Of a DNA stretch of 64,000 bases, positions 1 through 64,000 are shown in pieces (the stretch's first letter is position 1; each line of letters starts with the position of its first letter). The stretch comes from Fervidobacterium pennivorans. GTDB lineage: Bacteria > Thermotogota > Thermotogae > Thermotogales > Fervidobacteriaceae. The stretch lies in contig NZ_CP011393.1 in assembly GCF_001644665.1 (NCBI RefSeq), positions 1 through 64,000 of the forward strand, in the 5' to 3' direction. A model generated the notes under the pieces. That model had not been told where the DNA came from. It made no database searches and saw only the letters and a program-made list of their open reading frames with translations. The position numbers and the translations under genes were made by a program.

Positions 1-148
1 TCGGAAATGTCCTAAATAGAAATTTCAGTTCAATAACTTCTATGATATGATATGTTTGTGAAGTTAACGTCTCTTTCTTGTGAAATCTTTTAAAAGCGAT
101 TGGACTTTTTGTTATCTGTTGCCAACTATCACTTTTGGAGGTCTGCGT

Positions 149-1507
149 ATGGAAAGAACAAAAGTTATGATTGTTGATGATTCCAAAACAGTCCATGCAG
201 AACTTTCATCAATATTAAGCGAGCTCATTTGGAATGGTAAAGATTTAGATATTGAACACACTTACGGATACGAGGAGTTCAAAAAAATCTTTGTCCCCGA
301 AAAATACGCGCTTGTGATAACCGATTTAGTAATGGAGAGCGATGACGCGGGAATTAAAGTTATAAACCACATCAGACACACGTGCAATGATAAAAAAACG
401 AGGATAATCTTGATGACTGCGAATCCTGAGAAAATTCCAACTGATTTGCTTACAAGAGACTACGATATAAATGCTTATATAGAGAAGGAAAGTCTTTCCC
501 CATTTTCAACAAAACTCACAGTTTTGTCGCTTCTCAAAACTTACCAAGATATAACGTCACTTGAACAAGCAATCGTTACCTTAGAAAATGTTGCAGCAAA
601 CGCTTCCGAAATGAGTCTTCCAGAGCTGCTTATAAATACCTTTCTCCAGGTGCGCACGTTTTTGTGCTTAAAACTTCCGGATATTAAACTCACCGGAGAA
701 ATCTTCGTGAACAACGAGCGTATTTTCCCACCAAAGTTTATGAACAGCGAACATTTGGAATATAGATACGATTTTCACACAAAAGTTCAAAAGGACAATA
801 TTCTTTTTGTGGTCTATTCACCAAAACAACTGAACTCACTTGAAACATCATACATAAGAAGCCTTTTGAAAAACCTTCAAACGTCCCTTATTTCCACAAA
901 ACGTTCAGATATTGAGGAAGAATTTGTTATCATGCTTTCTAAAGTTATTGAGGCAAGATCAGCAGACACCGGAGACCATGTGAATCGCGTTGCCGAACTA
1001 TCTTGTTATTTGGCAGAATACCTCGGTTTTAGCTCCAGTGATGCAAAGTTAATCAAGAAAGCCTCAGCATTACACGACATTGGAAAAGTCGGAGTGCCTG
1101 ATTACATATTAAACAAACCGGGGAAACTCGATGAGAAGGAATTTTCAATTATAAAAGAGCATACCTTAATCGGTTTCGAAATTCTTAGGAATTCTACGTT
1201 AAACATCTTTGAGATAGGTGCGGTCGTCGCTCTGGAACACCACGAAAGGTGGGACGGAAGTGGCTATCCCTATGGCCTTCAAGGCGAGGAGATAGCAGTA
1301 GAAGCACGAATAGTTCAAGTCGCCGATGTTTTTGAAGCTTTAACACACGATAGGTGCTATCGTCCCGCCTGGTCCGTTGAAAAGGCAGTTGAATACATGA
1401 ACGATATGAAAGGCAGGCAATTCGACCCAATGGTGATTGATGCGTTCAACAAACACTTAAAAGACATGATTGCTATAGTGAAATCCAACTATAGCGAAGA
1501 AGTTTGA
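149..1507 (+). CDS. HD-GYP domain response regulator (c-di-GMP phosphodiesterase family)
   Basis: 452 aa. Residues 1-125 form a CheY-like receiver with the acidic pair D10/D11 and the phosphoacceptor D59 in ITDLVM. A linker region (about 130-255) matches no domain I recognise. Residues 260-440 are an HD-GYP domain with HD at 309-310 (ALHDIGK), HHE at 364-366 and GYP at 372-374 in DGSGYPYGL. The family hydrolyses cyclic di-GMP (some members other cyclic dinucleotides), so this is a phosphorelay output that lowers the second messenger in the cytoplasm. The start is the ATG at 149, behind GGAGGT at 137-142; an in-frame GTG at 80 has no such site. It is convergent with the next gene, and no cognate histidine kinase is in view. 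All catalytic residues are present, so activity is likely, but substrate is inferred from the family. Confidence 0.9.
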   Translation: MERTKVMIVDDSKTVHAELSSILSELIWNGKDLDIEHTYGYEEFKKIFVPEKYALVITDLVMESDDAGIKVINHIRHTCNDKKTRIILMTANPEKIPTDLLTRDYDINAYIEKESLSPFSTKLTVLSLLKTYQDITSLEQAIVTLENVAANASEMSLPELLINTFLQVRTFLCLKLPDIKLTGEIFVNNERIFPPKFMNSEHLEYRYDFHTKVQKDNILFVVYSPKQLNSLETSYIRSLLKNLQTSLISTKRSDIEEEFVIMLSKVIEARSADTGDHVNRVAELSCYLAEYLGFSSSDAKLIKKASALHDIGKVGVPDYILNKPGKLDEKEFSIIKEHTLIGFEILRNSTLNIFEIGAVVALEHHERWDGSGYPYGLQGEEIAVEARIVQVADVFEALTHDRCYRPAWSVEKAVEYMNDMKGRQFDPMVIDAFNKHLKDMIAIVKSNYSEEV

Positions 1508-1520
1508 GAATTTTCGAATC

Positions 1521-2555
1521 TTATGGTTTTGCCTCCAAGAAATCTTGGATGTTTTTTATCGCTCTGGCAAAATCTTCTGGTAGTCTTGCTATGAATTTTA
1601 CACGTTCACCAGTTCTTGGATGGAAAAATGAAAGGCTGAGTGCATGGAGCATCTGTCTGTGAATATCAAATTTCTCATCTTCTTTAGCTTTTCCGTAAAC
1701 TTCATCACCCATAAGTGGATGACCGATGTATTTCATATGAACCCTAATCTGGTGCGTTCTTCCAGTTTTGGGCCACGCAAAAACTAAGGAAGCCAAGTTC
1801 CCAAACTTTCTTATGACTTTGTAATGTGTGAGTGCTGGTTTGCCATATGTACTCTGAGTTACTGTCATCTTAACTCTGAGCACAGGATTTCTGGCGATGC
1901 TTACATCGATATCTCCTTCGTTTTTTTCAGGCACACCTTTAACTAAGCATACATACAGTTTTTCTGTGACCCTGTCTTTGAACTGTTTAGTGAGCGATTG
2001 ATGTGCTAAGTCATTCTTTGCAATTACCATCACACCACTTGTATCTTTATCAAGCCTATGGACAATACCAGGTCTCAGCACCCCGCCAACACCTTGTAAA
2101 TCTTTACAATGATACAAGACTGCGTTGACAATGGTTCCCGAGGTGTGGGATGGAATGGGGTGGGTTATTATTCCTGGTTGTTTGTTGATTACCAATATAT
2201 CACGGTCTTCGTATATTATGTCCAGCGGTATGTTCTCAGGCAGGATTTCCGGAATCTGGGGCTTCTGAGGTACCATCAAGGTAATTGTATCCCCAGACTT
2301 CACCTTGTAGCTCGGCTTCTTCAAAGTTCCATTCACCAGAACCTCGCCATTCTTTATTGCTTTCTGGATGAATGTTCTTGAAATCCAGTCTGGAGTCTTT
2401 TCCATGACGAATTTGTCCAGGCGCCAGCCATCTTCCCTGTTCGTTACCTGTATATCCATTTTTTCCAGTTGAGGAGTTGGTTGTTCTAATTCCTCCATCT
2501 CTTCTATCTCTTCCATCTCTTCCATATTCTCGAACTCTTCCATAAATTCCCTCAT
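1521..2555 (-). CDS. RluA/RluD-family 23S rRNA pseudouridine synthase with acidic N-terminal tail
   Basis: 344 aa. Isomerises uridines in RNA to pseudouridine, in this family usually in 23S rRNA. An S4 RNA-binding domain (about residues 40-95, WRLDKFV...VLVNG) precedes the RluA catalytic domain with GIVHRLDKDTSGV, whose Asp is the catalytic residue, and the later KTGRTHQIRVH motif. Residues 1-30 are a Glu/Met-rich low-complexity tail not typical of the family. The start is ambiguous: ATG at 2555 has AAAGGA 4 bases upstream, ATG at 2543 has GAGGG, and the conserved part only begins near residue 33. It lies just upstream of nothing on its strand and downstream of lspA, a common pairing (lspA-rluD) in bacteria. 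RluD-like specificity is plausible but not shown by the sequence. Confidence 0.88.
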   Translation of the reverse strand: MREFMEEFENMEEMEEIEEMEELEQPTPQLEKMDIQVTNREDGWRLDKFVMEKTPDWISRTFIQKAIKNGEVLVNGTLKKPSYKVKSGDTITLMVPQKPQIPEILPENIPLDIIYEDRDILVINKQPGIITHPIPSHTSGTIVNAVLYHCKDLQGVGGVLRPGIVHRLDKDTSGVMVIAKNDLAHQSLTKQFKDRVTEKLYVCLVKGVPEKNEGDIDVSIARNPVLRVKMTVTQSTYGKPALTHYKVIRKFGNLASLVFAWPKTGRTHQIRVHMKYIGHPLMGDEVYGKAKEDEKFDIHRQMLHALSLSFFHPRTGERVKFIARLPEDFARAIKNIQDFLEAKP

Positions 2556-2593
2556 ATATTCCTTTATTTTCCCTCCGGTTGTCTATATTTTCA

Positions 2594-3040
2594 TCATTTT
2601 TCTATTTGTTTCTTGGCTTTCGATTCAGCGATAAGCATTTGAATCATAATCCCTATGCTACCAATGAAGATAAAGATGTCCGCAACGTTTATTATCGTCG
2701 GCCAGTAGTCGAACGTAAGGAAGTCAACAACATAACCGTATCTTATACGGTCAACCAAGTTTCCTAAGGCTCCACCAACGATGAAACCAATAAACATCTC
2801 TGTCAGCTTGCTAACTTTGAACAGCAAAGGCACCAAGGAAGTGATAACAATAATTAGCAAGGTGAGGTAAATAACCGCTTCTTTGACTCCTGGAAACAGT
2901 CCAAAAGCAATTCCCCTGTTAGTTGCATACGTAAAATGGAAGAATCCAAATAGGTTTTTTATCTCTCCAAAACGAAGGTATAACGTCGCTAAATGTTTTG
3001 TAATCTGGTCCAACGTTAGTGAAAGAACTATCCAGAACAT
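2594..3040 (-). CDS. lspA: Lipoprotein signal peptidase (signal peptidase II)
   Basis: 148 aa, with four predicted membrane helices, the usual size. LspA is the inner-membrane aspartyl protease that cleaves the signal peptide of diacylglyceryl-modified prolipoproteins just before the lipobox Cys. The two catalytic aspartates are visible in GNLVDRIRYGYVVDF and INVADIFIF. The start ATG is preceded by a weak AAGGAATG site. It lies 38 bases upstream of the pseudouridine synthase gene on the same strand, and 21 bases after cheR. Substrates in this window would include the lipoproteins at 58613-62960. Confidence 0.95.
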   Translation of the reverse strand: MFWIVLSLTLDQITKHLATLYLRFGEIKNLFGFFHFTYATNRGIAFGLFPGVKEAVIYLTLLIIVITSLVPLLFKVSKLTEMFIGFIVGGALGNLVDRIRYGYVVDFLTFDYWPTIINVADIFIFIGSIGIMIQMLIAESKAKKQIEK

Positions 3041-3061
3041 CTTATCATTCCTTATCAGTTT

Positions 3062-3916
3062 TTACTTGACCTTCTTATAGATAAACGGTGAAGCAACTTC
3101 TAATCCAAGGTTTCTGTAGTTGAATATTCTTTCCGTGTTTCCTACAAAGAGTAACCCACCAACGCGAAGACTTTCAGCGAACTTTTTGTAAAGTTGTTCT
3201 TTTGCTTCCATCTCAAAGTAAATAACAACATTGCGGCACAATATTAAGTCAAAGCCCTTTTCAAACGGGTCTTGCAGTAGGTTGTGCCTTTTAAACTGGA
3301 CACGTGCTTTTACATTTGGCTTTACTATGTATTTTCCATCTCGAACGATGAAGTATTTTTTGATGTATTCAGGTGGTGTGCTAGCCATTGAGCGCTGTTC
3401 ATACTCACCTATCTGTGCTCTTGTGAGTACGCCAATATCTATGTCGGTAGCTAAAATTTTAGCTGTTGGAGGCGCTTTGAGCTCTTCAAGTAGTATCGCT
3501 AACGAGTATGGCTCTTCTCCCGAAGAACACCCAGCACTCCAAGCTTTAAACCTTGGTCCACTTTCTTGGAGAAGTTGTGGAAGAAATACCTTTTTGAGCT
3601 CTTCCCATTTTTCTGGATTTCTGAAGAACTCTGTGACATTGATAGTGAGCTTATCTAAGAACTCATCACGCTTTTTGGTGTCTTTTGAAATAAGGTCTAA
3701 GTATTCTTTATAGCTTTTGCAATTGTATTTTCTTATAAGCATCTCTATGCGCCTTTTCATCCTTTCCGGTTTGTATCCGGAAAGGTCTAATCCCATAGTC
3801 TCTTTTATTTTTTCAACAAACCATTCGAATTGGTCCCAAGGAAGCTCTTGAATATCACCAGATTGGAAATTCGAAATCCAAGCGAACTTCTTTTCCTTGA
3901 AGTCGTCCAACGACAT
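3062..3916 (-). CDS. cheR: Chemotaxis protein methyltransferase CheR
   Basis: 284 aa, matching the usual length of CheR. It transfers methyl groups from S-adenosylmethionine to glutamates of chemoreceptors for adaptation. An all-helical N-terminal CheR_N domain (about 20-80, with the receptor-binding [12 protein letters not shown] helix) is followed by the SAM-binding domain with [14 protein letters not shown] and the [18 protein letters not shown] stretch. I start it at ATG 3916 (MSLDDF); the upstream in-frame GTG at 3925 is part of the GGGTGA ribosome-binding region. Its 5' end overlaps the end of the upstream hypothetical gene by 62 bases, so the two are probably co-transcribed. No other che gene is in the window. 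Confidence 0.94.
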
Positions 3917-4667
3917 ATAAATCACCCACTTTCAAGGTAATTTTACCTGCAATAGTCTTCTGACCATCTATTTCATCGTTTATCAAATTGATTTCCAGAT
4001 TATCGGCCTTGAGAGTGAAACCAAACTTTGATGAAAGGCTACCGTTTTCATAAAAAACAAGTGTGTATACAATGAACGAGTTGTCACTCAGTAAAACTCC
4101 GAGTCCTGTCTTTTCACCAATAAACAAGTATGTTTTATTGCCAGCTCCTAAAGTAATTCCATTTGGTGAATTTTCAAAAAAGATGTCCAAACCATACATT
4201 TTGAACGTTAGGTTGGTACGTGACACATCACTGAGGATTGAAAAATAGTCGTTTTTGTGTATATACCCATTTGAGAAATAGCCTGTGTTAACCCATGTTG
4301 CATACCAACCCTTTTTAGCCGGATTGGCAAATGTTGTAAACGGAATGTCGATGTTTAAATCAGAATAGGTGACTCTGTAGGGGTCATTTATAAACTCAAA
4401 ATACTCAAAGACATCAGCAAATTTGGGAGTGATTTTTATAAAACCTTGCTTCTGTGCGAGTTCAACATCGACTTTGAACTTGGTTTTGAATTTCCAAAAT
4501 GAAAAATCATATCGGGTTGATAGTTTGTACGTAGTATCAAATGGAGAGACGCCAAAAAAGAGCGTCTCTCCCATTAAAAGTGTATTGATGGTGAGAATAA
4601 AAACAGTTGCGAGTAGCAGATGTATCCTAAAAGTTGGAGCTCTGTTCTCCAATGTTTTCAGCTCCAT
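3855..4667 (-). CDS. Secreted beta-rich protein, probable outer-membrane/toga barrel, unknown function
   Basis: 270 aa. I do not recognise a family. Residues 16-36 are hydrophobic and look like a signal peptide ending near LLMG-ET. The rest alternates polar and hydrophobic residues (long beta strands such as [18 protein letters not shown]), and the protein ends in FEFPIW, a terminal aromatic like the sorting signal of outer-membrane beta-barrels. Start chosen at ATG 4667; TTG 4673 is also possible and neither has a strong ribosome binding site. The 3' end overlaps cheR. Barrel topology is inferred from composition only. Confidence 0.6.
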
Positions 4668-4721
4668 TCTCAAAATTTATACTTTCTGTCAATCAATACG
4701 AACATCGAGCTTCTCAACTAC

Positions 4722-5480
4722 TTACCCTTCCAATTTTGCCATTATCGCTTCAAGTTCTGCATCATCGATGTCGAAGTTGCCAAATACTTCTTGAACATCG
4801 TCGTTATCTTCAAGTGCATCTATAAGTTTCAGCACTTTTTCCGCATCAGAACCGCTGACTTTGACACTGTTCTTTGGCTTGTACGTGATTTTCGCAGTTC
4901 CTTCGAAACCGTTCTTTGCTAGATTTTCTCTCAATGTCGTCAAGTTTTCAGGAGCAGTGTAAACAAGAACTGGGTCTCCCTCTTCAATGTCTTCCGCACC
5001 AGCATCAATAGCCAACAATGTAAACTCATCCATATCAGCTATTTTTTCTCTGGGAATTTCTACAACACCTTTTCTTTCAAATATCCAAGCAACGGAACCG
5101 CTTTCTGCAAGTGAACCACCATTTTTGCTGAGTATGTGTCTCAATTCTTGAGCGGTCCTATTTTTGTTATCTGTCAAAGCTAATATGTAAAGTGCAACTC
5201 CACCTGGCGCGTATGCTTCGTAGATAACTTCTTCGTACTTTTCACCTTCTAACTCTCCGGTACCTTTCTTAATGGATCTTTCAATTGTATCTTTTGGCAT
5301 GTTTGCTTCTCTTGCTTTTTCAAGAACTGCTCTTAGTCTTGGGTTTGTTTCTGGATTTCCGCCACCTTCTCTTGCAGCAACAATGATTTCCCTGATAATC
5401 TTCGTAAATATCTTAGACCTCTTCGCATCCTGGGCAGCCTTCCTGTGCTTAATGTTTGCCCACTTATTGTGACCTGACAT
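4722..5480 (-). CDS. yebC: YebC/PmpR family DNA-binding or translation-associated protein
   Basis: 252 aa, full length. It begins with the family hallmark [20 protein letters not shown] and has the downstream [18 protein letters not shown] and AYAPGG motifs of the three-domain TACO1/YebC fold. Members have been described as transcription regulators and, more recently, as factors that help ribosomes through difficult proline-containing sequences; which applies here cannot be read from the sequence. A GGAGGAAGAG site precedes the ATG. It lies between the barrel-like protein and clpP on the same strand. Confidence 0.95.
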
Positions 5481-5542
5481 ACTCTCTTCCTCCCTACTTA
5501 GATTTCTCGTTTTTTAAACGCTAACGAATTGACTTTTGTTTT

Positions 5543-6163
5543 CTATCTTTCTCCAGGCATAATCACCTTGTCTATTATACCATATTCCTGTGCCTCTTGT
5601 GCACTCATGAAGAAATCTCTATCGGTGTCTTTTTCTATCTTTTCTATGGGTTGTCCAGTGTGTTTGCTGAGAATTTCGTTTATGAGATGTTTAATTCTTA
5701 AAAGCTCTTTTGTCAGTATTTCTACATCCTTGGCAGTTCCCTCAGCACCACCGAGTGGTTGGTGAATCATTATACGACTATTTGGAAGCGAAAATCTCTT
5801 TCCTTTTGTACCCGCCGCCAAAAGCACCGCAGCCATCGATGCCGCCTGACCAATACAGATAGTTGCAACATCACATTTTACATATTGCATCGTATCGTAT
5901 ATTGCAAGCCCAGCTGTTACTAAGCCTCCCGGTGAGTTGATGTAAAGTTGTATATCTTTGTCTGGGTTCTCTGCCTCCAAGAATAATAATTGTGCTACAA
6001 CCAAATTCGCTACATGGTCGTCTATAGCGCTACCAAGGAATATAATCCTATCTTTTAGTAACCTTGAATAAATATCGTAAGCACGTTCATATCTACCGGT
6101 TGTTTCGATAACTATTGGAACATATTGGTCAAGTATTTTTTTCATTTCTTTATCCATATCCAT
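5543..6163 (-). CDS. clpP: ATP-dependent Clp protease proteolytic subunit
   Basis: 206 aa. ClpP forms the tetradecameric serine-protease chamber fed by ClpX/ClpA-type unfoldases in the cytoplasm. The catalytic triad is visible: Ser in [14 protein letters not shown], His in MIHQPLGG and Asp in KDTDRDFFM. Length and the YINSPGG motif match the family. The gene follows tig with 67 bases between, the classic tig-clpP pairing, although clpX is not adjacent here. GGGGAG precedes the start. Confidence 0.97.
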
Positions 6164-6230
6164 AAGTTCTCATCTCCCCAAAGGTCTTAAAGGTGTTACT
6201 GGATTATTCTGATTGTTCCTTTTCAACTTC

Positions 6231-7511
6231 TTACTTATTTTCTTGCTCTTTAAATGATACTTCCTCTATTTGTGCTTTTTCTGCAAGGATTTTTGCAACC
6301 TTTGACTCTACTATCTCCATAACTACTTCGTTTCTTATATCCTGTCTGCTCTTAATTATCGCTTCCGCTCTGTCGGGACTTACTCCCCATTCAACTGAAA
6401 CTCTTTCTGCATAAGTTTTTATATCTTCCGTATCGACTTTGATATTGTTCTCTTCAGCAATTTTCTTTACAACTAAATCTTTCTTTATCATATTCAAATA
6501 GTAATTTCTGAGCTCTTCGATAAGCTTCTCCTCACTGCCGTAGTTCTGAACATATGATTCGTATTTTCCGTCTTCTTTTAGATTATCTATGATGTTCTCA
6601 ACAGCCCTTTCTATTGTCTTCTCACTGATTTCTATCTCAGTAATTTCCGGAATTTGAGCTATTATTTGTGCACGGTAGGATTCCGCTAATTCTCTATCGT
6701 ATATCTCCTTGCCTTCGGTTCTGAACTTTTCTTTGAGTTGCTCAGTTGTTTCTACATTCTCGATTGCTAAGGATTTTACGAACTCGTCTGTAAACTCTGG
6801 AAGAATTCTCTTGTAAACTTCCTCTACCTCAAGGATGTATTTGTAAACAATTTTGTCATCGCCTTTTTCGAAAGTTCTTTCGAATTTTACAACATCGCCT
6901 TTTTTCCTACCAAAGAGTTGCTTTACAACTTCTCTTTCATCATCCTTCGAAAGAACGTATTCTCTTTCTTCTGCATCTCTGAGTTTCTTTTCTCCGAGCA
7001 TAACTGTTTCTTTTACTTTGACCAGGTCGCCTTCCTCAGCCTGTCCATCTTTTGGCTCAAGTATGGCATTTTCCTCTATGATATATTTTACCCTCATATC
7101 TACGTAACCATCGAGGACTTCTTCTTCTTTTGCCTTTCTCAATTTGAGTTTTGTGGGCTCAAACTTAACCTCTGGTTCTGTATGGAGTTCAACAACAACT
7201 TTTCCATTTTCGGCAGAGAACTTGGCATCTGCAATTACTGGTGGGAGGAGCAGTTGAAGTTCTTCTTTGTCAAGTCTATTCTCTATTTCTTTAATTGCCT
7301 CGTTTGCGACGTAGATTTCATAGAAGGCATCTTTTAATCTTAGCTTGTAAACTTCCTTTGGGACCCTTCCGGGTCTGAAACCTTCTATGTGGTAGTTTTT
7401 TCTATTCAATTCAGCAACCGCTTTGTCTTCCAATTTTGCTATATCATTTTTGTCGAAAAGGTATTCACGTATTATCATGTTCTTATCTTTTGAAACTTCT
7501 TTGACTTCCAT
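6231..7511 (-). CDS. tig: Trigger factor (ribosome-associated chaperone and prolyl isomerase)
   Basis: 426 aa, the usual length. Trigger factor binds ribosomal protein L23 at the tunnel exit and shields nascent chains. The N-terminal ribosome-binding signature GFRPGRVPK is present near residue 44. A central FKBP-like PPIase region (about 150-240) and a long helical C-terminal chaperone arm follow. AGGAGGTGC lies directly upstream of the start. A terminator (7553-7573) separates it from rplQ, so tig probably has its own promoter in the 40 bases between, which I could not define. Confidence 0.96.
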   Translation of the reverse strand: MEVKEVSKDKNMIIREYLFDKNDIAKLEDKAVAELNRKNYHIEGFRPGRVPKEVYKLRLKDAFYEIYVANEAIKEIENRLDKEELQLLLPPVIADAKFSAENGKVVVELHTEPEVKFEPTKLKLRKAKEEEVLDGYVDMRVKYIIEENAILEPKDGQAEEGDLVKVKETVMLGEKKLRDAEEREYVLSKDDEREVVKQLFGRKKGDVVKFERTFEKGDDKIVYKYILEVEEVYKRILPEFTDEFVKSLAIENVETTEQLKEKFRTEGKEIYDRELAESYRAQIIAQIPEITEIEISEKTIERAVENIIDNLKEDGKYESYVQNYGSEEKLIEELRNYYLNMIKKDLVVKKIAEENNIKVDTEDIKTYAERVSVEWGVSPDRAEAIIKSRQDIRNEVVMEIVESKVAKILAEKAQIEEVSFKEQENK

Positions 7512-7552
7512 CTTTGCACCTCCTAGTTTATTTGAAAATCCTTTACCACTTT

Positions 7553-7573
7553 AAAAAGGGGCATTACGCCCCC
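7553..7573 (-). terminator. Intrinsic terminator of the ribosomal protein superoperon
   Basis: On the minus strand GGGGC-GTAAT-GCCCC (7558-7572) is followed by TTTTT (7557-7553). It lies 43 bases after the rplQ stop codon and upstream of tig, which fits the end of the S12-S10-spc-alpha transcript. Confidence 0.8.
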
Positions 7574-7615
7574 TCGTTTGCTGTAAATAATCAGTTCACC
7601 ATTTTTGCTTAAGCC

Positions 7616-8002
7616 TTATTCTTCAACAAGCTGAAGCACGGAAAGTTCTGCTCCGTCGCCTCTTCTTTGACCAACCTTAATAACTCTTGTGTAACCTCCG
7701 TTTCTGGAAGCGTATTTTGGTGCTATTTCATCGACAAGTTTGTTCACAAGTCTTCTGTCACCAAGTTCTGCAAATATCTGTCTTCTGAGAGCAACGCTTT
7801 CTGCTTTGTTTTCATCTTTAATTTTGTATGCCTTTACTGCCTTTGTTATAAGTTTTTCTATGTATGTCTTTCCAACTTTTGCTTTCACTGTTGTTGTCAT
7901 AATTGTTCCGTGCTCGATTATTTCTTTTGCAAGGTTTCTCATGAGAGATGTTCTGTGAGAACCGTATCTATTGATTTTGTTTCTCTTCATTCGATGTCTC
8001 AT
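7616..8002 (-). CDS. rplQ: 50S ribosomal protein L17
   Basis: 128 aa. A large-subunit protein near the peptide exit tunnel. The conserved start [12 protein letters not shown] and the [15 protein letters not shown] region identify it. The ATG follows AAGGGGG and starts one base before the rpoA stop region, so the two are translationally close. It is the last gene of the alpha operon here, followed by the terminator at 7553-7573. Confidence 0.98.
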
Positions 8003-8003
8003 C

Positions 8004-8990
8004 TCATTTGTCCCCCTTTCTTAGCGAAAGACCAAATTTTTCTTTGAGCTTTTCCTTCACTTCTTCAAGTGATTTAACTCCAAAATTCTTGATTTTGAGC
8101 AAATCTTCCTCTGTTCTTTCAAGCAGGTCACCTATCGTTTCTATTTTGTCTCTTTTCAAGCAGTTCAGTGACCTTGCGGAGAGTTCAAGCTCTTCTATTT
8201 TCTTTGAAGCAACATCTTCTGTGGATACGCTTTCTTCAACTACGGAATACGTTTCTTGATACGCTGGAATAGGCAGTTCTTCAACGTCACTGAGACTTTG
8301 TTCAATGAAGCTGAAGTGCTCCAGTATGATTTTTAATGAATGTTTCAACGCCTCAGCTGGTTTAATGCTCTTTTTCGTCCAGATTTCGAGTATCAATTTT
8401 TCAAAGTCTGTTCTTTTGTCAACACGCACGTTTTCCACAAGCCAATTCACTTTCAAAACGGGGCTGTAAACACCATCCATGACGATCCAGCCAATTTCTG
8501 GTCTTTCATTTCTTTCACTTGCTGGCACAAAACCCTTTCCAAATGTTGCATAGAGTTCAACTTCAATATCTGCATCTTCGTTAAGCGTGGCTATGTAATG
8601 ATTTGGATTTACCACCACGACTCCAGCTGGGCATTGGATATCTTTTGCTGTTAATATAGCTGGTCCTTTCTTTTCAATAATTAGCTTAACGGGTGATTCA
8701 ACGTATGCCTCTACGCGCAGCTGGACCTTTTTCAAATTTAACAAGATATCCATTATATCTTCTTTAACACCTTCTATTGTATCAAACTCGTGGTACTTCT
8801 CAGGCTTTACGAACCTGACATCCGTGATTGCAAAACTGGGAATCGAAGAGAGCAGAACCCTTCTCAACGTATTTCCTATCGTGACTGCGTAACCCTTTTC
8901 AAGCGGCGACATGGAGTACTTCGCGTAGTAATGGTCTTCGTATTCCGCTTGCTCTTCGAGTCTGAACTTCCTTCCAAAGGTTTGAAGCAT
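8004..8990 (-). CDS. rpoA: DNA-directed RNA polymerase subunit alpha
   Basis: 328 aa. The dimeric alpha subunit nucleates RNA polymerase assembly. The N-terminal domain has [19 protein letters not shown]; the C-terminal domain (about 255-320) has the helix-hairpin-helix [19 protein letters not shown] and [14 protein letters not shown] that bind UP elements and activators. Of three clustered start codons, ATG 8990 is best spaced from GAGGTGA; the GTG at 8999 is inside the ribosome binding site. The extreme N terminus is therefore uncertain by three residues. Coupled to rpsD, whose stop codon overlaps this region. Confidence 0.97.
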
Positions 8991-8995
8991 TAACA

Positions 8996-9625
8996 TCACC
9001 TCGAGTAGAATTCAACGATAGCCTGAACATTGACTGGAAGGTCTGTAACTTCTTCGAGTTTTGGATTCCTGACGTATTTTCCTGTGAATTGGTCGTAATC
9101 CACCTCAAGCCATGGAGCAACTGCTCTACCTTTGTTAAGTTCGAGCGCTTGCTTTATCGGTTGAATTCCTCTACTGCTTTCTTTTATGGAAATAACATCG
9201 CCAGGTCTTACCTGATATGATGGTATGTCAACCTTTTTGCCGTTTACAAGAATATGACCGTGGGAAACAAGTTGCCTTGCAGTTCTCCTGTTGATGGCAA
9301 ATCCAAGTCTATATACCACGTTATCAAGTCTTCTTTCAACTTGTGCAACCAAGTTTTCACGGGTATCGCCCGCTTGTTTTGCAGCTCTTTCGTAGTAGAT
9401 TCTGAACTGCTTTTCAAGCACACCGTATATCCTCTTCATCGTTTGCTTTGCCCTTAATTGCAAACCGTATTGTGTCAACTTCTTCTTTTCCCTACCGTGT
9501 TGCCCGGGTGCAAAAGGTCTTTTGTCAAAAGGACATTTTTCACTGAAACACCTTTCGCCTTTCAAATAAAGCTTCATTCCTTCTCTTCTACAAAGCCTGC
9601 AAAGAGCACCTGTATATCGTGCCAT
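8996..9625 (-). CDS. rpsD: 30S ribosomal protein S4
   Basis: 209 aa. A primary 16S rRNA-binding protein of the 30S body; in many bacteria also the translational repressor of the alpha operon. The N terminus has a CRLCRREG...CPFDKRPF cysteine set (C9, C12, C26, C31) that looks like an intact zinc site of the C+ type of S4. The S4 RNA-binding domain follows ([24 protein letters not shown]). A strong GGAGGGAAA lies upstream. Confidence 0.98.
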
Positions 9626-9664
9626 TATTTTCCCTCCTTATCACTCAGACACCAAATTCGTAAA

Positions 9665-10054
9665 TTAGACTCTTCTTCTTTTCGGTGGTCTACATCCGTT
9701 GAATGGAATTGGTGTGGCATCTCTTATGTTTTCAATTTCCAGTCCTGCTGCTTGGAGTGTTCTGATAGCTGTTTCTCTACCTGCACCAGGTCCTTTGACG
9801 ATAACATCGACCCTCTTAATTCCCATCTTGAGAGCTTCTTTTGCTACCTTATCAGCTGCAAGTTGAGCTGCGTATGGTGTCCCTTTTCTTGTTCCTTCAA
9901 AACCTGCTGTGCCACCGCTACCCCATGTTAAAACGTTTCCGTTGGGGTCTGTTAATGTGACTATTGTGTTATTGTACGTAGACTTGATGTGAACTACACC
10001 GTGGTCAACGGTTACCTTTTTCTTAGCTTTTGCTCTTGTTCGACCTTTCGCCAT
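9665..10054 (-). CDS. rpsK: 30S ribosomal protein S11
   Basis: 129 aa. A platform protein of the 30S subunit that contacts S7 and mRNA near the exit site. Identified by the [18 protein letters not shown] and [13 protein letters not shown] blocks. GGAGGGAAAGCTAA precedes the ATG. Follows rpsM in the standard alpha-operon order. Confidence 0.98.
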
Positions 10055-10129
10055 TTAGCTTTCCCTCCTTCGGTTCTTTCGGTCCCAAAAAGTATAACTA
10101 TCCTTCTTACCCCTTCAGTTCGTCAAAAC

Positions 10130-10501
10130 TTATTTACCTTTTTTCTTAATCCTGCTTGGTCTTGGACCTTTTCGTGTCCTTGCATTTGACCTGGTTCTTT
10201 GACCTCTTACTGGGAGCCCCAGTTTGTGCCTTAAGCCGCGGTAACATCCGATATCTATAAGCCTCTTGATATTTCTCATAATTTCTGTTCTCAATTCACC
10301 TTCGACCTTGTAGTTCTGCTGAATGAAAGATGAAATCTTGCTGATTTCGTCTTCTGTAAGGTCTTTAACTCTCTTTTCTGGATCCACACCTGTGTTCTTG
10401 CATATTTCAAGTGCCCTGGTCGGTCCTATCCCGTATATATATCTAAGTGCGATGTGAACCTTTTTGTTGCTCGGTATTTCAACACCAACGATACGAGCCA
10501 T
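10130..10501 (-). CDS. rpsM: 30S ribosomal protein S13
   Basis: 123 aa. A 30S head protein that contacts the P-site tRNA and the 50S subunit. Conserved [23 protein letters not shown] and [15 protein letters not shown] blocks and a basic tail are present. GGAGGGAGATTA precedes the start. Confidence 0.98.
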
Positions 10502-10533
10502 TAATCTCCCTCCTCAGTAAATTTTCCACAATC

Positions 10534-10650
10534 TTATCCCTGTCTTTGGTTGTGTTTGGGGTTTACCTTACAAATAACATAAACTCTTCCTTTTCTTCTG
10601 ATAATCTTACAGTACTCGCATCTTTTTCCAACGGATGCTTTCACCTTCAT
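10534..10650 (-). CDS. rpmJ: 50S ribosomal protein L36
   Basis: 38 aa, found by reading the gap between infA and rpsM. The protein starts [19 protein letters not shown] and ends NPKHNQRQG. It carries the zinc-ribbon ligands of the C+ form (C11, C14, C27 and H32). AGGAGAGGTAACT lies upstream of the ATG. Position after infA and before rpsM is standard. Confidence 0.97.
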
Positions 10651-10693
10651 AGTTACCTCTCCTTTCGGAAAAATTTTTCTGTTTTATTGTTAT

Positions 10694-10957
10694 TTATTCT
10701 TCGTCATCAAGTATCTCTTCTTCGCCTTTAGCGTCTATCTTCTTTCGATAGACTATCCGACCACGTGTAAGGTCGTAAACTGTTAGCTCGACAACTACAC
10801 GGTCTCCTGGTACAAGTCTGATGAAGTTTTTTCGCATTTTTCCGGATACGTGTGCTAATACTTTGAACCCGTTGTCGAGTTGTACTCTGAACATAGCGTT
10901 AGGTAGTGCTTCAACTATTGTTCCTTCCATTCGTATGACGTCTTCCTTGTTTTTCAG
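10694..10957 (-). CDS. infA: Translation initiation factor IF-1, probable CTG start
   Basis: 87 aa. IF-1 binds the A site of the 30S subunit during initiation; it is a single S1/OB-fold, recognisable from [20 protein letters not shown] and [17 protein letters not shown]. The acidic tail [10 protein letters not shown] is an extension. The start is unusual. No ATG exists before codon 13 of the reading frame. The only upstream GTG (10966) lies inside the AGAGGTGA ribosome binding site. The codon with normal spacing is CTG at 10957-10955, giving [14 protein letters not shown]. An initiator CTG is rare; IF-type genes are known for non-standard start codons (infC uses AUU in E. coli). Confidence 0.9.
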
Positions 10958-11013
10958 AAAAATCACCTCTCAGCCTTACGAAACTTCCCACGGTTGTTAA
11001 ACAATTTACAGAT

Positions 11014-11763
11014 TTACAGAGTTGTCAATACCTCACAGCCGTTCTCGGTAATCACAACAGTGTGTTCAAAATGTGCCGCTCGTTTACCATCAACGGTAAC
11101 TACCGTCCAACCATCTTCCAAAACAACTACGTGCCAGCCGCCTTCAGTAACCATAGGTTCTATAGCAAGTGTCATTCCCGCCTTTAAAACTAAACCCGTT
11201 CCCGGTTTACCATAGTTTGGAACTTGTGGGTCTTCGTGGAGCTGTTTTCCTATGCCATGACCAACAAAGTCCCTAACAACGTTGAATCCATGGCTTTCCA
11301 CATAGCTTTGTATTTCGTAAGATAAATCTCCCAACCTCATTCCTGGTTTTATTAATTCTATCGCACGCATCAGGGATTGTTTAGTAACTTCAACAAGCTT
11401 TTGCCCAGTTTCATCTGTTACACCTACAATAAACGTAGCAGCACCGTCTCCATAGTATCCTTCGTATATTGCCCCAACATCTACCGAAACAATGTCACCT
11501 TTTTTGAAAACTTTACTTTTCAAAGGAAACCCGTGTATAACCTCTTTGTTTACTGAAACAGTCGTAATGTAGGGATATCCTCCGTAGCCTTTAAAAGCTG
11601 GTTTACAACGATGTTCTTTGATAACCTTTTCTGCCATCATTTCTATATCAAGTGCAGTTGCTCCCTCAAATACTATCTTCTTTGCTTCTTCGAGAACAGC
11701 AGCAACTGCACGTCCTGCGACTCTCATTTTTTCTATCTCTTGTTTGGTCTTAATTCTTATCAT
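11014..11763 (-). CDS. map: Methionine aminopeptidase type I
   Basis: 249 aa. Removes the initiator methionine from nascent proteins; a dinuclear-metal enzyme of the cytoplasm. Metal ligands are visible in VSVDVGAIYEGYYGDGAATF (two Asp), GHGIGKQLHE (His), AIEPMV (Glu) and FEHTVV (Glu). The start overlaps the end of adk by 4 bases. Its place between adk and infA in the spc/alpha region is standard. Confidence 0.97.
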   Translation of the reverse strand: MIRIKTKQEIEKMRVAGRAVAAVLEEAKKIVFEGATALDIEMMAEKVIKEHRCKPAFKGYGGYPYITTVSVNKEVIHGFPLKSKVFKKGDIVSVDVGAIYEGYYGDGAATFIVGVTDETGQKLVEVTKQSLMRAIELIKPGMRLGDLSYEIQSYVESHGFNVVRDFVGHGIGKQLHEDPQVPNYGKPGTGLVLKAGMTLAIEPMVTEGGWHVVVLEDGWTVVTVDGKRAAHFEHTVVITENGCEVLTTL

Positions 11764-12416
11764 TTCGTTTCGATACCACCCAATATATTAAACAACATTT
11801 TCATTACTTCTTCTACACTCTTTCTGCCATCTAAAGTAAAAAGTTTGTTTTGATTTCTATAATATTCGATTAACGGTGATGTTTTTTCGATATAGACTCT
11901 GTATCGGCTTCTAACAACCTCTTCCTTATCGTCTTCCCTTTGAATTAGTTGTCCACCACAATCATCGCAAATTCCATCTTGCTTTGGTGGTAGTGTAATC
12001 AAATTATAAACCTTACCACATTTAGAGCACACTCTTCTGGTTGAAATCCTTTGGACAACAGTTTCTTCATCAACTTCAAAGTATATAGCTCCATCCAATG
12101 TTTTACCCATAGCAGAAAGCATACTGTCTAATGCTTGAGCCTGGTTTAGCGTTCTCGGATATCCGTCCAGAATAAAACCATTTGCACAGTCTGGTTGCTT
12201 TAATCGCTCCTCAACCAATGCATTCGTTAGTTCGTCTGGCACTAGATTTCCGGAATTCACAATATTCTGCACTTTCTTTCCGAGTTCTGTGCCTTTTGCT
12301 ATCGCTTCTCTGAATATATCACCTGTTGAGATGTGTGGTATATTGTATTTTTCAACTAACCTTTTTGCATACGTTCCTTTTCCAGCCCCCGGAGGTCCCA
12401 AGAATACCAGGTTCAT
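11760..12416 (-). CDS. adk: Adenylate kinase, zinc-LID type
   Basis: 218 aa. Interconverts ATP + AMP and 2 ADP. The P-loop is GPPGAGKGTYA at residues 7-17, the AMP-binding region STGDIFREAI and DGYPRTLNQA follow, and the LID carries four cysteines (CSKCGKVY...CDDCG), a structural zinc site of the long form. GGTGGAG precedes the ATG. It directly follows secY, the usual secY-adk-map order. Confidence 0.98.
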   Translation of the reverse strand: MNLVFLGPPGAGKGTYAKRLVEKYNIPHISTGDIFREAIAKGTELGKKVQNIVNSGNLVPDELTNALVEERLKQPDCANGFILDGYPRTLNQAQALDSMLSAMGKTLDGAIYFEVDEETVVQRISTRRVCSKCGKVYNLITLPPKQDGICDDCGGQLIQREDDKEEVVRSRYRVYIEKTSPLIEYYRNQNKLFTLDGRKSVEEVMKMLFNILGGIETK

Positions 12417-12437
12417 ATCTCCACCTTCTTATTTTTC

Positions 12438-13724
12438 TTATCTTCTACCGGAAATTTTCCCTTTCTTCACAAAACCTTCGTAATTTCTCATTATGAGATG
12501 AGCTTCTATTTGCTGAGCTATATCAAGTGCCACACCAACAGCGATAAGTGCACTCGTTCCGCCCAGCCAGATATTGACTCTTGTTATGCCTTCAACAAGA
12601 TATGGAAGCAAGGAAATACCGACCAAGAAGATAGCACCTATAAACGTTACTCTGTTAAGCACGTATGTAATGTACTCTTCTGTAGGTCTTCCAGCTCTGA
12701 TACCAGGGATAAATCCGCCGTAGCGTTTGATATTTTCTGAAATGTCCTTTGGGTCGATGACTACAACGCTGTAGAAGTAAGTGAAGAAGAATATAAGCAG
12801 TGCGTAAGTTATTATCATAAGTGGGCTCTGCATGCTAAAAAGTTTGATTGCCCACTGTGCGCCTGTGATTTGTGCAATTGCTTCTGGAATACTAACTATC
12901 GCCCATGCAAAGATTATTGGGATAACTCCAGAGTGGTTGACTTTTATTGGCAGATACGTGCTCGTTCCACCGTATATCCTTCTTCCAACCATTCTTGTAG
13001 CGTATTCAATTTTGATTCTTCTTTCAGCTTGTTGGACGTAAATTATAGCAACAACCATGAATACCGCAACTGCGATAAGGAAAATCCAACCGAATATGTT
13101 GAGATTTCCAAGAACCGCATTCCTAAAGTATGCTGGATATCTTGCAACTATACCTGCAAAAATAAGGATACTTACACCGTTGCCAATACCTTTTTCGGTA
13201 ATCCTATCACCTATCCAAAGTAGGAACATCGTTCCAGCAACAAGAGATACCGTCGAGACAAATGAGAACAACCATTTGTTAACTGCTATTATTCCTTGAT
13301 AGCTATTAGCCAAGCCAAACGAAACAACAAATGACTGGAGTGCTGCAAGACCGATTGTTAGATTCTTCGTATAATGCTGGAATTTTTTCCTACCTTCCTC
13401 TCCTTCTTTGAGAAGCTCCTTGAGAGAAGGAATAATAGAAGCAAGAAGTTGCATAATAATTGATGCATTAATGTATGGCGTAACACTCATTGAGAATACG
13501 GAGAATCTGCTAAATGCACCTCCGGTAAAGACGTCATAAAAACTAAGAACACCACCGGCAAGGCCGGTGCCCTGCTTGGAAAGCGCCTCCCCCCAAGCTT
13601 TGATGTTTATACCCGGAACTGGAACGTAAATTCCCAACCTAAAGACAAGTAACATTAAAAATGTAAAGATAACCCTATCCCGCACCTCTGGAATCTTCAT
13701 CGCATTGCGCAGCGCTTTCCACAT
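12438..13724 (-). CDS. secY: Protein translocase subunit SecY
   Basis: 428 aa, ten predicted membrane helices. It forms the Sec protein-conducting channel. Family signatures include the GIYVPVPGI segment near the N terminus, the plug region GVLSFYDVFTGGA, and SVTPYINASIIMQLLASIIP. Cytoplasmic basic loops are conserved. AGAGGTGATTTAATA lies upstream. Adjacent to rplO (2 bases apart) and adk. Confidence 0.98.
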   Translation of the reverse strand: MWKALRNAMKIPEVRDRVIFTFLMLLVFRLGIYVPVPGINIKAWGEALSKQGTGLAGGVLSFYDVFTGGAFSRFSVFSMSVTPYINASIIMQLLASIIPSLKELLKEGEEGRKKFQHYTKNLTIGLAALQSFVVSFGLANSYQGIIAVNKWLFSFVSTVSLVAGTMFLLWIGDRITEKGIGNGVSILIFAGIVARYPAYFRNAVLGNLNIFGWIFLIAVAVFMVVAIIYVQQAERRIKIEYATRMVGRRIYGGTSTYLPIKVNHSGVIPIIFAWAIVSIPEAIAQITGAQWAIKLFSMQSPLMIITYALLIFFFTYFYSVVVIDPKDISENIKRYGGFIPGIRAGRPTEEYITYVLNRVTFIGAIFLVGISLLPYLVEGITRVNIWLGGTSALIAVGVALDIAQQIEAHLIMRNYEGFVKKGKISGRR

Positions 13725-13726
13725 TA

Positions 13727-14182
13727 TTAAATCACCTCTATTTTACCGCCGACTTTTTCTATCTTCTCTTTCGCCTTTTCACTAAATTTGTGCGCCTTAA
13801 CTACGAGTGGCTTTGTTATTTCTCCTCTGGCAAGTATCTTAACACCATCATAAATTTTGTTAATTATACCTTTCTCCAAAAGAACTTCTGGAGTCACTAC
13901 ATCGTTGCTTTCGAATTTTTCCTCAAGTGTATCAAGGTTAACGACAGCATAGATTTTCTTTGTGAAGTTCTTAAATCCGAATTTTGGAAGTCTTCTGTGT
14001 AATGGTGTCTGTCCACCTTCCATCCATGGACTGACCTTACCTGTTCCTCTTGCTTTTTGTCCTTTGTGACCTCTACCTGCAGTTTTTCCTTTTCCGGAAC
14101 CTTGACCTCTTCCAACCCGTTTGAACTTTTTGTTTGAACCAGGAGTTGGTCTAAGCTGGTCTATAGTAAGAATTTCAGGCAT
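13727..14182 (-). CDS. rplO: 50S ribosomal protein L15
   Basis: 151 aa. Late-assembly large-subunit protein. Recognised from the Gly/Lys/Arg-rich N-terminal extension ([20 protein letters not shown]) and [14 protein letters not shown]-like [18 protein letters not shown] block. Standard place between rpmD and secY. Confidence 0.98.
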
Positions 14183-14202
14183 TTCTAATTCCCTCCTTAT
14201 TA

Positions 14203-14388
14203 TTATTCTTCAATCTCTTCAACCTTAAGAAGGTGCTTTACTTTTTCGACCATACCTCTAATCTGTGGTGTGTCGTTCTTAATTACAGTCTGGTGCATCT
14301 TCCTCAGACCAAGTCTTCTGACAGTATCTTTTTGGTCGTATTTGTATCCAATTGGACTTCTTACTAGCGTAATCTTCAATTTCTTCAT
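14203..14388 (-). CDS. rpmD: 50S ribosomal protein L30
   Basis: 61 aa, the normal short bacterial form. [20 protein letters not shown] and [14 protein letters not shown] identify it. Four bases separate the start from the rpsE stop, typical of the spc operon. Confidence 0.97.
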
Positions 14389-14391
14389 ATC

Positions 14392-14922
14392 TTAGCCCTC
14401 CTTTTTGACTCCACGAACTACTTGAGCAGGGGTTATATCTCTTAGTGCTGCTATCTTTTCAATTGGATAGAGGTTCTTTATTCCGTTTATAGTTGCCTGA
14501 GCCATTACAACTGGGTTTGTTGACCCCATTGCTTTGGTTAGAACGTTTTGAACACCTGCTAATTCAAGAATAGCACGAACTGTACCATTTGCGATGATAC
14601 CGGTACCAGGTGCAGCGGGTTTCATGAGTATCTTTGCTGCATCCTGCTTGCCAACGACTTCGTGTGGTATTGTTCCTTTTACAACAGGTACTTCTATCAT
14701 GTTTCTTCTTGCACTTACAAGGGCTTTTCTAATAGCATCGGGCACTTCTCTTGCCTTTCCAACCCCAACGCCAACTTTACCGTCCCTGTTGCCAACAACA
14801 GCGAGGACTCTGAACGAAAGGTTTTTACCACCTTTTGTAACCTTTGTTGTCCTTCTAATCTCTATTATCCTTTCCTCAAATGTTTCGGCAGACTGTTTTA
14901 TCTTTTCTGTAATTTCTGACAC
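14392..14922 (-). CDS. rpsE: 30S ribosomal protein S5
   Basis: 176 aa. Sits at the mRNA entry site; contributes to fidelity. Contains [20 protein letters not shown] and the [18 protein letters not shown] block. The start is taken at GTG 14922 (VSEITEK), 8 bases after GGAGG; the in-frame GTG at 14931 belongs to the GGAGGTG site itself and is unlikely to be the initiator. Confidence 0.97.
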
Positions 14923-14947
14923 TGTAAGCACCTCCTAACCTACACAA

Positions 14948-15316
14948 TTAGAATTTCAGTCCAGCTTCTCTTGCAGCATCCGCAAGAGCTTTAATTCTTC
15001 CGTGGTATTTAAATCCGCCACGGTCAAAAACAACGGTAGTGATACCCTTTGCCAATGCTCTTTCTGCAATGATTTTTCCTACCTCTTTAGCTGCTGCAAC
15101 ATTCCAAGTCTTTTTAACTCTTTCTTTTATGTCTTTTTCAACCGTGGATGCTGCGACAAGTGTTCTTCCAACAGTGTCATCTATTATCTGTGCGTAGATG
15201 TGCTTTTCGCTTCTGTAGACGGCGAGTCTCGGTCTCTCAGGTGTTCCAAATATTTTTTTCCTTATTCTTCTATGCCTGACAAGCCTCAATTTCTTGCGGT
15301 CTTCTCTCTTAATCAC
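14948..15316 (-). CDS. rplR: 50S ribosomal protein L18
   Basis: 122 aa. Binds 5S rRNA in the central protuberance. Typical [20 protein letters not shown] and [31 protein letters not shown] blocks. A GTG start follows AAGGGGGTATAAAAC. Confidence 0.98.
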
Positions 15317-15329
15317 GTTTTATACCCCC

Positions 15330-15884
15330 TTATGCTTTCTTTCCTTCTTTGAGTCTGATAACTTCGTCTACGTATTTAATACCTTTTCCACTGTATGGGT
15401 TGGGTTCTCTCCATCTTCTAATATCCGCTGCGAATTGTCCTACCCTTTGCTTGTCGATTCCACTAACGATGATTTTGTTCGGTGCTGGCACTTCTACTTT
15501 TACATCTGCTGGTATATCCATTTCAACTGGATGAGCATATCCAAGGTTCATGATAAGCTTGTTACCTTGGAGTTGTGCCCTGTATCCAACACCAACGATT
15601 TCAAGTTCTTTCTTGAATCCTTCTGTAACGCCAATTACCATGTTTCTTACTAGTCTCCAGTATGTTCCAACCATAGCTTTAAATTTCTTTTCGTCTGCTT
15701 TTCTTTTTGCAACATCAAGGTTTGGGGAAAACCACACTTCGTTACCTTCTACCTTGATATTCACATATGGATGAGTAGCAAGTTTCAACTCGCCTTTTGG
15801 ACCCTTAACCTTTATTTCAGAGTCGGTGATTGTTAACTGAACGTTCGATGGAAGTACGACAGGTTTTTTCGCAATACGAGACAT
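15330..15884 (-). CDS. rplF: 50S ribosomal protein L6
   Basis: 184 aa. Near the factor-binding centre of the 50S subunit. MSRIAKKPVVLP, GVTEGFKKELEIVGVGYRAQ and PNPYSGKGIKYVDE are the signature blocks. GGAGGTGCAACCAC precedes the ATG. Confidence 0.98.
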   Translation of the reverse strand: MSRIAKKPVVLPSNVQLTITDSEIKVKGPKGELKLATHPYVNIKVEGNEVWFSPNLDVAKRKADEKKFKAMVGTYWRLVRNMVIGVTEGFKKELEIVGVGYRAQLQGNKLIMNLGYAHPVEMDIPADVKVEVPAPNKIIVSGIDKQRVGQFAADIRRWREPNPYSGKGIKYVDEVIRLKEGKKA

Positions 15885-15898
15885 GTGGTTGCACCTCC

Positions 15899-16303
15899 TT
15901 ACCAGATGTAGGCGATAACTTCTCCACCGACTCCAAGTTCAGCCGCTTCCTTGTCGGTGAGCACACCTTTGGATGTTGAGAGAATAGCTATTCCTAATCC
16001 ATTCTTAACTCTTGGGAGGTTTGCTTTACCAACGTAAATCCTTCTCCCAGGTTTAGAAACACGCACAATCCCGTGAATTACTCTTTCTCTGTTCTTTCTT
16101 GAACCTTTGTATTTCATTTGAATTCTGAGTATCCCTTGTTTACCGTCTTCAATATACGTGTACCCTTTTATGAATCCCTCTCTTACAAGAATATCAGCTA
16201 TCGCTTTTTTGAGGTTAGAAGCAGGAACATCTACTTGGTCTTTGAAAACAAGGTTCGCATTTCTTATTCTTGTAAGCATGTCAGCTATTGGGTCGCTCCA
16301 CAC
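15899..16303 (-). CDS. rpsH: 30S ribosomal protein S8
   Basis: 134 aa. Central-domain 16S rRNA binder and, in E. coli, the spc-operon repressor. The start is GTG 16303 ([17 protein letters not shown]), set by GGAGGTG at the right distance; the upstream ATG at 16327 would add eight residues that the family lacks and overlaps the binding site. The C terminus [11 protein letters not shown] is the family signature. Confidence 0.97.
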
Positions 16304-16320
16304 GGTTAACACCTCCATGA

Positions 16321-16506
16321 TTACCAACTTGCTTTCCTAACGCCCGGGAGTTTTCCCTCGTTAGCGAGTCTTCTAAAGCAAACTCTGCATATTCCGAATT
16401 CTCTGTAAACTGAGTGAACCCTTCCACAGATATGGCATCTTGTGTATTCTCTAACTTTGTACTTTTTTGGCTTCTTCCATCTTTCAACCATTGATTTTTT
16501 TGCCAT
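16321..16506 (-). CDS. rpsN: 30S ribosomal protein S14, zinc-binding short form (type Z)
   Basis: 61 aa. Four cysteines in two CxxC pairs (CHICGRVH and CRVCFRR) mark the zinc-dependent short form. [10 protein letters not shown] starts it. Standard position between rplE and rpsH. GGAGGGAATATTAA precedes the ATG. Confidence 0.98.
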
Positions 16507-16531
16507 TTAATATTCCCTCCTCATGATTATC

Positions 16532-17086
16532 TTACTGCTTTCTGAATGGGAAGCCAAGCAATTCCAAAAGCCTTCTTGCTTCCTCGTCTCTCTTCGCCGT
16601 TGTAACAATTATGATATCCATACCTTGGATTCTTTTAATCTGGTCTGGTGAAATTTCCGGGAAGACGAGTTGTTCTGTTAAACCAAAGCTGTAATTTCCT
16701 TTTCCGTCAAACGAATTTGGATTAAGTCCTCTGAAGTCCCTAACTTTTGGAAGAACAAGGTTGACGAGCTTGTAAACAAAATTGTACATCCTTGGTCCCC
16801 TGAGCGTTACCTTAACACCAATTGTCATGCCTTTTCTGATTTTGAAGTTGGATATACTTTTCTTTGCCCTCGTAATGAGAGGCTTTTGACCTGTAATCAA
16901 TGCAAGCTCTCTTGCGTGCGCTTCAATGATTTCTTTATTTCTCGCACCTTCTCCAACACCCATGTTAATTACAACTTTAACTAGTCTTGGAACCTCATGG
17001 ATATTTTTGTAACCAAATTCTTTCATTAATGTCGGTACCACTTCATTAAGGTATTTATCTTTCAGCGGTACGTATTCGTAGGCCAT
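16532..17086 (-). CDS. rplE: 50S ribosomal protein L5
   Basis: 184 aa. 5S rRNA-binding protein of the central protuberance. Recognised from [34 protein letters not shown] and [30 protein letters not shown] precedes the ATG. Confidence 0.98.
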
Positions 17087-17099
17087 TTTTTACTCCTCC

Positions 17100-17423
17100 T
17101 TACTTCTTATCTATGATTTCTCCGCATTTCTTGCAAAATCTCACCTTTGAACCGTCTTCGAGCACTTTAAACCCAACTCTTGTTGGTTTATCGCAGCTTG
17201 GACATACGAGCATAACTTTTGACCAGTAAAGCGGGGATTCTTTCTCGATAATTCCGCCCTGTCTCAGTTGTCCGGTAGGTCTTTGGTGTCTCTTTACAAC
17301 GTTTACTCCTCTGACAAGAATCTTCTGTTCCTTTGGGAGAACTTGTATAACTTCTCCTCTTTTACCTTTGTCTCTTCCAGAAATAACTTGAACTGTATCA
17401 CCTTTTTTAATCTTCTGTGCCAT
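17100..17423 (-). CDS. rplX: 50S ribosomal protein L24 with C-terminal zinc-ribbon-like cysteines
   Basis: 107 aa. Early assembly protein; the KOW motif ([20 protein letters not shown]) is at residues 6-25. Two CxxC pairs near the C terminus (CPSCDKP and CKKCGEI) suggest a metal-binding ribbon, as found in some bacterial L24 proteins. Follows rplN in the usual order. Confidence 0.97.
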
Positions 17424-17436
17424 CGATTACCACCCC

Positions 17437-17805
17437 TTACCATACTTCTGGAGCAAGAGATACGATTTTCATGAATCCTTTTTCTCTCAGTTCCCTTGCC
17501 ACTGGTCCAAAGACACGTGTTCCCTTTGGTTGATTAAACTTATCAAGCACTACAGCTGCATTGTCATCAAATCTTATGTAACTTCCATCTGGTCTTCTAA
17601 TTTCTTTTCTTGTCCTCACGATAACTGCTTTTACAACATCGCCCTTCTTAATATCTGTGTTTGGTACAGCTTCCCTAACGCTGCAAACCACAATGTCACC
17701 AACTGTTCCATACTTCTTGTGAGAACCTCCAAGCACTCTTATAACTCTTAAAACCTTAGCACCAGAATTGTCCGCTGCTACGAGGTAGCTTTCGTTCTGT
17801 ATCAT
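17437..17805 (-). CDS. rplN: 50S ribosomal protein L14
   Basis: 122 aa. Subunit-interface protein that binds the silencing factor RsfS in other bacteria. [17 protein letters not shown] and [20 protein letters not shown] are diagnostic. Overlaps the rpsQ stop by 4 bases. Confidence 0.98.
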
Positions 17806-18110
17806 TGTTCACTACCCCCTTCAAGTAGTTCCGTGTCTAATACCTCTGCCTCAGGCGTTTCTCCAAGTCTTGAACGTTCAACGATTCTTACAACGACCCA
17901 TCTTTTCAATTTGCTGAGAGGTCTTGATTCTTCAATTTCGACAATGTCTCCAATCCTACAAGCGTTGTTCTCATCGTGAGCGTAGAATTTCTTAGATCTT
18001 TTCACATATTTTCCAAACTTTGGATGTTTAACAAGTCTTTCCACTTTAACAGTTACAGTCTTATCCATTTTATCGCTAACAACAACTCCGATGAATCTTT
18101 TCTTAGGCAT
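17802..18110 (-). CDS. rpsQ: 30S ribosomal protein S17 with extended C terminus
   Basis: 102 aa, longer than the usual 80-90 because of an acidic tail (about residues 82-102). OB-fold primary 16S rRNA binder. [16 protein letters not shown] and the [17 protein letters not shown] block identify it. Overlaps rplN by 4 bases, implying translational coupling. Confidence 0.97.
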
Positions 18111-18115
18111 GTGGA

Positions 18116-18316
18116 TTACCTCCTTATACCAAGTTCACGTTCGCGAAGGATTGTTTTGATTCGTGCAATGTCCCTTTTGGTTTTTTGAATCAAGCTGAAG
18201 TCCCTAAGTTCTCCCATCGCGTTTTGGAATCTCAAGTTCATAAGTGTTCTTTTCTTTTCCTCTAAAAGCTTTAACAATTCTTCATTGCTCATATTTCTAA
18301 TTTCCACAGGCTTCAT
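18116..18316 (-). CDS. rpmC: 50S ribosomal protein L29
   Basis: 66 aa, two helices; near the tunnel exit next to L23. [20 protein letters not shown] and NLRFQ...[11 protein letters not shown] fit the family. Overlaps the rplP stop by 4 bases. Confidence 0.97.
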
Positions 18317-18741
18317 ACTGCTTCACCACCTATGTGATGTCTCGTAACTATCTTTGTCTTTATCGGAAGTTTTGTTGCCGCGTATTCGAGCGCTTTGATA
18401 GCTGTTTCTTCGTCCACACCACCGATTTCAAACATTACCTTTCCCGGTTTTACTACAGCAACCCAACCTTCAACGTTACCCTTACCTTTTCCGAGTTTTG
18501 TTTCAGGTGGATGTTTCGTGTAGGACTTGTCTGGGAATATCTTTATCCACAGTTTTCCTTCCTTTTTGAGAGTCCTTGTTATCGCCAACCTGCAAGCTTC
18601 TATCTGTTGTGCTGTAATCCAAGCTGGTTCTAATGCTTTAAGGCCGTATTCACCAAAAACAACCAATGCTCCACCTTTTGCATCGCCTTTTGTTCGGCCT
18701 CTTTGCTGTTTTCTGTATTTTACTCTTTTCGGCATCAACAT
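18313..18741 (-). CDS. rplP: 50S ribosomal protein L16
   Basis: 142 aa. Helps position the A-site t[39 protein letters not shown] and RMGKGKG-like [17 protein letters not shown] are present. Two ATGs lie six bases apart (MLM); the first is used. AAGGAGGTTAGC precedes it. Confidence 0.97.
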
Positions 18742-18814
18742 GGTTTTGCTAACCTCCTTTTACACTATCGTGTCACGTTCTCGAGTCGATAAGTTCTAAA
18801 AAATCATTTTTGCG

Positions 18815-19444
18815 TTATATATTCGCGTCGCCTTTGTATATCCAAACTTTCACACCTATGGTTCCATATTTTGTTTCCGCTCTGGCTGTAGAGTAATCTA
18901 TAATAGCTCTAAGCGTCTGGAGTGGGAGTCTTCCCTTCAAATACCACTCAGTTCTTGCAATTTCAGCACCTGCCAACCTACCAGAGACCATTATCTTTAT
19001 TCCCTTTGCTCCTCTTCTCATTGCAGCAGCGATTGCTCTTTTCATGACAATCTTGTAGGAAGCCCTCTTCTCAATTTTCTGTGCAATGGATTCTGCTACG
19101 AGTGTTGCCTCAGTCTCAGGCGTTTTTACTTCGACTATGTCAACACCAAACTTCCTGTTAAATTTGCTCTCGAGTGATTGTCTGAGTTCTGTTATGCCAG
19201 CACCTTTTCTTCCGATGAGAATTCCAGGTCTTGCTGCATGGATAGTGACCAATACTCTTTCAGCATCTGGTCTTTGGATAAATACTCTTGCAATACCTGC
19301 TTGGTTGTATGTTTTCTTTATGAAGTCCCTGATGGCTTCGTCTTCGAGTAAGTATTCACTGTATTTTTTCTCATTGAACCACTGTGCGTCCCATTCTGCC
19401 GTTAATCCGAGCCTAAAACCCTTTGGATGAACTTTTTGACCCAC
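18815..19444 (-). CDS. rpsC: 30S ribosomal protein S3
   Basis: 209 aa. Lines the mRNA entry tunnel. [13 protein letters not shown] start, KH domain with [13 protein letters not shown], and the C-terminal [14 protein letters not shown] block. A 73-base gap follows before rplP with no obvious signal. Confidence 0.98.
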
Positions 19445-19473
19445 CTATATCACCTCACAAGCATGTTTTTGTA

Positions 19474-19923
19474 TTATTTTGCATTTTCTTTGTATTCTTT
19501 TTCTTTTTCCCTGTCTCTAACAACAACAGTTATATGGGACATCCTTTTCTGAATGATGTCCGCTCTTCCTCTACCGCGTGGCCAAACTCTCTTCATTCTT
19601 GGTCCGTCGTTTACGTAGCATTCGGCAACATAAAGGTTGTCTTCGGAAAGTCCAAAGTTATTCGTTGCATTCGCTACTGCAGATTTTAGCACATTGTACA
19701 CGATTCGTGCAGCCTTTTTAGGCGAAAATTCAAGAATTGTATACGCTTCTGAAACATTTTTACCCCTTATGGAGTTAACAACAGCTCTTGCCTTCCTAGG
19801 AGATATGCGCACGAACCTTGCAACAGCACGTGCTTCATATTTTGGTAACGTTGCGAGAACCTCTTTACGTTTCGCATGGAACTTGGACCTTTTGAGTCCT
19901 TCTCGTTTGACGATGGGTTGCAT
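19474..19923 (-). CDS. rplV: 50S ribosomal protein L22 with N- and C-terminal extensions
   Basis: 149 aa, against about 110 in many bacteria: a basic N-terminal extension (about 30 residues) and a charged C-terminal tail. L22 lines the exit tunnel. The core is [19 protein letters not shown] and the C-terminal [19 protein letters not shown]-type block. GAGGAGGGAGTATATA precedes the ATG. It should follow rpsS directly in an S10 operon but here the IS110-type element lies between them, so expression of this and the following genes needs readthrough of about 1.5 kb or a local promoter. Confidence 0.97.
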
Positions 19924-20019
19924 TATATACTCCCTCCTCGTATAATAAGTTCGGTAAAAATTAAAATTGGTCTTTGAAAATTGAATGCATATTTTTTAAC
20001 ACCTCTGGTAAAATAGTTT

Positions 20020-20160
20020 CAGGTTGCCCCTCCTTGAGACTTTGTTCTCTTAAATAAGATTGCCTAACTAGAGTACAGCTTTTTACTTGCCGGAAAATGT
20101 TTTGCCTCGTTTTCTTATGTACCGCGAGGTTGTAAGGCTGTACTCAATCCGGAGGTGATT
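20020..20160 (+). ncRNA. Candidate IS110 bridge RNA (structured 5' non-coding end)
   Basis: Upstream of the transposase, GAGTACAGC (20071-20079) pairs perfectly with GCTGTACTC (20137-20145), enclosing a smaller CCTCG/CGAGG hairpin (20105-20109 with 20124-20128) and flexible loops. IS110-family elements are known to express a bridge RNA from their non-coding end whose internal loops select target and donor DNA. Placement, size and nested stem-loops fit that role. The RNA boundaries and the specificity loops are not resolved. Confidence 0.5.
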
Positions 20161-20163
20161 CCT

Positions 20164-21312
20164 TTGGCTATTTTAGCTATTGATGTCTCAAAGAACTATC
20201 TTTCTTTCTTTTCTGATTTCATCGGTAGTGGGACTGTTGAGAACTCTCCTCAAGGTATTGTTGAACTTTTTAACAAAGCTTTTGCTTCTTCTTCCGATTT
20301 TTCTCTTGTCCTTGAATCAACTGGTGTTTTTTCTTTTAATGTCGCTAACTTCTTCTTTCAAAACAACGTACCTGTCTTTTGGGTTAAAACTGATAACATT
20401 AAGCTCTATCGCAAAATTCTCAATCGTCCTAAAACTGACAAAATCGATGCTGAACTTATTTTCTCTATCGCTTCTAAATTTCCTGAGTCTTTAGTCCCTT
20501 TTGTCAATAACTCATATATCATCTCTGAGCTTCGTAATCTCACCAGACTTTATTTAAAGTTCAACGAAGATATCGCTCGATTGAAACTTAGGCTCTATTC
20601 GTATGTTTCTCTTTATTTCCCTAAACTTGACTTTAAACTAAATAAGACTTTCGAATGCCTGCTTAAAGATTATACAATCGAAGAAATCGCAAACATGCCA
20701 ATTGAAGAGTTATTTGAATATATTGCGAAAATTTCCAGACACAATGTCTCTTCACAAGTCTTAGCAGAAAAACTCCAAACTCTTGCTAAAGATGCCTTGA
20801 GGTTGTCTGTTAATCCTTCAAACACTCTGAGAATATCTATTGTTTCCACTATCGATTTGATACAGCACTATGAAAAACAAATCGAACTAGTAAAGAAAGA
20901 AATAAGTAAATTACTTAAAGTAATTTCGAACACACTAACAACAGTCAAAGGGATAGGAGAAATAACTGCAGCTGGAATTATAGCCGAAATAGGAGACATC
21001 AATCGTTTCGAAAAAGCCTCAGCGTTAGCATCATACGCAGGGCTTGTATGGACAATCAATCAAAGTGGAAATTACAAATCAGAAAACAACCAACTAACGA
21101 AAAAAGGGAACAAGTATCTAAGAACATACCTAGTAATGGCAGCGAACGGAGTAAAGACATACGATCCTGTATACAAAGAATATTATCGCAAAAAGTACGC
21201 AGAAGCAACAACACACAAACACATGAGAGCGCTAATATTAACTGCAAGGAAATTAGTAAATTTAGTGTATTATTTACTAAAGAACAACGTACCGTATGTA
21301 CCGATGAAATAG
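20164..21312 (+). CDS. IS110-family transposase/recombinase (DEDD type)
   Basis: 382 aa from the TTG at 20164, which is well spaced from GGAGGTG (20151-20157); the in-frame GTG at 20155 lies in the ribosome binding site. The N-terminal RuvC-like domain has the DEDD set: D7 (AIDVSK), E51 (LESTGV), D92 and D95 (KTDKIDAELI). The C-terminal Transposase_20 domain has the VKGIGEITA helix-hairpin-helix and QSG with a candidate catalytic Ser near 301. No frameshift or truncation, so it looks functional. Transcription runs against the ribosomal operon. Base composition is odd: the first half of the coding strand is pyrimidine-rich, the last third purine-rich. Confidence 0.92.
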   Translation: MAILAIDVSKNYLSFFSDFIGSGTVENSPQGIVELFNKAFASSSDFSLVLESTGVFSFNVANFFFQNNVPVFWVKTDNIKLYRKILNRPKTDKIDAELIFSIASKFPESLVPFVNNSYIISELRNLTRLYLKFNEDIARLKLRLYSYVSLYFPKLDFKLNKTFECLLKDYTIEEIANMPIEELFEYIAKISRHNVSSQVLAEKLQTLAKDALRLSVNPSNTLRISIVSTIDLIQHYEKQIELVKKEISKLLKVISNTLTTVKGIGEITAAGIIAEIGDINRFEKASALASYAGLVWTINQSGNYKSENNQLTKKGNKYLRTYLVMAANGVKTYDPVYKEYYRKKYAEATTHKHMRALILTARKLVNLVYYLLKNNVPYVPMK

Positions 21313-21435
21313 GTAAAAAGAACGAAATCAAGTATGTGAAGAATGAAAGTGAAATATTAAGTTATTGAAAGTCAAAGTGTTGACTAGGTTTTTTATTTTT
21401 CTATTTTTTCTCCTCTTGACTTATTACCGGAAATC

Positions 21436-21723
21436 TTATTTCTTGACCTCACCTTTTTTAGCTGATTTGTTCGTGTGACCTCCAAATCTCCTGGTGAACG
21501 AGAATTCGCCAAGCTTGTGACCAACCATGTTTTCCGTTATGTAGACCGGAATGTGTTTCATACCGTTGTAGACCGCAATTGTGTGGCCAACCATTTCGGG
21601 AACGATTGTACTTGCCCTGCTCCATGTTTTGATAATCTTCTTTTCACCAGTCTCGTTAAGCATTCTTATCTTCTTTAACAGTTTCGGATCTACGTAAGGT
21701 CCTTTTTTACTGGAACGGCTCAT
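21436..21723 (-). CDS. rpsS: 30S ribosomal protein S19
   Basis: 95 aa. Head protein of the 30S subunit, partner of S13. [19 protein letters not shown] and [18 protein letters not shown] are diagnostic. GGAGGTGTAATAA precedes the ATG. The IS110-type element begins within roughly 60 bases of its stop codon. Confidence 0.98.
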
Positions 21724-21761
21724 TTATTACACCTCCTGATTGCTCAACACTTATCAGCTTA

Positions 21762-22589
21762 TTAAGCGTTCCTTCTTCTTACAATGAATTTATCACTTGG
21801 TCTCTTACCTCTTCTTGTCTTGTAACCCTTTGCTGGAACGCCCCATGGACTCTGTGGATGGTGACCTTTACCTCTACCTTCTCCACCACCGTGTGGGTGA
21901 TCAACCGGGTTCATAACAACACCACGGACATGTGGTCTTCTACCTTTCCATCTTTCCCTACCGGCTTTACCGGAAACCTCGTTTTTGTGGTCTTCGTTCC
22001 CTACAACGCCAACTGTTGCGTAGCATCTTACGTGAACTTTGCGAAGCTCTCCAGAAGGCATTCTAAGAAGTGCATAGTCGCCTTCTTTTGCCATTAACTG
22101 ACAAGAAACACCAGCACTTCTTGCTATTTTAGCACCACCACGTGGGTAGAACTCTATGTTGTGAACAATTGTACCAACTGGGATGTTTTCAAGTGGCAGC
22201 GCGTTACCTGGTTTTATTTCAGCGTTTGGTCCAGCCATCACTGTGTCTCCAACGTTTAAACCGTTTGGAGCAAGTATGTATCTCTTCTCACCATCAGCGT
22301 AAACAAGCAGAGCAATTCTTGCTGTTCTGTTAGGATCGTACTCTATTGCAACAACTTTCGCGGGAATATTTTCTTTTTCCCATCTTCTGAAGTCAACTAT
22401 CCTGTAAAGCCTCTTGTGGCCACCACCTCTGAATCTCACTGTGATTCTTCCGTGGTGGTTCCTTCCTCCCGTCTTCTTAAGAGGAACTACCAACGACTTT
22501 TCGGGTTCTGTTTTTGTGATTTCCGAAAAGTCTGGTATGACCATGAATCTTCTACCTGGAGTTGTTGGCTTGAATCTTTTAAGACCCAT
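21762..22589 (-). CDS. rplB: 50S ribosomal protein L2
   Basis: 275 aa. Needed for subunit association and peptidyl transferase function. [39 protein letters not shown] and [17 protein letters not shown] blocks, including the conserved His of HPHGGG. Standard order between rplW and rpsS. Confidence 0.98.
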
Positions 22590-22602
22590 TGTTATTCACC
22601 CC

Positions 22603-22905
22603 TTACGCTTGGAGTTCTTTAATCGTGTAGCCTTCTGCTAATTTGACTATGGCTTTTTTCCATTCTTTTGTATGTCCTTCTCTTGCCATATAACCTCTTC
22701 TGAGGTCTCTTTTGGGCTTTGGCTTCACGATAAGTGTGTTGACTCGTTCTACTTTAACGTTAAAAAGTTTTTCAACTGCTTCTTTTATCTCTTTCTTATT
22801 TGCATTTTTGTCTACTTCGAATACGTATTCTCTTTCTGCTCTCAGGTTCATTGATTTTTCACTGATAATCGGTCTGATGATAATGTCAGAATAATCTTTT
22901 CTCAT
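22603..22905 (-). CDS. rplW: 50S ribosomal protein L23
   Basis: 100 aa. Tunnel-exit protein, the docking site of trigger factor and [16 protein letters not shown] and the [16 protein letters not shown] block identify it. Overlaps the rplD stop by 4 bases. Confidence 0.98.
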
Positions 22906-23573
22906 TTTCCGAGCACCTCCTCAATTTTGCGAACGGTGCCCTCAGTAAGGACAACCTTTGATGCATTGATAATGTCGTAAACGTTCAAACCGTCGATGTT
23001 ATTTCCTTCATTGTTGTTCGGGTTATCTGCGATGATAACCTTCACACCTGGAATGTTTCTTCCGGAAAGCTTTACGTTTACGTAAGAATCTTCTTTCTTT
23101 GGAAGAACGAAAAGAACCTTTTCGTCAGCGATTCCGAGGGCCTTCAAGACTTCTCTCATCTGTTTCGTTTGAGGTTTATCAAATCGTATATCACTCAGAA
23201 CAATGAGGTTCCCTTCTCTGAATCTTACGGATAGTGCTGACTTCAATGCGAGTCTTTTCATCTTCTTGTTCAATCTCTTCAAGAATTTTCTTGGTTTTGG
23301 ACCGTGAGCAACACCACCGTGTCTCCAGTGAATAGCCCTTATCGAGCCTTGCCTTGCCCTACCAGTGTGTTTTTGTGGCCACGGTTTCCTTCCACCACCG
23401 GAAACTTCTCCTCTAGTCTTTGTAGATGCTGTTCCTGCTCTTGCGTTTGTAAGCTGCATATCGATGTAGCGCCACATAACATCAAGGTTTGGTTCGATGT
23501 TAAAAACTTCGTCACTAACTTCGATTGTTCCAATCTTCTCACCTTTTATGTTCCAAAGTGCCACATGTGCCAT
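22902..23573 (-). CDS. rplD: 50S ribosomal protein L4
   Basis: 223 aa. Its loop reaches the exit tunnel; in E. coli it also autoregulates the S10 operon. [20 protein letters not shown]-type block and [12 protein letters not shown] are typical. GGAGGAAGAACATG gives the start. A 97-base AT-rich gap separates it from rplC; I see a short TCCGAAAACGGA hairpin but nothing I can name there. Confidence 0.98.
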
Positions 23574-23670
23574 GTTCTTCTTCCTCCCTTACTCCGTTTT
23601 CGGAGCACGTCCCTGAACTCTATCAGAAAGCGCCATGCTTCAAAATAATATTTAATAATATTTAGAATAA

Positions 23671-24303
23671 TCACTTATCCACTTTCACAGCGCTTCTGAT
23701 GAGAACAAGGCTGCCCCTCGCTCCTGGCACTCCACCTTTAACCGCTATAAGGTTATTTTCGGGGTCAACTTTCACAACTTCCGAATTGAGTATTGTGACC
23801 CTTTCATTTCCATACCTTCCAGGCATCCTCTTACCTTTGAAAATCCTTGCTGGTTCGGTGTGCTGACCGACAGAACCAAGTTCTCTGTGGAATTTCGCAC
23901 CATGTGATTTTGGACCACCCTGGAAGTTCCATCTCTTCATTGCACCTGCGAAACCTCTACCTTTGGTCCAACCCGTAATGTCAATTTTATCGCCTTCTTG
24001 GAAAATTGCAACTGTGATTTCTTGTCCGACGGAGTATTCGTCTACGTTGTCTACTCTAAATTCTTTTAATACTCTCATAGGTTTCACGTTTGCTTTCTTG
24101 AAAACTCCAAGAAGTGGCTTTGTGAGTTTCTTCTCACTGACTTCTTCAAATCCAAGCTGGACAGCATTGTAACCATCTTTATCAACGGTTTTCTTCTGAA
24201 CAACAACGCATGGACCAGCCTTCAAAACCGTCACTGGAACAACCTTGTCATCTTTCCACAAGCGGGTCATTCCGATTTTTCTAGCAATTATAAATTTCAT
24301 CAT
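23671..24303 (-). CDS. rplC: 50S ribosomal protein L3
   Basis: 210 aa. Core protein near the peptidyl transferase centre. FIIARKIGMTRLW start, and GFAGAMKRWNFQGGPKSHG block. Start taken at ATG 24303, six bases after GGAGG; the frame is open further upstream but without support. Confidence 0.98.
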   Translation of the reverse strand: MMKFIIARKIGMTRLWKDDKVVPVTVLKAGPCVVVQKKTVDKDGYNAVQLGFEEVSEKKLTKPLLGVFKKANVKPMRVLKEFRVDNVDEYSVGQEITVAIFQEGDKIDITGWTKGRGFAGAMKRWNFQGGPKSHGAKFHRELGSVGQHTEPARIFKGKRMPGRYGNERVTILNSEVVKVDPENNLIAVKGGVPGARGSLVLIRSAVKVDK

Positions 24304-24320
24304 AAAACACCTCCGAGGAC

Positions 24321-24629
24321 TCACAGATTGATTTCAACGTCGACACCTGCTGGAAGATTTATCTTCATCAGAGCGTCAATCGTTTTTGAATTGGGTTCAA
24401 TGATATCTATAAGTCTCTTGTGTATTTTCTTTTCAAATTGCTCACGTGAGTCTTTATGTTTCAATGGTGACCTGAGAACAACGTAAAGCGTTCTTTCCGT
24501 TGGTAGTGGAATTGGTCCGGAAACCTTTGCATTTGTTTGCTTAGCTACTTCCACTATCTTCTTAGCAGATTCATCTAGTAATCTATGGTCATATGCCCTG
24601 AGTCTGATTCTAATTTTCTGTCCTGGCAT
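24321..24629 (-). CDS. rpsJ: 30S ribosomal protein S10
   Basis: 102 aa. Head protein and partner of NusB/NusG in antitermination. [20 protein letters not shown] and [15 protein letters not shown] are diagnostic. AAGAAGGAGGGTAAG precedes the ATG. It starts the S10 part of the cluster; a GC hairpin (24653-24668) lies just upstream. Confidence 0.98.
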
Positions 24630-24646
24630 GTCTTACCCTCCTTCTT

Positions 24647-24669
24647 AGAAAAGGGGGGGAACCCCCCCG
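24647..24669 (-). terminator. G7/C7 hairpin between tuf and rpsJ, possible partial terminator or attenuator
   Basis: Seven C on one side and seven G on the other (24653-24659 and 24662-24668) form a very stable hairpin; on the minus strand it is followed by TTTTC. It sits between the tuf stop codon and the rpsJ ribosome binding site, so it could reduce readthrough from the highly expressed EF-Tu gene into S10. The U tract is short, so full termination is uncertain. Confidence 0.6.
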
Positions 24670-24730
24670 ATTACCGTTTTGTCAAAGAGCCAATTACTCT
24701 ATTTACATAATCAGGTCTTGAAAAATGAGA

Positions 24731-25930
24731 TTATTCAATTATTTCAGAAACAACGCCTGCTCCAACCGTTTTTCCACCTTCACGAACTGCAAACCTCATA
24801 CCTTTTTCAATAGCAACTGGGTAAATGAGTTCGATTGTCATTTCGACGTTATCACCAGGCATAACCATTTCTACACCAGCTGGGAGGTCAACAATTTCGC
24901 CTGTAACATCAGCTGTTCTGATGTAGAATTGTGGTTTGTAACCTTTTGTAAATGGCGTATGGCGTCCACCTTCTTCTTTCTTCAAAACGTAGATGTTCGC
25001 TTTGAACTTCTTGTGTGGTGTAATGGAACCTGGTTTTGCAAGAACTTGTCCTCTTTCTACTTCGTCCTTGTCGATACCTCTGAGCAGACATCCGACGTTG
25101 TCACCAGCGATTGCTTCATCGAGTTCTTTTCTGAACATTTCAACGCTTGTGATAACTGTCTTCTTGATTTCGTAGCTCATACCGATAATTTCAGCTTCAA
25201 CACCTGGTTTAATTACACCACGTTCAATTCTTCCTGTGACAACCGTACCCCTACCTGTGATTGAGAAAACGTCTTCAACAGGCATAAGGAATGGTTTGTC
25301 AACTTCACGAACTGGTTCTGGGAAGTAGTTGTCCATTGCATCGAGAAGTTCCTTAATTGGTTTGAATGCTGGGTCATTTGGATCGTTTGCTTCAACTGCT
25401 TTGAGAGCAGAACCTCTGATTACAGGAACTTCGTCACCAGGGAATTCGTATTTGCTGAGAAGGTCTCTGACTTCCATTTCAACAAGGTCAACAAGTTCTG
25501 GGTCGTCTACCATGTCAACTTTGTTAATGAAAACTATCATTGCTGGAACGTTAACTTGCCTTGCAAGAAGGACGTGTTCTCTTGTTTGTGGCATTGGACC
25601 GTCTGTTGCTGCAACAACAAGAATTGCTCCATCCATCTGAGCTGCACCTGTAATCATGTTCTTGATGTAGTCAGCGTGGCCTGGGCAGTCGATGTGTGCG
25701 TAGTGTCTCTTCTCTGTTTGGTATTCAACGTGTGTTATGTTGATGGTAATACCTCTTGCTCTTTCTTCTGGTGCCTTGTCAATCATTTCGTATGGTGTGT
25801 ACTCTGCCCATCCAAAGAATGAACAGTACTTTGTGATAGCTGCTGTAAGTGTTGTCTTTCCGTGGTCAATGTGTCCAATCGTACCGACGTTCATGTGAGG
25901 CTTGGTTCTTACAAATTTTTCCTTTGCCAT
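24731..25930 (-). CDS. tuf: Elongation factor Tu
   Basis: 399 aa. GTPase delivering aminoacyl-tRNA to the ribosome. G1 [10 protein letters not shown]2 [13 protein letters not shown]3 DCPGHADY, G4 NKVDMV and G5 GSALK are all intact, followed by the two beta-barrel domains. GGAGGGTCAAAGGT lies upstream of the ATG. Only copy in this window. It follows fusA by 61 bases. Confidence 0.99.
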
Positions 25931-25991
25931 ACCTTTGACCCTCCTTCTTCACCTATGGTGGAGTATAGTTTTTTTGTTAATTGTTCGTAAA

Positions 25992-28070
25992 TTAAACACC
26001 CTTCAGTATCTTTTCCGCAACTTTGTCAGGTACTTTGTCGTAGTGCGAAAGGACCATTACGTAGTTCGCCCTTCCTTGAGAAAGTGACCTGAGTGTTGTT
26101 GCGTAACCAAACATTTCACTTAATGGTACAAGTGCCCTTATAACTCTCAAGTGTCCTCTGTTCTCAAGTGCATCAATATGCGCTCTTCTGGAATTCAAAT
26201 CTGCAATGATGTTACCCATGTATTCTTCTGGTGTCGTAACTTCAACTTTCATTATTGGTTCCAAAAGAACTGGTGCACCTTTTTCCATCGCTTCCTTAAA
26301 TGCCATGCTTGCTGCTATCTTAAATGCCATTTCTGATGAGTCAACTTCGTGGTAAGAACCATCAACAAGCGTAGCTTTTACTCCAACTACTGGATAGCCT
26401 GCAAGAACACCAACTTGCATTGCTTCTCTAATGCCTTCTTCAATTGCCGGAATGTATTGTTTTGGTATCACACCACCAACTGTTCTGTCTTCAAATTCAA
26501 ATGTCTTGTCAAGGCTTAGAGGTTCGAATTCAACAACAACGTGTCCGTATTGACCTCTACCACCGCTCTGTCTAATGTATTTACCTTCCGCTCTCACAGG
26601 TCTGGTTATCGTTTCCCTGTAAGCAACCTGTGGTTTACCAACCCTGACGTTTACGTTGAATTCTCTTTTGAGCCTATCCACAATGATTTCTAAGTGGAGT
26701 TCACCCATGCCTGCAAGAATTGTTTCTCCAGTCTCTTGGTCAACATATTCTCTAAGCGAAGGATCTTCTTCAAGAAGTGCTTGCAGTGCTTTTGAAAGCT
26801 TTGTTTCGTCATCTTTAGTTTCCGGCTCTATAGCGATGGAAATGACCGGTTCAGGAAATTCCATCTTCTCAAGTATCACGTATGTTCCTTCTTCACACAC
26901 AGTATCACCTGTGATTGTGCTCTTCATTCCGATGACACCAACAATGTCTCCAGCCCTGACATATTCAACGTCTTCTCTCTTATCTGCATGTAAGAATATC
27001 AACCTTGAAACACGTTCTTTTACACCTTTTGTAGTGTTGATAACATAACTTCCTTTTTCCAAACGTCCACTGTAAACACGTAAGAATGTAAGTTTACCAA
27101 CGTATGGATCAGTCTGTATCTTAAATGCATAGGCAACAAAAGGTGCATCTTCTTTTGGAAATACTTGTACTTCGTTTCCGTTTTTATCGTAGCCTCTAAC
27201 AGGTGGCAAATCAAGTGGAGATGGAAGATACCTGATAACACCATCCAATAGTGGCTGAATGCCTACATTCATCTTGGCAGAACCACAAAACACAGGTGTT
27301 CCAAGGTTCCCTATCGTGATTCTTCTTAGGGCGTCGTGAATCTGCTCTTCCGTAGGTTCTTCCCCTTCAAGATAGAGCATCATTATTTCGTCATCTACTT
27401 CGGCTATTTTTTCAATCATATCTTCCCTGGCTTCTTCTGCTTTTTCACGCCATTCTTCCGGTATCTCTTCATAAACATATTCCGTACCTTCTGGATTCAA
27501 CCACCTGATGGCTTTCATCTGTATCAGGTCAATGATACCCTTGAAATCACTTTCAGCACCCATCGGTATTTGGACTGGAATAGGATGAGCTCCGAGCCTT
27601 TCAACCATAGTCTGGACAGCCATTTCGAAATCTGCACCTGTCTTATCCATTTTGTTCATGAACGCGATTCTTGGAACGTTGTACTTATCAGCTTGTCTCC
27701 AGACGGTTTCAGACTGTGGTTCAACACCGGCAGTCGCGTCGAAAACAGCAATAGCTCCGTCCAGAACCCTTAGTGACCTTTCCACTTCGATTGTAAAGTC
27801 AACGTGACCTGGAGTATCGATTATGTTTATCCTGTGACCTTTCCAGAAACACGTTGTTGCTGCTGATGTTATGGTTATACCTCTTTCCTTTTCCTGTATC
27901 ATCCAGTCCATCGTAGCGGTTCCATCATCAACACTTCCGATGGTGTGTTTTCTTCCAGTGAAAAAGAGAATACGCTCGGTTGTTGTTGTCTTACCGGCGT
28001 CAATGTGAGCCATTATTCCGATGTTTCTAAGCTTATCCAAGTCGACATATAAAGCCTTTATCTCTTCCAT
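25992..28070 (-). CDS. fusA: Elongation factor G
   Basis: 692 aa, full length. GTPase that drives translocation. G1 [10 protein letters not shown]3 DTPGHVDF, G4 NKMDKTGAD, and the domain IV/V region ending [16 protein letters not shown] are present. GAGGAAACT precedes the ATG. str-operon order rpsL-rpsG-fusA-tuf is conserved. Confidence 0.99.
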
Positions 28071-28108
28071 AGTTTCCTCCTCGAAGGCACTTTCTTTTTC
28101 GTTTTAAA

Positions 28109-28576
<468 letters not shown>

Positions 28577-28588
28577 CTAATTCCCTCC

Positions 28589-28993
28589 TTATTTCTTACC
28601 CTTAGCTGCCGCAGCTGCACCCGCTTTTGGTCTCTTAGCACCGTACTTACTTCTGCTTTGGCGCCTGTTCTCAACACCAGCTGCGTCAAGGGTTCCACGG
28701 ATTATCTTGTATCTAACACCTGGCAAGTCCTTAACCCTTCCACCTCTTACAAGCACGATAGAGTGCTCTTGTAGGTTGTGTCCTATACCGGGAATGTATG
28801 CAGTAACTTCTATACCGTTTGAAAGTCTAACCTTTGCAATCTTTCTCAAAGCGGAGTTTGGTTTCTTTGGGGTCATTGTGGAAACCCTAACACAAACTCC
28901 TCTTTTCTGTGGGTGTCCTTGAAGCGCTGGTGACTTGGATTTTTCCTTAACTTTCTGCCTACCGTGTCTCACTAACTGATTAATCGTTGGCAT
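28589..28993 (-). CDS. rpsL: 30S ribosomal protein S12
   Basis: 134 aa. Decoding-centre protein. [11 protein letters not shown], the [19 protein letters not shown] loop (the Lys of PKKPNS is the classical streptomycin position) and [19 protein letters not shown] are intact, and the C terminus has an Ala/Lys-rich tail. First gene of the superoperon, with a promoter 40-65 bases upstream. Confidence 0.98.
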
Positions 28994-29028
28994 CTTAACC
29001 CTCCCTTCAAACTCTACATTCGTGAGAT

Positions 29029-29057
29029 ATTATAACCACGTATTTTCAAAAATACAA
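29029..29057 (-). promoter_or_regulatory. Promoter of the rpsL superoperon
   Basis: On the minus strand a perfect -10 TATAAT (29034-29029) is preceded, at 17 bases, by TTGTAT (29057-29052), a partial -35. It lies 36 bases before the rpsL ATG and after the tRNA terminator. Confidence 0.65.
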
Positions 29058-29061
29058 TAAA

Positions 29062-29099
29062 GCCCGTGTGAATTTTTTGTTTCGAACACTAAGTCGGGC
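29062..29099. other. Weak inverted repeat upstream of the rpsL promoter
   Basis: GCCCG (29062-29066) and CGGGC (29095-29099) can pair, extended imperfectly by GTGTG and CACT, with T runs on both outer sides. It could be a second, bidirectional terminator isolating the tRNA unit from the rpsL promoter. The stem is short and the loop long, so this is tentative. Confidence 0.3.
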
Positions 29100-29149
29100 G
29101 TTTTTGGCGAGAATATAAAATATATCTGGCTACAAAACAAGAAATCCAA

Positions 29150-29171
29150 AATAAAGGGCGCAAACGCGCCC
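29150..29171 (-). terminator. Intrinsic terminator of the tRNA-Val/tRNA-Gln transcript
   Basis: GGGCGC (29156-29161) and GCGCCC (29166-29171) form a perfect 6-bp stem with a 4-base loop; on the minus strand TTTATTTT follows. It lies 28 bases after the 3' end of tRNA-Gln. Confidence 0.8.
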
Positions 29172-29198
29172 AACATCTCTAAGCTTAATTTGAGAAAT

Positions 29199-29273
29199 TG
29201 GCTGGGGCGGTAGGACTCGAACCTACACAACTGGAGCCAAAGTCCAGGGTCCTGCCAATTAGACGACGCCCCA
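29199..29273 (-). tRNA. tRNA-Gln (anticodon TTG)
   Basis: 75 nt. Acceptor TGGGGCG pairs with CGCCCCA, discriminator G, and CCA is encoded. Anticodon stem CTGGA/TCCAG encloses CTTTGGC, giving anticodon TTG. T arm contains GGTTCGAGTCC. Second gene of a two-tRNA transcript. Confidence 0.96.
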
Positions 29274-29303
29274 GCGCTTTGTTTTTAAATGCTCATAAAA
29301 AAC

Positions 29304-29378
29304 TGGTGGGTGCGGCAGGGATTGAACCTACGACCTCTTCCGCGTCAAGGAAGCGCTCTCCCACTGAGCTACGCACCC
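29304..29378 (-). tRNA. tRNA-Val (anticodon GAC)
   Basis: 75 nt with encoded CCA. Acceptor GGGTGCG pairs with CGCACCC. Anticodon stem CTTCC/GGAAG encloses TTGACGC, giving anticodon GAC. T arm contains GGTTCAATCCC. First gene of the transcript, 30 bases before tRNA-Gln. Confidence 0.96.
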
Positions 29379-29399
29379 ACACTTCGTCAAGCGATACAC

Positions 29400-29428
29400 A
29401 TTTTACTATGACACTATAAATCTGTCAA
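29400..29428 (-). promoter_or_regulatory. Promoter of the tRNA-Val/tRNA-Gln unit
   Basis: Minus strand: consensus -35 TTGACA (29428-29423), 17-base spacer, -10 TAAAAT (29405-29400). It ends 21 bases before tRNA-Val. Confidence 0.88.
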
Positions 29429-29452
29429 GGGGATTTTTTGACAATCCGGAAA

Positions 29453-30391
29453 TTAAATTAACATCGCAGCTTCTATCTCTTTTATGGCTCTTCTTATAAC
29501 CGCCTTTGAGTGTTCAAGCTTTTCTTTTTCGTCTTTTTCTAACTTTAGATGCATAACCTTTTCGACGCCTTTCCTTCCTAAAACTGCTGGATACCCAATA
29601 TATACATCCTCTATATATACTGAAGGTGTCCAGACTCGTCGCTCGTTTTTCCAAATGCTATCTATTAGTTTTGCGGTAACGGCACCTATAGCAAGATTTG
29701 TTGCTCCCTTTTTCTCAATTATTTTATAAGCTGCCGTTTTCACCTCATTTGCTATTTTTTCGAAAGAGATGCATGGAATCGTATCACTTGCTTTTTTCTC
29801 GCACTTTTCACAAAAGTCTGTGAGAGGCACTCCACCAACCATAGCGTTCGAAAGCGGAATAAATTCACTATCGCCATGCTCGCCAATAACATAAGCATGA
29901 ATACTGGCCGGGGAAATGTCTAAATGCTTTGCCAACAAAGCTCTCAATCTTGCCGTATCAAGTGTTGTGCCAGTACCAAATACTTTGGAAGAGTGTAATC
30001 CAGAGAATTTCCAAATAAAGTAGGTTAAAACATCCACGGGGTTTGTTATGTTTATAACCAAGCTATCTTTTGAATACTTTACGATATTCTCCGATATTCC
30101 TTTAATTATCCTAACATTATCAGCAAGAAGCTCTAGTCTTGTTTCGCCTGGTCTCTGCGCCCTACCAGCGGTGATGATAATAAAATCACTATCTTTGGTA
30201 TCCTCCGGCTTTCCAGCGTAGATGTTGCAATATTTGAAAACAGCTGATGCGTGAAGTAAATCTAAAGCCTCGCCTTCAGCCCTGTTTTTGTCAATATCAA
30301 CAATTACCAGTTCATCTACAATACCGTAATGAAGTAAAGAAAATGCTACGCTAATTCCTACACGCCCAGCTCCATATATGCTAACTTTCAT
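29453..30391 (-). CDS. ldh: L-lactate dehydrogenase
   Basis: 312 aa. Reduces pyruvate to L-lactate with NADH at the end of glycolysis. The N-terminal Rossmann motif is GAGRVGISVA; the substrate loop reads GRAQRPGETRLE, with Gln at the position that is Arg in malate dehydrogenases, so lactate rather than malate is favoured. Catalytic His is in VIGEHGDSEF, and TNPVDVLTYF is conserved. Start at ATG 30391 is set by GGAGGTGATAAGC; the ORF is open a little further upstream without a ribosome binding site. Stands alone between the tRNA promoter and mmtA terminator. Confidence 0.93.
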   Translation of the reverse strand: MKVSIYGAGRVGISVAFSLLHYGIVDELVIVDIDKNRAEGEALDLLHASAVFKYCNIYAGKPEDTKDSDFIIITAGRAQRPGETRLELLADNVRIIKGISENIVKYSKDSLVINITNPVDVLTYFIWKFSGLHSSKVFGTGTTLDTARLRALLAKHLDISPASIHAYVIGEHGDSEFIPLSNAMVGGVPLTDFCEKCEKKASDTIPCISFEKIANEVKTAAYKIIEKKGATNLAIGAVTAKLIDSIWKNERRVWTPSVYIEDVYIGYPAVLGRKGVEKVMHLKLEKDEKEKLEHSKAVIRRAIKEIEAAMLI

Positions 30392-30508
30392 GCTTATCAC
30401 CTCCAGCACCTGTGGGCAGAAAGTTATAGAATTTTACATAATTGTTCTTTACTATAATTATATCACACTACGTCACTTAGGGCTATCTAATTTAAAGATT
30501 GGCCTGGA

Positions 30509-30550
30509 ATCTATAAAAATACAATCTATAAAAAATCTATAAAAATACAA
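30509..30550. repeat. Short tandem repeat, unit ATCTATAAAAATACAA
   Basis: Two perfect 16-base copies (30509-30524 and 30535-30550) flank a truncated copy. It lies between the ldh 5' region and the mmtA terminator and overlaps that terminator's T tract on the minus strand. The 218-base gap 30392-30610 otherwise shows only AT-rich sequence that may hold the ldh promoter. Confidence 0.6.
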
Positions 30551-30576
30551 AAAGGCGCACTCGAATGAGTGCGCCT
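30546..30576 (-). terminator. Intrinsic terminator of the maltosyltransferase gene
   Basis: A perfect 10-bp stem AGGCGCACTC/GAGTGCGCCT (30553-30562 and 30567-30576) with loop GAAT is followed on the minus strand by TTTTTGTATTTTT. It lies 35 bases after the stop codon of the gene at 30611. Confidence 0.92.
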
Positions 30577-30610
30577 CACAACATTTACCTGATTTACCTG
30601 TTATAATCAT

Positions 30611-32617
30611 TTACTCCCAATTAACAAGCAGAACTACAAAATCGCCGGGCATCAGTTTCACAGGAATGTTGTTACCAAATGAAAAACCCATTTTCCTTTT
30701 TCCATGTCTTGTTACTACAGTTACACTTTTTACTTCTACGTTTCTACCAACTGTTTCGTTTACAAGAATCTCTATATATTTTTCGTGTACGAAATCAAGG
30801 TTCCCAAGTACTATGACTCCCTTACCACCTTTCCAATAACTGTAATTGGCAGTTGTTCCATCTTGGTAATTTAAATAGACGTATCTGAACTCAGAATCCA
30901 TGAATTCAGAAATCTCATCCCTTATCAGCAACACCCATTTTAGAAAGTTGTACATATCCTCTTTAGCTTTGTCCCAGTGCAGAGCGTAATAATCAAAGAA
31001 GGCAAGTTTTCCATAAAATTGGTCATCAGGTGGTAATAGCGTTTTTCCATAAATTGTGTTGTCGAGCCCGAGATTCATAGGCTGAATCTCCTCTATTTCC
31101 TGACCACTGTTGATGTAAGCTATTGAATTTGGTGACAAATACAGCAAAGCAGGTGCGAGGTATTTAAGCTTGTTCCCATTTTCTCTTGCAACGATTCTTG
31201 GAGTGTCAGGTGTTTCGCATGAAGCTATGTAAGGAACTTCAAGATTAGGTATTATTTCTTCAATGAATCTGTAGAATTCCGAAGGTCTTGCAACTGCATA
31301 CCAACTATTTCCAAGAATACAGTCGTAACCTTCTGCTCTTGCTTTCTTGTCGTTTTTCATTTCTAATTCTTCGGCAATGAATCCAAAAGCCGGGTCTATT
31401 TCTCTGGCAGCTGAGATTATCATATTCTGAAGCTCTGAAGGTAGTGCATGTCCCATGTCTATTCTTGCACCATCGATGCCATATTTTTTCTGATAAGTTG
31501 GTATAATGTTCGCTATGTATTCCCAAAGTTTTTTGTTTGGCTTCCTACCAGGGAATTTACTTGATTTTATGACATCAAATAGTACGTATGGTGGTTGGTC
31601 TTTACTTACATACTTTGCACTTGCTTCTGGATGGTCAAGGTAAAGTCTAAGGAATGTCACATCGTCCCACGTCGGTTGTGGGTCGTTGACCCAGTCTGAG
31701 AAACCCGGAGGTGTTATGATTCCAAATTCTCTAGCTATGTTTGAAAGTATATCTCCTTCCATTTTCTTAACTTTTTCCCATTTCTCTTTGTCAATCTTAT
31801 CTGGCGAGAACGTGAATTTGGTCAGGTGTGTTTTAACTTCCTCCGATGAATATATAACCTCTAAGTCTTCGGGGTCTGGTATTTTAAACGAAAGCTGTGG
31901 TATGCGTGGCGGTTTGTAACTCGCCGCTTCTTCAATTTTAATCCAGTAAAACCAATCAGGATGCGACTTTATTAAATCGCTGTCTCTTGCTGCTGTGCGT
32001 GGGATGAAATCCAGTACAACTCTTATCCCAAGCATATGCGCAGCCTGCACCAATGCTTTGAATTGTTCTTCCAACTTAATTCCTTCAAGGAGTGGATCGG
32101 CGTAACTTTCATCTAATTCTATTGGGTTTTTTACAGCGTATGGCGAACCAACCTCACCTTTTTTGAAAACATCGCTCATTTTGGAGATAGGAAGCATGTA
32201 AAGTACGTTTATTCCCATTTCTTTTAGATAGGGTAAAAGTCCTATCATTTTAAGGAATGTTCCAGATTCTTTGTAACCGAAGATGTCTTCAGGTTCAAAG
32301 GCACCAAATCCCTTGTGGTTATAAGCTGTTGTCGCTCTTGGCAGAGCACCATACATCTTTGCTTTTCTTAGCCAGGTTGCATCCTTTTCGCCGTTTAGCA
32401 TCGCAAGTGATTTTGAATAATCTAAACCTTTGTCGTTTTCTAATATCGTGTCGATAATTATCGAGTAATATTCATAAGGGTCAACAAAGTACCTTCCATC
32501 CTTCATGGAAAGCTTTCCAGAATAATTGGGAATAATCCACTGACGCGGTAAGGCATACAGTGTCTTACCAGTAATTTTTCTTTTGAGATACTTGCTCAGT
32601 TCCCTAAGCTCTTTCAT
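30611..32617 (-). CDS. mmtA: Maltosyltransferase (GH13, Thermotoga MTase type)
   Basis: 668 aa. By resemblance to the T. maritima maltosyltransferase it moves maltosyl units between alpha-1,4-glucans in the cytoplasm. The match from memory is long: LPRATTAYNHKGFG, DFIPRTAARDSDLI and TPPGFSDWVNDPQPTWDDV. GH13 landmarks: GARIDMGHALP (nucleophile Asp), FIAEELEM (acid/base Glu) and SCETPDTPRI (third Asp). No signal peptide. The start ATG 32617 follows GGAGGTATAAAA; the frame is open 49 codons further but would run through tRNA-Ser and its promoter. Terminator downstream. It likely supplies or reshapes maltodextrins taken up by the surface starch system further along. Confidence 0.92.
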   Translation of the reverse strand: MKELRELSKYLKRKITGKTLYALPRQWIIPNYSGKLSMKDGRYFVDPYEYYSIIIDTILENDKGLDYSKSLAMLNGEKDATWLRKAKMYGALPRATTAYNHKGFGAFEPEDIFGYKESGTFLKMIGLLPYLKEMGINVLYMLPISKMSDVFKKGEVGSPYAVKNPIELDESYADPLLEGIKLEEQFKALVQAAHMLGIRVVLDFIPRTAARDSDLIKSHPDWFYWIKIEEAASYKPPRIPQLSFKIPDPEDLEVIYSSEEVKTHLTKFTFSPDKIDKEKWEKVKKMEGDILSNIAREFGIITPPGFSDWVNDPQPTWDDVTFLRLYLDHPEASAKYVSKDQPPYVLFDVIKSSKFPGRKPNKKLWEYIANIIPTYQKKYGIDGARIDMGHALPSELQNMIISAAREIDPAFGFIAEELEMKNDKKARAEGYDCILGNSWYAVARPSEFYRFIEEIIPNLEVPYIASCETPDTPRIVARENGNKLKYLAPALLYLSPNSIAYINSGQEIEEIQPMNLGLDNTIYGKTLLPPDDQFYGKLAFFDYYALHWDKAKEDMYNFLKWVLLIRDEISEFMDSEFRYVYLNYQDGTTANYSYWKGGKGVIVLGNLDFVHEKYIEILVNETVGRNVEVKSVTVVTRHGKRKMGFSFGNNIPVKLMPGDFVVLLVNWE

Positions 32618-32667
32618 TTTTATACCTCCTTTATCCACAAGCAGTTTTTGTTTATATAGCACAGCTA

Positions 32668-32696
32668 TTGACGATACCAAAGACTTGTTGTATAAT
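32668..32696 (+). promoter_or_regulatory. Promoter of tRNA-Ser
   Basis: TTGACG (32668-32673), 17-base spacer, TATAAT (32691-32696), 14 bases before the tRNA. Confidence 0.88.
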
Positions 32697-32710
32697 CTTT
32701 CGTGCTGGAC

Positions 32711-32800
32711 GGAGGCGTGTCCGAACTGGCTAAGGAGCCGGTCTTGAAAATCGGTGGTGGTCAAACCACCGTGTGGGTTCGAGTCCCACCGCCTCCGCCA
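32711..32800 (+). tRNA. tRNA-Ser (anticodon TGA)
   Basis: 90 nt with a long variable arm (GGTGGTGGTCAAACCACC region) and encoded CCA. Acceptor GGAGGCG pairs with CGCCTCC. Anticodon loop CTTGAAA gives TGA. Plus strand, between two minus-strand genes, followed at once by a TTTTTT run that may end transcription. Confidence 0.97.
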
Positions 32801-32814
32801 TTTTTTATTGTCTA

Positions 32815-34164
32815 TTACTCTCTTTGTTCATCCCCTGCCTGCGCATTAACTACCTGATTAGCTCTTTCCATGGCAAGTGCCCTCATCTTTTTGTTAAGAG
32901 CCTCAACTTCTATTTCAAAATACCATGCTGAGAGCATGAGCAAAAATCCACAGGCGAGCCAAAAATACGCTGTAACTTCCAAAGCTGCTCCAAGCGTTCC
33001 TAACGCTACGGACAAGGAACCTCCAACAAACCTGCCAATTCCAGTTCCCACCGAGTCGGTAAGGTTAAAGATTGAGAAGATACGTCCTCTGTCTTTTGGT
33101 TCATTTACGTTTAGTAACATCATTTTCACGTTAGGTCCAGTGTATGAATCCATAGCAGCTGCGATAAATCCTAACATCCCGAAAGTTAAAAACCCTAACG
33201 CTCCGTTAGATACACCGGAGGTGTAAGGATATCTGAAGACACTCACAGTTAGGAAAACTCCTAATATGGTTGTAATTGCAGATACGAATGGAACCATTTT
33301 TTTTGAACGTCTATATATTTTCTCACCGGTAAAGCCACCTACGATATTTCCAACAATACTACCTAAAGCAAAGAGCAGAAACATTGTAGTAGCTTGATTC
33401 AAGTCCATAGATTTTTCCCGCCTAAAGAACTCTATCATAAAATATGGAATTGCGCCCCATGGTATCGTTCCAGCAATACCTTGCAAAAACAGGAGTAAAT
33501 TGGTTTTCACCCTGACCAACTGCGCGTAATCTGAGAGCTTTGTCACGTACGAATACTCCACACCAGCTTCAGAAAAACCTTCTTCACTTGCTCCACGTCT
33601 TGGTTCTTCAAGGACGTTGATTATCAAAGGTATTAAAAGAAGATTTGGTGCAGATACGAGGATGAAAGGTATCCTCCAACCAAAAATATTAGCCGTGTAA
33701 CCCGCAACTAGCATTCCAATTATGCTACCAACGGTTGCAGCAAGGCCCAATATAGATACCACTTTACCTCTTTCTTTATGGCTAAAAAGGTCTCCAACAA
33801 GTGAGTAAGATATAGGGAACGAAGCTCCAATCCCAATTCCAGTTAGCACTCTCCAAAAGAAAAATTCACCGTAAGAACCTGAAATAGCAGTCAAAAGACA
33901 GGGAATCTCTCCTACAAGTATGGAAGAAACCAAGAGCCATTTCCTGCTGTATTTGTCTGTAAGATAACCCCATATAAGACTAATCAAAGCACCAACTATG
34001 CTGAAAACTCCACCGATAAGACCTATGTGAGAATCTGTGATATTGAATTCTTTTTCTATCATCCCAATCACAGGGCTCATGACCATCTGGTCAGCATTCA
34101 GTATCACAAGCAATAAAAAAAGAAAAAGTACTATCCTTCTTCTCTCTTTCAAAACCTCCTCCAT
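32815..34164 (-). CDS. Major facilitator superfamily transporter, substrate unknown
   Basis: 449 aa with about 12 hydrophobic helices. The loop 2-3 motif GYLTDKYSRKW, followed by RVLTGIGIGASFPISYSLVGDLF and ERGKVVSILGL, places it in MFS, close to the spinster-like/organic-anion branch. Central cytoplasmic loop near residues 195-220 is charged. GGGGGGAAACTT precedes the ATG. It stands alone; the substrate cannot be told from the sequence. Confidence 0.85.
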   Translation of the reverse strand: MEEVLKERRRIVLFLFLLLVILNADQMVMSPVIGMIEKEFNITDSHIGLIGGVFSIVGALISLIWGYLTDKYSRKWLLVSSILVGEIPCLLTAISGSYGEFFFWRVLTGIGIGASFPISYSLVGDLFSHKERGKVVSILGLAATVGSIIGMLVAGYTANIFGWRIPFILVSAPNLLLIPLIINVLEEPRRGASEEGFSEAGVEYSYVTKLSDYAQLVRVKTNLLLFLQGIAGTIPWGAIPYFMIEFFRREKSMDLNQATTMFLLFALGSIVGNIVGGFTGEKIYRRSKKMVPFVSAITTILGVFLTVSVFRYPYTSGVSNGALGFLTFGMLGFIAAAMDSYTGPNVKMMLLNVNEPKDRGRIFSIFNLTDSVGTGIGRFVGGSLSVALGTLGAALEVTAYFWLACGFLLMLSAWYFEIEVEALNKKMRALAMERANQVVNAQAGDEQRE

Positions 34165-34332
34165 AAGTTTCCCCCCATATATTATGCATTTATATCAGCT
34201 TCTGAAGAGTAAAAACAAAGACCTCAAAAGATTCGATAGTATTATATCATAATCCAGATTTTAAAATCAAAAGAACATTCAATTCCAATAGGACAAATTC
34301 AAAACCTTTAAACGTCTAATATACTCGTTTAA

Positions 34333-34635
34333 ATAGAGTAGAAGTTGGGTAATTAGTTAGTTTACCCAGCATTCTTTCACACCACCGTACGTACCGTCCG
34401 GTATACAGCGGTTCTTTAGTTGACTTGCGCTATTGCGCACTGGCTTGTGTTTCTGGAACTGTCGTTGATGGCATTCTGTTCAGCTACCCATCACTGAGTG
34501 GGTTACCAATAGGTGTATCCGTCCTGGGGGTAAGAACGACCGCTTTCATCCTATGTACTCGCCACATTTTACGTTCCCACTACCAAGCCCATAACAAAAC
34601 TTTCACTGCCGAGCTATCGCTCATGCTGAGTGCAC
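34333..34635 (-). mobile_element. ORF-less group IIC intron-like element (probably decayed)
   Basis: About 303 bases on the minus strand. The 5' end GTGCACTCAGCATGAGCG matches the pattern of IIC intron starts (GUGxxCxCxGCAUGxG). A perfect domain V is at 34414-34379: ACCGCTGTA pairs with TACGGTGGT, then a 2-base CG bulge, then TACC/GGTA under a GGAC loop, with CGC at the catalytic-triad position as in IIC introns. A domain VI-like hairpin (GGGTAA...TTACCC) and a CTACTCTAT end follow. No reverse transcriptase is encoded; domain IV is only a small GCGC hairpin. From memory, the sequence is strikingly like the Oceanobacillus iheyensis IIC intron. It begins one base after a terminator stem, the known insertion preference of IIC introns. 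Confidence 0.8.
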
Positions 34636-34636
34636 A

Positions 34637-34670
34637 AACAAGAGGCTCAGGATAACCTGAGCCTCTTGTT
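34637..34670 (-). terminator. Intrinsic terminator of the rubrerythrin-like gene, cut by the intron
   Basis: A perfect 15-bp stem AACAAGAGGCTCAGG/CCTGAGCCTCTTGTT with a 4-base loop, 26 bases after the stop codon at 34697. On the minus strand only TTGTTT remains before the intron 5' end, so the U tract appears to have been separated from the stem by the insertion. Confidence 0.85.
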
Positions 34671-34696
34671 CGAGAGTCATTTTTTCATTTTTTAAA

Positions 34697-35203
34697 TTAG
34701 AAGAGAGGTTCAAAACCTTGCTGGTTCCAATAACTTCTTTTCGCTTCCTCGTAAGCTTCTTCTAAAGCTTTTTTGTGACCGTTTTCCCAAGTTCCAAGTA
34801 AATTCAAAATCTTTTTCATTTCAGGGTCTGATACTTTCTCTGCGCTCTCTTTGTAAAATTTCTCAAAGTCTTCTTCAATAAGGTAAGCCATTCTCAATAT
34901 CGCAAGGTCATTTGCCAACTGGTCTAATGAGCCATTCACCATCTCTGATTTTTCTCTTCCTTCAAAGAAGTCTGTTCGAACTATTGCTTGTTGTGCATCG
35001 TCAAGAGTCACTTCTACATTGTTTTCTACTTTCTTCATTAAATTCTCAATAAACCTGACATGGTCCTCCTCCATGTACGCAAGTCCTTCCAGAAGGTCTT
35101 TGATTTCTTTACTTGATACCTTTTTCGCCTTTTCTTTGTAAAATTCTCTTCCTTCGATTTCTCGCATCAATGCAAATCTCAAGATACCTACCACTTTCTC
35201 CAT
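34697..35203 (-). CDS. Rubrerythrin-like/ferritin-like diiron protein
   Basis: 168 aa, four-helix bundle. Putative iron ligands are Glu/His residues in EIEGREFYKEKA, YMEEDHVRFIE, LIEEDFEKFYKE and ENGHKKAL, the ExxH pattern of the rubrerythrin family. No rubredoxin-type CxxC domain is present, so it resembles the short 'sulerythrin/YciF-like' members. Such proteins reduce peroxide in anaerobes; that role is inferred. Start ATG 35203 follows AAGGGGGTG. It overlaps nothing and lies 38 bases after the thioredoxin-like gene, a plausible redox pair. Confidence 0.82.
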   Translation of the reverse strand: MEKVVGILRFALMREIEGREFYKEKAKKVSSKEIKDLLEGLAYMEEDHVRFIENLMKKVENNVEVTLDDAQQAIVRTDFFEGREKSEMVNGSLDQLANDLAILRMAYLIEEDFEKFYKESAEKVSDPEMKKILNLLGTWENGHKKALEEAYEEAKRSYWNQQGFEPLF

Positions 35204-35240
35204 AAACCACACCCCCTTGTGAAGAGTGATAAGTTGTGTT

Positions 35241-35534
35241 TTACTTCTCATCTACTTCTATACCAAGTATATCATACATCCTTTGAATGTGTTCTCTTAT
35301 TTCAAATTCAGAAAAGTTTCTTGCAAATCTTTTCAACTCATTTCCCTCACTGTCCACGAATATTATTGTTGGCACTGTGAAAACCATGTTCTGACCAGCT
35401 ATCTCGGGGTTTTCAATCACATCTACAACTTCCAGATCAAGATTGTAGTCCCCGGCTATTCTCTTCATTTTTGGTAAAAAAGCAACACATACACCACATT
35501 TATCGTTTTTGAAATACCATGCTCTTATTTTCAT
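35241..35534 (-). CDS. Thioredoxin-like protein
   Basis: 97 aa. A thioredoxin fold with the active-site-like CGVC at residues 13-16 (YFKNDKCGVCVAFLP) and the cis-Pro loop FTVPTIIFVD. Cytoplasmic, no signal peptide. A short form related to thioredoxin domain proteins; it may reduce the neighbouring diiron protein or cellular disulfides. GGAGGGAAATC precedes the ATG. Confidence 0.85.
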   Translation of the reverse strand: MKIRAWYFKNDKCGVCVAFLPKMKRIAGDYNLDLEVVDVIENPEIAGQNMVFTVPTIIFVDSEGNELKRFARNFSEFEIREHIQRMYDILGIEVDEK

Positions 35535-35552
35535 AACCTTTAGATTTCCCTC

Positions 35553-37211
35553 CTACTTTTCCTGTTTTTCGTTTTTTTCTTCATCAAAGAAACCATTTTC
35601 CAGCATAAAGTCAAATACTTTACGAGCCACCGGTGCTGCATTATGTCCACCACTTTCTCCATTTTCTATCAGCACAACAACAGAATACTTTGGATTTCTG
35701 GAAGGTGCAAACCCTACAAACCAAGCATGAGGAGGACCGCTGTGCGTTTGGGCTGTACCTGTTTTACCTGCAACGGTGATTTTAAAATCTCTGAAACTTT
35801 TCGCAGCTGTTCCACCACTGGTGGCCGGTCCTTGAATAGTTGTTACCTGTTCTAATCCGTCTATTAATGCATCCCACACAGATTCAGGAATATTTAGTGC
35901 TACTTTCTTAGTTGAAACTTCCTCGTTCAAAACCAGCCTTGGTTTGACAAACATGCCTTTGTTAGCTATTGTGTTGTAAAGACTGAGAATTTGAATGGGG
36001 GTAAAATCAAGAAAACCTTGGCCAATCCCAAAAAGAACTGTGTCACCAGGGTACCATTTTTCACCGAATTTTTTTAATTTCCACTCGGGTGATGGTAGAG
36101 TCCCGGCAACTTCTCCTGGTAAACTGATACCAGTTCTCTGGTCAAGGTAAAATGTCCTTGAAACACTAACAAGCTTATCAATCCCAACATCTAGAGCTGC
36201 ATTATAGAAATACACATTACAGGACACACGTATTGCTTTTCTTAAATCTACAACACCATGCCCTGTGGTAAGCCAATCTTTATAGCTTGCGGTAATCCTT
36301 CCTTTTGAATCTCTGTAGTGAAAAACTCCCCCACAAGAAAGTGTAGATGGATGACCATAAAGCATCTGAGCAATGGCCGTAATTACCTTAAAAGTAGAAC
36401 CGGGGGGATAAACGTTTGATATGGCTCTGTTAAGCAAGGGGTTGAGTGGGTCACTAACCAGTTTCTCCCATGTAAGTGTATCAACCTCGTTTAAGTCCAC
36501 ATCCGGTGAAGGATAGGAAACCATTGCAAGAATATCACCTGTTCGGACATCACTTACTATGATAACAGAGGGTGTAGCAAGTCCCGTAAGTAAGTCATAT
36601 GCATACTTCTGAAGCTTAAAATTGATTGTAGTCTGGAGGTCCAGACCATTTTCTCCAAGATTCTCTAAGATGTTTTGGCTATACTTTCCACCCGGTGACC
36701 TAATACCGTATGATACTGACAATTTACCTTTGAGTACATCATTATAAACATACTCAAGTCCCGCAATACCTTCGCCATCCTTATTTACACTACCAACGAT
36801 GTGATAAAGAAACCCGTATGATTTGCGTTTTTCAACAGGAATTATTTGATAGCCTTTGCTTTGCAAAATAAACGCTTGTTCCCATGTAATTTCTACACTA
36901 CCACTGTTTTTTAAAACAGCAATTTGAGAGTCGTCGATGTACTTTCTCAGTTGTTTCTCATCTTCCTCTGTGTATTTCTTCAAAACAAGTGTTGGTATCC
37001 TTTCACTCCAAGCAAGTTTGACCCCATCTGAGGAATATATCGTCCCGCGAAGTCCTCTGTTGTAAAAGCTTCGAGCAAGTAGGGAGTTCAAGAGTGCTAC
37101 GTGTTTCGGCTGGTCTATTATTTGAACTTTCACAAGCCCAAAAATTATGTAGAAAAACATGATAAAGAATATGAAGAACGGTATATATCGCCTCATCGAG
37201 CTCCCAGCCAT
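35553..37211 (-). CDS. mrdA: Penicillin-binding protein 2 (peptidoglycan transpeptidase)
   Basis: 552 aa. A single N-terminal membrane helix (about 9-30), a PBP dimer domain, and the transpeptidase domain with SxxK as PPGSTFKVITAI, SxN as SCNVYF and KTG as GKTGTAQTHSG. Class B PBP acting outside the inner membrane in cell elongation; mrdA (PBP2) is favoured over ftsI by overall layout and the FPPG-like NVYPPGSTFK region, but this is not certain. Two possible ATGs (37211 and 37196). Lies between the CCA enzyme and the redox genes. Confidence 0.85.
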   Translation of the reverse strand: MAGSSMRRYIPFFIFFIMFFYIIFGLVKVQIIDQPKHVALLNSLLARSFYNRGLRGTIYSSDGVKLAWSERIPTLVLKKYTEEDEKQLRKYIDDSQIAVLKNSGSVEITWEQAFILQSKGYQIIPVEKRKSYGFLYHIVGSVNKDGEGIAGLEYVYNDVLKGKLSVSYGIRSPGGKYSQNILENLGENGLDLQTTINFKLQKYAYDLLTGLATPSVIIVSDVRTGDILAMVSYPSPDVDLNEVDTLTWEKLVSDPLNPLLNRAISNVYPPGSTFKVITAIAQMLYGHPSTLSCGGVFHYRDSKGRITASYKDWLTTGHGVVDLRKAIRVSCNVYFYNAALDVGIDKLVSVSRTFYLDQRTGISLPGEVAGTLPSPEWKLKKFGEKWYPGDTVLFGIGQGFLDFTPIQILSLYNTIANKGMFVKPRLVLNEEVSTKKVALNIPESVWDALIDGLEQVTTIQGPATSGGTAAKSFRDFKITVAGKTGTAQTHSGPPHAWFVGFAPSRNPKYSVVVLIENGESGGHNAAPVARKVFDFMLENGFFDEEKNEKQEK

Positions 37212-37242
37212 TGGTAATCACCCGCATCAATTAAGGTAACCT

Positions 37243-39918
37243 TTATCGATTCGTATTTTCAGAAACTTCTGCTTTATTTATTTTATTTTGAGTTTCTTCG
37301 AATATCTTTTCAACAGTCAAAATTTCATCAAGATTTGGGTTATCCAATTTCATCGCATATAACGTTTCAAGAATTTCGTTTATAACCGGACCTGATTTAA
37401 GGTTGAATTTCTCCATAACGTATTTTCCGGTGACTTTTTCGAGTTTCGTATTGAGAATGGCATCGATGTACCTTAGAAGGTATTGTTGACCTTCGTCGTC
37501 TAAGTATGCCGAAAGATGGATAAATATATAAGGATTGCCCTTGCCAATTACCTTGTAAATATCTGAAAAACTCAGTTGGGATTCAATCATTGATTTCAGT
37601 GGTAACATCATATTCTCAGTGAATTTCAGACTCTCTATGAACTTCTTTGGATATCCGTAACGATTTCTCATAAAATCTAACGTTTCCTTGTCGTAAAATT
37701 CCAAGAGCACAGTTGATATCGCATAGAAATCGCTTATATTCTGATACCTCTGCTTAACCAACGGCAAAAATCTGAAAACTCTTTCCAACTTCTCGTCCAT
37801 CGTGGGTGTGTAGTACGTTTTTGGAAAGATATGTTTCAAAATGCCAAGTTCTGCCAAGCGCCTTATCGCAATTAAAGGCTGCCTTTCTTCCAATATTTTC
37901 TCTATCTCCTGTCTTATCCTTGCACCAGATACCCTTTCTAAGTAATTTGCTTCTAAGTTTCTTTTCAAAATCTCGAGCGTATGCTCTTCTATTTTGAAGT
38001 TGTACCTTGATTCAAATCTAACAGCTCGAATCATCCGTGTTGGATCTTCGATGAAGCTAAGGTTGTGCAAAATTCTAATGATGCCTTCTTCCAAGTCCTT
38101 CTGACAGTTGAAGAAGTCATAAAGTACACCGAACTCATTAGGATTTAATTTTATAGCCATCGCATTTATCGTGAAATCTCTTCTGTAAAGGTCTTTCTTT
38201 ATCGTGCTCACATCAACTTGTGGTAATTCTCCAGGTTTCTCATAGTATTCTGTTCGAGCTGTAGCTACGTCTATTTTGAACCCATCTTTGAAAACAAGCG
38301 TTGCTGTGTAAAATTTCTCGTACGGAACAACAATCGCGTCGAGCTGCTTCCCAACGTACTTTGCAAATTCTATTCCGTTCCCTTCCACTACTACGTCGAT
38401 GTCGTAGTTTGGAATATTCAAAAGCAAATCCCTAACAAATCCTCCAACCACGTAAACAGGCATTTTTATTTCATTTCCGTACACACCGATGAGTCTTAAT
38501 AAATTGATAATCCTTCTATCGAGTCTTTCATAGATAATCTCGGTAATGTTTTTGAAATTAAAGCTGGGTTCGTGTTCTTGAGACGTTTGCACAAGCTGTT
38601 TTTGACTTGCCCTTATGATATCGGACCTTGTAACTATTCCAACGAGTATATTGTTTTCATCCAAAATCGGAATTCTTCCAACATCGTGTTCAATCATGAG
38701 TTTTTTTAGAGTACTCACGGGTGTATCTGTTTTTGCCGTGATAAGTTTCGAAGTCATCACCGATTTTACGGGTCTTTTACCTAGACCATGGTTAATTGCC
38801 TTTTCTATTGTTTTTTTAGTTACGATTCCAACAAGTCGGTCTCCTTCAACAATCGGTATGCCATTATGACCTGTTACTTCCATTATTTTATTCACCTGTT
38901 CTATAGTCTCAAAAGCCAAAGCTGTTCTAACAGGAGAAGACATTATATCTTTTGCCTTGAGGCCTGAGGAAATATACTTTGGAAGCAGGCTCAACACTTT
39001 GTGTATAACCTCTTCAACGGCCACCATCGAAAGAGTAGCGGAAGCTGCTTGCCTGTGCCCACCGCCTCCAAACTCACTTACCAATCCTCTTATGTCCACG
39101 TCAGGTGATTTCGTCCTTCCTACAATAAAGACTTTCTTACCCATTCTCACCACAGTGATGAGTGTTTCTGGTTCTTGTGCATACCAGTATTTTGCAACGA
39201 CTGCTGAAAGCCCACCTATGAATTTTTCGGTTTCTGCATACGTGATTGTGATTACATGATTGTCAATTGTATAAACTTGTGTATTCTGCAGAAGATTTTG
39301 GAGCAGTAACTTCTGGTCAATTGTCAGGTCGAATTTCACGTATTCGGCTACTATCTCTACTTCCAACCCATGTTCGAATAAATACCTTATCGCATCAATA
39401 TCATCTAAAGTAGTACTTGAAAATAACAAGCTACCCGTGTCCTCGTATATACCGATTCCAAGTAACGTTGACTCCATTTTATTTGGTTTGATTCCACGTT
39501 CCTTCATCATTTTTGTTACTATACTTGTAGCCGCACCTGACTGCTGGATAATTTTGGTGACGTTGTAAGCTGCATTATTAACTGTGCTTTCTGAATCTTC
39601 ATCACTTCTGATATCCGGGTGGTGGTCAACTATCGTTATTTTGGCACCAGGCTTAAGTTTTCTTTTTATCTCATCACCAATTCTCTCCAGTCCAGGAGTA
39701 TCGACGATAATTAACTCTTCTATTCCCTCCTCAACTTTCGCAATTTGCTCACTTGTTAAATAAGGGAACGCATCCTCGTACAATCGGAGGTATTCTTTGA
39801 GATTTTGCATTGGAACCCCTGAGATGACAATTTCAAAATCGGGATGGAGTTTTTTCATTCCCACGCAAGAAGCAAAACCATCGAAATCAGGATTATTGTG
39901 GGTGGTTATAACCTTCAA
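37243..39918 (-). CDS. Four-domain tRNA nucleotidyltransferase (DHH - CBS - CBS - polyA polymerase/CCA)
   Basis: 891 aa. Residues 1-310: DHH phosphoesterase domain (HNNPDFDG, IVDHHPD, and the DHHA1 GGGGHRQAAS motif). Residues about 320-440: two CBS domains (KDIMSSPV and KSVMTSKL). Residues about 475-870: class II nucleotidyltransferase with VVGGFVRDLLL, the metal-binding DIDVVV, and RRDFTINAMAI. The last domain adds or repairs CCA ends of tRNA, or may split A-adding and CC-adding roles with another enzyme; the DHH part may have exonuclease or cyclic-nucleotide phosphodiesterase activity. This arrangement is known in Thermotogae and Aquificae. Overlaps the metallophosphoesterase by 4 bases. 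Confidence 0.9.
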   Translation of the reverse strand: MKVITTHNNPDFDGFASCVGMKKLHPDFEIVISGVPMQNLKEYLRLYEDAFPYLTSEQIAKVEEGIEELIIVDTPGLERIGDEIKRKLKPGAKITIVDHHPDIRSDEDSESTVNNAAYNVTKIIQQSGAATSIVTKMMKERGIKPNKMESTLLGIGIYEDTGSLLFSSTTLDDIDAIRYLFEHGLEVEIVAEYVKFDLTIDQKLLLQNLLQNTQVYTIDNHVITITYAETEKFIGGLSAVVAKYWYAQEPETLITVVRMGKKVFIVGRTKSPDVDIRGLVSEFGGGGHRQAASATLSMVAVEEVIHKVLSLLPKYISSGLKAKDIMSSPVRTALAFETIEQVNKIMEVTGHNGIPIVEGDRLVGIVTKKTIEKAINHGLGKRPVKSVMTSKLITAKTDTPVSTLKKLMIEHDVGRIPILDENNILVGIVTRSDIIRASQKQLVQTSQEHEPSFNFKNITEIIYERLDRRIINLLRLIGVYGNEIKMPVYVVGGFVRDLLLNIPNYDIDVVVEGNGIEFAKYVGKQLDAIVVPYEKFYTATLVFKDGFKIDVATARTEYYEKPGELPQVDVSTIKKDLYRRDFTINAMAIKLNPNEFGVLYDFFNCQKDLEEGIIRILHNLSFIEDPTRMIRAVRFESRYNFKIEEHTLEILKRNLEANYLERVSGARIRQEIEKILEERQPLIAIRRLAELGILKHIFPKTYYTPTMDEKLERVFRFLPLVKQRYQNISDFYAISTVLLEFYDKETLDFMRNRYGYPKKFIESLKFTENMMLPLKSMIESQLSFSDIYKVIGKGNPYIFIHLSAYLDDEGQQYLLRYIDAILNTKLEKVTGKYVMEKFNLKSGPVINEILETLYAMKLDNPNLDEILTVEKIFEETQNKINKAEVSENTNR

Positions 39919-41108
39919 CTAATCACTTCCTTTTTCCTAAGCTTGTTAACAGAGCCTGTAATAATCTCTATTTCTCCAGAATTTTCAACACGTGCTATGG
40001 CGTAAAATATCTCAAAGTATCTTTGAAAGATATTCCTTGATTTTCTCTCAACTACTGGTTTCCAAGAACCACAGTTAACATAGAATTTCACATCATTTTT
40101 TATCTTAATCAGCTCAAAACCTGGCTTATGGTTATGTCCCATAACAATTCCTTGTATATCTTTAAGGTATTGAGTCCCAATTGCGTTACCTTTATCCAAA
40201 TACCCATCCATATTCCTGAAAAGCCATCCTGGTTCTTCAAATATCTTAACTGCCGCCTTTTTTAGATAATCGGTTTTCTTTAAGTTTCTGGTCTTCATAA
40301 CAGCACGTACTAATAGTTCGCCCAGTTTTATACCACCAATTTTGTTCAAAAAGAGTATCGATAACTTACTCAAGAACGGATAATTCTTTTTCATCCAGTA
40401 TTTAGCTTCTTCCTCACGCATCATTGTTATAAAATTGTCTATCCACAATTTAAGCAAGTCAACACTCGTCTCATACACCTTTGAGATTTGTTCGAGCCAT
40501 TGGAAAACGTCAAGGGTAGGTCTAACATTATCGTAATCACTAACCACATCGTCAGGTAAGTATTCTTTCAAGACATCGTCGAAGTTTACCATCATATACC
40601 TTGATATAAAATCCCCAAGCGGTGGTATTATCTCGCCGTTTACTTCCAAAAACCTGTTGATAGCATCGAATTGGTTACCGTGAACTGCCAGGATGTGTGT
40701 TTGTTCATCATAGTAATACGGAACGATTTCCAAATTCTTTATTCGTTCTTTCAAGTTTTCTTGCAATTTTTGGTTTTTCAAAATATAATAATCATGGTTA
40801 CCAATTACGTATTTAATCTTCCCCTTGAATTTTGATAGGGCTTCGAATACCTTTGGATGAGCACGTTCTATAAGTGTTATGAGCTTCCCGTCGAGTGAAT
40901 GAACAATCTCCCAGAACGGTTTTAAACCTGCATGACGAACTATTTCGGATTCGAGAATTTCAAATCCGTCACCTACGATTACAAGCTCTGGGTTTTCCAA
41001 ATCATTCCACTCGTTTATGAAATTGTTGAAAAGCTCATCTTGGCTGAAATCATCTTTACTATTCCCATCACCGATGTGTAAGTCACTTATGAATATTATG
41101 TTTCTCAA
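39915..41108 (-). CDS. Calcineurin-like metallophosphoesterase
   Basis: 397 aa. Metal-binding blocks in order: SDLHIGDG (residues 7-14), VGDGFEI (GDxxE-type), GNHDYY, HGNQFD, and MGHNHKPGFE. The architecture resembles UDP-2,3-diacylglucosamine pyrophosphohydrolase-like phosphoesterases, although Thermotogae lack typical LPS, so the substrate is open. No signal peptide. Translationally coupled to the CCA enzyme gene (4-base overlap). Confidence 0.85.
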   Translation of the reverse strand: MRNIIFISDLHIGDGNSKDDFSQDELFNNFINEWNDLENPELVIVGDGFEILESEIVRHAGLKPFWEIVHSLDGKLITLIERAHPKVFEALSKFKGKIKYVIGNHDYYILKNQKLQENLKERIKNLEIVPYYYDEQTHILAVHGNQFDAINRFLEVNGEIIPPLGDFISRYMMVNFDDVLKEYLPDDVVSDYDNVRPTLDVFQWLEQISKVYETSVDLLKLWIDNFITMMREEEAKYWMKKNYPFLSKLSILFLNKIGGIKLGELLVRAVMKTRNLKKTDYLKKAAVKIFEEPGWLFRNMDGYLDKGNAIGTQYLKDIQGIVMGHNHKPGFELIKIKNDVKFYVNCGSWKPVVERKSRNIFQRYFEIFYAIARVENSGEIEIITGSVNKLRKKEVIS

Positions 41109-41157
41109 CGCTCAGCCTCAACCCCTTTTACACTTGAAGACTCACCACGTGTATTTT

Positions 41158-41994
41158 TCAAAACTCAAACACTCTTTCAGGATGAACATACAAAATCTTT
41201 GTGCCGGGAATTTGCATTTTCCTAATGACCTTTTCTATGCTCCTTATGTACCTTGAGGATATGTGATACAAAATGAGTGTTTGAACGTTTGCATCTTGAA
41301 CGAGCTCTATCACTTCGTCCAAAGAGGCATGGTTGTTGAATTTCCTATCTTCTTTTTTCAAAAAGGTACACTCATGAAAGAGAATTTCTGTATCTGCTAC
41401 ATCTTCCTTTTTTAGTAAAATGGTGTCACCAGATATGGTGAGAATTTTCTTTTCATAAGTTTCCGTTACACTCTCGCTTCCGTATGATTTTACAAGCCTT
41501 GTTATTTCTTCTTTCGGAAGGTTTCTGTATTCTTCCTTCAATCTCCTGCGGACTTCGATTAGGTGATATCCAAAAGCTGTTTCACTGTAGGTATGAACGA
41601 CACTGAATGGTTTTATGTAACGATTAGTTGTTGTCGAATTTCTCAAAAACACCTTTTCTCCATCTTTCAATGGGACAAAATCAAGTTTGAACCGTAGCTC
41701 GCTATTTGCTTTCCTAAGGAAGTCCGCATATAATTCAATTCCCTTGTTACCAGAAGGATAATAAACGGTCAGAGGTTTTTCTCTATCTCCCATTGCGTTG
41801 TTTCTGGTATTGATTATTGACCATAAGCCTGCTATATGGTCGACGTGTCCATGCGTTAAAAACACGTGTCTAACCGCATAAATTTTGTTTGTTAGCATCG
41901 TTGCGACGCCTTCACCAGCATCGAAAAGAATGCGCTCAGGTGAATAATAAATCCACGTGGAATAGAGTGCCTTGGAAAAAGCTATTATATTCAT
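41158..41994 (-). CDS. rnz: Ribonuclease Z (Thermotoga type)
   Basis: 278 aa. Endonuclease that matures tRNA 3' ends; beta-lactamase fold with THGHVDHIAGLW binding two zincs, SGDT and HECTF carrying further ligands, and LYHISSRY near the end. It closely matches my memory of the T. maritima enzyme (FSKALYSTWIYYSPERILFD, NNAMGDREKP), a form with a short exosite that cuts after an encoded CCA. Fits the encoded CCA of all three tRNAs here. Start at ATG 41994 follows that family; the frame begins earlier with a TTG overlapping GGAG. Confidence 0.92.
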   Translation of the reverse strand: MNIIAFSKALYSTWIYYSPERILFDAGEGVATMLTNKIYAVRHVFLTHGHVDHIAGLWSIINTRNNAMGDREKPLTVYYPSGNKGIELYADFLRKANSELRFKLDFVPLKDGEKVFLRNSTTTNRYIKPFSVVHTYSETAFGYHLIEVRRRLKEEYRNLPKEEITRLVKSYGSESVTETYEKKILTISGDTILLKKEDVADTEILFHECTFLKKEDRKFNNHASLDEVIELVQDANVQTLILYHISSRYIRSIEKVIRKMQIPGTKILYVHPERVFEF

Positions 41995-42030
41995 ATTTCG
42001 ACTCTTCAACTCCTTTTTGCATGAGCTTTC

Positions 42031-42483
42031 TTAATCTTCGCTCTTTACTACCTCCACCTTTATCTTTCCAGAAACACCGCCTGGTAGTTTAACGACTACG
42101 TCATAAAGCCCCACGCTTTTTATATTAGATTCAAGAGATATCCATCTTTTATCAAATTCCTTTCCTAACACCTTTTCTATCTCTTCTGCGATGTTTGAAT
42201 TGGTCAGTGAGCCAAATAATTTGCCACCTTCTCCAGCTTTTACTTTGATTTTGAAAACATGCTTTTGAAGTTCGGAAAGCAGTTCTTCACTTGCCTTTCT
42301 TTGTTCTTCTTGTCTTTTTCTCTCCTCTTCTTTTTGCCTTTCCAACTCCTTAATAACCTCTGGTGTAGCTTCTTTAGCTAAACCTTTTGGGATAAGGAAG
42401 TTCCTTGCATATCCATCAGAGACATTGACAATTTGTCCCTTCTTGCCAAGTTTGGGAACATCCTGCATTAGAACAATTTTCAT
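42031..42483 (-). CDS. rplI: 50S ribosomal protein L9
   Basis: 150 aa. Long-helix protein of the L1 stalk side. [36 protein letters not shown] (given in part) is the N-terminal signature; a charged helix links to a C-terminal domain with [28 protein letters not shown] precedes the ATG. Confidence 0.97.
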
Positions 42484-42526
42484 ACACGATTTACCTCCTT
42501 TTTTCTAGTCTTGTCACTTACCTTGC

Positions 42527-43345
42527 TTAACCCCTCTTGTTCACTATCAAATACCTATCTTTCCCTGCGAGGTCTTTCAACACCTCACCACCTGTTAGTG
42601 CTTTCAACTTCTCGCCTTGGTCTTCACCTATCTCCATTATAACAATTTTACCTGAGGTTTCGTAACGTTTGAAGAATTCTTTGTAAAACTCCAATCCATC
42701 TTCACCACCGAAAAGTGCTTCTTGTGGCTCAAATTCAAGTTCTTTTTGAAGTTGCGTACCTTTTCTCACATATGGTGGATTGGAAACTATAATATCTATA
42801 CTATCCCAATCATCCTTGAAAGGTTCTGCGTATTCCCCTAATCTAAAATCGCATTTTATTGAGTATCGCATTGCATTCTTCCTTGCCAACGCTATAGCCT
42901 TTTCGTTTACATCTGTTCCAAAAACCTCCACTCCTAGTGCGGAAAGCTCTTTGTCATTAGTGCATTCTAAGGCTATCGTTATCGCAATAACTCCACTCCC
43001 AACTCCGATATCCAAAACTTTTCTCAGCTTGTACTTTCTTATGTATTCCAAACTCAACTCAACAAGCCCTTCCGTTTCCCACCTGGGAATGAGAACGCCT
43101 TCTTCTATGTAGAAAGTCCTACCGTAGAACTCGACTTCTCCTATGATATATTGGAGTGGGTATCCTGTGAGTCGCTTTTCAAACAGTGTTATTACAGACT
43201 CAAGGAACTCCTCTGGACATTCGTCATAGAAATGTGCAATTACGTATTCTTTTTTCTTTCCTAGCACTTTTGCAATCAAAAGAAGAGCCTCCCGCTCGGG
43301 AAGCCCTTTGTCTTTGTAAGCCTGCACGATTTGAGAAAATTTCAT
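42527..43345 (-). CDS. prmC: Release factor glutamine methyltransferase
   Basis: 272 aa. Methylates the Gln of the GGQ motif in release factors using SAM. N-terminal helical domain, then LDIGVGSGVIAITIALE (SAM motif I) and the substrate-binding VSNPPYVRKG. PLQYIIGEVEFYGRTFYI and LIPRWETE are family-specific. The release-factor gene itself is not adjacent. Confidence 0.95.
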   Translation of the reverse strand: MKFSQIVQAYKDKGLPEREALLLIAKVLGKKKEYVIAHFYDECPEEFLESVITLFEKRLTGYPLQYIIGEVEFYGRTFYIEEGVLIPRWETEGLVELSLEYIRKYKLRKVLDIGVGSGVIAITIALECTNDKELSALGVEVFGTDVNEKAIALARKNAMRYSIKCDFRLGEYAEPFKDDWDSIDIIVSNPPYVRKGTQLQKELEFEPQEALFGGEDGLEFYKEFFKRYETSGKIVIMEIGEDQGEKLKALTGGEVLKDLAGKDRYLIVNKRG

Positions 43346-43402
43346 AGGGACTTCTCAACACTTGAAATTCTGAATTTGAATACAGGTCTACGGCGTGCTT
43401 TA

Positions 43403-43711
43403 CTAAATCCCGAGTTGTTTTCGTATGATAGGGTCTATCCTATCTGGTGTCCATGGTGGGTCAAATGTTAACTCGACTTCAACATTGTTCACGCCTTCGA
43501 TTGTTCTTATTTTCATCTCTGCATCGCTCATAATCCCACCAGCAAGTGGACACATAGGGGTTGTCATCGTCATAAGCACTTTGACGTTGTTTTGGTCATC
43601 GACCTGGATATCGTAAACAAGACCAAGTGTTACTACGTCAAGTCCTATTTCCCAATCAATGACCTCTTTAAGCTTGTTCCACACCGCTGTTTTCAATTCT
43701 TCTTTTGTCAT
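43403..43711 (-). CDS. DUF59/MIP18 family iron-sulfur cluster assembly-type protein
   Basis: 102 aa. Metal-sulfur cluster biosynthesis family (SufT/PaaD-like): VTLGLVYDIQVD and MTMTTPMCPLAGGIM with the single conserved Cys, then VELTFDPPWTPDRI. Probably helps Fe-S protein maturation in the cytoplasm; the partner is unknown. Overlaps glmM by 4 bases. Confidence 0.88.
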   Translation of the reverse strand: MTKEELKTAVWNKLKEVIDWEIGLDVVTLGLVYDIQVDDQNNVKVLMTMTTPMCPLAGGIMSDAEMKIRTIEGVNNVEVELTFDPPWTPDRIDPIIRKQLGI

Positions 43712-45012
43712 GCGTTTTCCTCTCCTTTCACAAGTTCCTCTATCTTTCCAGCTATCTCATATGCCACGTTGTTGATATATTCTTCGTCCGGTCCCTGGAC
43801 AAAGACTCTGACAAGTGGTTCTGTCCCAGAAGGTCTGACAATTATATCGGTATCCTCTCGCTTGTATTTTTCAATAAGTTCTTTCACATCCTTGTGTTCC
43901 ACGACGAGTTTGTTTTTGCATTTGATATTAAGCATTACTTGTGGATAATCTGGAACCTCATCAGCTAATTCCGAAAGCTCCTTACCACTTAAAACCATAG
44001 TTCTTATCGTCTCCAACGCAGTTATTAACCCGTCACCTGTCGTAGACTTATCCAAGAAGATTATGTGCCCGCTTCTTTCACCACCAAGATTTGCTCCATG
44101 CTCAAGCATTTGTTCAAGGACGTATCTGTCCCCAACCTTAGCTCTCAGAAGCTTAACGCCGTGTTTTCTAAGGAAGACCTCGAGTCCCATATTGGAAAGT
44201 ACAGTTCCTACAACGATGTCGTTTTTCAATCGACCTTCGTTTTTCATTTGAACTGCGCACATTCCCATTATCTTATCCCCATGGACTTCCTGTTTTCTCT
44301 CATCTAACAAGATACACCTGTCAGCATCCCCATCGTGGAGTATCGCAAGATTGTGATTGGTCATCCGTTTCATGGCTTGTTCCGGGTTTGTAGAACCGCA
44401 ATCTACGTTTATATTATAACCATCCGGATTATTATTAATCACTTCTACTTTTGCTCCGAGTTGTTTTAAAACATAAGGTGTTGTTTCATACGCTGCTCCA
44501 TTTCCGGCATCAACCAATATCTTCAAACCTGACAAATCTAAATTTGGGAATTGTTGAATAACGTAGTTTGCATATTCCTCAAAAGCAAGCTTGTAGTCAA
44601 CTACGCAACCTATCTCACTGTAAGAAACATAATGAAGCTCTTTCATCCGTTTTTCCAAATTGTCCTCTACCTCATCTGGCAACTTAAAACCTTTCGAGAT
44701 AACCTTTAATCCATTGAATTCAGGAGGATTGTGTGAAGCAGAAATCATTACCCCTACGGCATCCTCGAGTTTGGTTATAATCGCCAGTGCAGGAGTTGGA
44801 AGCACACCACACCGGTAAACTGTTGCACCTGCAGCCGTCGCACCAGCTATAATAGCTGCTTCCAACATATCCCCACTTGCCCTTGTATCTTTGGCTATAA
44901 ATATCCTGTTGCTAACGTATTTTCCAAGCGCATTCCCCAACCTGAACGCTATTTCCGGAGTAAGCTCCTCGTTAACAACTCCCCTTATTCCATCTGTCCC
45001 AAACAGTTTCAT
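43708..45012 (-). CDS. glmM: Phosphoglucosamine mutase
   Basis: 434 aa. Converts glucosamine-6-phosphate to glucosamine-1-phosphate for peptidoglycan precursors. FGTDGIRG start, the phosphoserine loop MISASHNPPEFNGLK, the metal loop DGDADRCILLD and the RPSGTEPLVRVFV phosphate-binding motif are all present. Start ATG 45012 follows GGGAGGACTTCTT. Confidence 0.95.
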   Translation of the reverse strand: MKLFGTDGIRGVVNEELTPEIAFRLGNALGKYVSNRIFIAKDTRASGDMLEAAIIAGATAAGATVYRCGVLPTPALAIITKLEDAVGVMISASHNPPEFNGLKVISKGFKLPDEVEDNLEKRMKELHYVSYSEIGCVVDYKLAFEEYANYVIQQFPNLDLSGLKILVDAGNGAAYETTPYVLKQLGAKVEVINNNPDGYNINVDCGSTNPEQAMKRMTNHNLAILHDGDADRCILLDERKQEVHGDKIMGMCAVQMKNEGRLKNDIVVGTVLSNMGLEVFLRKHGVKLLRAKVGDRYVLEQMLEHGANLGGERSGHIIFLDKSTTGDGLITALETIRTMVLSGKELSELADEVPDYPQVMLNIKCKNKLVVEHKDVKELIEKYKREDTDIIVRPSGTEPLVRVFVQGPDEEYINNVAYEIAGKIEELVKGEENA

Positions 45013-45049
45013 AAGAAGTCCTCCCTTGAACATATTTTCATTTGTTGTA

Positions 45050-45724
45050 TCACCTACTTCCAGTCTCGCGAGGAACTAGTGATTTTATCCATTCTACAAA
45101 CGCAGGATAATTTCTTGTTTGAACATATATTCTCCCAGGTCCTGTAAAATCGCAGACAAGACCTTCACCACCAAAAAGTGTAGACTTTATCCCGCCAAAA
45201 GTTCTAACACTGTAGTTAACACTCCCATCAAAGGCTACGACGTGTCCCGTATCAATTGTTATCTTTTCCCCAACTTGCAATTCTAGTATCTTGATAGCCC
45301 CAAAGGAAGAAATGGCAGCATCACCGTATCCTTGAAGCTTAAGCAAGAATATTCCTTCACCTGCAAAGAAGGATTTAAAACCTCCGAATGAAACATCTAA
45401 ATCCACCTGAGCATCACAAGCCAAAAATGATGTTGACTGAACAAATAATGTACCATTCACATGAACGGTCTCTATATCACCAGGCAATTCTGGAGCTATA
45501 CCAATTTCTCCGTCACCGGATGAATAATACGTGTTCATGAAAAAGCTTTCCCCACCAAGAACAGCTCGTTTCAAAGCTTTCCAAACACCACCTGTCGACG
45601 TTTCAACATTAACAGGGCCCTTCATATAAACCATCGCACCAGGTTCTACCTTTACTCGTTCACCAGGTCCAAGATATACTTTCAAGAGTGCATAACTACC
45701 TCTAAATTCTATCTCGCCTCTCAT
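45050..45724 (-). CDS. AIM24/TIGR00266 family protein
   Basis: 224 aa. Beta-rich, with repeated Gly-rich turns: [55 protein letters not shown]. The family has no settled biochemical role. No signal peptide. Its start overlaps the pyrR stop by 4 bases. Confidence 0.8.
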
Positions 45725-46257
45725 ACATCTTCCCCCACTTTCAATATATAAACGCCGTCTTCACCATCAACCTCTTTCAACCTGACTTTGACAATTTCCA
45801 ATTCTTTTGAACTTGGAATATTCTTACCTACGTAATCTGGTCGTATTGGAAACTCCCTATGTCCTCTATCGATAAGTACAGCAAGCTGAATGGATTTTGG
45901 TCTACCACGCGAGATAATAGCATCCATTGCCGCCCTAACCGTTCTACCTGTAAAAAGGACATCATCAACAAGAACTACCTTTTTGCCTTGCAAACTGAAA
46001 TTTATGATACTCTTATCTTCTTCCTTTGAAGTTCTCTTTTCATCATCTCTAAACGGTGCAACATCTAATGCTCCAACAGGTAATTCCGCACCTTCTATCA
46101 TCGATATATTTTTAGCTATCCTCTTAGCAAGATACCATCCGCGTGTGATGATACCTATAATGACCAAATCTTCGGCACCTTTGTTCTTTTCCAAAATCTC
46201 GTGTGATATACGCATCAACGACCTTCTTATATCATCTTCACCGAGTATTTTCACCAT
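45721..46257 (-). CDS. pyrR: PyrR bifunctional regulator/uracil phosphoribosyltransferase
   Basis: 178 aa. Binds pyr mRNA in a UMP-dependent way and may make UMP from uracil and PRPP. The PRPP-binding motif is [17 protein letters not shown], and [17 protein letters not shown] and [19 protein letters not shown] are diagnostic. No pyr biosynthesis genes are near, and I saw no clear PyrR-binding leader in this window. Confidence 0.93.
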
Positions 46258-46296
46258 GCTTTCTCACTTCCCGTATCTGCATATTTATCTTATGTC

Positions 46297-47070
46297 TTAC
46301 ATATTGAATGCAAAGGTTATCTTCAGTCCGTATTTTGATTTCAGTTCTTCGTAATTTGAAATATTCTCGCTTAGGTTGTAAAAACCGCTTAGTTCAAATA
46401 TGTAGTTATCAACTATCACATTAGTCTTACCATAGATACTGTGGTATAGCGTTCCACCCGACAATGAATACACTGGCACGTATGAAAAAATTATTTCGTT
46501 GAAAGGTGCTATTTTAGATATGGCTATGCCCAATGTGAATCTCAAATAATCAACCCCGATGTTACTGACACCAATCTTCACGCCAGTTTGATTTGTTACG
46601 GACTGGTTGAAGACCGCCTCCAAACTAGGTAAAGAGTTCTCTTGCTTTTCAGAATAGAGAACCAAGTTGTATACTGCAAAACTTAGAATTGAAGAATCCG
46701 ACACCTTGATTAATCCGCCTGCGTCCAAACTCAACATTTTTGCATCGAGTGGAAGTATTTTGAACTTAATATTCAGCGCATAGAATTTTGAAATATCCAC
46801 CAGTCTGTAATTGACAACACCAGTCGCATAGGTTGAATCCGTAGTGTAGCCAAGCTCTCCAAAAAGCGTCCGCTCTATTTGTCTCCAAAAAACTCCTAAA
46901 TTCCAACTCGCATGTTCCTGCACTGTGACCGAAAACGCAAACGAGCTATTACCAGATAAGAAATAGACAGGATTTTCATTAAAGTACGAGTATCCAATAG
47001 ATGCTAAAATTAGTAAAGACAAAACAACCACATTTTGGTAAAACTTACCCTTCTGAAGCTTGCTTTTCAT
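46297..47070 (-). CDS. Secreted beta-rich protein, possible outer-membrane barrel
   Basis: 257 aa. N-terminal hydrophobic segment ([17 protein letters not shown]) looks like a signal peptide. The rest alternates polar and hydrophobic stretches, such as [20 protein letters not shown], and ends ITFAFNM. Same general style as the gene at 3855-4667, but I cannot assign a family. It overlaps the tgt 3' end by 26 bases. Confidence 0.55.
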
Positions 47071-48169
47071 ACGCCTTCTTCACCTTCTCTCGAAATTCGT
47101 AAAACGTTCCGTTTTCTATGCTTTCACGCATCTTTTCTCCAAATTCCATCATGAAATGTATATCGTGGATTGTTAGAAGTATCTGTCCCAATACTTCTTC
47201 TCTGTCAAAGAGATGCCTTATGTATCCTTTCGAAAAATTACGACATGTGTAACATGTGCAGTTTTCATCTATGGGCGTTTTGTCGTATTTGTATCTAGCT
47301 GAACGGATATTGAACTTTCCATTCCAAGTAACCGCAAGTCCATGCCGAGCAACTCGTGTTGGAAAGACACTGTCAAAGATATCAACGCCATTTGCTACCA
47401 AGTCAACCAACAAGTCCGGAGAACCACCGCCCATGAAATACCTGGGTTTATCTGAAGGCATTCTTGGACCTATAAACTCAACCATCTTTAACGTTACTTC
47501 GTGAGGTTCACCGACACTTAACCCACCTATAGCAAATCCATCGAAATCAAATTCGGTAATCTCTTTCAAACTCATCTCTCTGAGGTCTTCGTAAATAGCA
47601 CCTTGGATTATGCCAAAAATCGCTTGATGAGAAATCCGTCTCAAATGTTCCAAACTTCGCTTAGCCCATTTTGTTGTAAGCTTAACAGACCTTTTTGCCT
47701 CATCGTATCCATCCTTTGGGTCAGCACAATAATCAAATGCCATAACAATATCAGAACCAAGGGTAGCTTGTATCTCCATCGATAACTCTGGGGTTATATA
47801 ATGCCTTGAACCGTCTATTGGAGACATAATCCATACGCCATCGTCCGTAATCTTCTGACCCTTCTTGAGACTGAATACTTGAAAACCACCACTATCGGTT
47901 AAAATCGGTCTGTCCCAGTTCATGAAGTTGTGAAGTCCGCCAAATTCTCGGATGACATCTAATCCTGGTTTCAAATATAGGTGAAATGCATTCGAGAGAA
48001 TTATTTGAACGTTGTTTTCTTTTAATATATGCGGGGTTACCAACTTCACATTTGCGTTCGTACCAACCGGCATGAATGTAGGTGTTTCAACAATACCATG
48101 TGGGAGGTGCATCCTCCCACGTCTTGCGTTACCAACAGTTTTTAAAACTTCAAATCTTAGTGAACCCAT
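47045..48169 (-). CDS. tgt: tRNA-guanine (queuine) transglycosylase
   Basis: 374 aa. Replaces guanine 34 in GUN-anticodon tRNAs by preQ1. Catalytic Asp in [12 protein letters not shown] and [13 protein letters not shown], and the zinc site [17 protein letters not shown] with a downstream His (IHDIHF) are intact. Overlaps the cyclodeaminase-like gene by 20 bases. Confidence 0.96.
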
Positions 48170-48782
48170 TTTCTTTTATCAACTCCTGTATTCTTTCGTA
48201 GTAAACTTTTGCTTCTCCCATAACTTCGTACATCTCATCAAGTACTTTGTTTTTGAATTCTTCATCTGTTATTGATTTAAGGTTGATTACTACATTGTAC
48301 TCACCAATTTTACATGCAGCCCTTGCTAATTCCGCAGCACTGTACGCATCAGATACCGCATTTTGGTTACCCCATTTTGCAACAATTTCACTGTATTTTA
48401 GAATATCTCTTGCGCACTCAACGAGTTCAAAAGGTGTTTCAACAGCTTTTTTTAGGGCTTCTTGAATCTTTAATTCTCTCTCGGGGTCCTCTTTCGGTAA
48501 CTTGTAAGCTTCCATAACTTTATCAAAAGCTTTGACATCTTCAGAAGCCAATCTCAGAGTCTTCTCAAGAACAAGCTCCATGTTTTCCAATACTTCTTGC
48601 ATAAGCCCCTCGTAATTTTCGTATTTTTTCTTTCCGAGTGTAAGATTAGCAACCATTGAATTTAGTGCAGCTCCAAGTGCAGCAACAACAGCACCAACTG
48701 CTCCGCCACCAGGAACAGGGTTTTTTTCCTTCACTTTATTACAAAGTTCCTCAACTGTTAATTTTCTGATATCAATATCCAT
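48150..48782 (-). CDS. Formiminotransferase-cyclodeaminase (FTCD_C) family protein
   Basis: 210 aa. Stand-alone cyclodeaminase-type helical protein: [20 protein letters not shown] near residue 20 is the family signature. Such proteins act in histidine/folate-linked steps (5-formimino-THF to methenyl-THF), or are of unknown role. Start ATG 48782 follows GGAGGGGGCAAG; an upstream open stretch overlapping the SRP promoter is not coding. Confidence 0.85.
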
Positions 48783-48861
48783 AGCCTTGCCCCCTCCTTT
48801 TTTGATAGTGACTGTAAAAACGACTTCTTCATACAAAAACATTATACCACAAAATGTACAA

Positions 48862-48889
48862 TTGAAAAATCTAAAAAACGTGATACAAT
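48862..48889 (+). promoter_or_regulatory. Promoter of the SRP RNA gene
   Basis: TTGAAA (48862-48867), 16-base spacer, TACAAT (48884-48889), 6 bases before the RNA start. Confidence 0.75.
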
Positions 48890-48894
48890 TCATT

Positions 48895-49171
48895 AGGGTG
48901 CCGTACTAAGCGGGGGGTTGGTGGTCCCCTGTAACCCGAAACCCACCTTAGCGGGGCTGAATTCCCCGACTGAGGCTGTCCGGGTTCGGTACCGGCACAT
49001 CCGGTGGCAACGAAGGTTGGGTCCCACGCAACAACTGCCTACGAACCGGGTCAGGTCCGGAAGGAAGCAGCCCTAAGTAGGTAAGTGTGTGCCGTGGGGG
49101 TGCCCGGCTGGAGCCATGCAGGATGTGTACGGCCGGGTCTGGACAAGTCGAAGCGGGGTGTACGGCACCCT
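48895..49171 (+). ncRNA. ffs: Signal recognition particle RNA (long bacterial form)
   Basis: About 277 nt. Ends pair over 12 bp (AGGGTGCCGTAC at 48895-48906 with GTACGGCACCCT at 49160-49171). The conserved helix-8 tetraloop region GGTCAGGTCCGGAAGGAAGC is at 49048-49067, and the 5' half can form an Alu-type domain, as in Bacillus and thermophiles. A T-rich stretch follows. Scaffold for Ffh in membrane protein targeting. Confidence 0.95.
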
Positions 49172-49205
49172 CTTTTATTTTATACCCCTAAGATTATTAA
49201 CTTAC

Positions 49206-49522
49206 CCGAGGGGAGCTGTAAGCCGGATTCTGTTTAGACAGGCATCTGTCTTTGCGGCCTACCCGGGGGAATATGGGCGGAGCCACCCGACCCCCTGCTT
49301 GGCCTTGCTCCGGATGGGGGTTGCCAAGCCGGTGCATCGCTGCACCGCTGGTGAGCTCTTACCTCACCTTTCCACCCTTGCCCTACAAAAGGGCGGTTTC
49401 CGTTTCTATGGCCCTATCCGTGGCTCGCGCCACCTGGCCGTTAGCCAGCATCCTGCCCACGGAGTCCGGACTTTCCTCAGGTCAGCCATGTGCGGCTGCC
49501 CGCGCCTGTCCGCTCCCCTCGG
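49206..49522 (-). ncRNA. rnpB: RNase P RNA (class A)
   Basis: About 317 nt on the minus strand. P1 pairs CCGAGGGGAGC at the 5' end with GCTCCCCTCGG at the 3' end. The conserved core GAGGAAAGTCCGGACTCC (P3/P4 side) is at 49484-49467 and ACAGAATCCGGCTTACAG near the 3' end completes P4. Convergent with the SRP RNA, 34 bases between. Minus-strand TATAAT at 49536-49531 is a plausible -10. The 241-base gap 49523-49763 otherwise shows no gene. Confidence 0.96.
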
Positions 49523-49763
49523 AACTTTTTATTATACTCATTTCTTCAAACCCGAATAATTATATATCGTCCTCATCAATAATTCAAGAAAAATGCTTTT
49601 TAGACTGCTTTAATAGTATTTTCTAGCGATATATCTTTCGTCATTGCTGGCTTTTCAACATCAAAAGGACTTTACCATCTCCCATAACTTATGTTAGAAT
49701 AAAAACGCATTGTTCGTAATACGAATTATCTAAAATTTTTGATACAAGGGGCGTGTTCTTTAA

Positions 49764-51110
49764 ATGGCTCGTGTTGATGTGTTGAACGAACGAATAGAAT
49801 ACTCCATTTTTCATTTAGCTTGGCCATTGATAATCTCAAATTCATTTCAAACTATTTACAACATTGTAGATTCTTACTTTCTTGGTAAACTTGGACCAAT
49901 CCAATTCTCCGCGTCAACCGTCACTTGGCCTGTTATTTTCACATTCATTTCCCTCGCGATGGGTTTTTCACAGGCAGGCATAGCAATTGTCTCCCAATAT
50001 GCTGGAAAAAAAGATGTCTTAGGTGTAAGGAAATCATCCGGTCAATTGTATTTAGTAACGATTATAACGGGGCTTCTATCTACAGTCTTGGGACTTGCCT
50101 TCACAAAACCTATTATTTACGGCATTGTCGGTTCTAAAAACCCTCAAGTTATTCCATACGCGATTAGCTATTATGTTGTTGACATAATAGGTCTGCCCCT
50201 TGTATTCATACTCAACACGACTACTTCCATTATGCGTGCGATAGGAGACTCACAATTCGGAATGCGCATGATACTTTACATGAACGTTATAAACATGATT
50301 TTCGACCCTCTTTTGATTTTCGGAATAGGTCCATTCCCCAGGCTTGGTGTTGCCGGAGCAGCATGGGCATCGAATATTGGCAGACTTGTGGCAGCAGCAA
50401 TTAGCGTTAATCACGTTTTTTCAGAAAGGGCTGTTGTAAGAATCGAGAGGAAGGATTTCAAACCCGAATGGAGGATGATATCTTTAATCTTGAAGCTTGG
50501 ACTTCCCAGTGCAATAGGTATGTCTGTTACGTCTGCCGGTTTTGCGGTTATCATGAAATACGTAGCGATGTTTGGACCTGCAGTAATAAGTGCATACGGT
50601 ATAGGGAACAGAGTTATTAACCTTGTATCAATGATTTCCTTTGGTTTAGCTGGAGCAGTATCAACCATGGTTGGGCAATTCATAGGAGCAAGAAGATTTG
50701 AAGATGCCGAGAGAACGGTTAGGACTGCCTTCTTTTGGAATGTTATAATTATAGGTTTCCTTTCTATCCTCACATTCGCTTACGCAAAGCAAGTAACGAA
50801 ATTTTTTATCAACGACCCTGAAGTTATAAAGATGGGAGACATATTTTTTAAGTACATCTCATTCTCAATGCCGATATTCACATCCTACATGATATACAAC
50901 AACGCACTTGTAGGTGCCGGCAAGACCGTGCTGACAATGATAGGTGATATACTAAGGCTGTGGGGGATTAGAATTCCGATAATTGCCGTGCTTGCAACAA
51001 CTATGGGGTTCAAGGGAATTTTTGTGGGTATGATAATAAGCAATTTGATAGTTTTTTTCGTAACTTACGCCTTTTTCAGGTTCTCAAATTGGAAGAAAGC
51101 TGTTGTCTAA
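49764..51110 (+). CDS. MATE family multidrug/Na+-type exporter
   Basis: 448 aa, 12 predicted helices in two pseudo-repeats (PLIISNSFQTIYNIVDSYFLG and KLGLPSAIGMSVTSAGFAVI). MATE proteins export cationic drugs or metabolites using Na+ or H+ gradients. The start ATG has only a weak AAGGGG site 12 bases upstream, so the exact start is not firm. Plus strand, overlapping the start region of the HAD hydrolase gene. Confidence 0.9.
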   Translation: MARVDVLNERIEYSIFHLAWPLIISNSFQTIYNIVDSYFLGKLGPIQFSASTVTWPVIFTFISLAMGFSQAGIAIVSQYAGKKDVLGVRKSSGQLYLVTIITGLLSTVLGLAFTKPIIYGIVGSKNPQVIPYAISYYVVDIIGLPLVFILNTTTSIMRAIGDSQFGMRMILYMNVINMIFDPLLIFGIGPFPRLGVAGAAWASNIGRLVAAAISVNHVFSERAVVRIERKDFKPEWRMISLILKLGLPSAIGMSVTSAGFAVIMKYVAMFGPAVISAYGIGNRVINLVSMISFGLAGAVSTMVGQFIGARRFEDAERTVRTAFFWNVIIIGFLSILTFAYAKQVTKFFINDPEVIKMGDIFFKYISFSMPIFTSYMIYNNALVGAGKTVLTMIGDILRLWGIRIPIIAVLATTMGFKGIFVGMIISNLIVFFVTYAFFRFSNWKKAVV

Positions 51111-51135
51111 GAAATTAAGGAGGTATCAAAAAAGA

Positions 51136-51783
51136 ATGGGGAATAAATTCTCCGATTATATAAAATACATATTCTTGGATTACGACGGAACTATCATAGA
51201 AAACGCTGAATCTGAGTTTTTGAAAGAATATTTCACTTTACTTTCGAAAAAATCTGGTATCGAATTTAATCAGCTCTTGCAATTGATCATGTCCTCTGTT
51301 GAAGGAAGTATCAAAAATACAGCAAATGATAAGAACCTTTTTGAAAAGTTCAGCATAGCGATTTCTCAATGTTCAGGAAAATCTCGAGAGTATTGGGTAA
51401 AACTCTTTTACGATTTTTATGAAAACGAATTCGACCAGCTCTCAAAAATTGTTAAACCTAAGAAAGAACTAATTGAACTGATGAGAAAGACCGATAAAAA
51501 GTTGATATTCGCTTCTAACCCGCTCTTCCCAAAGATTGCAACTTACAAACGTATAAAGTTCGCTGGTTTGGAACCTGAAATGTTTTTATATGTCGCTCAT
51601 ATGGAAAATAGCACGTATGCTAAACCAAATCCCATGTTCTTCAAAGAGATAACGACAAAGCTAAATATCTCGCCAGATGAATGTGTGATGATAGGTGATA
51701 CAGAATTTGACATGGCTTGCGAAAAGGTAGGAATCAAATTTATACATATCAATGAAGAAGAAAAATGGAGACAGGTGTTTTAA
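51136..51783 (+). CDS. HAD-superfamily hydrolase
   Basis: 215 aa. DYDGT nucleophile motif (FLDYDGTIIE), motif II FASNP, motif III Lys in TYAKPNP, and motif IV IGDTEFDMAC. Probably a small-molecule phosphatase; the helical cap (about 25-90) gives no substrate clue. Start at ATG 51136 after AAGGAGG; an in-frame TTG at 51103 overlaps the MATE stop. Followed by a strong bidirectional terminator. Confidence 0.88.
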   Translation: MGNKFSDYIKYIFLDYDGTIIENAESEFLKEYFTLLSKKSGIEFNQLLQLIMSSVEGSIKNTANDKNLFEKFSIAISQCSGKSREYWVKLFYDFYENEFDQLSKIVKPKKELIELMRKTDKKLIFASNPLFPKIATYKRIKFAGLEPEMFLYVAHMENSTYAKPNPMFFKEITTKLNISPDECVMIGDTEFDMACEKVGIKFIHINEEEKWRQVF

Positions 51784-51793
51784 TAATCCAACG

Positions 51794-51833
51794 AAAAAAA
51801 GCCCTGAGGATTTATCACCCTCAGGGCTTTTTT
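51794..51833. terminator. Bidirectional intrinsic terminator
   Basis: AAAAAAGCCCTGAGG / CCTCAGGGCTTTTTT stem with a short AT-rich loop, with A and T runs on both sides. It ends the HAD transcript on the plus strand and the small-gene trio on the minus strand. Confidence 0.92.
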
Positions 51834-51873
51834 AATCTTGGTTTAATGCAAACAAATTCAAGTACAAAACCTA

Positions 51874-52068
51874 TCAGAATAACACCAACGCCAAGTAATC
51901 TATTGCAGAAGATACGATTAAGTGGTAGACTTCCCTTGGAATTTGGATGTTCAGTTCATCGTAAAGCTCATCCATAAGTTCCATGACTTCAGCTTTCTTC
52001 TTTTCTCCTTCGCCAGGTCTTTCAACAAGATACATGAAAAGTTTAAGAATGTCCCATACCCACTTCAT
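51874..52068 (-). CDS. Small protein of unknown function, third gene of a small-gene trio
   Basis: 64 aa from ATG 52068 (MKWVWDILKLFMYLVERP). Mostly helical, charged centre (GEGEKKKAEVMELMDELYDE) and a hydrophobic end. I do not recognise it. It lies 26 bases after the DUF2922-like gene and is followed by the bidirectional terminator, so the three small genes form one unit. Confidence 0.6.
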   Translation of the reverse strand: MKWVWDILKLFMYLVERPGEGEKKKAEVMELMDELYDELNIQIPREVYHLIVSSAIDYLALVLF

Positions 52069-52094
52069 CCCACTCACCCACTATTTTCAAACTC

Positions 52095-52313
52095 TTAGAG
52101 AATCAAATTAACCAAAACCTGCACATTGGTTTCCGTTAGTCTTGCTTCATCTGGTTCAAATCCCTCAGGTATCACACCGATTTGCTTAAGTTGTTGCATG
52201 TCTTGTTCAAGTTCTGCAGGATTAATGTTGTCAATAGGTTCTGGAATATTCAACCTGTAAGTTCTCGTTCGAGTTCCTTCACTTTTCCTAAACATTAATG
52301 TGAGTCTTTTCAT
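52095..52313 (-). CDS. DUF2922-like small protein
   Basis: 72 aa. MKRLTLMFRKSEGTRTRTYRLNIPEP resembles (here given in part) the short DUF2922 family seen next to DUF1659 genes in Firmicutes. Function unknown. The start overlaps the upstream stop by 4 bases, so it is coupled to the DUF1659-like gene. Confidence 0.6.
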   Translation of the reverse strand: MKRLTLMFRKSEGTRTRTYRLNIPEPIDNINPAELEQDMQQLKQIGVIPEGFEPDEARLTETNVQVLVNLIL

Positions 52314-52510
52314 AACTCATCACCCACACTTTCGGTCGTGACAATCTGAGCGCTTTCACACATGTATTTTGAATACTTGTCAAGTATCGAAACAACCGTT
52401 TGCGCATTTTCTGGACTAAAATCATCCGAAACTGTTATGTTTTGCCTTCTATAGATAGGCTCGTTGTTTTCATCAAACCCTACTACCCATCTCAAAACCA
52501 ATCTCTTCAT
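52310..52510 (-). CDS. DUF1659-like small protein
   Basis: 66 aa. KRLVLRWVVGFDENNEPIYRR is followed by NITVSDDFSPENA, the style of DUF1659 proteins (beta hairpin plus helix). Function unknown. GGAGGTGTATTT precedes the ATG at 52510; the IS6-like element starts just beyond that ribosome binding site, so the natural promoter has been displaced. Confidence 0.6.
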   Translation of the reverse strand: MKRLVLRWVVGFDENNEPIYRRQNITVSDDFSPENAQTVVSILDKYSKYMCESAQIVTTESVGDEL

Positions 52511-52523
52511 AAATACACCTCCG

Positions 52524-53609
52524 CTTACTAAAGCGATAATGTTAACTAAAAGTATTGAAACTTTCCAAAAACCGCATTATCCTTATAAAGAGGGGACACC
52601 CCCCAACCATCTCTTGACAAAGCAGGTTCCCCGATATGAACAACTCAATGCTCTCTTGTCCCAAATGCGGTTCCACCAGCTTGTACAAAAATGGTCATGA
52701 CAAATACGGTAACCAACAATTCCTTTGCAAACTCTGCCATCATTCTTTCAAACTCTCCCATTCTCACAAACGCAAAAACTTCCCTTTCCCTTATCCCAAA
52801 TGCACTTCTTGTGGTAAATCTATGCAAATTTACAAAGTCCGTCGCTCTTTCGTTGTCTTCCGTTGTAGAACTTGTCATACCAAAGATAGAGTTCCTTTTA
52901 ACCTTCCTGAACCAGTCACTCTTATTCCTGAGAAATTTAAATATTTCCGTTTTCCTATCTACTTCATCTTAAAAGCTTTCGTTTTGTATATGAAACACAA
53001 TATGTCTTATCGCTCTCTTGCTCATTCTCTTAATATCAAAGTATCTCATGTCACCATATACAAATGGGTTATTAAATTGTGTACTTTATTCTCTGTACTT
53101 TTCCCAACATTTACCATCGAAAATGTTTTCTCAGTTCATGCTGATGAAACTGTTCTTGTGTTCAAAGAACAAAAGTACTATGTTTGGCTATTAGTTGATC
53201 ACGAAACTAATTTTATCCTTTGTTGGCATGTCTCAAAGTATCGTGATATGGGACAAGTCAAAGTATTACTCGAGAAGTTCTTTGGTGATTCAAAACCTAA
53301 AAACATTGAACTTATTACTGATGGACTTGGTGCATATGAAAGTGCAGTAAAGCTGTTGTTTAGAAATATCAATCACGTAGTAGTACCGCTCGGTAAAAAC
53401 AATCAATGTGAATCTAAGTTTTCATTGTTGAAAGACTTTTTCCGACTCAAGCGAGGGCTGAAGAATACGAAGAACTTAGCGAAATATATTCAAGGATTTT
53501 GTGTAGTGAAGAATCTTTGGAAAACGCACAATGGTAATATCAATCTCATTCTTTCACACTTACACTCTTTCATCACTACAAGTTAACACTATCACTAAAG
53601 CTTACTAAA
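52524..53609 (+). mobile_element. IS6/IS240-like insertion sequence with flanking direct repeat
   Basis: A perfect 10-base direct repeat GCTTACTAAA (52524-52533 and 53600-53609) flanks the element, consistent with a target duplication. Inside it, GCGATAATGTTAACT (52534-52548) and the complement of AGTTAACACTATCAC (53581-53595) match at 13 of 15 bases as terminal inverted repeats, the right one followed by four extra bases. It holds one full transposase gene. The last bases of that gene lie within the right repeat. Confidence 0.82.
52636..53586 (+). CDS. IS6/IS240-like DDE transposase with N-terminal zinc fingers
   Basis: 316 aa. Residues 8-60 hold several CxxC pairs (CPKCGS, CKLCHH, CTSCGK, CRTCHT), zinc-ribbon DNA-binding units. 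The RNase H-like core has D in HADETVLVF, D in ITDGLGAYES and E in NQCESKFSLLKDFF, a complete DDE. The start at ATG 52636 has no clear ribosome binding site; ATG 52648 is an alternative. A GGGGACACCCCC hairpin lies upstream. The 5' half is pyrimidine-rich and the 3' half purine-rich, as in the IS110-type gene. Confidence 0.88.
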   Translation: MNNSMLSCPKCGSTSLYKNGHDKYGNQQFLCKLCHHSFKLSHSHKRKNFPFPYPKCTSCGKSMQIYKVRRSFVVFRCRTCHTKDRVPFNLPEPVTLIPEKFKYFRFPIYFILKAFVLYMKHNMSYRSLAHSLNIKVSHVTIYKWVIKLCTLFSVLFPTFTIENVFSVHADETVLVFKEQKYYVWLLVDHETNFILCWHVSKYRDMGQVKVLLEKFFGDSKPKNIELITDGLGAYESAVKLLFRNINHVVVPLGKNNQCESKFSLLKDFFRLKRGLKNTKNLAKYIQGFCVVKNLWKTHNGNINLILSHLHSFITTS

Positions 53610-53625
53610 AGTTGCATTTACGTTC

Positions 53626-53641
53626 TTGCCTGCGCAGGCAA
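53626..53641. promoter_or_regulatory. Perfect 16-base palindrome beside the IS6-like element
   Basis: TTGCCTGCGCAGGCAA is its own reverse complement. It lies just outside the IS right end, on the side that was upstream of the DUF1659-like gene before insertion, so it may be a former operator of that trio. It could also be a chance or hairpin element. Confidence 0.35.
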
Positions 53642-53687
53642 TGAGATGTATCTACGACAGATGGGCTGTTAACATGAAATTTACAAA

Positions 53688-53720
53688 TAAAAAGCCCAGG
53701 TTTTTTAATCCCTGGGCTTT
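53688..53720 (-). terminator. Intrinsic terminator of the small membrane protein gene
   Basis: AAAGCCCAGG/CCTGGGCTTT stem (53691-53700 and 53711-53720) with TTTTTAT on the minus strand, 21 bases after the stop codon at 53741. Confidence 0.85.
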
Positions 53721-53740
53721 ATGTATATATTCTGTTTATC

Positions 53741-53962
53741 CTATTTCTTCTTCCATCCTTTAACTGCACTGTAGATTATCCAAACCAAAAAACCTATGGC
53801 TATGATAGGTACAAGTGCAGCCAAGAAAAGGGATGAGAGAACAAGCATTAATAGAAAAATAACGATACCTATTATCCAAACCAGCAAAGGTGTCAAAAAT
53901 GGAAGTAACGAAATCACTATTAACGCAACAACCAAAATACCTATAAGTGTGAATATCCACAT
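53741..53962 (-). CDS. Small two- or three-helix membrane protein, unknown
   Basis: 73 aa, nearly all hydrophobic: two or three membrane segments (FTLIGILVVALIVISLL and LFLAALVPIIAIGFLVWII) and a basic end KGWKKK. No family recognised. AAGAGGGAAAAACC precedes the ATG. It lies 25 bases downstream of pfp, possibly in the same transcript. Confidence 0.65.
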   Translation of the reverse strand: MWIFTLIGILVVALIVISLLPFLTPLLVWIIGIVIFLLMLVLSSLFLAALVPIIAIGFLVWIIYSAVKGWKKK

Positions 53963-53987
53963 GGTTTTTCCCTCTTTTCCTAAGTAA

Positions 53988-55166
53988 TTATTTTAAATCC
54001 AACAGCTTGTAATCCGGCAGTCCGTTTCTGAACGGTGGATACGGTTCTCCTTGTATCAATGGTAATGCGTATTTGAAGAACTTTTCTGTCACCATGAACT
54101 TGTCGAAATAATCTTTTGGAAGCATCCTTGTCTGTTCCGCAACCAAGTTTAACGGAACTGAAGAATATTTAATTTCATACGGTTCATCTGAAACGCGCTC
54201 CATCGTAACCATTACACCATAGTTATCTTCCAGTGCATACCTGACGGCCATTCTTCCGCACATCTCAGCTTCTTGAACATCTGTCGCACTTGCAATATGT
54301 CTTCCACTTCTTTGCAAATAATCAGGAATTGCTACGTGAGTTTTTAACCCCAACTCAGACCTAACCATACCGGCAATCGTGAACCCAACACCTCCAAGTT
54401 GGCGATTACCAAAACTATCGGTGAATCCCATATCGGAAACAAAGAACCCGTCCGGATATTTCAAACCCTCCGCAACAGCGATGGCACAGTAACCTTTCTT
54501 GGAAACGATATTATCAACCGCGGAAATAAATTCATCTTTATTAAACGGCTCTTCTGGTAACAGCACAATATCTGCACCGATACCGTTTACCCAGCCCAAT
54601 GCAGCGGCAGCTGCTAACCAACCAGCATGTCTTCCCATGATTTCCATGACAAAAACTTGAGTGGAGTCTACATACATGCTTCTTAAATCAAGTGCTGCCT
54701 CCATCATAGCTGTTGCGATATATTTCGCAGCGGAGCCATAGCCGGGACAATGGTCTGTATGCGGAAGGTCATTATCAATCGTCTTGGGAACCCCAACAAC
54801 TTTCAGTTCGTAACCTCTTTTTTGTGCTTCGACCTGCAATCTCCATGCCGTATCCATAGAATCGTTGCCACCGTTGTAGAAGAAATACCTAATATCATTT
54901 TTCCTAAAAATCTCAAAAAGCTTCTCTATATCAGCGTCACTTTTTAACTTCTTTCTACAAGAACCAAACGCGCCGGCTGGTGTGTACTTCAAAAATTCTA
55001 TATCGAGCTCCGTTGCATTCAAAAACTTCTCCTTCAAAATACCAGTAACACCGTTGATTCCAACGTATACTTCCAATCCGTTCTTTCTCGCCTCGTCGAT
55101 AACACCATAGGCACTTGCATTGATAACGCTTGTAACACCTCCGGACTGTGCGTAAAGTGCCTTCAT
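53988..55166 (-). CDS. pfp: Pyrophosphate-dependent 6-phosphofructokinase
   Basis: 392 aa. Phosphorylates fructose-6-phosphate with pyrophosphate, a reversible glycolytic step. The donor-binding sites read GGNDSMDTA and PKTIDND; the Asp after GGN and the Lys of PKT mark the PPi type rather than the ATP type (Gly at both). Catalytic DxD is within TIDNDL. EIMGRHAGWLA and the sugar-binding PDYLQRSGRH are also present. GGAGGGGTAGCTT precedes the ATG. Suits an energy-saving glycolysis of a sugar fermenter. Confidence 0.9.
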   Translation of the reverse strand: MKALYAQSGGVTSVINASAYGVIDEARKNGLEVYVGINGVTGILKEKFLNATELDIEFLKYTPAGAFGSCRKKLKSDADIEKLFEIFRKNDIRYFFYNGGNDSMDTAWRLQVEAQKRGYELKVVGVPKTIDNDLPHTDHCPGYGSAAKYIATAMMEAALDLRSMYVDSTQVFVMEIMGRHAGWLAAAAALGWVNGIGADIVLLPEEPFNKDEFISAVDNIVSKKGYCAIAVAEGLKYPDGFFVSDMGFTDSFGNRQLGGVGFTIAGMVRSELGLKTHVAIPDYLQRSGRHIASATDVQEAEMCGRMAVRYALEDNYGVMVTMERVSDEPYEIKYSSVPLNLVAEQTRMLPKDYFDKFMVTEKFFKYALPLIQGEPYPPFRNGLPDYKLLDLK

Positions 55167-55239
55167 AAGCTACCCCTCCAATCCTTGCTTATTCATTGAA
55201 TACACTTATCGATATTTTACCACAAAAGTTTGAAAGCAA

Positions 55240-55281
55240 AACAAAAACCCCGGACTCATTCCAAAACTATAGTCCGGGGTT
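55240..55281 (-). terminator. Intrinsic terminator of the CBM48-barrel gene
   Basis: AACCCCGGACT (55246-55256) pairs with AGTCCGGGGTT (55271-55281); on the minus strand TTTTTGTTTTG follows. It ends the glycan-cluster transcript 54 bases after the stop codon at 55335. Confidence 0.9.
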
Positions 55282-55334
55282 ACAACATTTAAATAGTTTT
55301 CTAAAACGCTAATTCAGTTTAAATTTAGTTTAAT

Positions 55335-57323
55335 TTAGAAACTAACAACACCACTCAATGTTAACGTCGTTGCTCCCATGATGTTTTGCAGGTTTGTGTT
55401 TTTGATGGTCAATTTGACGTCATAAACATTATCAAATCTTCCCAAAACAACTGAAACTGCGTTTGTAGTCGAGGATTTTTCATAGCCTATTCCGAATTTG
55501 TATTTGTCTACACTGATTTGTCCATAAACTGCGTAATTTGTGGAGCCGAGAGTATATGTACCGTTAGCGTACAGACCAAAACCAAAAATTTCTGTTTTTG
55601 CTTCCGTGAATAATTTGCTTCCATCAAAGTTTCCATAAATCGCAAACTGTTCCGTTGAAAAACTCATAGCGACGTAATATGAGGAGTTAGCCAAGTTATA
55701 CAGGCCTTCGACGGAAAGACCGAACGGCTTCTCTATATCGTATCTTGCTGCAACAGAATAACCGGTTGCGTAATAATCAGAAGCCGCCACGAGCGTTAAA
55801 CAGTTGTATTCTAAACCACCGACCATCGGAAGTTTGTTGCTCGTGTAGCCCAATCCGAAGATGACAGAAACCTTTTCCATTACTTTATAACTGAAAACTA
55901 GGCCTGTATCCTTGGCTTTGGTTCCGGCGGGCAAATTCCAAGGTGTTTTGTAATGGAAACCAACATTAAGTTTATCGTTCTTTAGGTTAAACAAAGCGCT
56001 GTCGACAGTTGCTCCACCGTAAACCAAGGACACTGTGATGTCTGAATTTGGAACGAACATCAGTGTCAACTTAGTGGTTGGCGCACCTGTAAAAACCAAA
56101 TATTTAGTCGCATCCAACTTAAACGAATAGGTGAACTCGTATTTCCCTTTTACCGGTAGTCCCCCTGCTTGCGATTCTACTCCTTCAATAGCAAGCTTTC
56201 CATCTTTTTCAACGAGTTTGAATACACCGTTCTTGCCACCAAATCCATCTGGCTCGTATGCTGGAGCGAGTGGGTCTTCTTCCCAGACATCGTTTCCACC
56301 AATCACAAAAACGAATTTATACTTATGCACACCTGGTTGGAGAGCAAGTGTTGTCACCCAATATCCATCGATAAGTTGCATCTTTTGTGCCCTTGGGTTC
56401 CATCCGTTGAACGAACCTGCAAGATAAGCTTCTTGAGCATTCTCTTTTTTAACTGCAAAAACAACCTTACCATCAACGACAGACAATCCCGGTGTGACCT
56501 TTCCTACCGTTGCTACGGGCTTCTTTTCTTCCACTTTAGCTTCTTCTTGCTTTCCTTCCTTAACTGCTGTTGCTGGTGCCTTTACAACAAGTTTTCCACC
56601 TTCGCGTGCAACTTCGATAACTGCATTCAGTCCACCAAAACCATCATCGGTATATGCGAACGCATTTGGGTCGGGTATCCAATTACCGTCAACAACGAAT
56701 TTGTATTCGTATACGCCAGGTTGAAGTTCCAATACTGCTTCCCACCATCCATCCTCGATAAAATAAAGCGGAGTATCGTCTGCTTTCCAATTGTTGAAAG
56801 AACCAGCAATGTAAGGTTGTTTTGCGTCTTTGTTGTAGTAACGGATAATCACATAACCATCAGCATCGACAAATATCGTGTTTTCTCTTTTTTCATTCAG
56901 TATATACTTCTTTCCGCCTTGCTGAGTTTGTGCTTGAGTTGTTCCTTCCGGAGCTACTATCTTGCCATCATCTGTAAGTGTGAAGATTCCGTTCTTGCCA
57001 CCAAACCCATCATCCACATAGGCTGGGGCTTCCGGGTCTTCTTTCCAGGTCTTGCCATCGATAACAAACTTGTACTGGTAGGTTCCAGGTTTTAATTCCG
57101 CTTCGTAGGTCCAAACCCCATCAACTAACTTCATCGCCCATGCTATTGGACTCCAGTTATTAAATGTACCTGCCAGATAAACAACGTTAGCTTGAGCTTT
57201 GAATGTGAATATAACCTTTCCGTCTTTGTAAGTAACACCTGCAAACGACAATGTTGAAAGTAGAACAATTAAAGTAACAACAAACAGTGCCTTTTTCAAG
57301 TTTGAAAATATCGAAAGCTTCAT
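55335..57323 (-). CDS. Outer-membrane beta-barrel protein with three glycogen-binding (CBM48/AMPK-like) modules
   Basis: 662 aa from ATG 57323, set by GGAGGTGCGGTTG. Signal peptide residues 1-28 (LLSTLSFA-G). Three repeats at about 35-117, 155-240 and 285-372 share VYLAGTFNNW, PGTYQYKFVIDG and DDGFGGKNG, the pattern of isoamylase N-terminal/AMPK-beta glycogen-binding modules with the carbohydrate-contacting Trp/Lys residues. Residues about 394-662 are alternating beta strands ending in LSGVVSF, a terminal Phe as in Bam-inserted barrels. I infer a toga protein that displays starch-binding modules on a barrel. The fusion of CBM48-type modules to a barrel is unusual; I know of no named family. 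Last gene of the cluster, 44 bases after the neighbouring barrel gene. Confidence 0.8.
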   Translation of the reverse strand: MKLSIFSNLKKALFVVTLIVLLSTLSFAGVTYKDGKVIFTFKAQANVVYLAGTFNNWSPIAWAMKLVDGVWTYEAELKPGTYQYKFVIDGKTWKEDPEAPAYVDDGFGGKNGIFTLTDDGKIVAPEGTTQAQTQQGGKKYILNEKRENTIFVDADGYVIIRYYNKDAKQPYIAGSFNNWKADDTPLYFIEDGWWEAVLELQPGVYEYKFVVDGNWIPDPNAFAYTDDGFGGLNAVIEVAREGGKLVVKAPATAVKEGKQEEAKVEEKKPVATVGKVTPGLSVVDGKVVFAVKKENAQEAYLAGSFNGWNPRAQKMQLIDGYWVTTLALQPGVHKYKFVFVIGGNDVWEEDPLAPAYEPDGFGGKNGVFKLVEKDGKLAIEGVESQAGGLPVKGKYEFTYSFKLDATKYLVFTGAPTTKLTLMFVPNSDITVSLVYGGATVDSALFNLKNDKLNVGFHYKTPWNLPAGTKAKDTGLVFSYKVMEKVSVIFGLGYTSNKLPMVGGLEYNCLTLVAASDYYATGYSVAARYDIEKPFGLSVEGLYNLANSSYYVAMSFSTEQFAIYGNFDGSKLFTEAKTEIFGFGLYANGTYTLGSTNYAVYGQISVDKYKFGIGYEKSSTTNAVSVVLGRFDNVYDVKLTIKNTNLQNIMGATTLTLSGVVSF

Positions 57324-57366
57324 CAACCGCACCTCCTAATCCTCACTTTTTATTTCTTTCCAAAAA

Positions 57367-58569
57367 TTACCACCAAGCGTTGATTTTAAACGCAACAACA
57401 GGTTTGAATGGATTATCCCCTGCAAAATCTCCATTCCCAATTTGAATTGCAAAATCTGCGTTCTGGAAACCAGTGAACTTAAGTTCTCCAAAGAAAAAGT
57501 CCTTTTCTTCGTAGTAACCAATTATCTTTTGATACTTGGCAAATAAGTTTATATTTCCAAACGAACGGCCAAGTTCTACGTAATAAACTTCTCCGATTGT
57601 ATTAACTACATTGTGTGCAGGTTTTCCGAACGAATAAGCAAATTTCCCCGAGAAGTTCATGAAGCTGAACGTAGTTCCAAGGCTTACATTAAATTTTCCC
57701 CACTCCGTTGGCATTGCCCCTGTAACATCAGCAAAACCTGTCTTTTTAAGGTTGACGAATGCACCACCATAGTTTATATCCATACCAACCTCAGTGTTTT
57801 TTAACACATCATCGGAAAACTTTTCAAAGCTGAAATTCGTATTCACATATGTGTTAAACGCAGGTTGTGAACCGAATTTGTACCATGCACTCACGATGTT
57901 TTGGTTGCTTATATATTGAGGGCTGAGTGCCAAGCTTGTATTCGTAGCACCAGCAAGCAAGTATCTAACACCCCAGTTGTAGTTACCTTCGGCGACAGAA
58001 ACCATTCCAACGGAGTTCTTTATATCGAAATTTTTCACGTCTTGTAATACAAACTCATAGTTGACATTTAACCCAGAAACTTTCAGAAACCCATACAAAG
58101 CTGTATCGAACTTTTCATCGCGTTTGCCAAATAGTAAGTTTGTGTTCATAAAAGGAATCTTCATATCAGCATACATCACTACGTCAGAGAAAACGACCTT
58201 GAAATGACTTGTCTGAATTTCTACACCGTCTTTCCCACTGTCATATTTATATAGAACTAATGGGTCTGAAGCCTTTATAAAACCAGTGTTTTTGTAAAGG
58301 TTTACTTTGGCACCTTCAATCGTGAACGTTAGCCTTGCTGATTCCAGATTCGAACCATTTAAACTTGCTGAAAAATCGAAATCTTTTCCAAGAGCGGAAG
58401 GGTTCATTCTAAACTCCGTAGAGAATGATGTTCCAACATTTTCGGCTGAAAAATCATATGCAACAGAAAAATTTGTAGAAAAACTTGTTTGCAAGGCGAA
58501 TAAATTGTTTGAAACTATAATCAATATCAGTAACGAAACAAAAAAAATCTTGCACATTAAACTCTTCAC
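57367..58569 (-). CDS. Predicted outer-membrane beta-barrel protein of the glycan cluster
   Basis: 400 aa. GTG start after GAGGTGATGATAGC (ATG five codons later is an alternative). Signal peptide ends near LFALQ. The remainder is beta-strand rich with regular aromatic residues and ends VAFKINAWW, an outer-membrane barrel type C terminus. No enzyme motif visible. Between a lipoprotein gene and the CBM48 barrel gene on one strand, so a porin for maltodextrins is a reasonable guess, not shown. Confidence 0.65.
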   Translation of the reverse strand: MKSLMCKIFFVSLLILIIVSNNLFALQTSFSTNFSVAYDFSAENVGTSFSTEFRMNPSALGKDFDFSASLNGSNLESARLTFTIEGAKVNLYKNTGFIKASDPLVLYKYDSGKDGVEIQTSHFKVVFSDVVMYADMKIPFMNTNLLFGKRDEKFDTALYGFLKVSGLNVNYEFVLQDVKNFDIKNSVGMVSVAEGNYNWGVRYLLAGATNTSLALSPQYISNQNIVSAWYKFGSQPAFNTYVNTNFSFEKFSDDVLKNTEVGMDINYGGAFVNLKKTGFADVTGAMPTEWGKFNVSLGTTFSFMNFSGKFAYSFGKPAHNVVNTIGEVYYVELGRSFGNINLFAKYQKIIGYYEEKDFFFGELKFTGFQNADFAIQIGNGDFAGDNPFKPVVAFKINAWW

Positions 58570-58612
58570 GCTATCATCACCTCACAAAGGTAATTCTTTT
58601 AGTAATTTACAG

Positions 58613-59368
58613 CTACTTCTTCGTGTAAGTTACCGCAAGGATAGAGAACTTAGGATTATACGTAAACTTCAAATCATACGTTCCATCCTCTGGTAACGAA
58701 AAGGAAGCGTCTTGTCCCATCCCTGCATCGTATTTCTTTCCATCGTAGTTCATTTCCCAAGGTTTCCACTCGTTATCTGTTCTTGAGAGTTTGTATTTGT
58801 ACTCCTTTTTTTGACCCGCGAAATTCTTCACTTCGTAAACAAAGACCTTGTTCGTATCATCCCAAGTCATTACTCCTTGGGTCAGATTCCAATTATTAAT
58901 TTCTCCACCTATTGACCAGTTCTTTTGAGCTGTCTTCATCTTCTCACTATCACCAACCCCAACAGCTAAACCATTAACCATAGCTGTTGGTGTGGCATAA
59001 ATCGTAAGCTTTGTATCACTTCCAAGGTTTTCTTTCCAAACAGGAATTGCGGAAGAAACCTTTGTAACTCCACTTTGCCTGTAAATTACCTTATAGTAAC
59101 CTATCAAAAACTGTGGTCCGCCACGGCTCGGATTGAAAGTTATCGAAGCAACTGGTAATTCAAAAACATAAGCGTCCTCTGAGGTGCTGGGTGTCATTTT
59201 GTCACCTTCCGTTGGCACCCAGTTGTTCCACTCACCTACAACGTAAATGCCATCTGGAAGCTGAAGGTTCAGGAGCTTCATACAACTTGAAACGGTTCCA
59301 AGGATAAATAAAATTAAAACGGGTACAAAAATGAAGGATATGCTTCTAAAACCAGACAATTTTTTCAA
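58613..59368 (-). CDS. Surface lipoprotein, possible carbohydrate-binding protein
   Basis: 251 aa. TTG start at 59368, eight bases after GGAGG; the GTG at 59377 is in the binding site. Lipobox V-S-S-C29 after a hydrophobic stretch. Two segments, VVGEWNNWVPTEGDKM and GGEINNWNLTQGVMTW, look like SusE/F-type or E-set starch-binding domains (GxxNNW). No catalytic residues. Co-directional and 43 bases upstream of the barrel gene at 57367. Likely anchored in the toga as a glycan binder. Confidence 0.65.
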   Translation of the reverse strand: MKKLSGFRSISFIFVPVLILFILGTVSSCMKLLNLQLPDGIYVVGEWNNWVPTEGDKMTPSTSEDAYVFELPVASITFNPSRGGPQFLIGYYKVIYRQSGVTKVSSAIPVWKENLGSDTKLTIYATPTAMVNGLAVGVGDSEKMKTAQKNWSIGGEINNWNLTQGVMTWDDTNKVFVYEVKNFAGQKKEYKYKLSRTDNEWKPWEMNYDGKKYDAGMGQDASFSLPEDGTYDLKFTYNPKFSILAVTYTKK

Positions 59369-59431
59369 AGAGACCACCTCCGAAAAGATAAAAAGATGAG
59401 TAATCGCTTAGTTTAAGTATAGAAAACTCAT

Positions 59432-59459
59432 AAAAGAAGGGGCTTGCGCCCCTTCTTTT
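59432..59459 (-). terminator. Intrinsic terminator of the lipoprotein gene at 59482
   Basis: AAAAGAAGGGGC/GCCCCTTCTTTT, a 12-bp stem with loop TTGC; on the minus strand the 3' arm ends in TTTT. It separates the upstream lipoprotein gene from the following three-gene unit, which then needs its own promoter in 59378-59431. Confidence 0.88.
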
Positions 59460-59481
59460 TGGCAATTTAACGATATTAACA

Positions 59482-60189
59482 TTAGTGTTCCGGACTATAA
59501 GTAATCATACTCTTTAACACCAGTGGGGCTTTATATCCACTATCACCCGACACAGGTGTTGCTTCTTGTTCTGGCAAGAAATCTGCGGCCCACTGGACTG
59601 TTCCATTATCACTGGTACCCCCTGTCAGGACAAACGCTGCTTTCACTGTAAGCTCTGTCGAAGCTTTAGTTATACCAAATATTTCAAGTGGGATCGCAAA
59701 CTCTGCTTTAATGTGTTCACCTGCATTAAAGGCTTTTGAAACACTGTCAGTGATCTTCACAAATCCGTCTGGTGTCACTTTCCAAGCTTCGAAACCATTA
59801 TCCCAAGCTTCAATTACAAGGTCGATGTCACCGTTTTCAACCGCATACATCCTGTTTCCCCATTCATGTTGAGCTGTATTCGTCGCACCTTCTACTCCTG
59901 AGATATCCACAATAACCATGAAATTGTTGTAACCTTCTTTCGTATACTCTCCACCAATGTAAAGTTGTGTTGCATCAAAGCAAATACCAGCAGCGTAAAG
60001 CTCATTTGCTGAACCCCATTTGGAATCTGTTGCTAAATCCGTAACAAGGAGTGTTCCCCATTCGGTAAGTGCTCCATCAACAGTTATCGTCTTTCCAATA
60101 GGTTGCGGTTGTGGTTGTGGTTGTTCAACACAACTGGTAACAACTAAAGCCATCAATACCGCAATAAACAACCAAAGTACCTTTTTCAT
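59482..60189 (-). CDS. Lipoprotein with DOMON/CBM9-like beta domain
   Basis: 235 aa. Signal peptide with lipobox V-T-S-C20, then a QPQPQPQP linker and a beta-sandwich beginning TITVDGALTEWG and ending near LKSMITYSP. The VDGxLxEW start is typical of CBM9-like and glucodextranase C-terminal domains that bind sugars. No hydrolase motif. GGGGAGGTATGGAGT precedes the ATG. Own promoter with a dyad and own terminator, so it is a separately controlled one-gene transcript next to the amylase. Confidence 0.72.
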   Translation of the reverse strand: MKKVLWLFIAVLMALVVTSCVEQPQPQPQPIGKTITVDGALTEWGTLLVTDLATDSKWGSANELYAAGICFDATQLYIGGEYTKEGYNNFMVIVDISGVEGATNTAQHEWGNRMYAVENGDIDLVIEAWDNGFEAWKVTPDGFVKITDSVSKAFNAGEHIKAEFAIPLEIFGITKASTELTVKAAFVLTGGTSDNGTVQWAADFLPEQEATPVSGDSGYKAPLVLKSMITYSPEH

Positions 60190-60266
60190 ACTCCATACCT
60201 CCCCTTTCTGAAGTGTTTTTACAAATCTTCAAGGTTACCAACGCCGCAAATCTTTCCCAAAATCGT

Positions 60267-60322
60267 ATTATACACCTTTCCAATGAAAAAAGTTCCAAGT
60301 TGGAACATTTCCACGGAATGTT
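60267..60322 (-). promoter_or_regulatory. Promoter with operator-like double dyad before the lipoprotein gene
   Basis: -10 TATAAT (60272-60267) on the minus strand. GTTCCAA-G-TTGGAAC (60292-60306), a perfect 7-bp dyad, covers the -35 position, and a second dyad AACATT...AATGTT (60304-60322) overlaps it further upstream. Such dyads over a -35 suggest a repressor site of a sugar-responsive regulator; the regulator is not in this window. Confidence 0.5.
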
Positions 60323-60335
60323 GCACAACCTTTCG

Positions 60336-62960
60336 TTAGTTTTTCACAAATACATAAACTTGTCTTGGATTAACTGTCCAGTTAGTATCGTTTGTTAATG
60401 GACTTTCACTCTTTGGCCCGAATTCAAACATTGAACCGTTGAAGAACGCATACCACACCCATCTGTAACCTGCAGGCACAGTATAGTTATTGGGCCATGT
60501 TGGGTCAAGATTGATAAGGACAAGCACTTCTTGTGTTCCATACACCCGTTTAATCACATATAAATTCTTCCAATCTCTTTCTATTGTCAATGAACCTTTT
60601 GCCAATGCCGGATAGCTCGCCCTCAAGTTAATAAATTGTTTGAAGAAATTCAGTATACTATAACCTGTTTGTTCTTCTTCCACCGATACACCATCGTTTG
60701 GGTCATCATACATCGCTCCGTCTACATTCGCATTACCAAAGGTTATGTTTTTCTGTTGATATATAGGCTTAGTCCACCATGTTTGTTCTGCACCCTGTTG
60801 ATTGGCATACCATTGCATCGGCTCTCTCACTGGTAAATCCCAAGGGTCACCGTTCCATTTCCATCCCCTTAAGCCAATCTCGTCACCATAGTAAATTACT
60901 GGCATTCCATTAAGTGAGAGTAGTAAAGCATTCGTCAACAGATATTGTCTTATCCCCGCTTGCGTGTCACCTGAATATTTTTGGTCTATCAATACAGAAA
61001 TCCATCTGTTCAAATCGTGGTTATCGATAAACGGGAAGTGGTTCACGTTCAGATAGTACGTTGCTCCGTTGACCCAAGAGATTGTCTCTACGAGTAAATT
61101 GTCTTTTCCTTCATGATTTGCAGTGATTCCGTACATGAACGTGAAATTGAGTGCTGGCATCGGTGCAAATTGAGAAAGTACTGACGGATCTCCATCGTAT
61201 ACTTCTCCAACAACGATTGCATCACTTCCAAGCTTGCTCCTTATATAGTTCTCTATTTGTTTTGCATAGTATGCTGAACCTGGTATATCATCGTTCCAAT
61301 CCCACCCTTTATAATGCTTTGGTGCATCAAGTCTGAATCCATCAACACCAACCGTTATCCAAAAATCGATTATCCTCTTTATCTCTTCCATTACCGCAGG
61401 GTTATCGAAATTCAAATCTGGCATCGACAAATCAAACAACCCAAAGTAATAAACTTTTTGACCTTTAGAGTTTATCTTCCAGTGCCAGTGGTTCCATCCG
61501 TCTCTATTTTCCAATGTCATGATGTAATAATTCCAATATTTCGAATTCGTTGTATTTTCAACCGCATCGAGGAACCACGGATGGGTATCGGAAGTGTGGT
61601 TAACGACTAAGTCCATAACCACCCTGATGCCGTTTTGGTTGAGCTCTTTTATCATATTTTCAAGGTCCAAGAAACTACCGTAATCCGGTTCCACGTCGTA
61701 ATAGTCCTCGACATCGTAACCATGGTATGATTTGGCTTTGTTGAAAGGAAGGAACCAAACTGTGTCAACACCCAGGGATTTAAGATAGTTTATCTTTTGA
61801 GAAACCCCTTTAAAATCACCTATTCCATCACCATTTGAATCGTAGAATGAGCGTATGAAAAGAGTGTACATTGTTGAAGATGTCAATGGTACGTTAATTG
61901 ACGTGATATTGACGTTTGATTTGTCAATGTATTCTATCTTGCTTTCCTTTCCATTGACAACCGCACGGACACCAATTTTTTGCACATTCCAAAAATCTAC
62001 CCCAAGGAGTTCTTTTGTACTTGAGTGTGAAGTTGTTATGTCCCAAAGAGAAAGGTTGTTGTTTTTATCCAAAAGATAAACGTAAAATTTCGCGTTAGCT
62101 ATCGACGAAGGATAAGACCAATTTATCGTTAATTCGTTCGTATCAACATTGTAGATAGCACCATTAATTGTTGGAGCGAGTGCCCCGAATTTGTATGTAA
62201 TCTGCGGATGACCTTCTGCTGGGTCAAAGAAAATCCTAAATCCATCTAAAACACTTGTAAGTCCAGGTTTTATTTCAACACTTACAGCTGTTTCGTCCAA
62301 ATTGTTACTCCATTCTTCTGAAGTTGCCTTATCCTTCAGCCTTGCAGAAATACCAACAGAATACACTCTTGGATAGCAGTCAATAGAGATACTTAATCTT
62401 GTAGCTTGTGGTGTTATCTGGAAAAACTCATCTTTGATAACATTACCTGAGCTGTCTTTCAGAAGAGCTCTTAATTCCTGAACATCATACATAACCAACA
62501 ACCCATCATCTAAATCTACAAAGACTGTAAGATAACCATTTACAAATTTTGTATCTATGGAAATTGTGTAACTTTGTCCTGGTTGGAGCGTTTGAGTTTT
62601 CTCACCTGTAAAGACAAAGCTGTTGTCGTTTCGTTTTCCATTTACAACGAACTTGTAAGTACCACCACTTGGTAATTCAAATGAAAATGATATATCTTTA
62701 TTTTTGTTCACACTCTGCTTAATAACTTCCGTGTTCGCCGAATCGTAAACAATCAACTCGACACTCGATACTTCGTCGATGTATGCATTAAGACCATGTT
62801 TTATGTCCTTCGTTTCTACCGGTTTGGGAGTATTAACATTTATCGAAATTTGTATCTTGCCAGCCGTTTTCAAAGAAGAACATGCTGAAAGACTAAGAAC
62901 AATAATTAAGACAATCAATACCACAAAAGATAATAAGCTAAGCTTGTTGATTCTGAGCAT
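60336..62960 (-). CDS. Secreted alpha-amylase-family lipoprotein (GH13)
   Basis: 874 aa from ATG 62960 (GGGGAGGAAGAG upstream). Lipobox L-S-A-C27 after a long hydrophobic stretch, so surface-anchored. An N-terminal beta region (about 35-370) without catalytic motifs probably binds starch. The GH13 barrel follows: MDLVVNHTSD, GVDGFRLDAPKH (nucleophile), VVGEVYDGD (acid/base) and FIDNHDLNR. Cleaves alpha-1,4 (possibly alpha-1,6) bonds of starch or pullulan outside the cell; linkage cannot be told. First gene of the cluster. Confidence 0.88.
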   Translation of the reverse strand: MLRINKLSLLSFVVLIVLIIVLSLSACSSLKTAGKIQISINVNTPKPVETKDIKHGLNAYIDEVSSVELIVYDSANTEVIKQSVNKNKDISFSFELPSGGTYKFVVNGKRNDNSFVFTGEKTQTLQPGQSYTISIDTKFVNGYLTVFVDLDDGLLVMYDVQELRALLKDSSGNVIKDEFFQITPQATRLSISIDCYPRVYSVGISARLKDKATSEEWSNNLDETAVSVEIKPGLTSVLDGFRIFFDPAEGHPQITYKFGALAPTINGAIYNVDTNELTINWSYPSSIANAKFYVYLLDKNNNLSLWDITTSHSSTKELLGVDFWNVQKIGVRAVVNGKESKIEYIDKSNVNITSINVPLTSSTMYTLFIRSFYDSNGDGIGDFKGVSQKINYLKSLGVDTVWFLPFNKAKSYHGYDVEDYYDVEPDYGSFLDLENMIKELNQNGIRVVMDLVVNHTSDTHPWFLDAVENTTNSKYWNYYIMTLENRDGWNHWHWKINSKGQKVYYFGLFDLSMPDLNFDNPAVMEEIKRIIDFWITVGVDGFRLDAPKHYKGWDWNDDIPGSAYYAKQIENYIRSKLGSDAIVVGEVYDGDPSVLSQFAPMPALNFTFMYGITANHEGKDNLLVETISWVNGATYYLNVNHFPFIDNHDLNRWISVLIDQKYSGDTQAGIRQYLLTNALLLSLNGMPVIYYGDEIGLRGWKWNGDPWDLPVREPMQWYANQQGAEQTWWTKPIYQQKNITFGNANVDGAMYDDPNDGVSVEEEQTGYSILNFFKQFINLRASYPALAKGSLTIERDWKNLYVIKRVYGTQEVLVLINLDPTWPNNYTVPAGYRWVWYAFFNGSMFEFGPKSESPLTNDTNWTVNPRQVYVFVKN

Positions 62961-63054
62961 GCTAACTCTTCCTCCCCGACAATTCATAATTTTTACTATT
63001 TTGTTATTTTATCATCTTATCAAACCATAACTTCAAGCTCTTGGAACTTTTTCC

Positions 63055-63098
63055 AAAAAAAAGAAAAGCCCCTTGTTGCCATTTCTGACAACAAGGGG
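63055..63098 (-). terminator. Intrinsic terminator of the ABC transporter operon
   Basis: CCCCTTGTTG (63069-63078) pairs with CAACAAGGGG (63089-63098), with CTTTTCTTTTTTT on the minus strand. It follows the oppF stop at 63121 and isolates the importer operon from the amylase gene. Confidence 0.9.
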
Positions 63099-63120
63099 AT
63101 TATCATCTAGCATTGACTTT

Positions 63121-64000
63121 TTATTTTATTTTACCTTCATGCACTAAATAACAAGCAACGTAGTGACCAGGTGCAACTTCTTTTAATTCTGGGTGTGGAT
63201 CCGTTTTACATCTGTCAACTCTAAATGGACATCTGTCATAGAATCTGCATATTGGTGGTGGGTCAATTGGTGCACTTATATTTCCAATGATATTCGGCTC
63301 ATTCCTTTTGTATTCTGGGTCTGGCACAGGAACAGCGTCCATTAAAGCTCGTGTGTATGGGTGCATAGGATGATGTAATAATTCTTCAGTTTCGGCAAGT
63401 TCGACAATCTTTCCAAGGTACATAACCGCTATCCTGTTAACCATGTATCTTGCAACCGCAAGGTCGTGTGTTATGTATAGGTAACTCATTCCATGAATTT
63501 GTTGTAATTCCATCATTAGCTCCATAACTGCTGTTCTGACAGAAACATCCAACATCGATGTTGGTTCGTCTGCGACGATGAGTTTAGGATTCAAAACGAG
63601 TGCCCTTGCGATAGCAACTCTTTGTCTTTGACCACCGGAAAGTTCATGAGGATATCTCCACAAAAAGCTGTCAGGTGGTGTAAGACCAACTTCCTGGAGT
63701 AGTTGTGAGACTTTCTCTTCTCTGTCTTCAAGTGTTCCAACGTTATGTATATTTAGTGGTTCTGCTATTATGTCGAATATAGTCATCCTTGGGTTTAGAG
63801 ATTCGTATGGGTCTTGGAATATCATTTGAACCATCGCATGGTATTCCATCCGTTCATATTCATCGATGTTTTTGCCAAGTACTTTTATCGTCCCATCCGT
63901 TGGTGTTTCCAATCTTACAACCATCCTACCAGTCGTTGTTTTTCCACAACCAGATTCACCAACAAGTCCCAGCGACTCGCCTTCCAAAATTTCGAACGAT
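63121..64000 (-). CDS. oppF: Oligopeptide-type ABC transporter ATP-binding protein (OppF/DppF), 5' end outside the window
   Basis: At least 293 codons; the gene continues past the right edge. Walker A GESGCGKTTTG, Q loop MIFQDPYESLNPRMT, signature LSGGQRQRVAIARAL, Walker B LIVADEPTSMLD and switch His ITHDLAV are complete. The C terminus carries the oligo/dipeptide-transporter cysteine region (CRFYDRCPFRVDRC). In Thermotogae this class often imports oligosaccharides rather than peptides, so substrate is open; the next genes lie outside. Ends in a clear terminator. Confidence 0.92.
   Translation of the reverse strand, partial: SFEILEGESLGLVGESGCGKTTTGRMVVRLETPTDGTIKVLGKNIDEYERMEYHAMVQMIFQDPYESLNPRMTIFDIIAEPLNIHNVGTLEDREEKVSQLLQEVGLTPPDSFLWRYPHELSGGQRQRVAIARALVLNPKLIVADEPTSMLDVSVRTAVMELMMELQQIHGMSYLYITHDLAVARYMVNRIAVMYLGKIVELAETEELLHHPMHPYTRALMDAVPVPDPEYKRNEPNIIGNISAPIDPPPICRFYDRCPFRVDRCKTDPHPELKEVAPGHYVACYLVHEGKIK

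What the first reader, a model, noticed from the sequence alone, without database searches (positions are those of the whole stretch)
34333..34670. ORF-less group IIC intron-like element sitting exactly behind a transcription terminator
Minus-strand sequence holds a near-canonical domain V (9-bp stem, 2-base bulge, short upper stem, CGC triad), a domain VI-like hairpin, and a 5' end of the GUGxxCxCxGCAUG type, starting one base after the 15-bp stem of the rubrerythrin gene's terminator. IIC introns are known to insert after terminator hairpins. It is shorter than the about 400-base IIC ribozyme I recall and has no maturase, so either it is decayed or it is a compact non-autonomous intron mobilised in trans.
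Basis: partly seen in the sequence, partly recalled or inferred. Interest (0 to 1): 0.68.

Follow-up and report, generated by a model that had tools for sequence, protein, structure and literature searches.

The report
Dead remnant of a mobile intron
A 303-base stretch inserted exactly in the tail of a transcription terminator is the shrunken remnant of a group IIC intron (a mobile self-splicing RNA) that has lost its enzyme gene and the parts it needs to recognise its target, so it is a molecular fossil rather than a working compact intron.

Summary
In detail: window 34635..34333 (-) is a group IIC intron derivative of 303 nt. Its domain V-VI is one of only two credible RF00029 hits in the complete 2.06-Mb genome (29.9 bits, E 4.9e-4; the second copy scores 37.3 bits; both below the gathering score of 40). 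A sister genome has the precise empty site (CTTGTTT|TTAAA, no target duplication) in the terminator T-tract. The genome and the eight other genomes of the genus searched lack any group II reverse transcriptase. The closest autonomous relative found lies in a distant MAG ('bacterium GBS-1'; 81-95% DNA identity by segment) and carries a complete domain I and an open 494-codon RT frame. Against it, the window copy, the second copy and its orthologue all share a 158-nt deletion of the domain I core (with the predicted EBS1 loop) and a 1252-nt RT deletion; the window copy also lacks domain III. Helices decay about as random mutation predicts. Two different sites sharing one set of deletions remains the interesting point: either the shortened RNA moved with help in trans, or one copy converted the other.

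The parts
34637..34670 (-). terminator stem-loop of the rubrerythrin-like gene (5' exon side); T-tract interrupted by the element
   Evidence: sequence; uninterrupted T-tract CTTGTTTTTAAAGG in sister genome G004
34333..34635 (-). group IIC intron-derived element, copy 1, 303 nt, GTGCAC...CTCTAT
   Evidence: empty site in G004, ends match second copy and GBS-1 intron
34573..34635 (-). 5' end and first hairpin of domain I (element positions 1-63)
   Evidence: 82.5% identity over 63 nt to GBS-1 IIC intron L178
34569..34573 (-). junction of the 158-nt domain I deletion (IC/ID with predicted EBS1 loop missing)
   Evidence: L178rc 276-433 absent in all three copies; RF02001 matches L178 but not the element
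34478..34569 (-). 3' strand of domain I, then domain II hairpin (one mismatch, one wobble)
   Evidence: 84% over 98 nt to L178; pair counts
34475..34478 (-). junction of the extra deletion specific to this copy (domain III and start of RT remnant missing, about 107 nt that copy 2 keeps)
   Evidence: alignment with copy 2 and G004 copy
34435..34475 (-). remnant of the RT reading frame up to about codon 71
   Evidence: 39/41 identity to L177 RT frame
34417..34435 (-). junction of the 1252-nt RT deletion, then remnant of the last RT codons (GCGCAAGTCAACTAA)
   Evidence: L177rc 217-1468 absent
34381..34412 (-). domain V, all 13 pairs intact, CGC triad
   Evidence: RF00029 29.9 bits together with domain VI; fold
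34333..34371 (-). domain VI hairpin and 3' end (one C-A mismatch in the stem; CTCTAT instead of CTCGAT)

Best explanation
The element is a relic of a group IIC retro-intron. An autonomous IIC intron of the kind seen in the GBS-1 MAG entered an ancestor of this lineage (shown: high DNA identity despite distant hosts; inferred: horizontal transfer). IIC RNPs reverse-splice into the T-tract behind terminator hairpins, which gives a precise insertion without target duplication (the precise insertion is shown here by the empty site; the mechanism is known IIC biology). A copy lost most of its RT gene and the domain I core that carries EBS1 and docks domain V (shown; RT template jumping during cDNA synthesis is an inferred cause). 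That shortened form, or its sequence, came to occupy two terminators, either because a helper intron mobilised it or because one copy converted the other (undecided). The helper is gone, this copy lost domain III as well, and its helices now drift. It most likely neither splices nor moves and has no function; it only cuts short the T-tract of the upstream terminator.
For: Domain V-VI hit and only two copies in the genome; no TIGR04416 or RVT_1 in the genome nor TIGR04416 in nine genomes of the genus; empty site in G004 and no intron in G008; GBS-1 relative with full domain I (RF02001, 147 bits) and RT (428.8 bits to TIGR04416); same deletions in all copies; 36 changes since the common ancestor break 9 pairs against 11.3 expected at random, P=0.21; the G004 copy has its domain V triad mutated from CGC to CAC.
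Against: This copy's own domain V is still fully paired, and the orthologous copies at the second site differ by only 8.1% while four-fold sites differ by 17-31% and one intergenic region by 19.5%, which could hint at constraint; the test has little power. Sharing of deletions by two insertion sites is not what simple decay after insertion predicts.
Confidence: 0.84

Rival explanations
1. The shortened (RT-less, domain I-less) element was itself a mobile non-autonomous unit: a full-length helper supplied RT and, in trans, the missing domain I part, and the short RNA was inserted at both terminators; only later did it die.
For: Copies 1 and 2 sit at different terminators, each precisely inserted, and share the same deletions and small indels. 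Copy 1's site is empty in G004 and G008. ORF-less IIC introns with one shared RT deletion sit behind three different terminators in related genomes, with RT-encoding copies alongside. A review reports rescue of an EBS1 stem-loop deletion in trans for yeast bI1 (PMC4424553).
Against: The deleted part is much more than the EBS1 loop; no helper in any genus genome; only two sites known; the same pattern follows if a full-length intron at one site was converted by the shortened copy. The sequence tree puts copy 1 outside the pair of copy 2 and its G004 orthologue (8 shared derived sites against 1 and 1), which speaks against a recent hop from copy 2.
Confidence: 0.22
2. It is still a working compact ORF-less intron that splices, alone or with host factors, as C.te.I1 of Clostridium tetani does.
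For: Intact domain V, near-canonical ends; an ORF-less intron in an RT-free genome is known once, C.te.I1 (PMC4424553).
Against: No domain I core, no EBS1 loop, no domain III; domain VI and domain II stem mismatches; it lies behind a terminator, between genes, so splicing would serve nothing.
Confidence: 0.03
3. It is a conserved non-intron RNA, or the remnant has been taken over as a regulatory or structural RNA.
For: Slow divergence at the second site.
Against: Absent from the other genus genomes apart from G004; fold no more stable than shuffles (z -1.12); no detectable structural constraint; no match to another Rfam family; this copy is a presence/absence polymorphism between close genomes.
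Confidence: 0.04

Closest known systems
Group IIC (bacterial class C) introns, e.g. the GBS-1 intron L177/L178 and those matched by RF02001/RF01998/RF00029
   Same: 5' GTGYG..GCATG and 3' CTACTCGAT-like ends, domain V, insertion in the tail of a terminator, RT frame remnants
   Different: lacks RT, domain I core with EBS1, and (this copy) domain III
ORF-less group II introns of Thermosynechococcus elongatus (TeI3 series, PMC2882425) and ORF-less IIC introns L017/L018/L027 found here
   Same: RT removed by one internal deletion that leaves N- and C-terminal remnants; deletion shared by copies at different sites
   Different: those keep a ribozyme and live with RT-encoding relatives; this one lacks the domain I core and has no helper in its genome
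C.te.I1 of Clostridium tetani
   Same: ORF-less group II intron in a genome without any related IEP
   Different: C.te.I1 self-splices (PMC4424553); this one lacks the parts to do so
Truncated or inactivated bacterial group II introns
   Same: inactive copies are the majority of bacterial group II introns (PMC4424553)
   Different: here both ends are intact and all losses are internal

Membership tests
Group IIC intron | domain V-VI matching the group II model | tested here: met
   RF00029 29.9 bits, genome-wide E 4.9e-4, but under the gathering score 40
Group IIC intron | insertion directly behind a terminator hairpin, precise, no target duplication | tested here: met
   empty site in G004; second copy also behind a terminator
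Group IIC intron | domain I with EBS1 | tested here: not met
   158 nt missing against L178; no RF02001 match in either copy
Group IIC intron | domains II and III | tested here: not met
   domain II present but with one mismatch and one wobble; domain III absent in this copy, partial in copy 2 (27.4 bits to RF01998, below gathering)
Group IIC intron | class C RT/maturase in domain IV (or in trans) | tested here: not met
   only remnants; none in the genome
Group IIC intron | splicing and retrotransposition activity | not testable with these tools
   needs RNA work
Non-autonomous ORF-less IIC intron mobilised in trans | complete ribozyme with deleted RT | tested here: not met
   domain I core and domain III missing
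Non-autonomous ORF-less IIC intron mobilised in trans | helper RT in the same genome | tested here: not met
Non-autonomous ORF-less IIC intron mobilised in trans | same deletion form at several sites | tested here: inconclusive
   two sites share the deletions; conversion not excluded
Degenerate group IIC intron copy (relic) | clear descent from a IIC intron with loss of essential parts | tested here: met

The most novel reading that the evidence does not exclude
A group IIC derivative lacking the domain I core and RT (about 400 nt) spread as such to at least two terminators, meaning that an RNA without its own exon-binding site was inserted with domain I and RT supplied in trans by a helper intron: a natural bacterial intron-in-pieces mobility.
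Probability: 0.12. Interest if true: 0.72.

Novelty: new member of a known kind. Interest (0 to 1): 0.32.

Why it matters
As a relic it mainly explains an otherwise odd 303-base intergenic block and shows that IIC introns passed through a genus in which no sampled genome keeps a group II RT. The shared internal deletions at two terminators, and the similar RT deletion boundaries in separate ORF-less IIC introns of the phylum, give a small natural data set for asking whether incomplete IIC RNAs can be mobilised in trans; no trans-splicing group II intron had been reported in bacteria at the time of the 2015 review (PMC4424553).

Tried and rejected
Rfam at gathering threshold and at E<=10 on the small stretch gave no group II hit; the genome-wide RF00029 scan did. 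My first impression that the domain II hairpin showed compensatory changes between copies was wrong: aligned to the parent, copies lose pairs one-sidedly. A DNA pattern for the domain I deletion junction found no other case in 84,980 species genomes or in viral contigs (close relatives of the window may be left out there). The 76-aa plus-strand frame inside the element (34425-34655) was considered and rejected as a chance frame over the relic. GBS-1 as a member of the same genus was rejected: RNase P/SRP region only 74% identical over part of its length and no rubrerythrin match. Literature searches found no earlier report of group II introns in this genus.

Full report
What is there. On the minus strand of the window the rubrerythrin-like gene (35251..34697) is followed by a terminator hairpin (34670..34637), one T, and then GTGCACTCAGCATGAG. 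From 34635 to 34333 runs a 303-nt element that ends CTACTCTAT. It contains a domain V with all pairs intact and a domain VI hairpin. Rfam found no group II match at gathering threshold, but a genome-wide scan with RF00029 found exactly two credible hits in the complete 2.06-Mb genome: 37.3 bits (E 7.8e-6) at 657672-657752 and 29.9 bits (E 4.9e-4) here; the third was noise. BLAST with the element finds the same second place, 87-89% identical in two pieces separated by about 110 nt that this copy lacks. The second copy (408 nt, L004:1846-2253) also lies directly behind a terminator, CCCTTTCTTTTT|GTGTG.

Precise insertion. In sister genome G004 the rubrerythrin terminator reads CTTGTTTTTAAAGG; here it reads CTTGTTT[303 nt]TTAAACG. 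Joining the flanks of the element gives the G004 sequence at the junction, with no target duplication. G008 also has no element at this place. The second copy has an orthologue at the same place in G004, whereas G008, G007, G006 and G002 show none there. Both insertions are inside terminator T-tracts, the known target of IIC introns (PMC4424553, PMC8919778).

Parent. The closest autonomous relative found is in the MAG 'bacterium GBS-1' (LEKQ01000008.1), reached by a 21-base pattern from the 5' end. One copy there (L178) has complete domains I-III (RF02001 147 bits, RF01998 68 bits) and is then interrupted; another (L177, cut by the contig end) has an open 494-codon frame with YADD, 428.8 bits to TIGR04416, and domains V-VI. 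Segment identities to the three elements are 81-95%. The GBS-1 host is not of this genus: RNase P/SRP region 74% identical over part of the query and no rubrerythrin match. Horizontal transfer of the intron is inferred.

What is missing. Against this parent all three elements lack L178rc 276-433, i.e. 158 nt that make up most of RF02001, including the terminal loop GCAAAACA. That loop and its edge can pair with the parent's own 5' exon (TTTGT with ACAAA) and with that of copy 1 (TGTTT with AAACA), so it is the predicted EBS1 (inference). All three also lack L177rc 217-1468 (RT codons 71 to 488 of 494) and a few bases near CCCGGGGAGG, and share an extra T. Copy 2 and the G004 copy have lost the 3' part of domain III; copy 1 lacks domain III wholly. 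None of the 9 genus genomes has a group II RT; 25 of 103 genomes of the phylum sample have a match to the RT family.

Decay or function. With the parent as outgroup the tree is (copy 1,(copy 2, G004 copy)): 8 shared derived sites against 1 and 1. Since the common ancestor, whose 36 tested pairs were all intact, 36 changes have broken 9 pairs against 11.3 expected when the same changes are placed at random (P=0.21): no sign of selection on structure, though power is low. The G004 copy has mutated its domain V triad from CGC to CAC. The fold of the whole element is not better than that of shuffles (z -1.12). One point does not fit neatly: copy 2 and its orthologue differ by 33/408 (8.1%), less than four-fold sites of nearby genes (20/105, 34/188, 8/47, 58/188) and one intergenic region (43/221); the 54 bases just upstream of the second copy are identical in both genomes as well, so local rate or recombination may explain it.

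How two sites came to share deletions. Deletion after a single insertion cannot explain it, since the flanks differ. Either the short RNA was inserted twice with help in trans, or full-length and short copies exchanged sequence by gene conversion. Precedent for trans mobilisation of ORF-less forms exists in T. elongatus (PMC2882425), and in this phylum I found ORF-less but ribozyme-complete IIC introns sharing one RT deletion at three terminators, with RT-encoding copies in the related genomes. But mobilising an RNA without EBS1 would be exceptional, so conversion is at least as likely. Neither is shown.

Verdict. An ORF-less, internally deleted group IIC relic: ordinary in kind (most bacterial copies are truncated or inactive, PMC4424553), neat in its precise ends and shared deletions. 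It is filed as derived from IIC introns, not as a functional IIC intron, because domain I, domain III and the RT were tested and not met.

Noticed in passing
L017 (G068), L018 (G079), L027 (G068): ORF-less, ribozyme-complete IIC introns (about 640 nt) sharing one roughly 1254-nt RT deletion (codons 65 to 484 of 488) behind three different terminators, with RT-encoding copies in the same genomes; the RT deletion boundaries resemble those of the window's element (codons 71 to 488 of 494).
   Followed up: partly
L140:3647-3887 and L166:6207-6600 (Bacillota MAG AS08sgBPME_442): Two further internally deleted IIC remnants with both ends intact; the first (241 nt) sits behind a terminator stem and jumps from domain I into the end of the RT gene, the second jumps from domain II into domain VI.
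   Followed up: partly
L004:1846-2253 and L052 (G004): Second copy and orthologue diverge by 8.1%, clearly less than four-fold sites and an intergenic region between the two genomes; reason unknown.
   Followed up: partly
G012:C3:103321-103773 and G014:C5:33324-33764: Reverse-transcriptase-like stretches inside frames of about 1,400 codons in the same family, far below the group II cut-off.
   Followed up: no
L178 (GBS-1 MAG): An otherwise complete IIC 5' half is interrupted just after domain III by unrelated sequence, possibly an insertion element.
   Followed up: no
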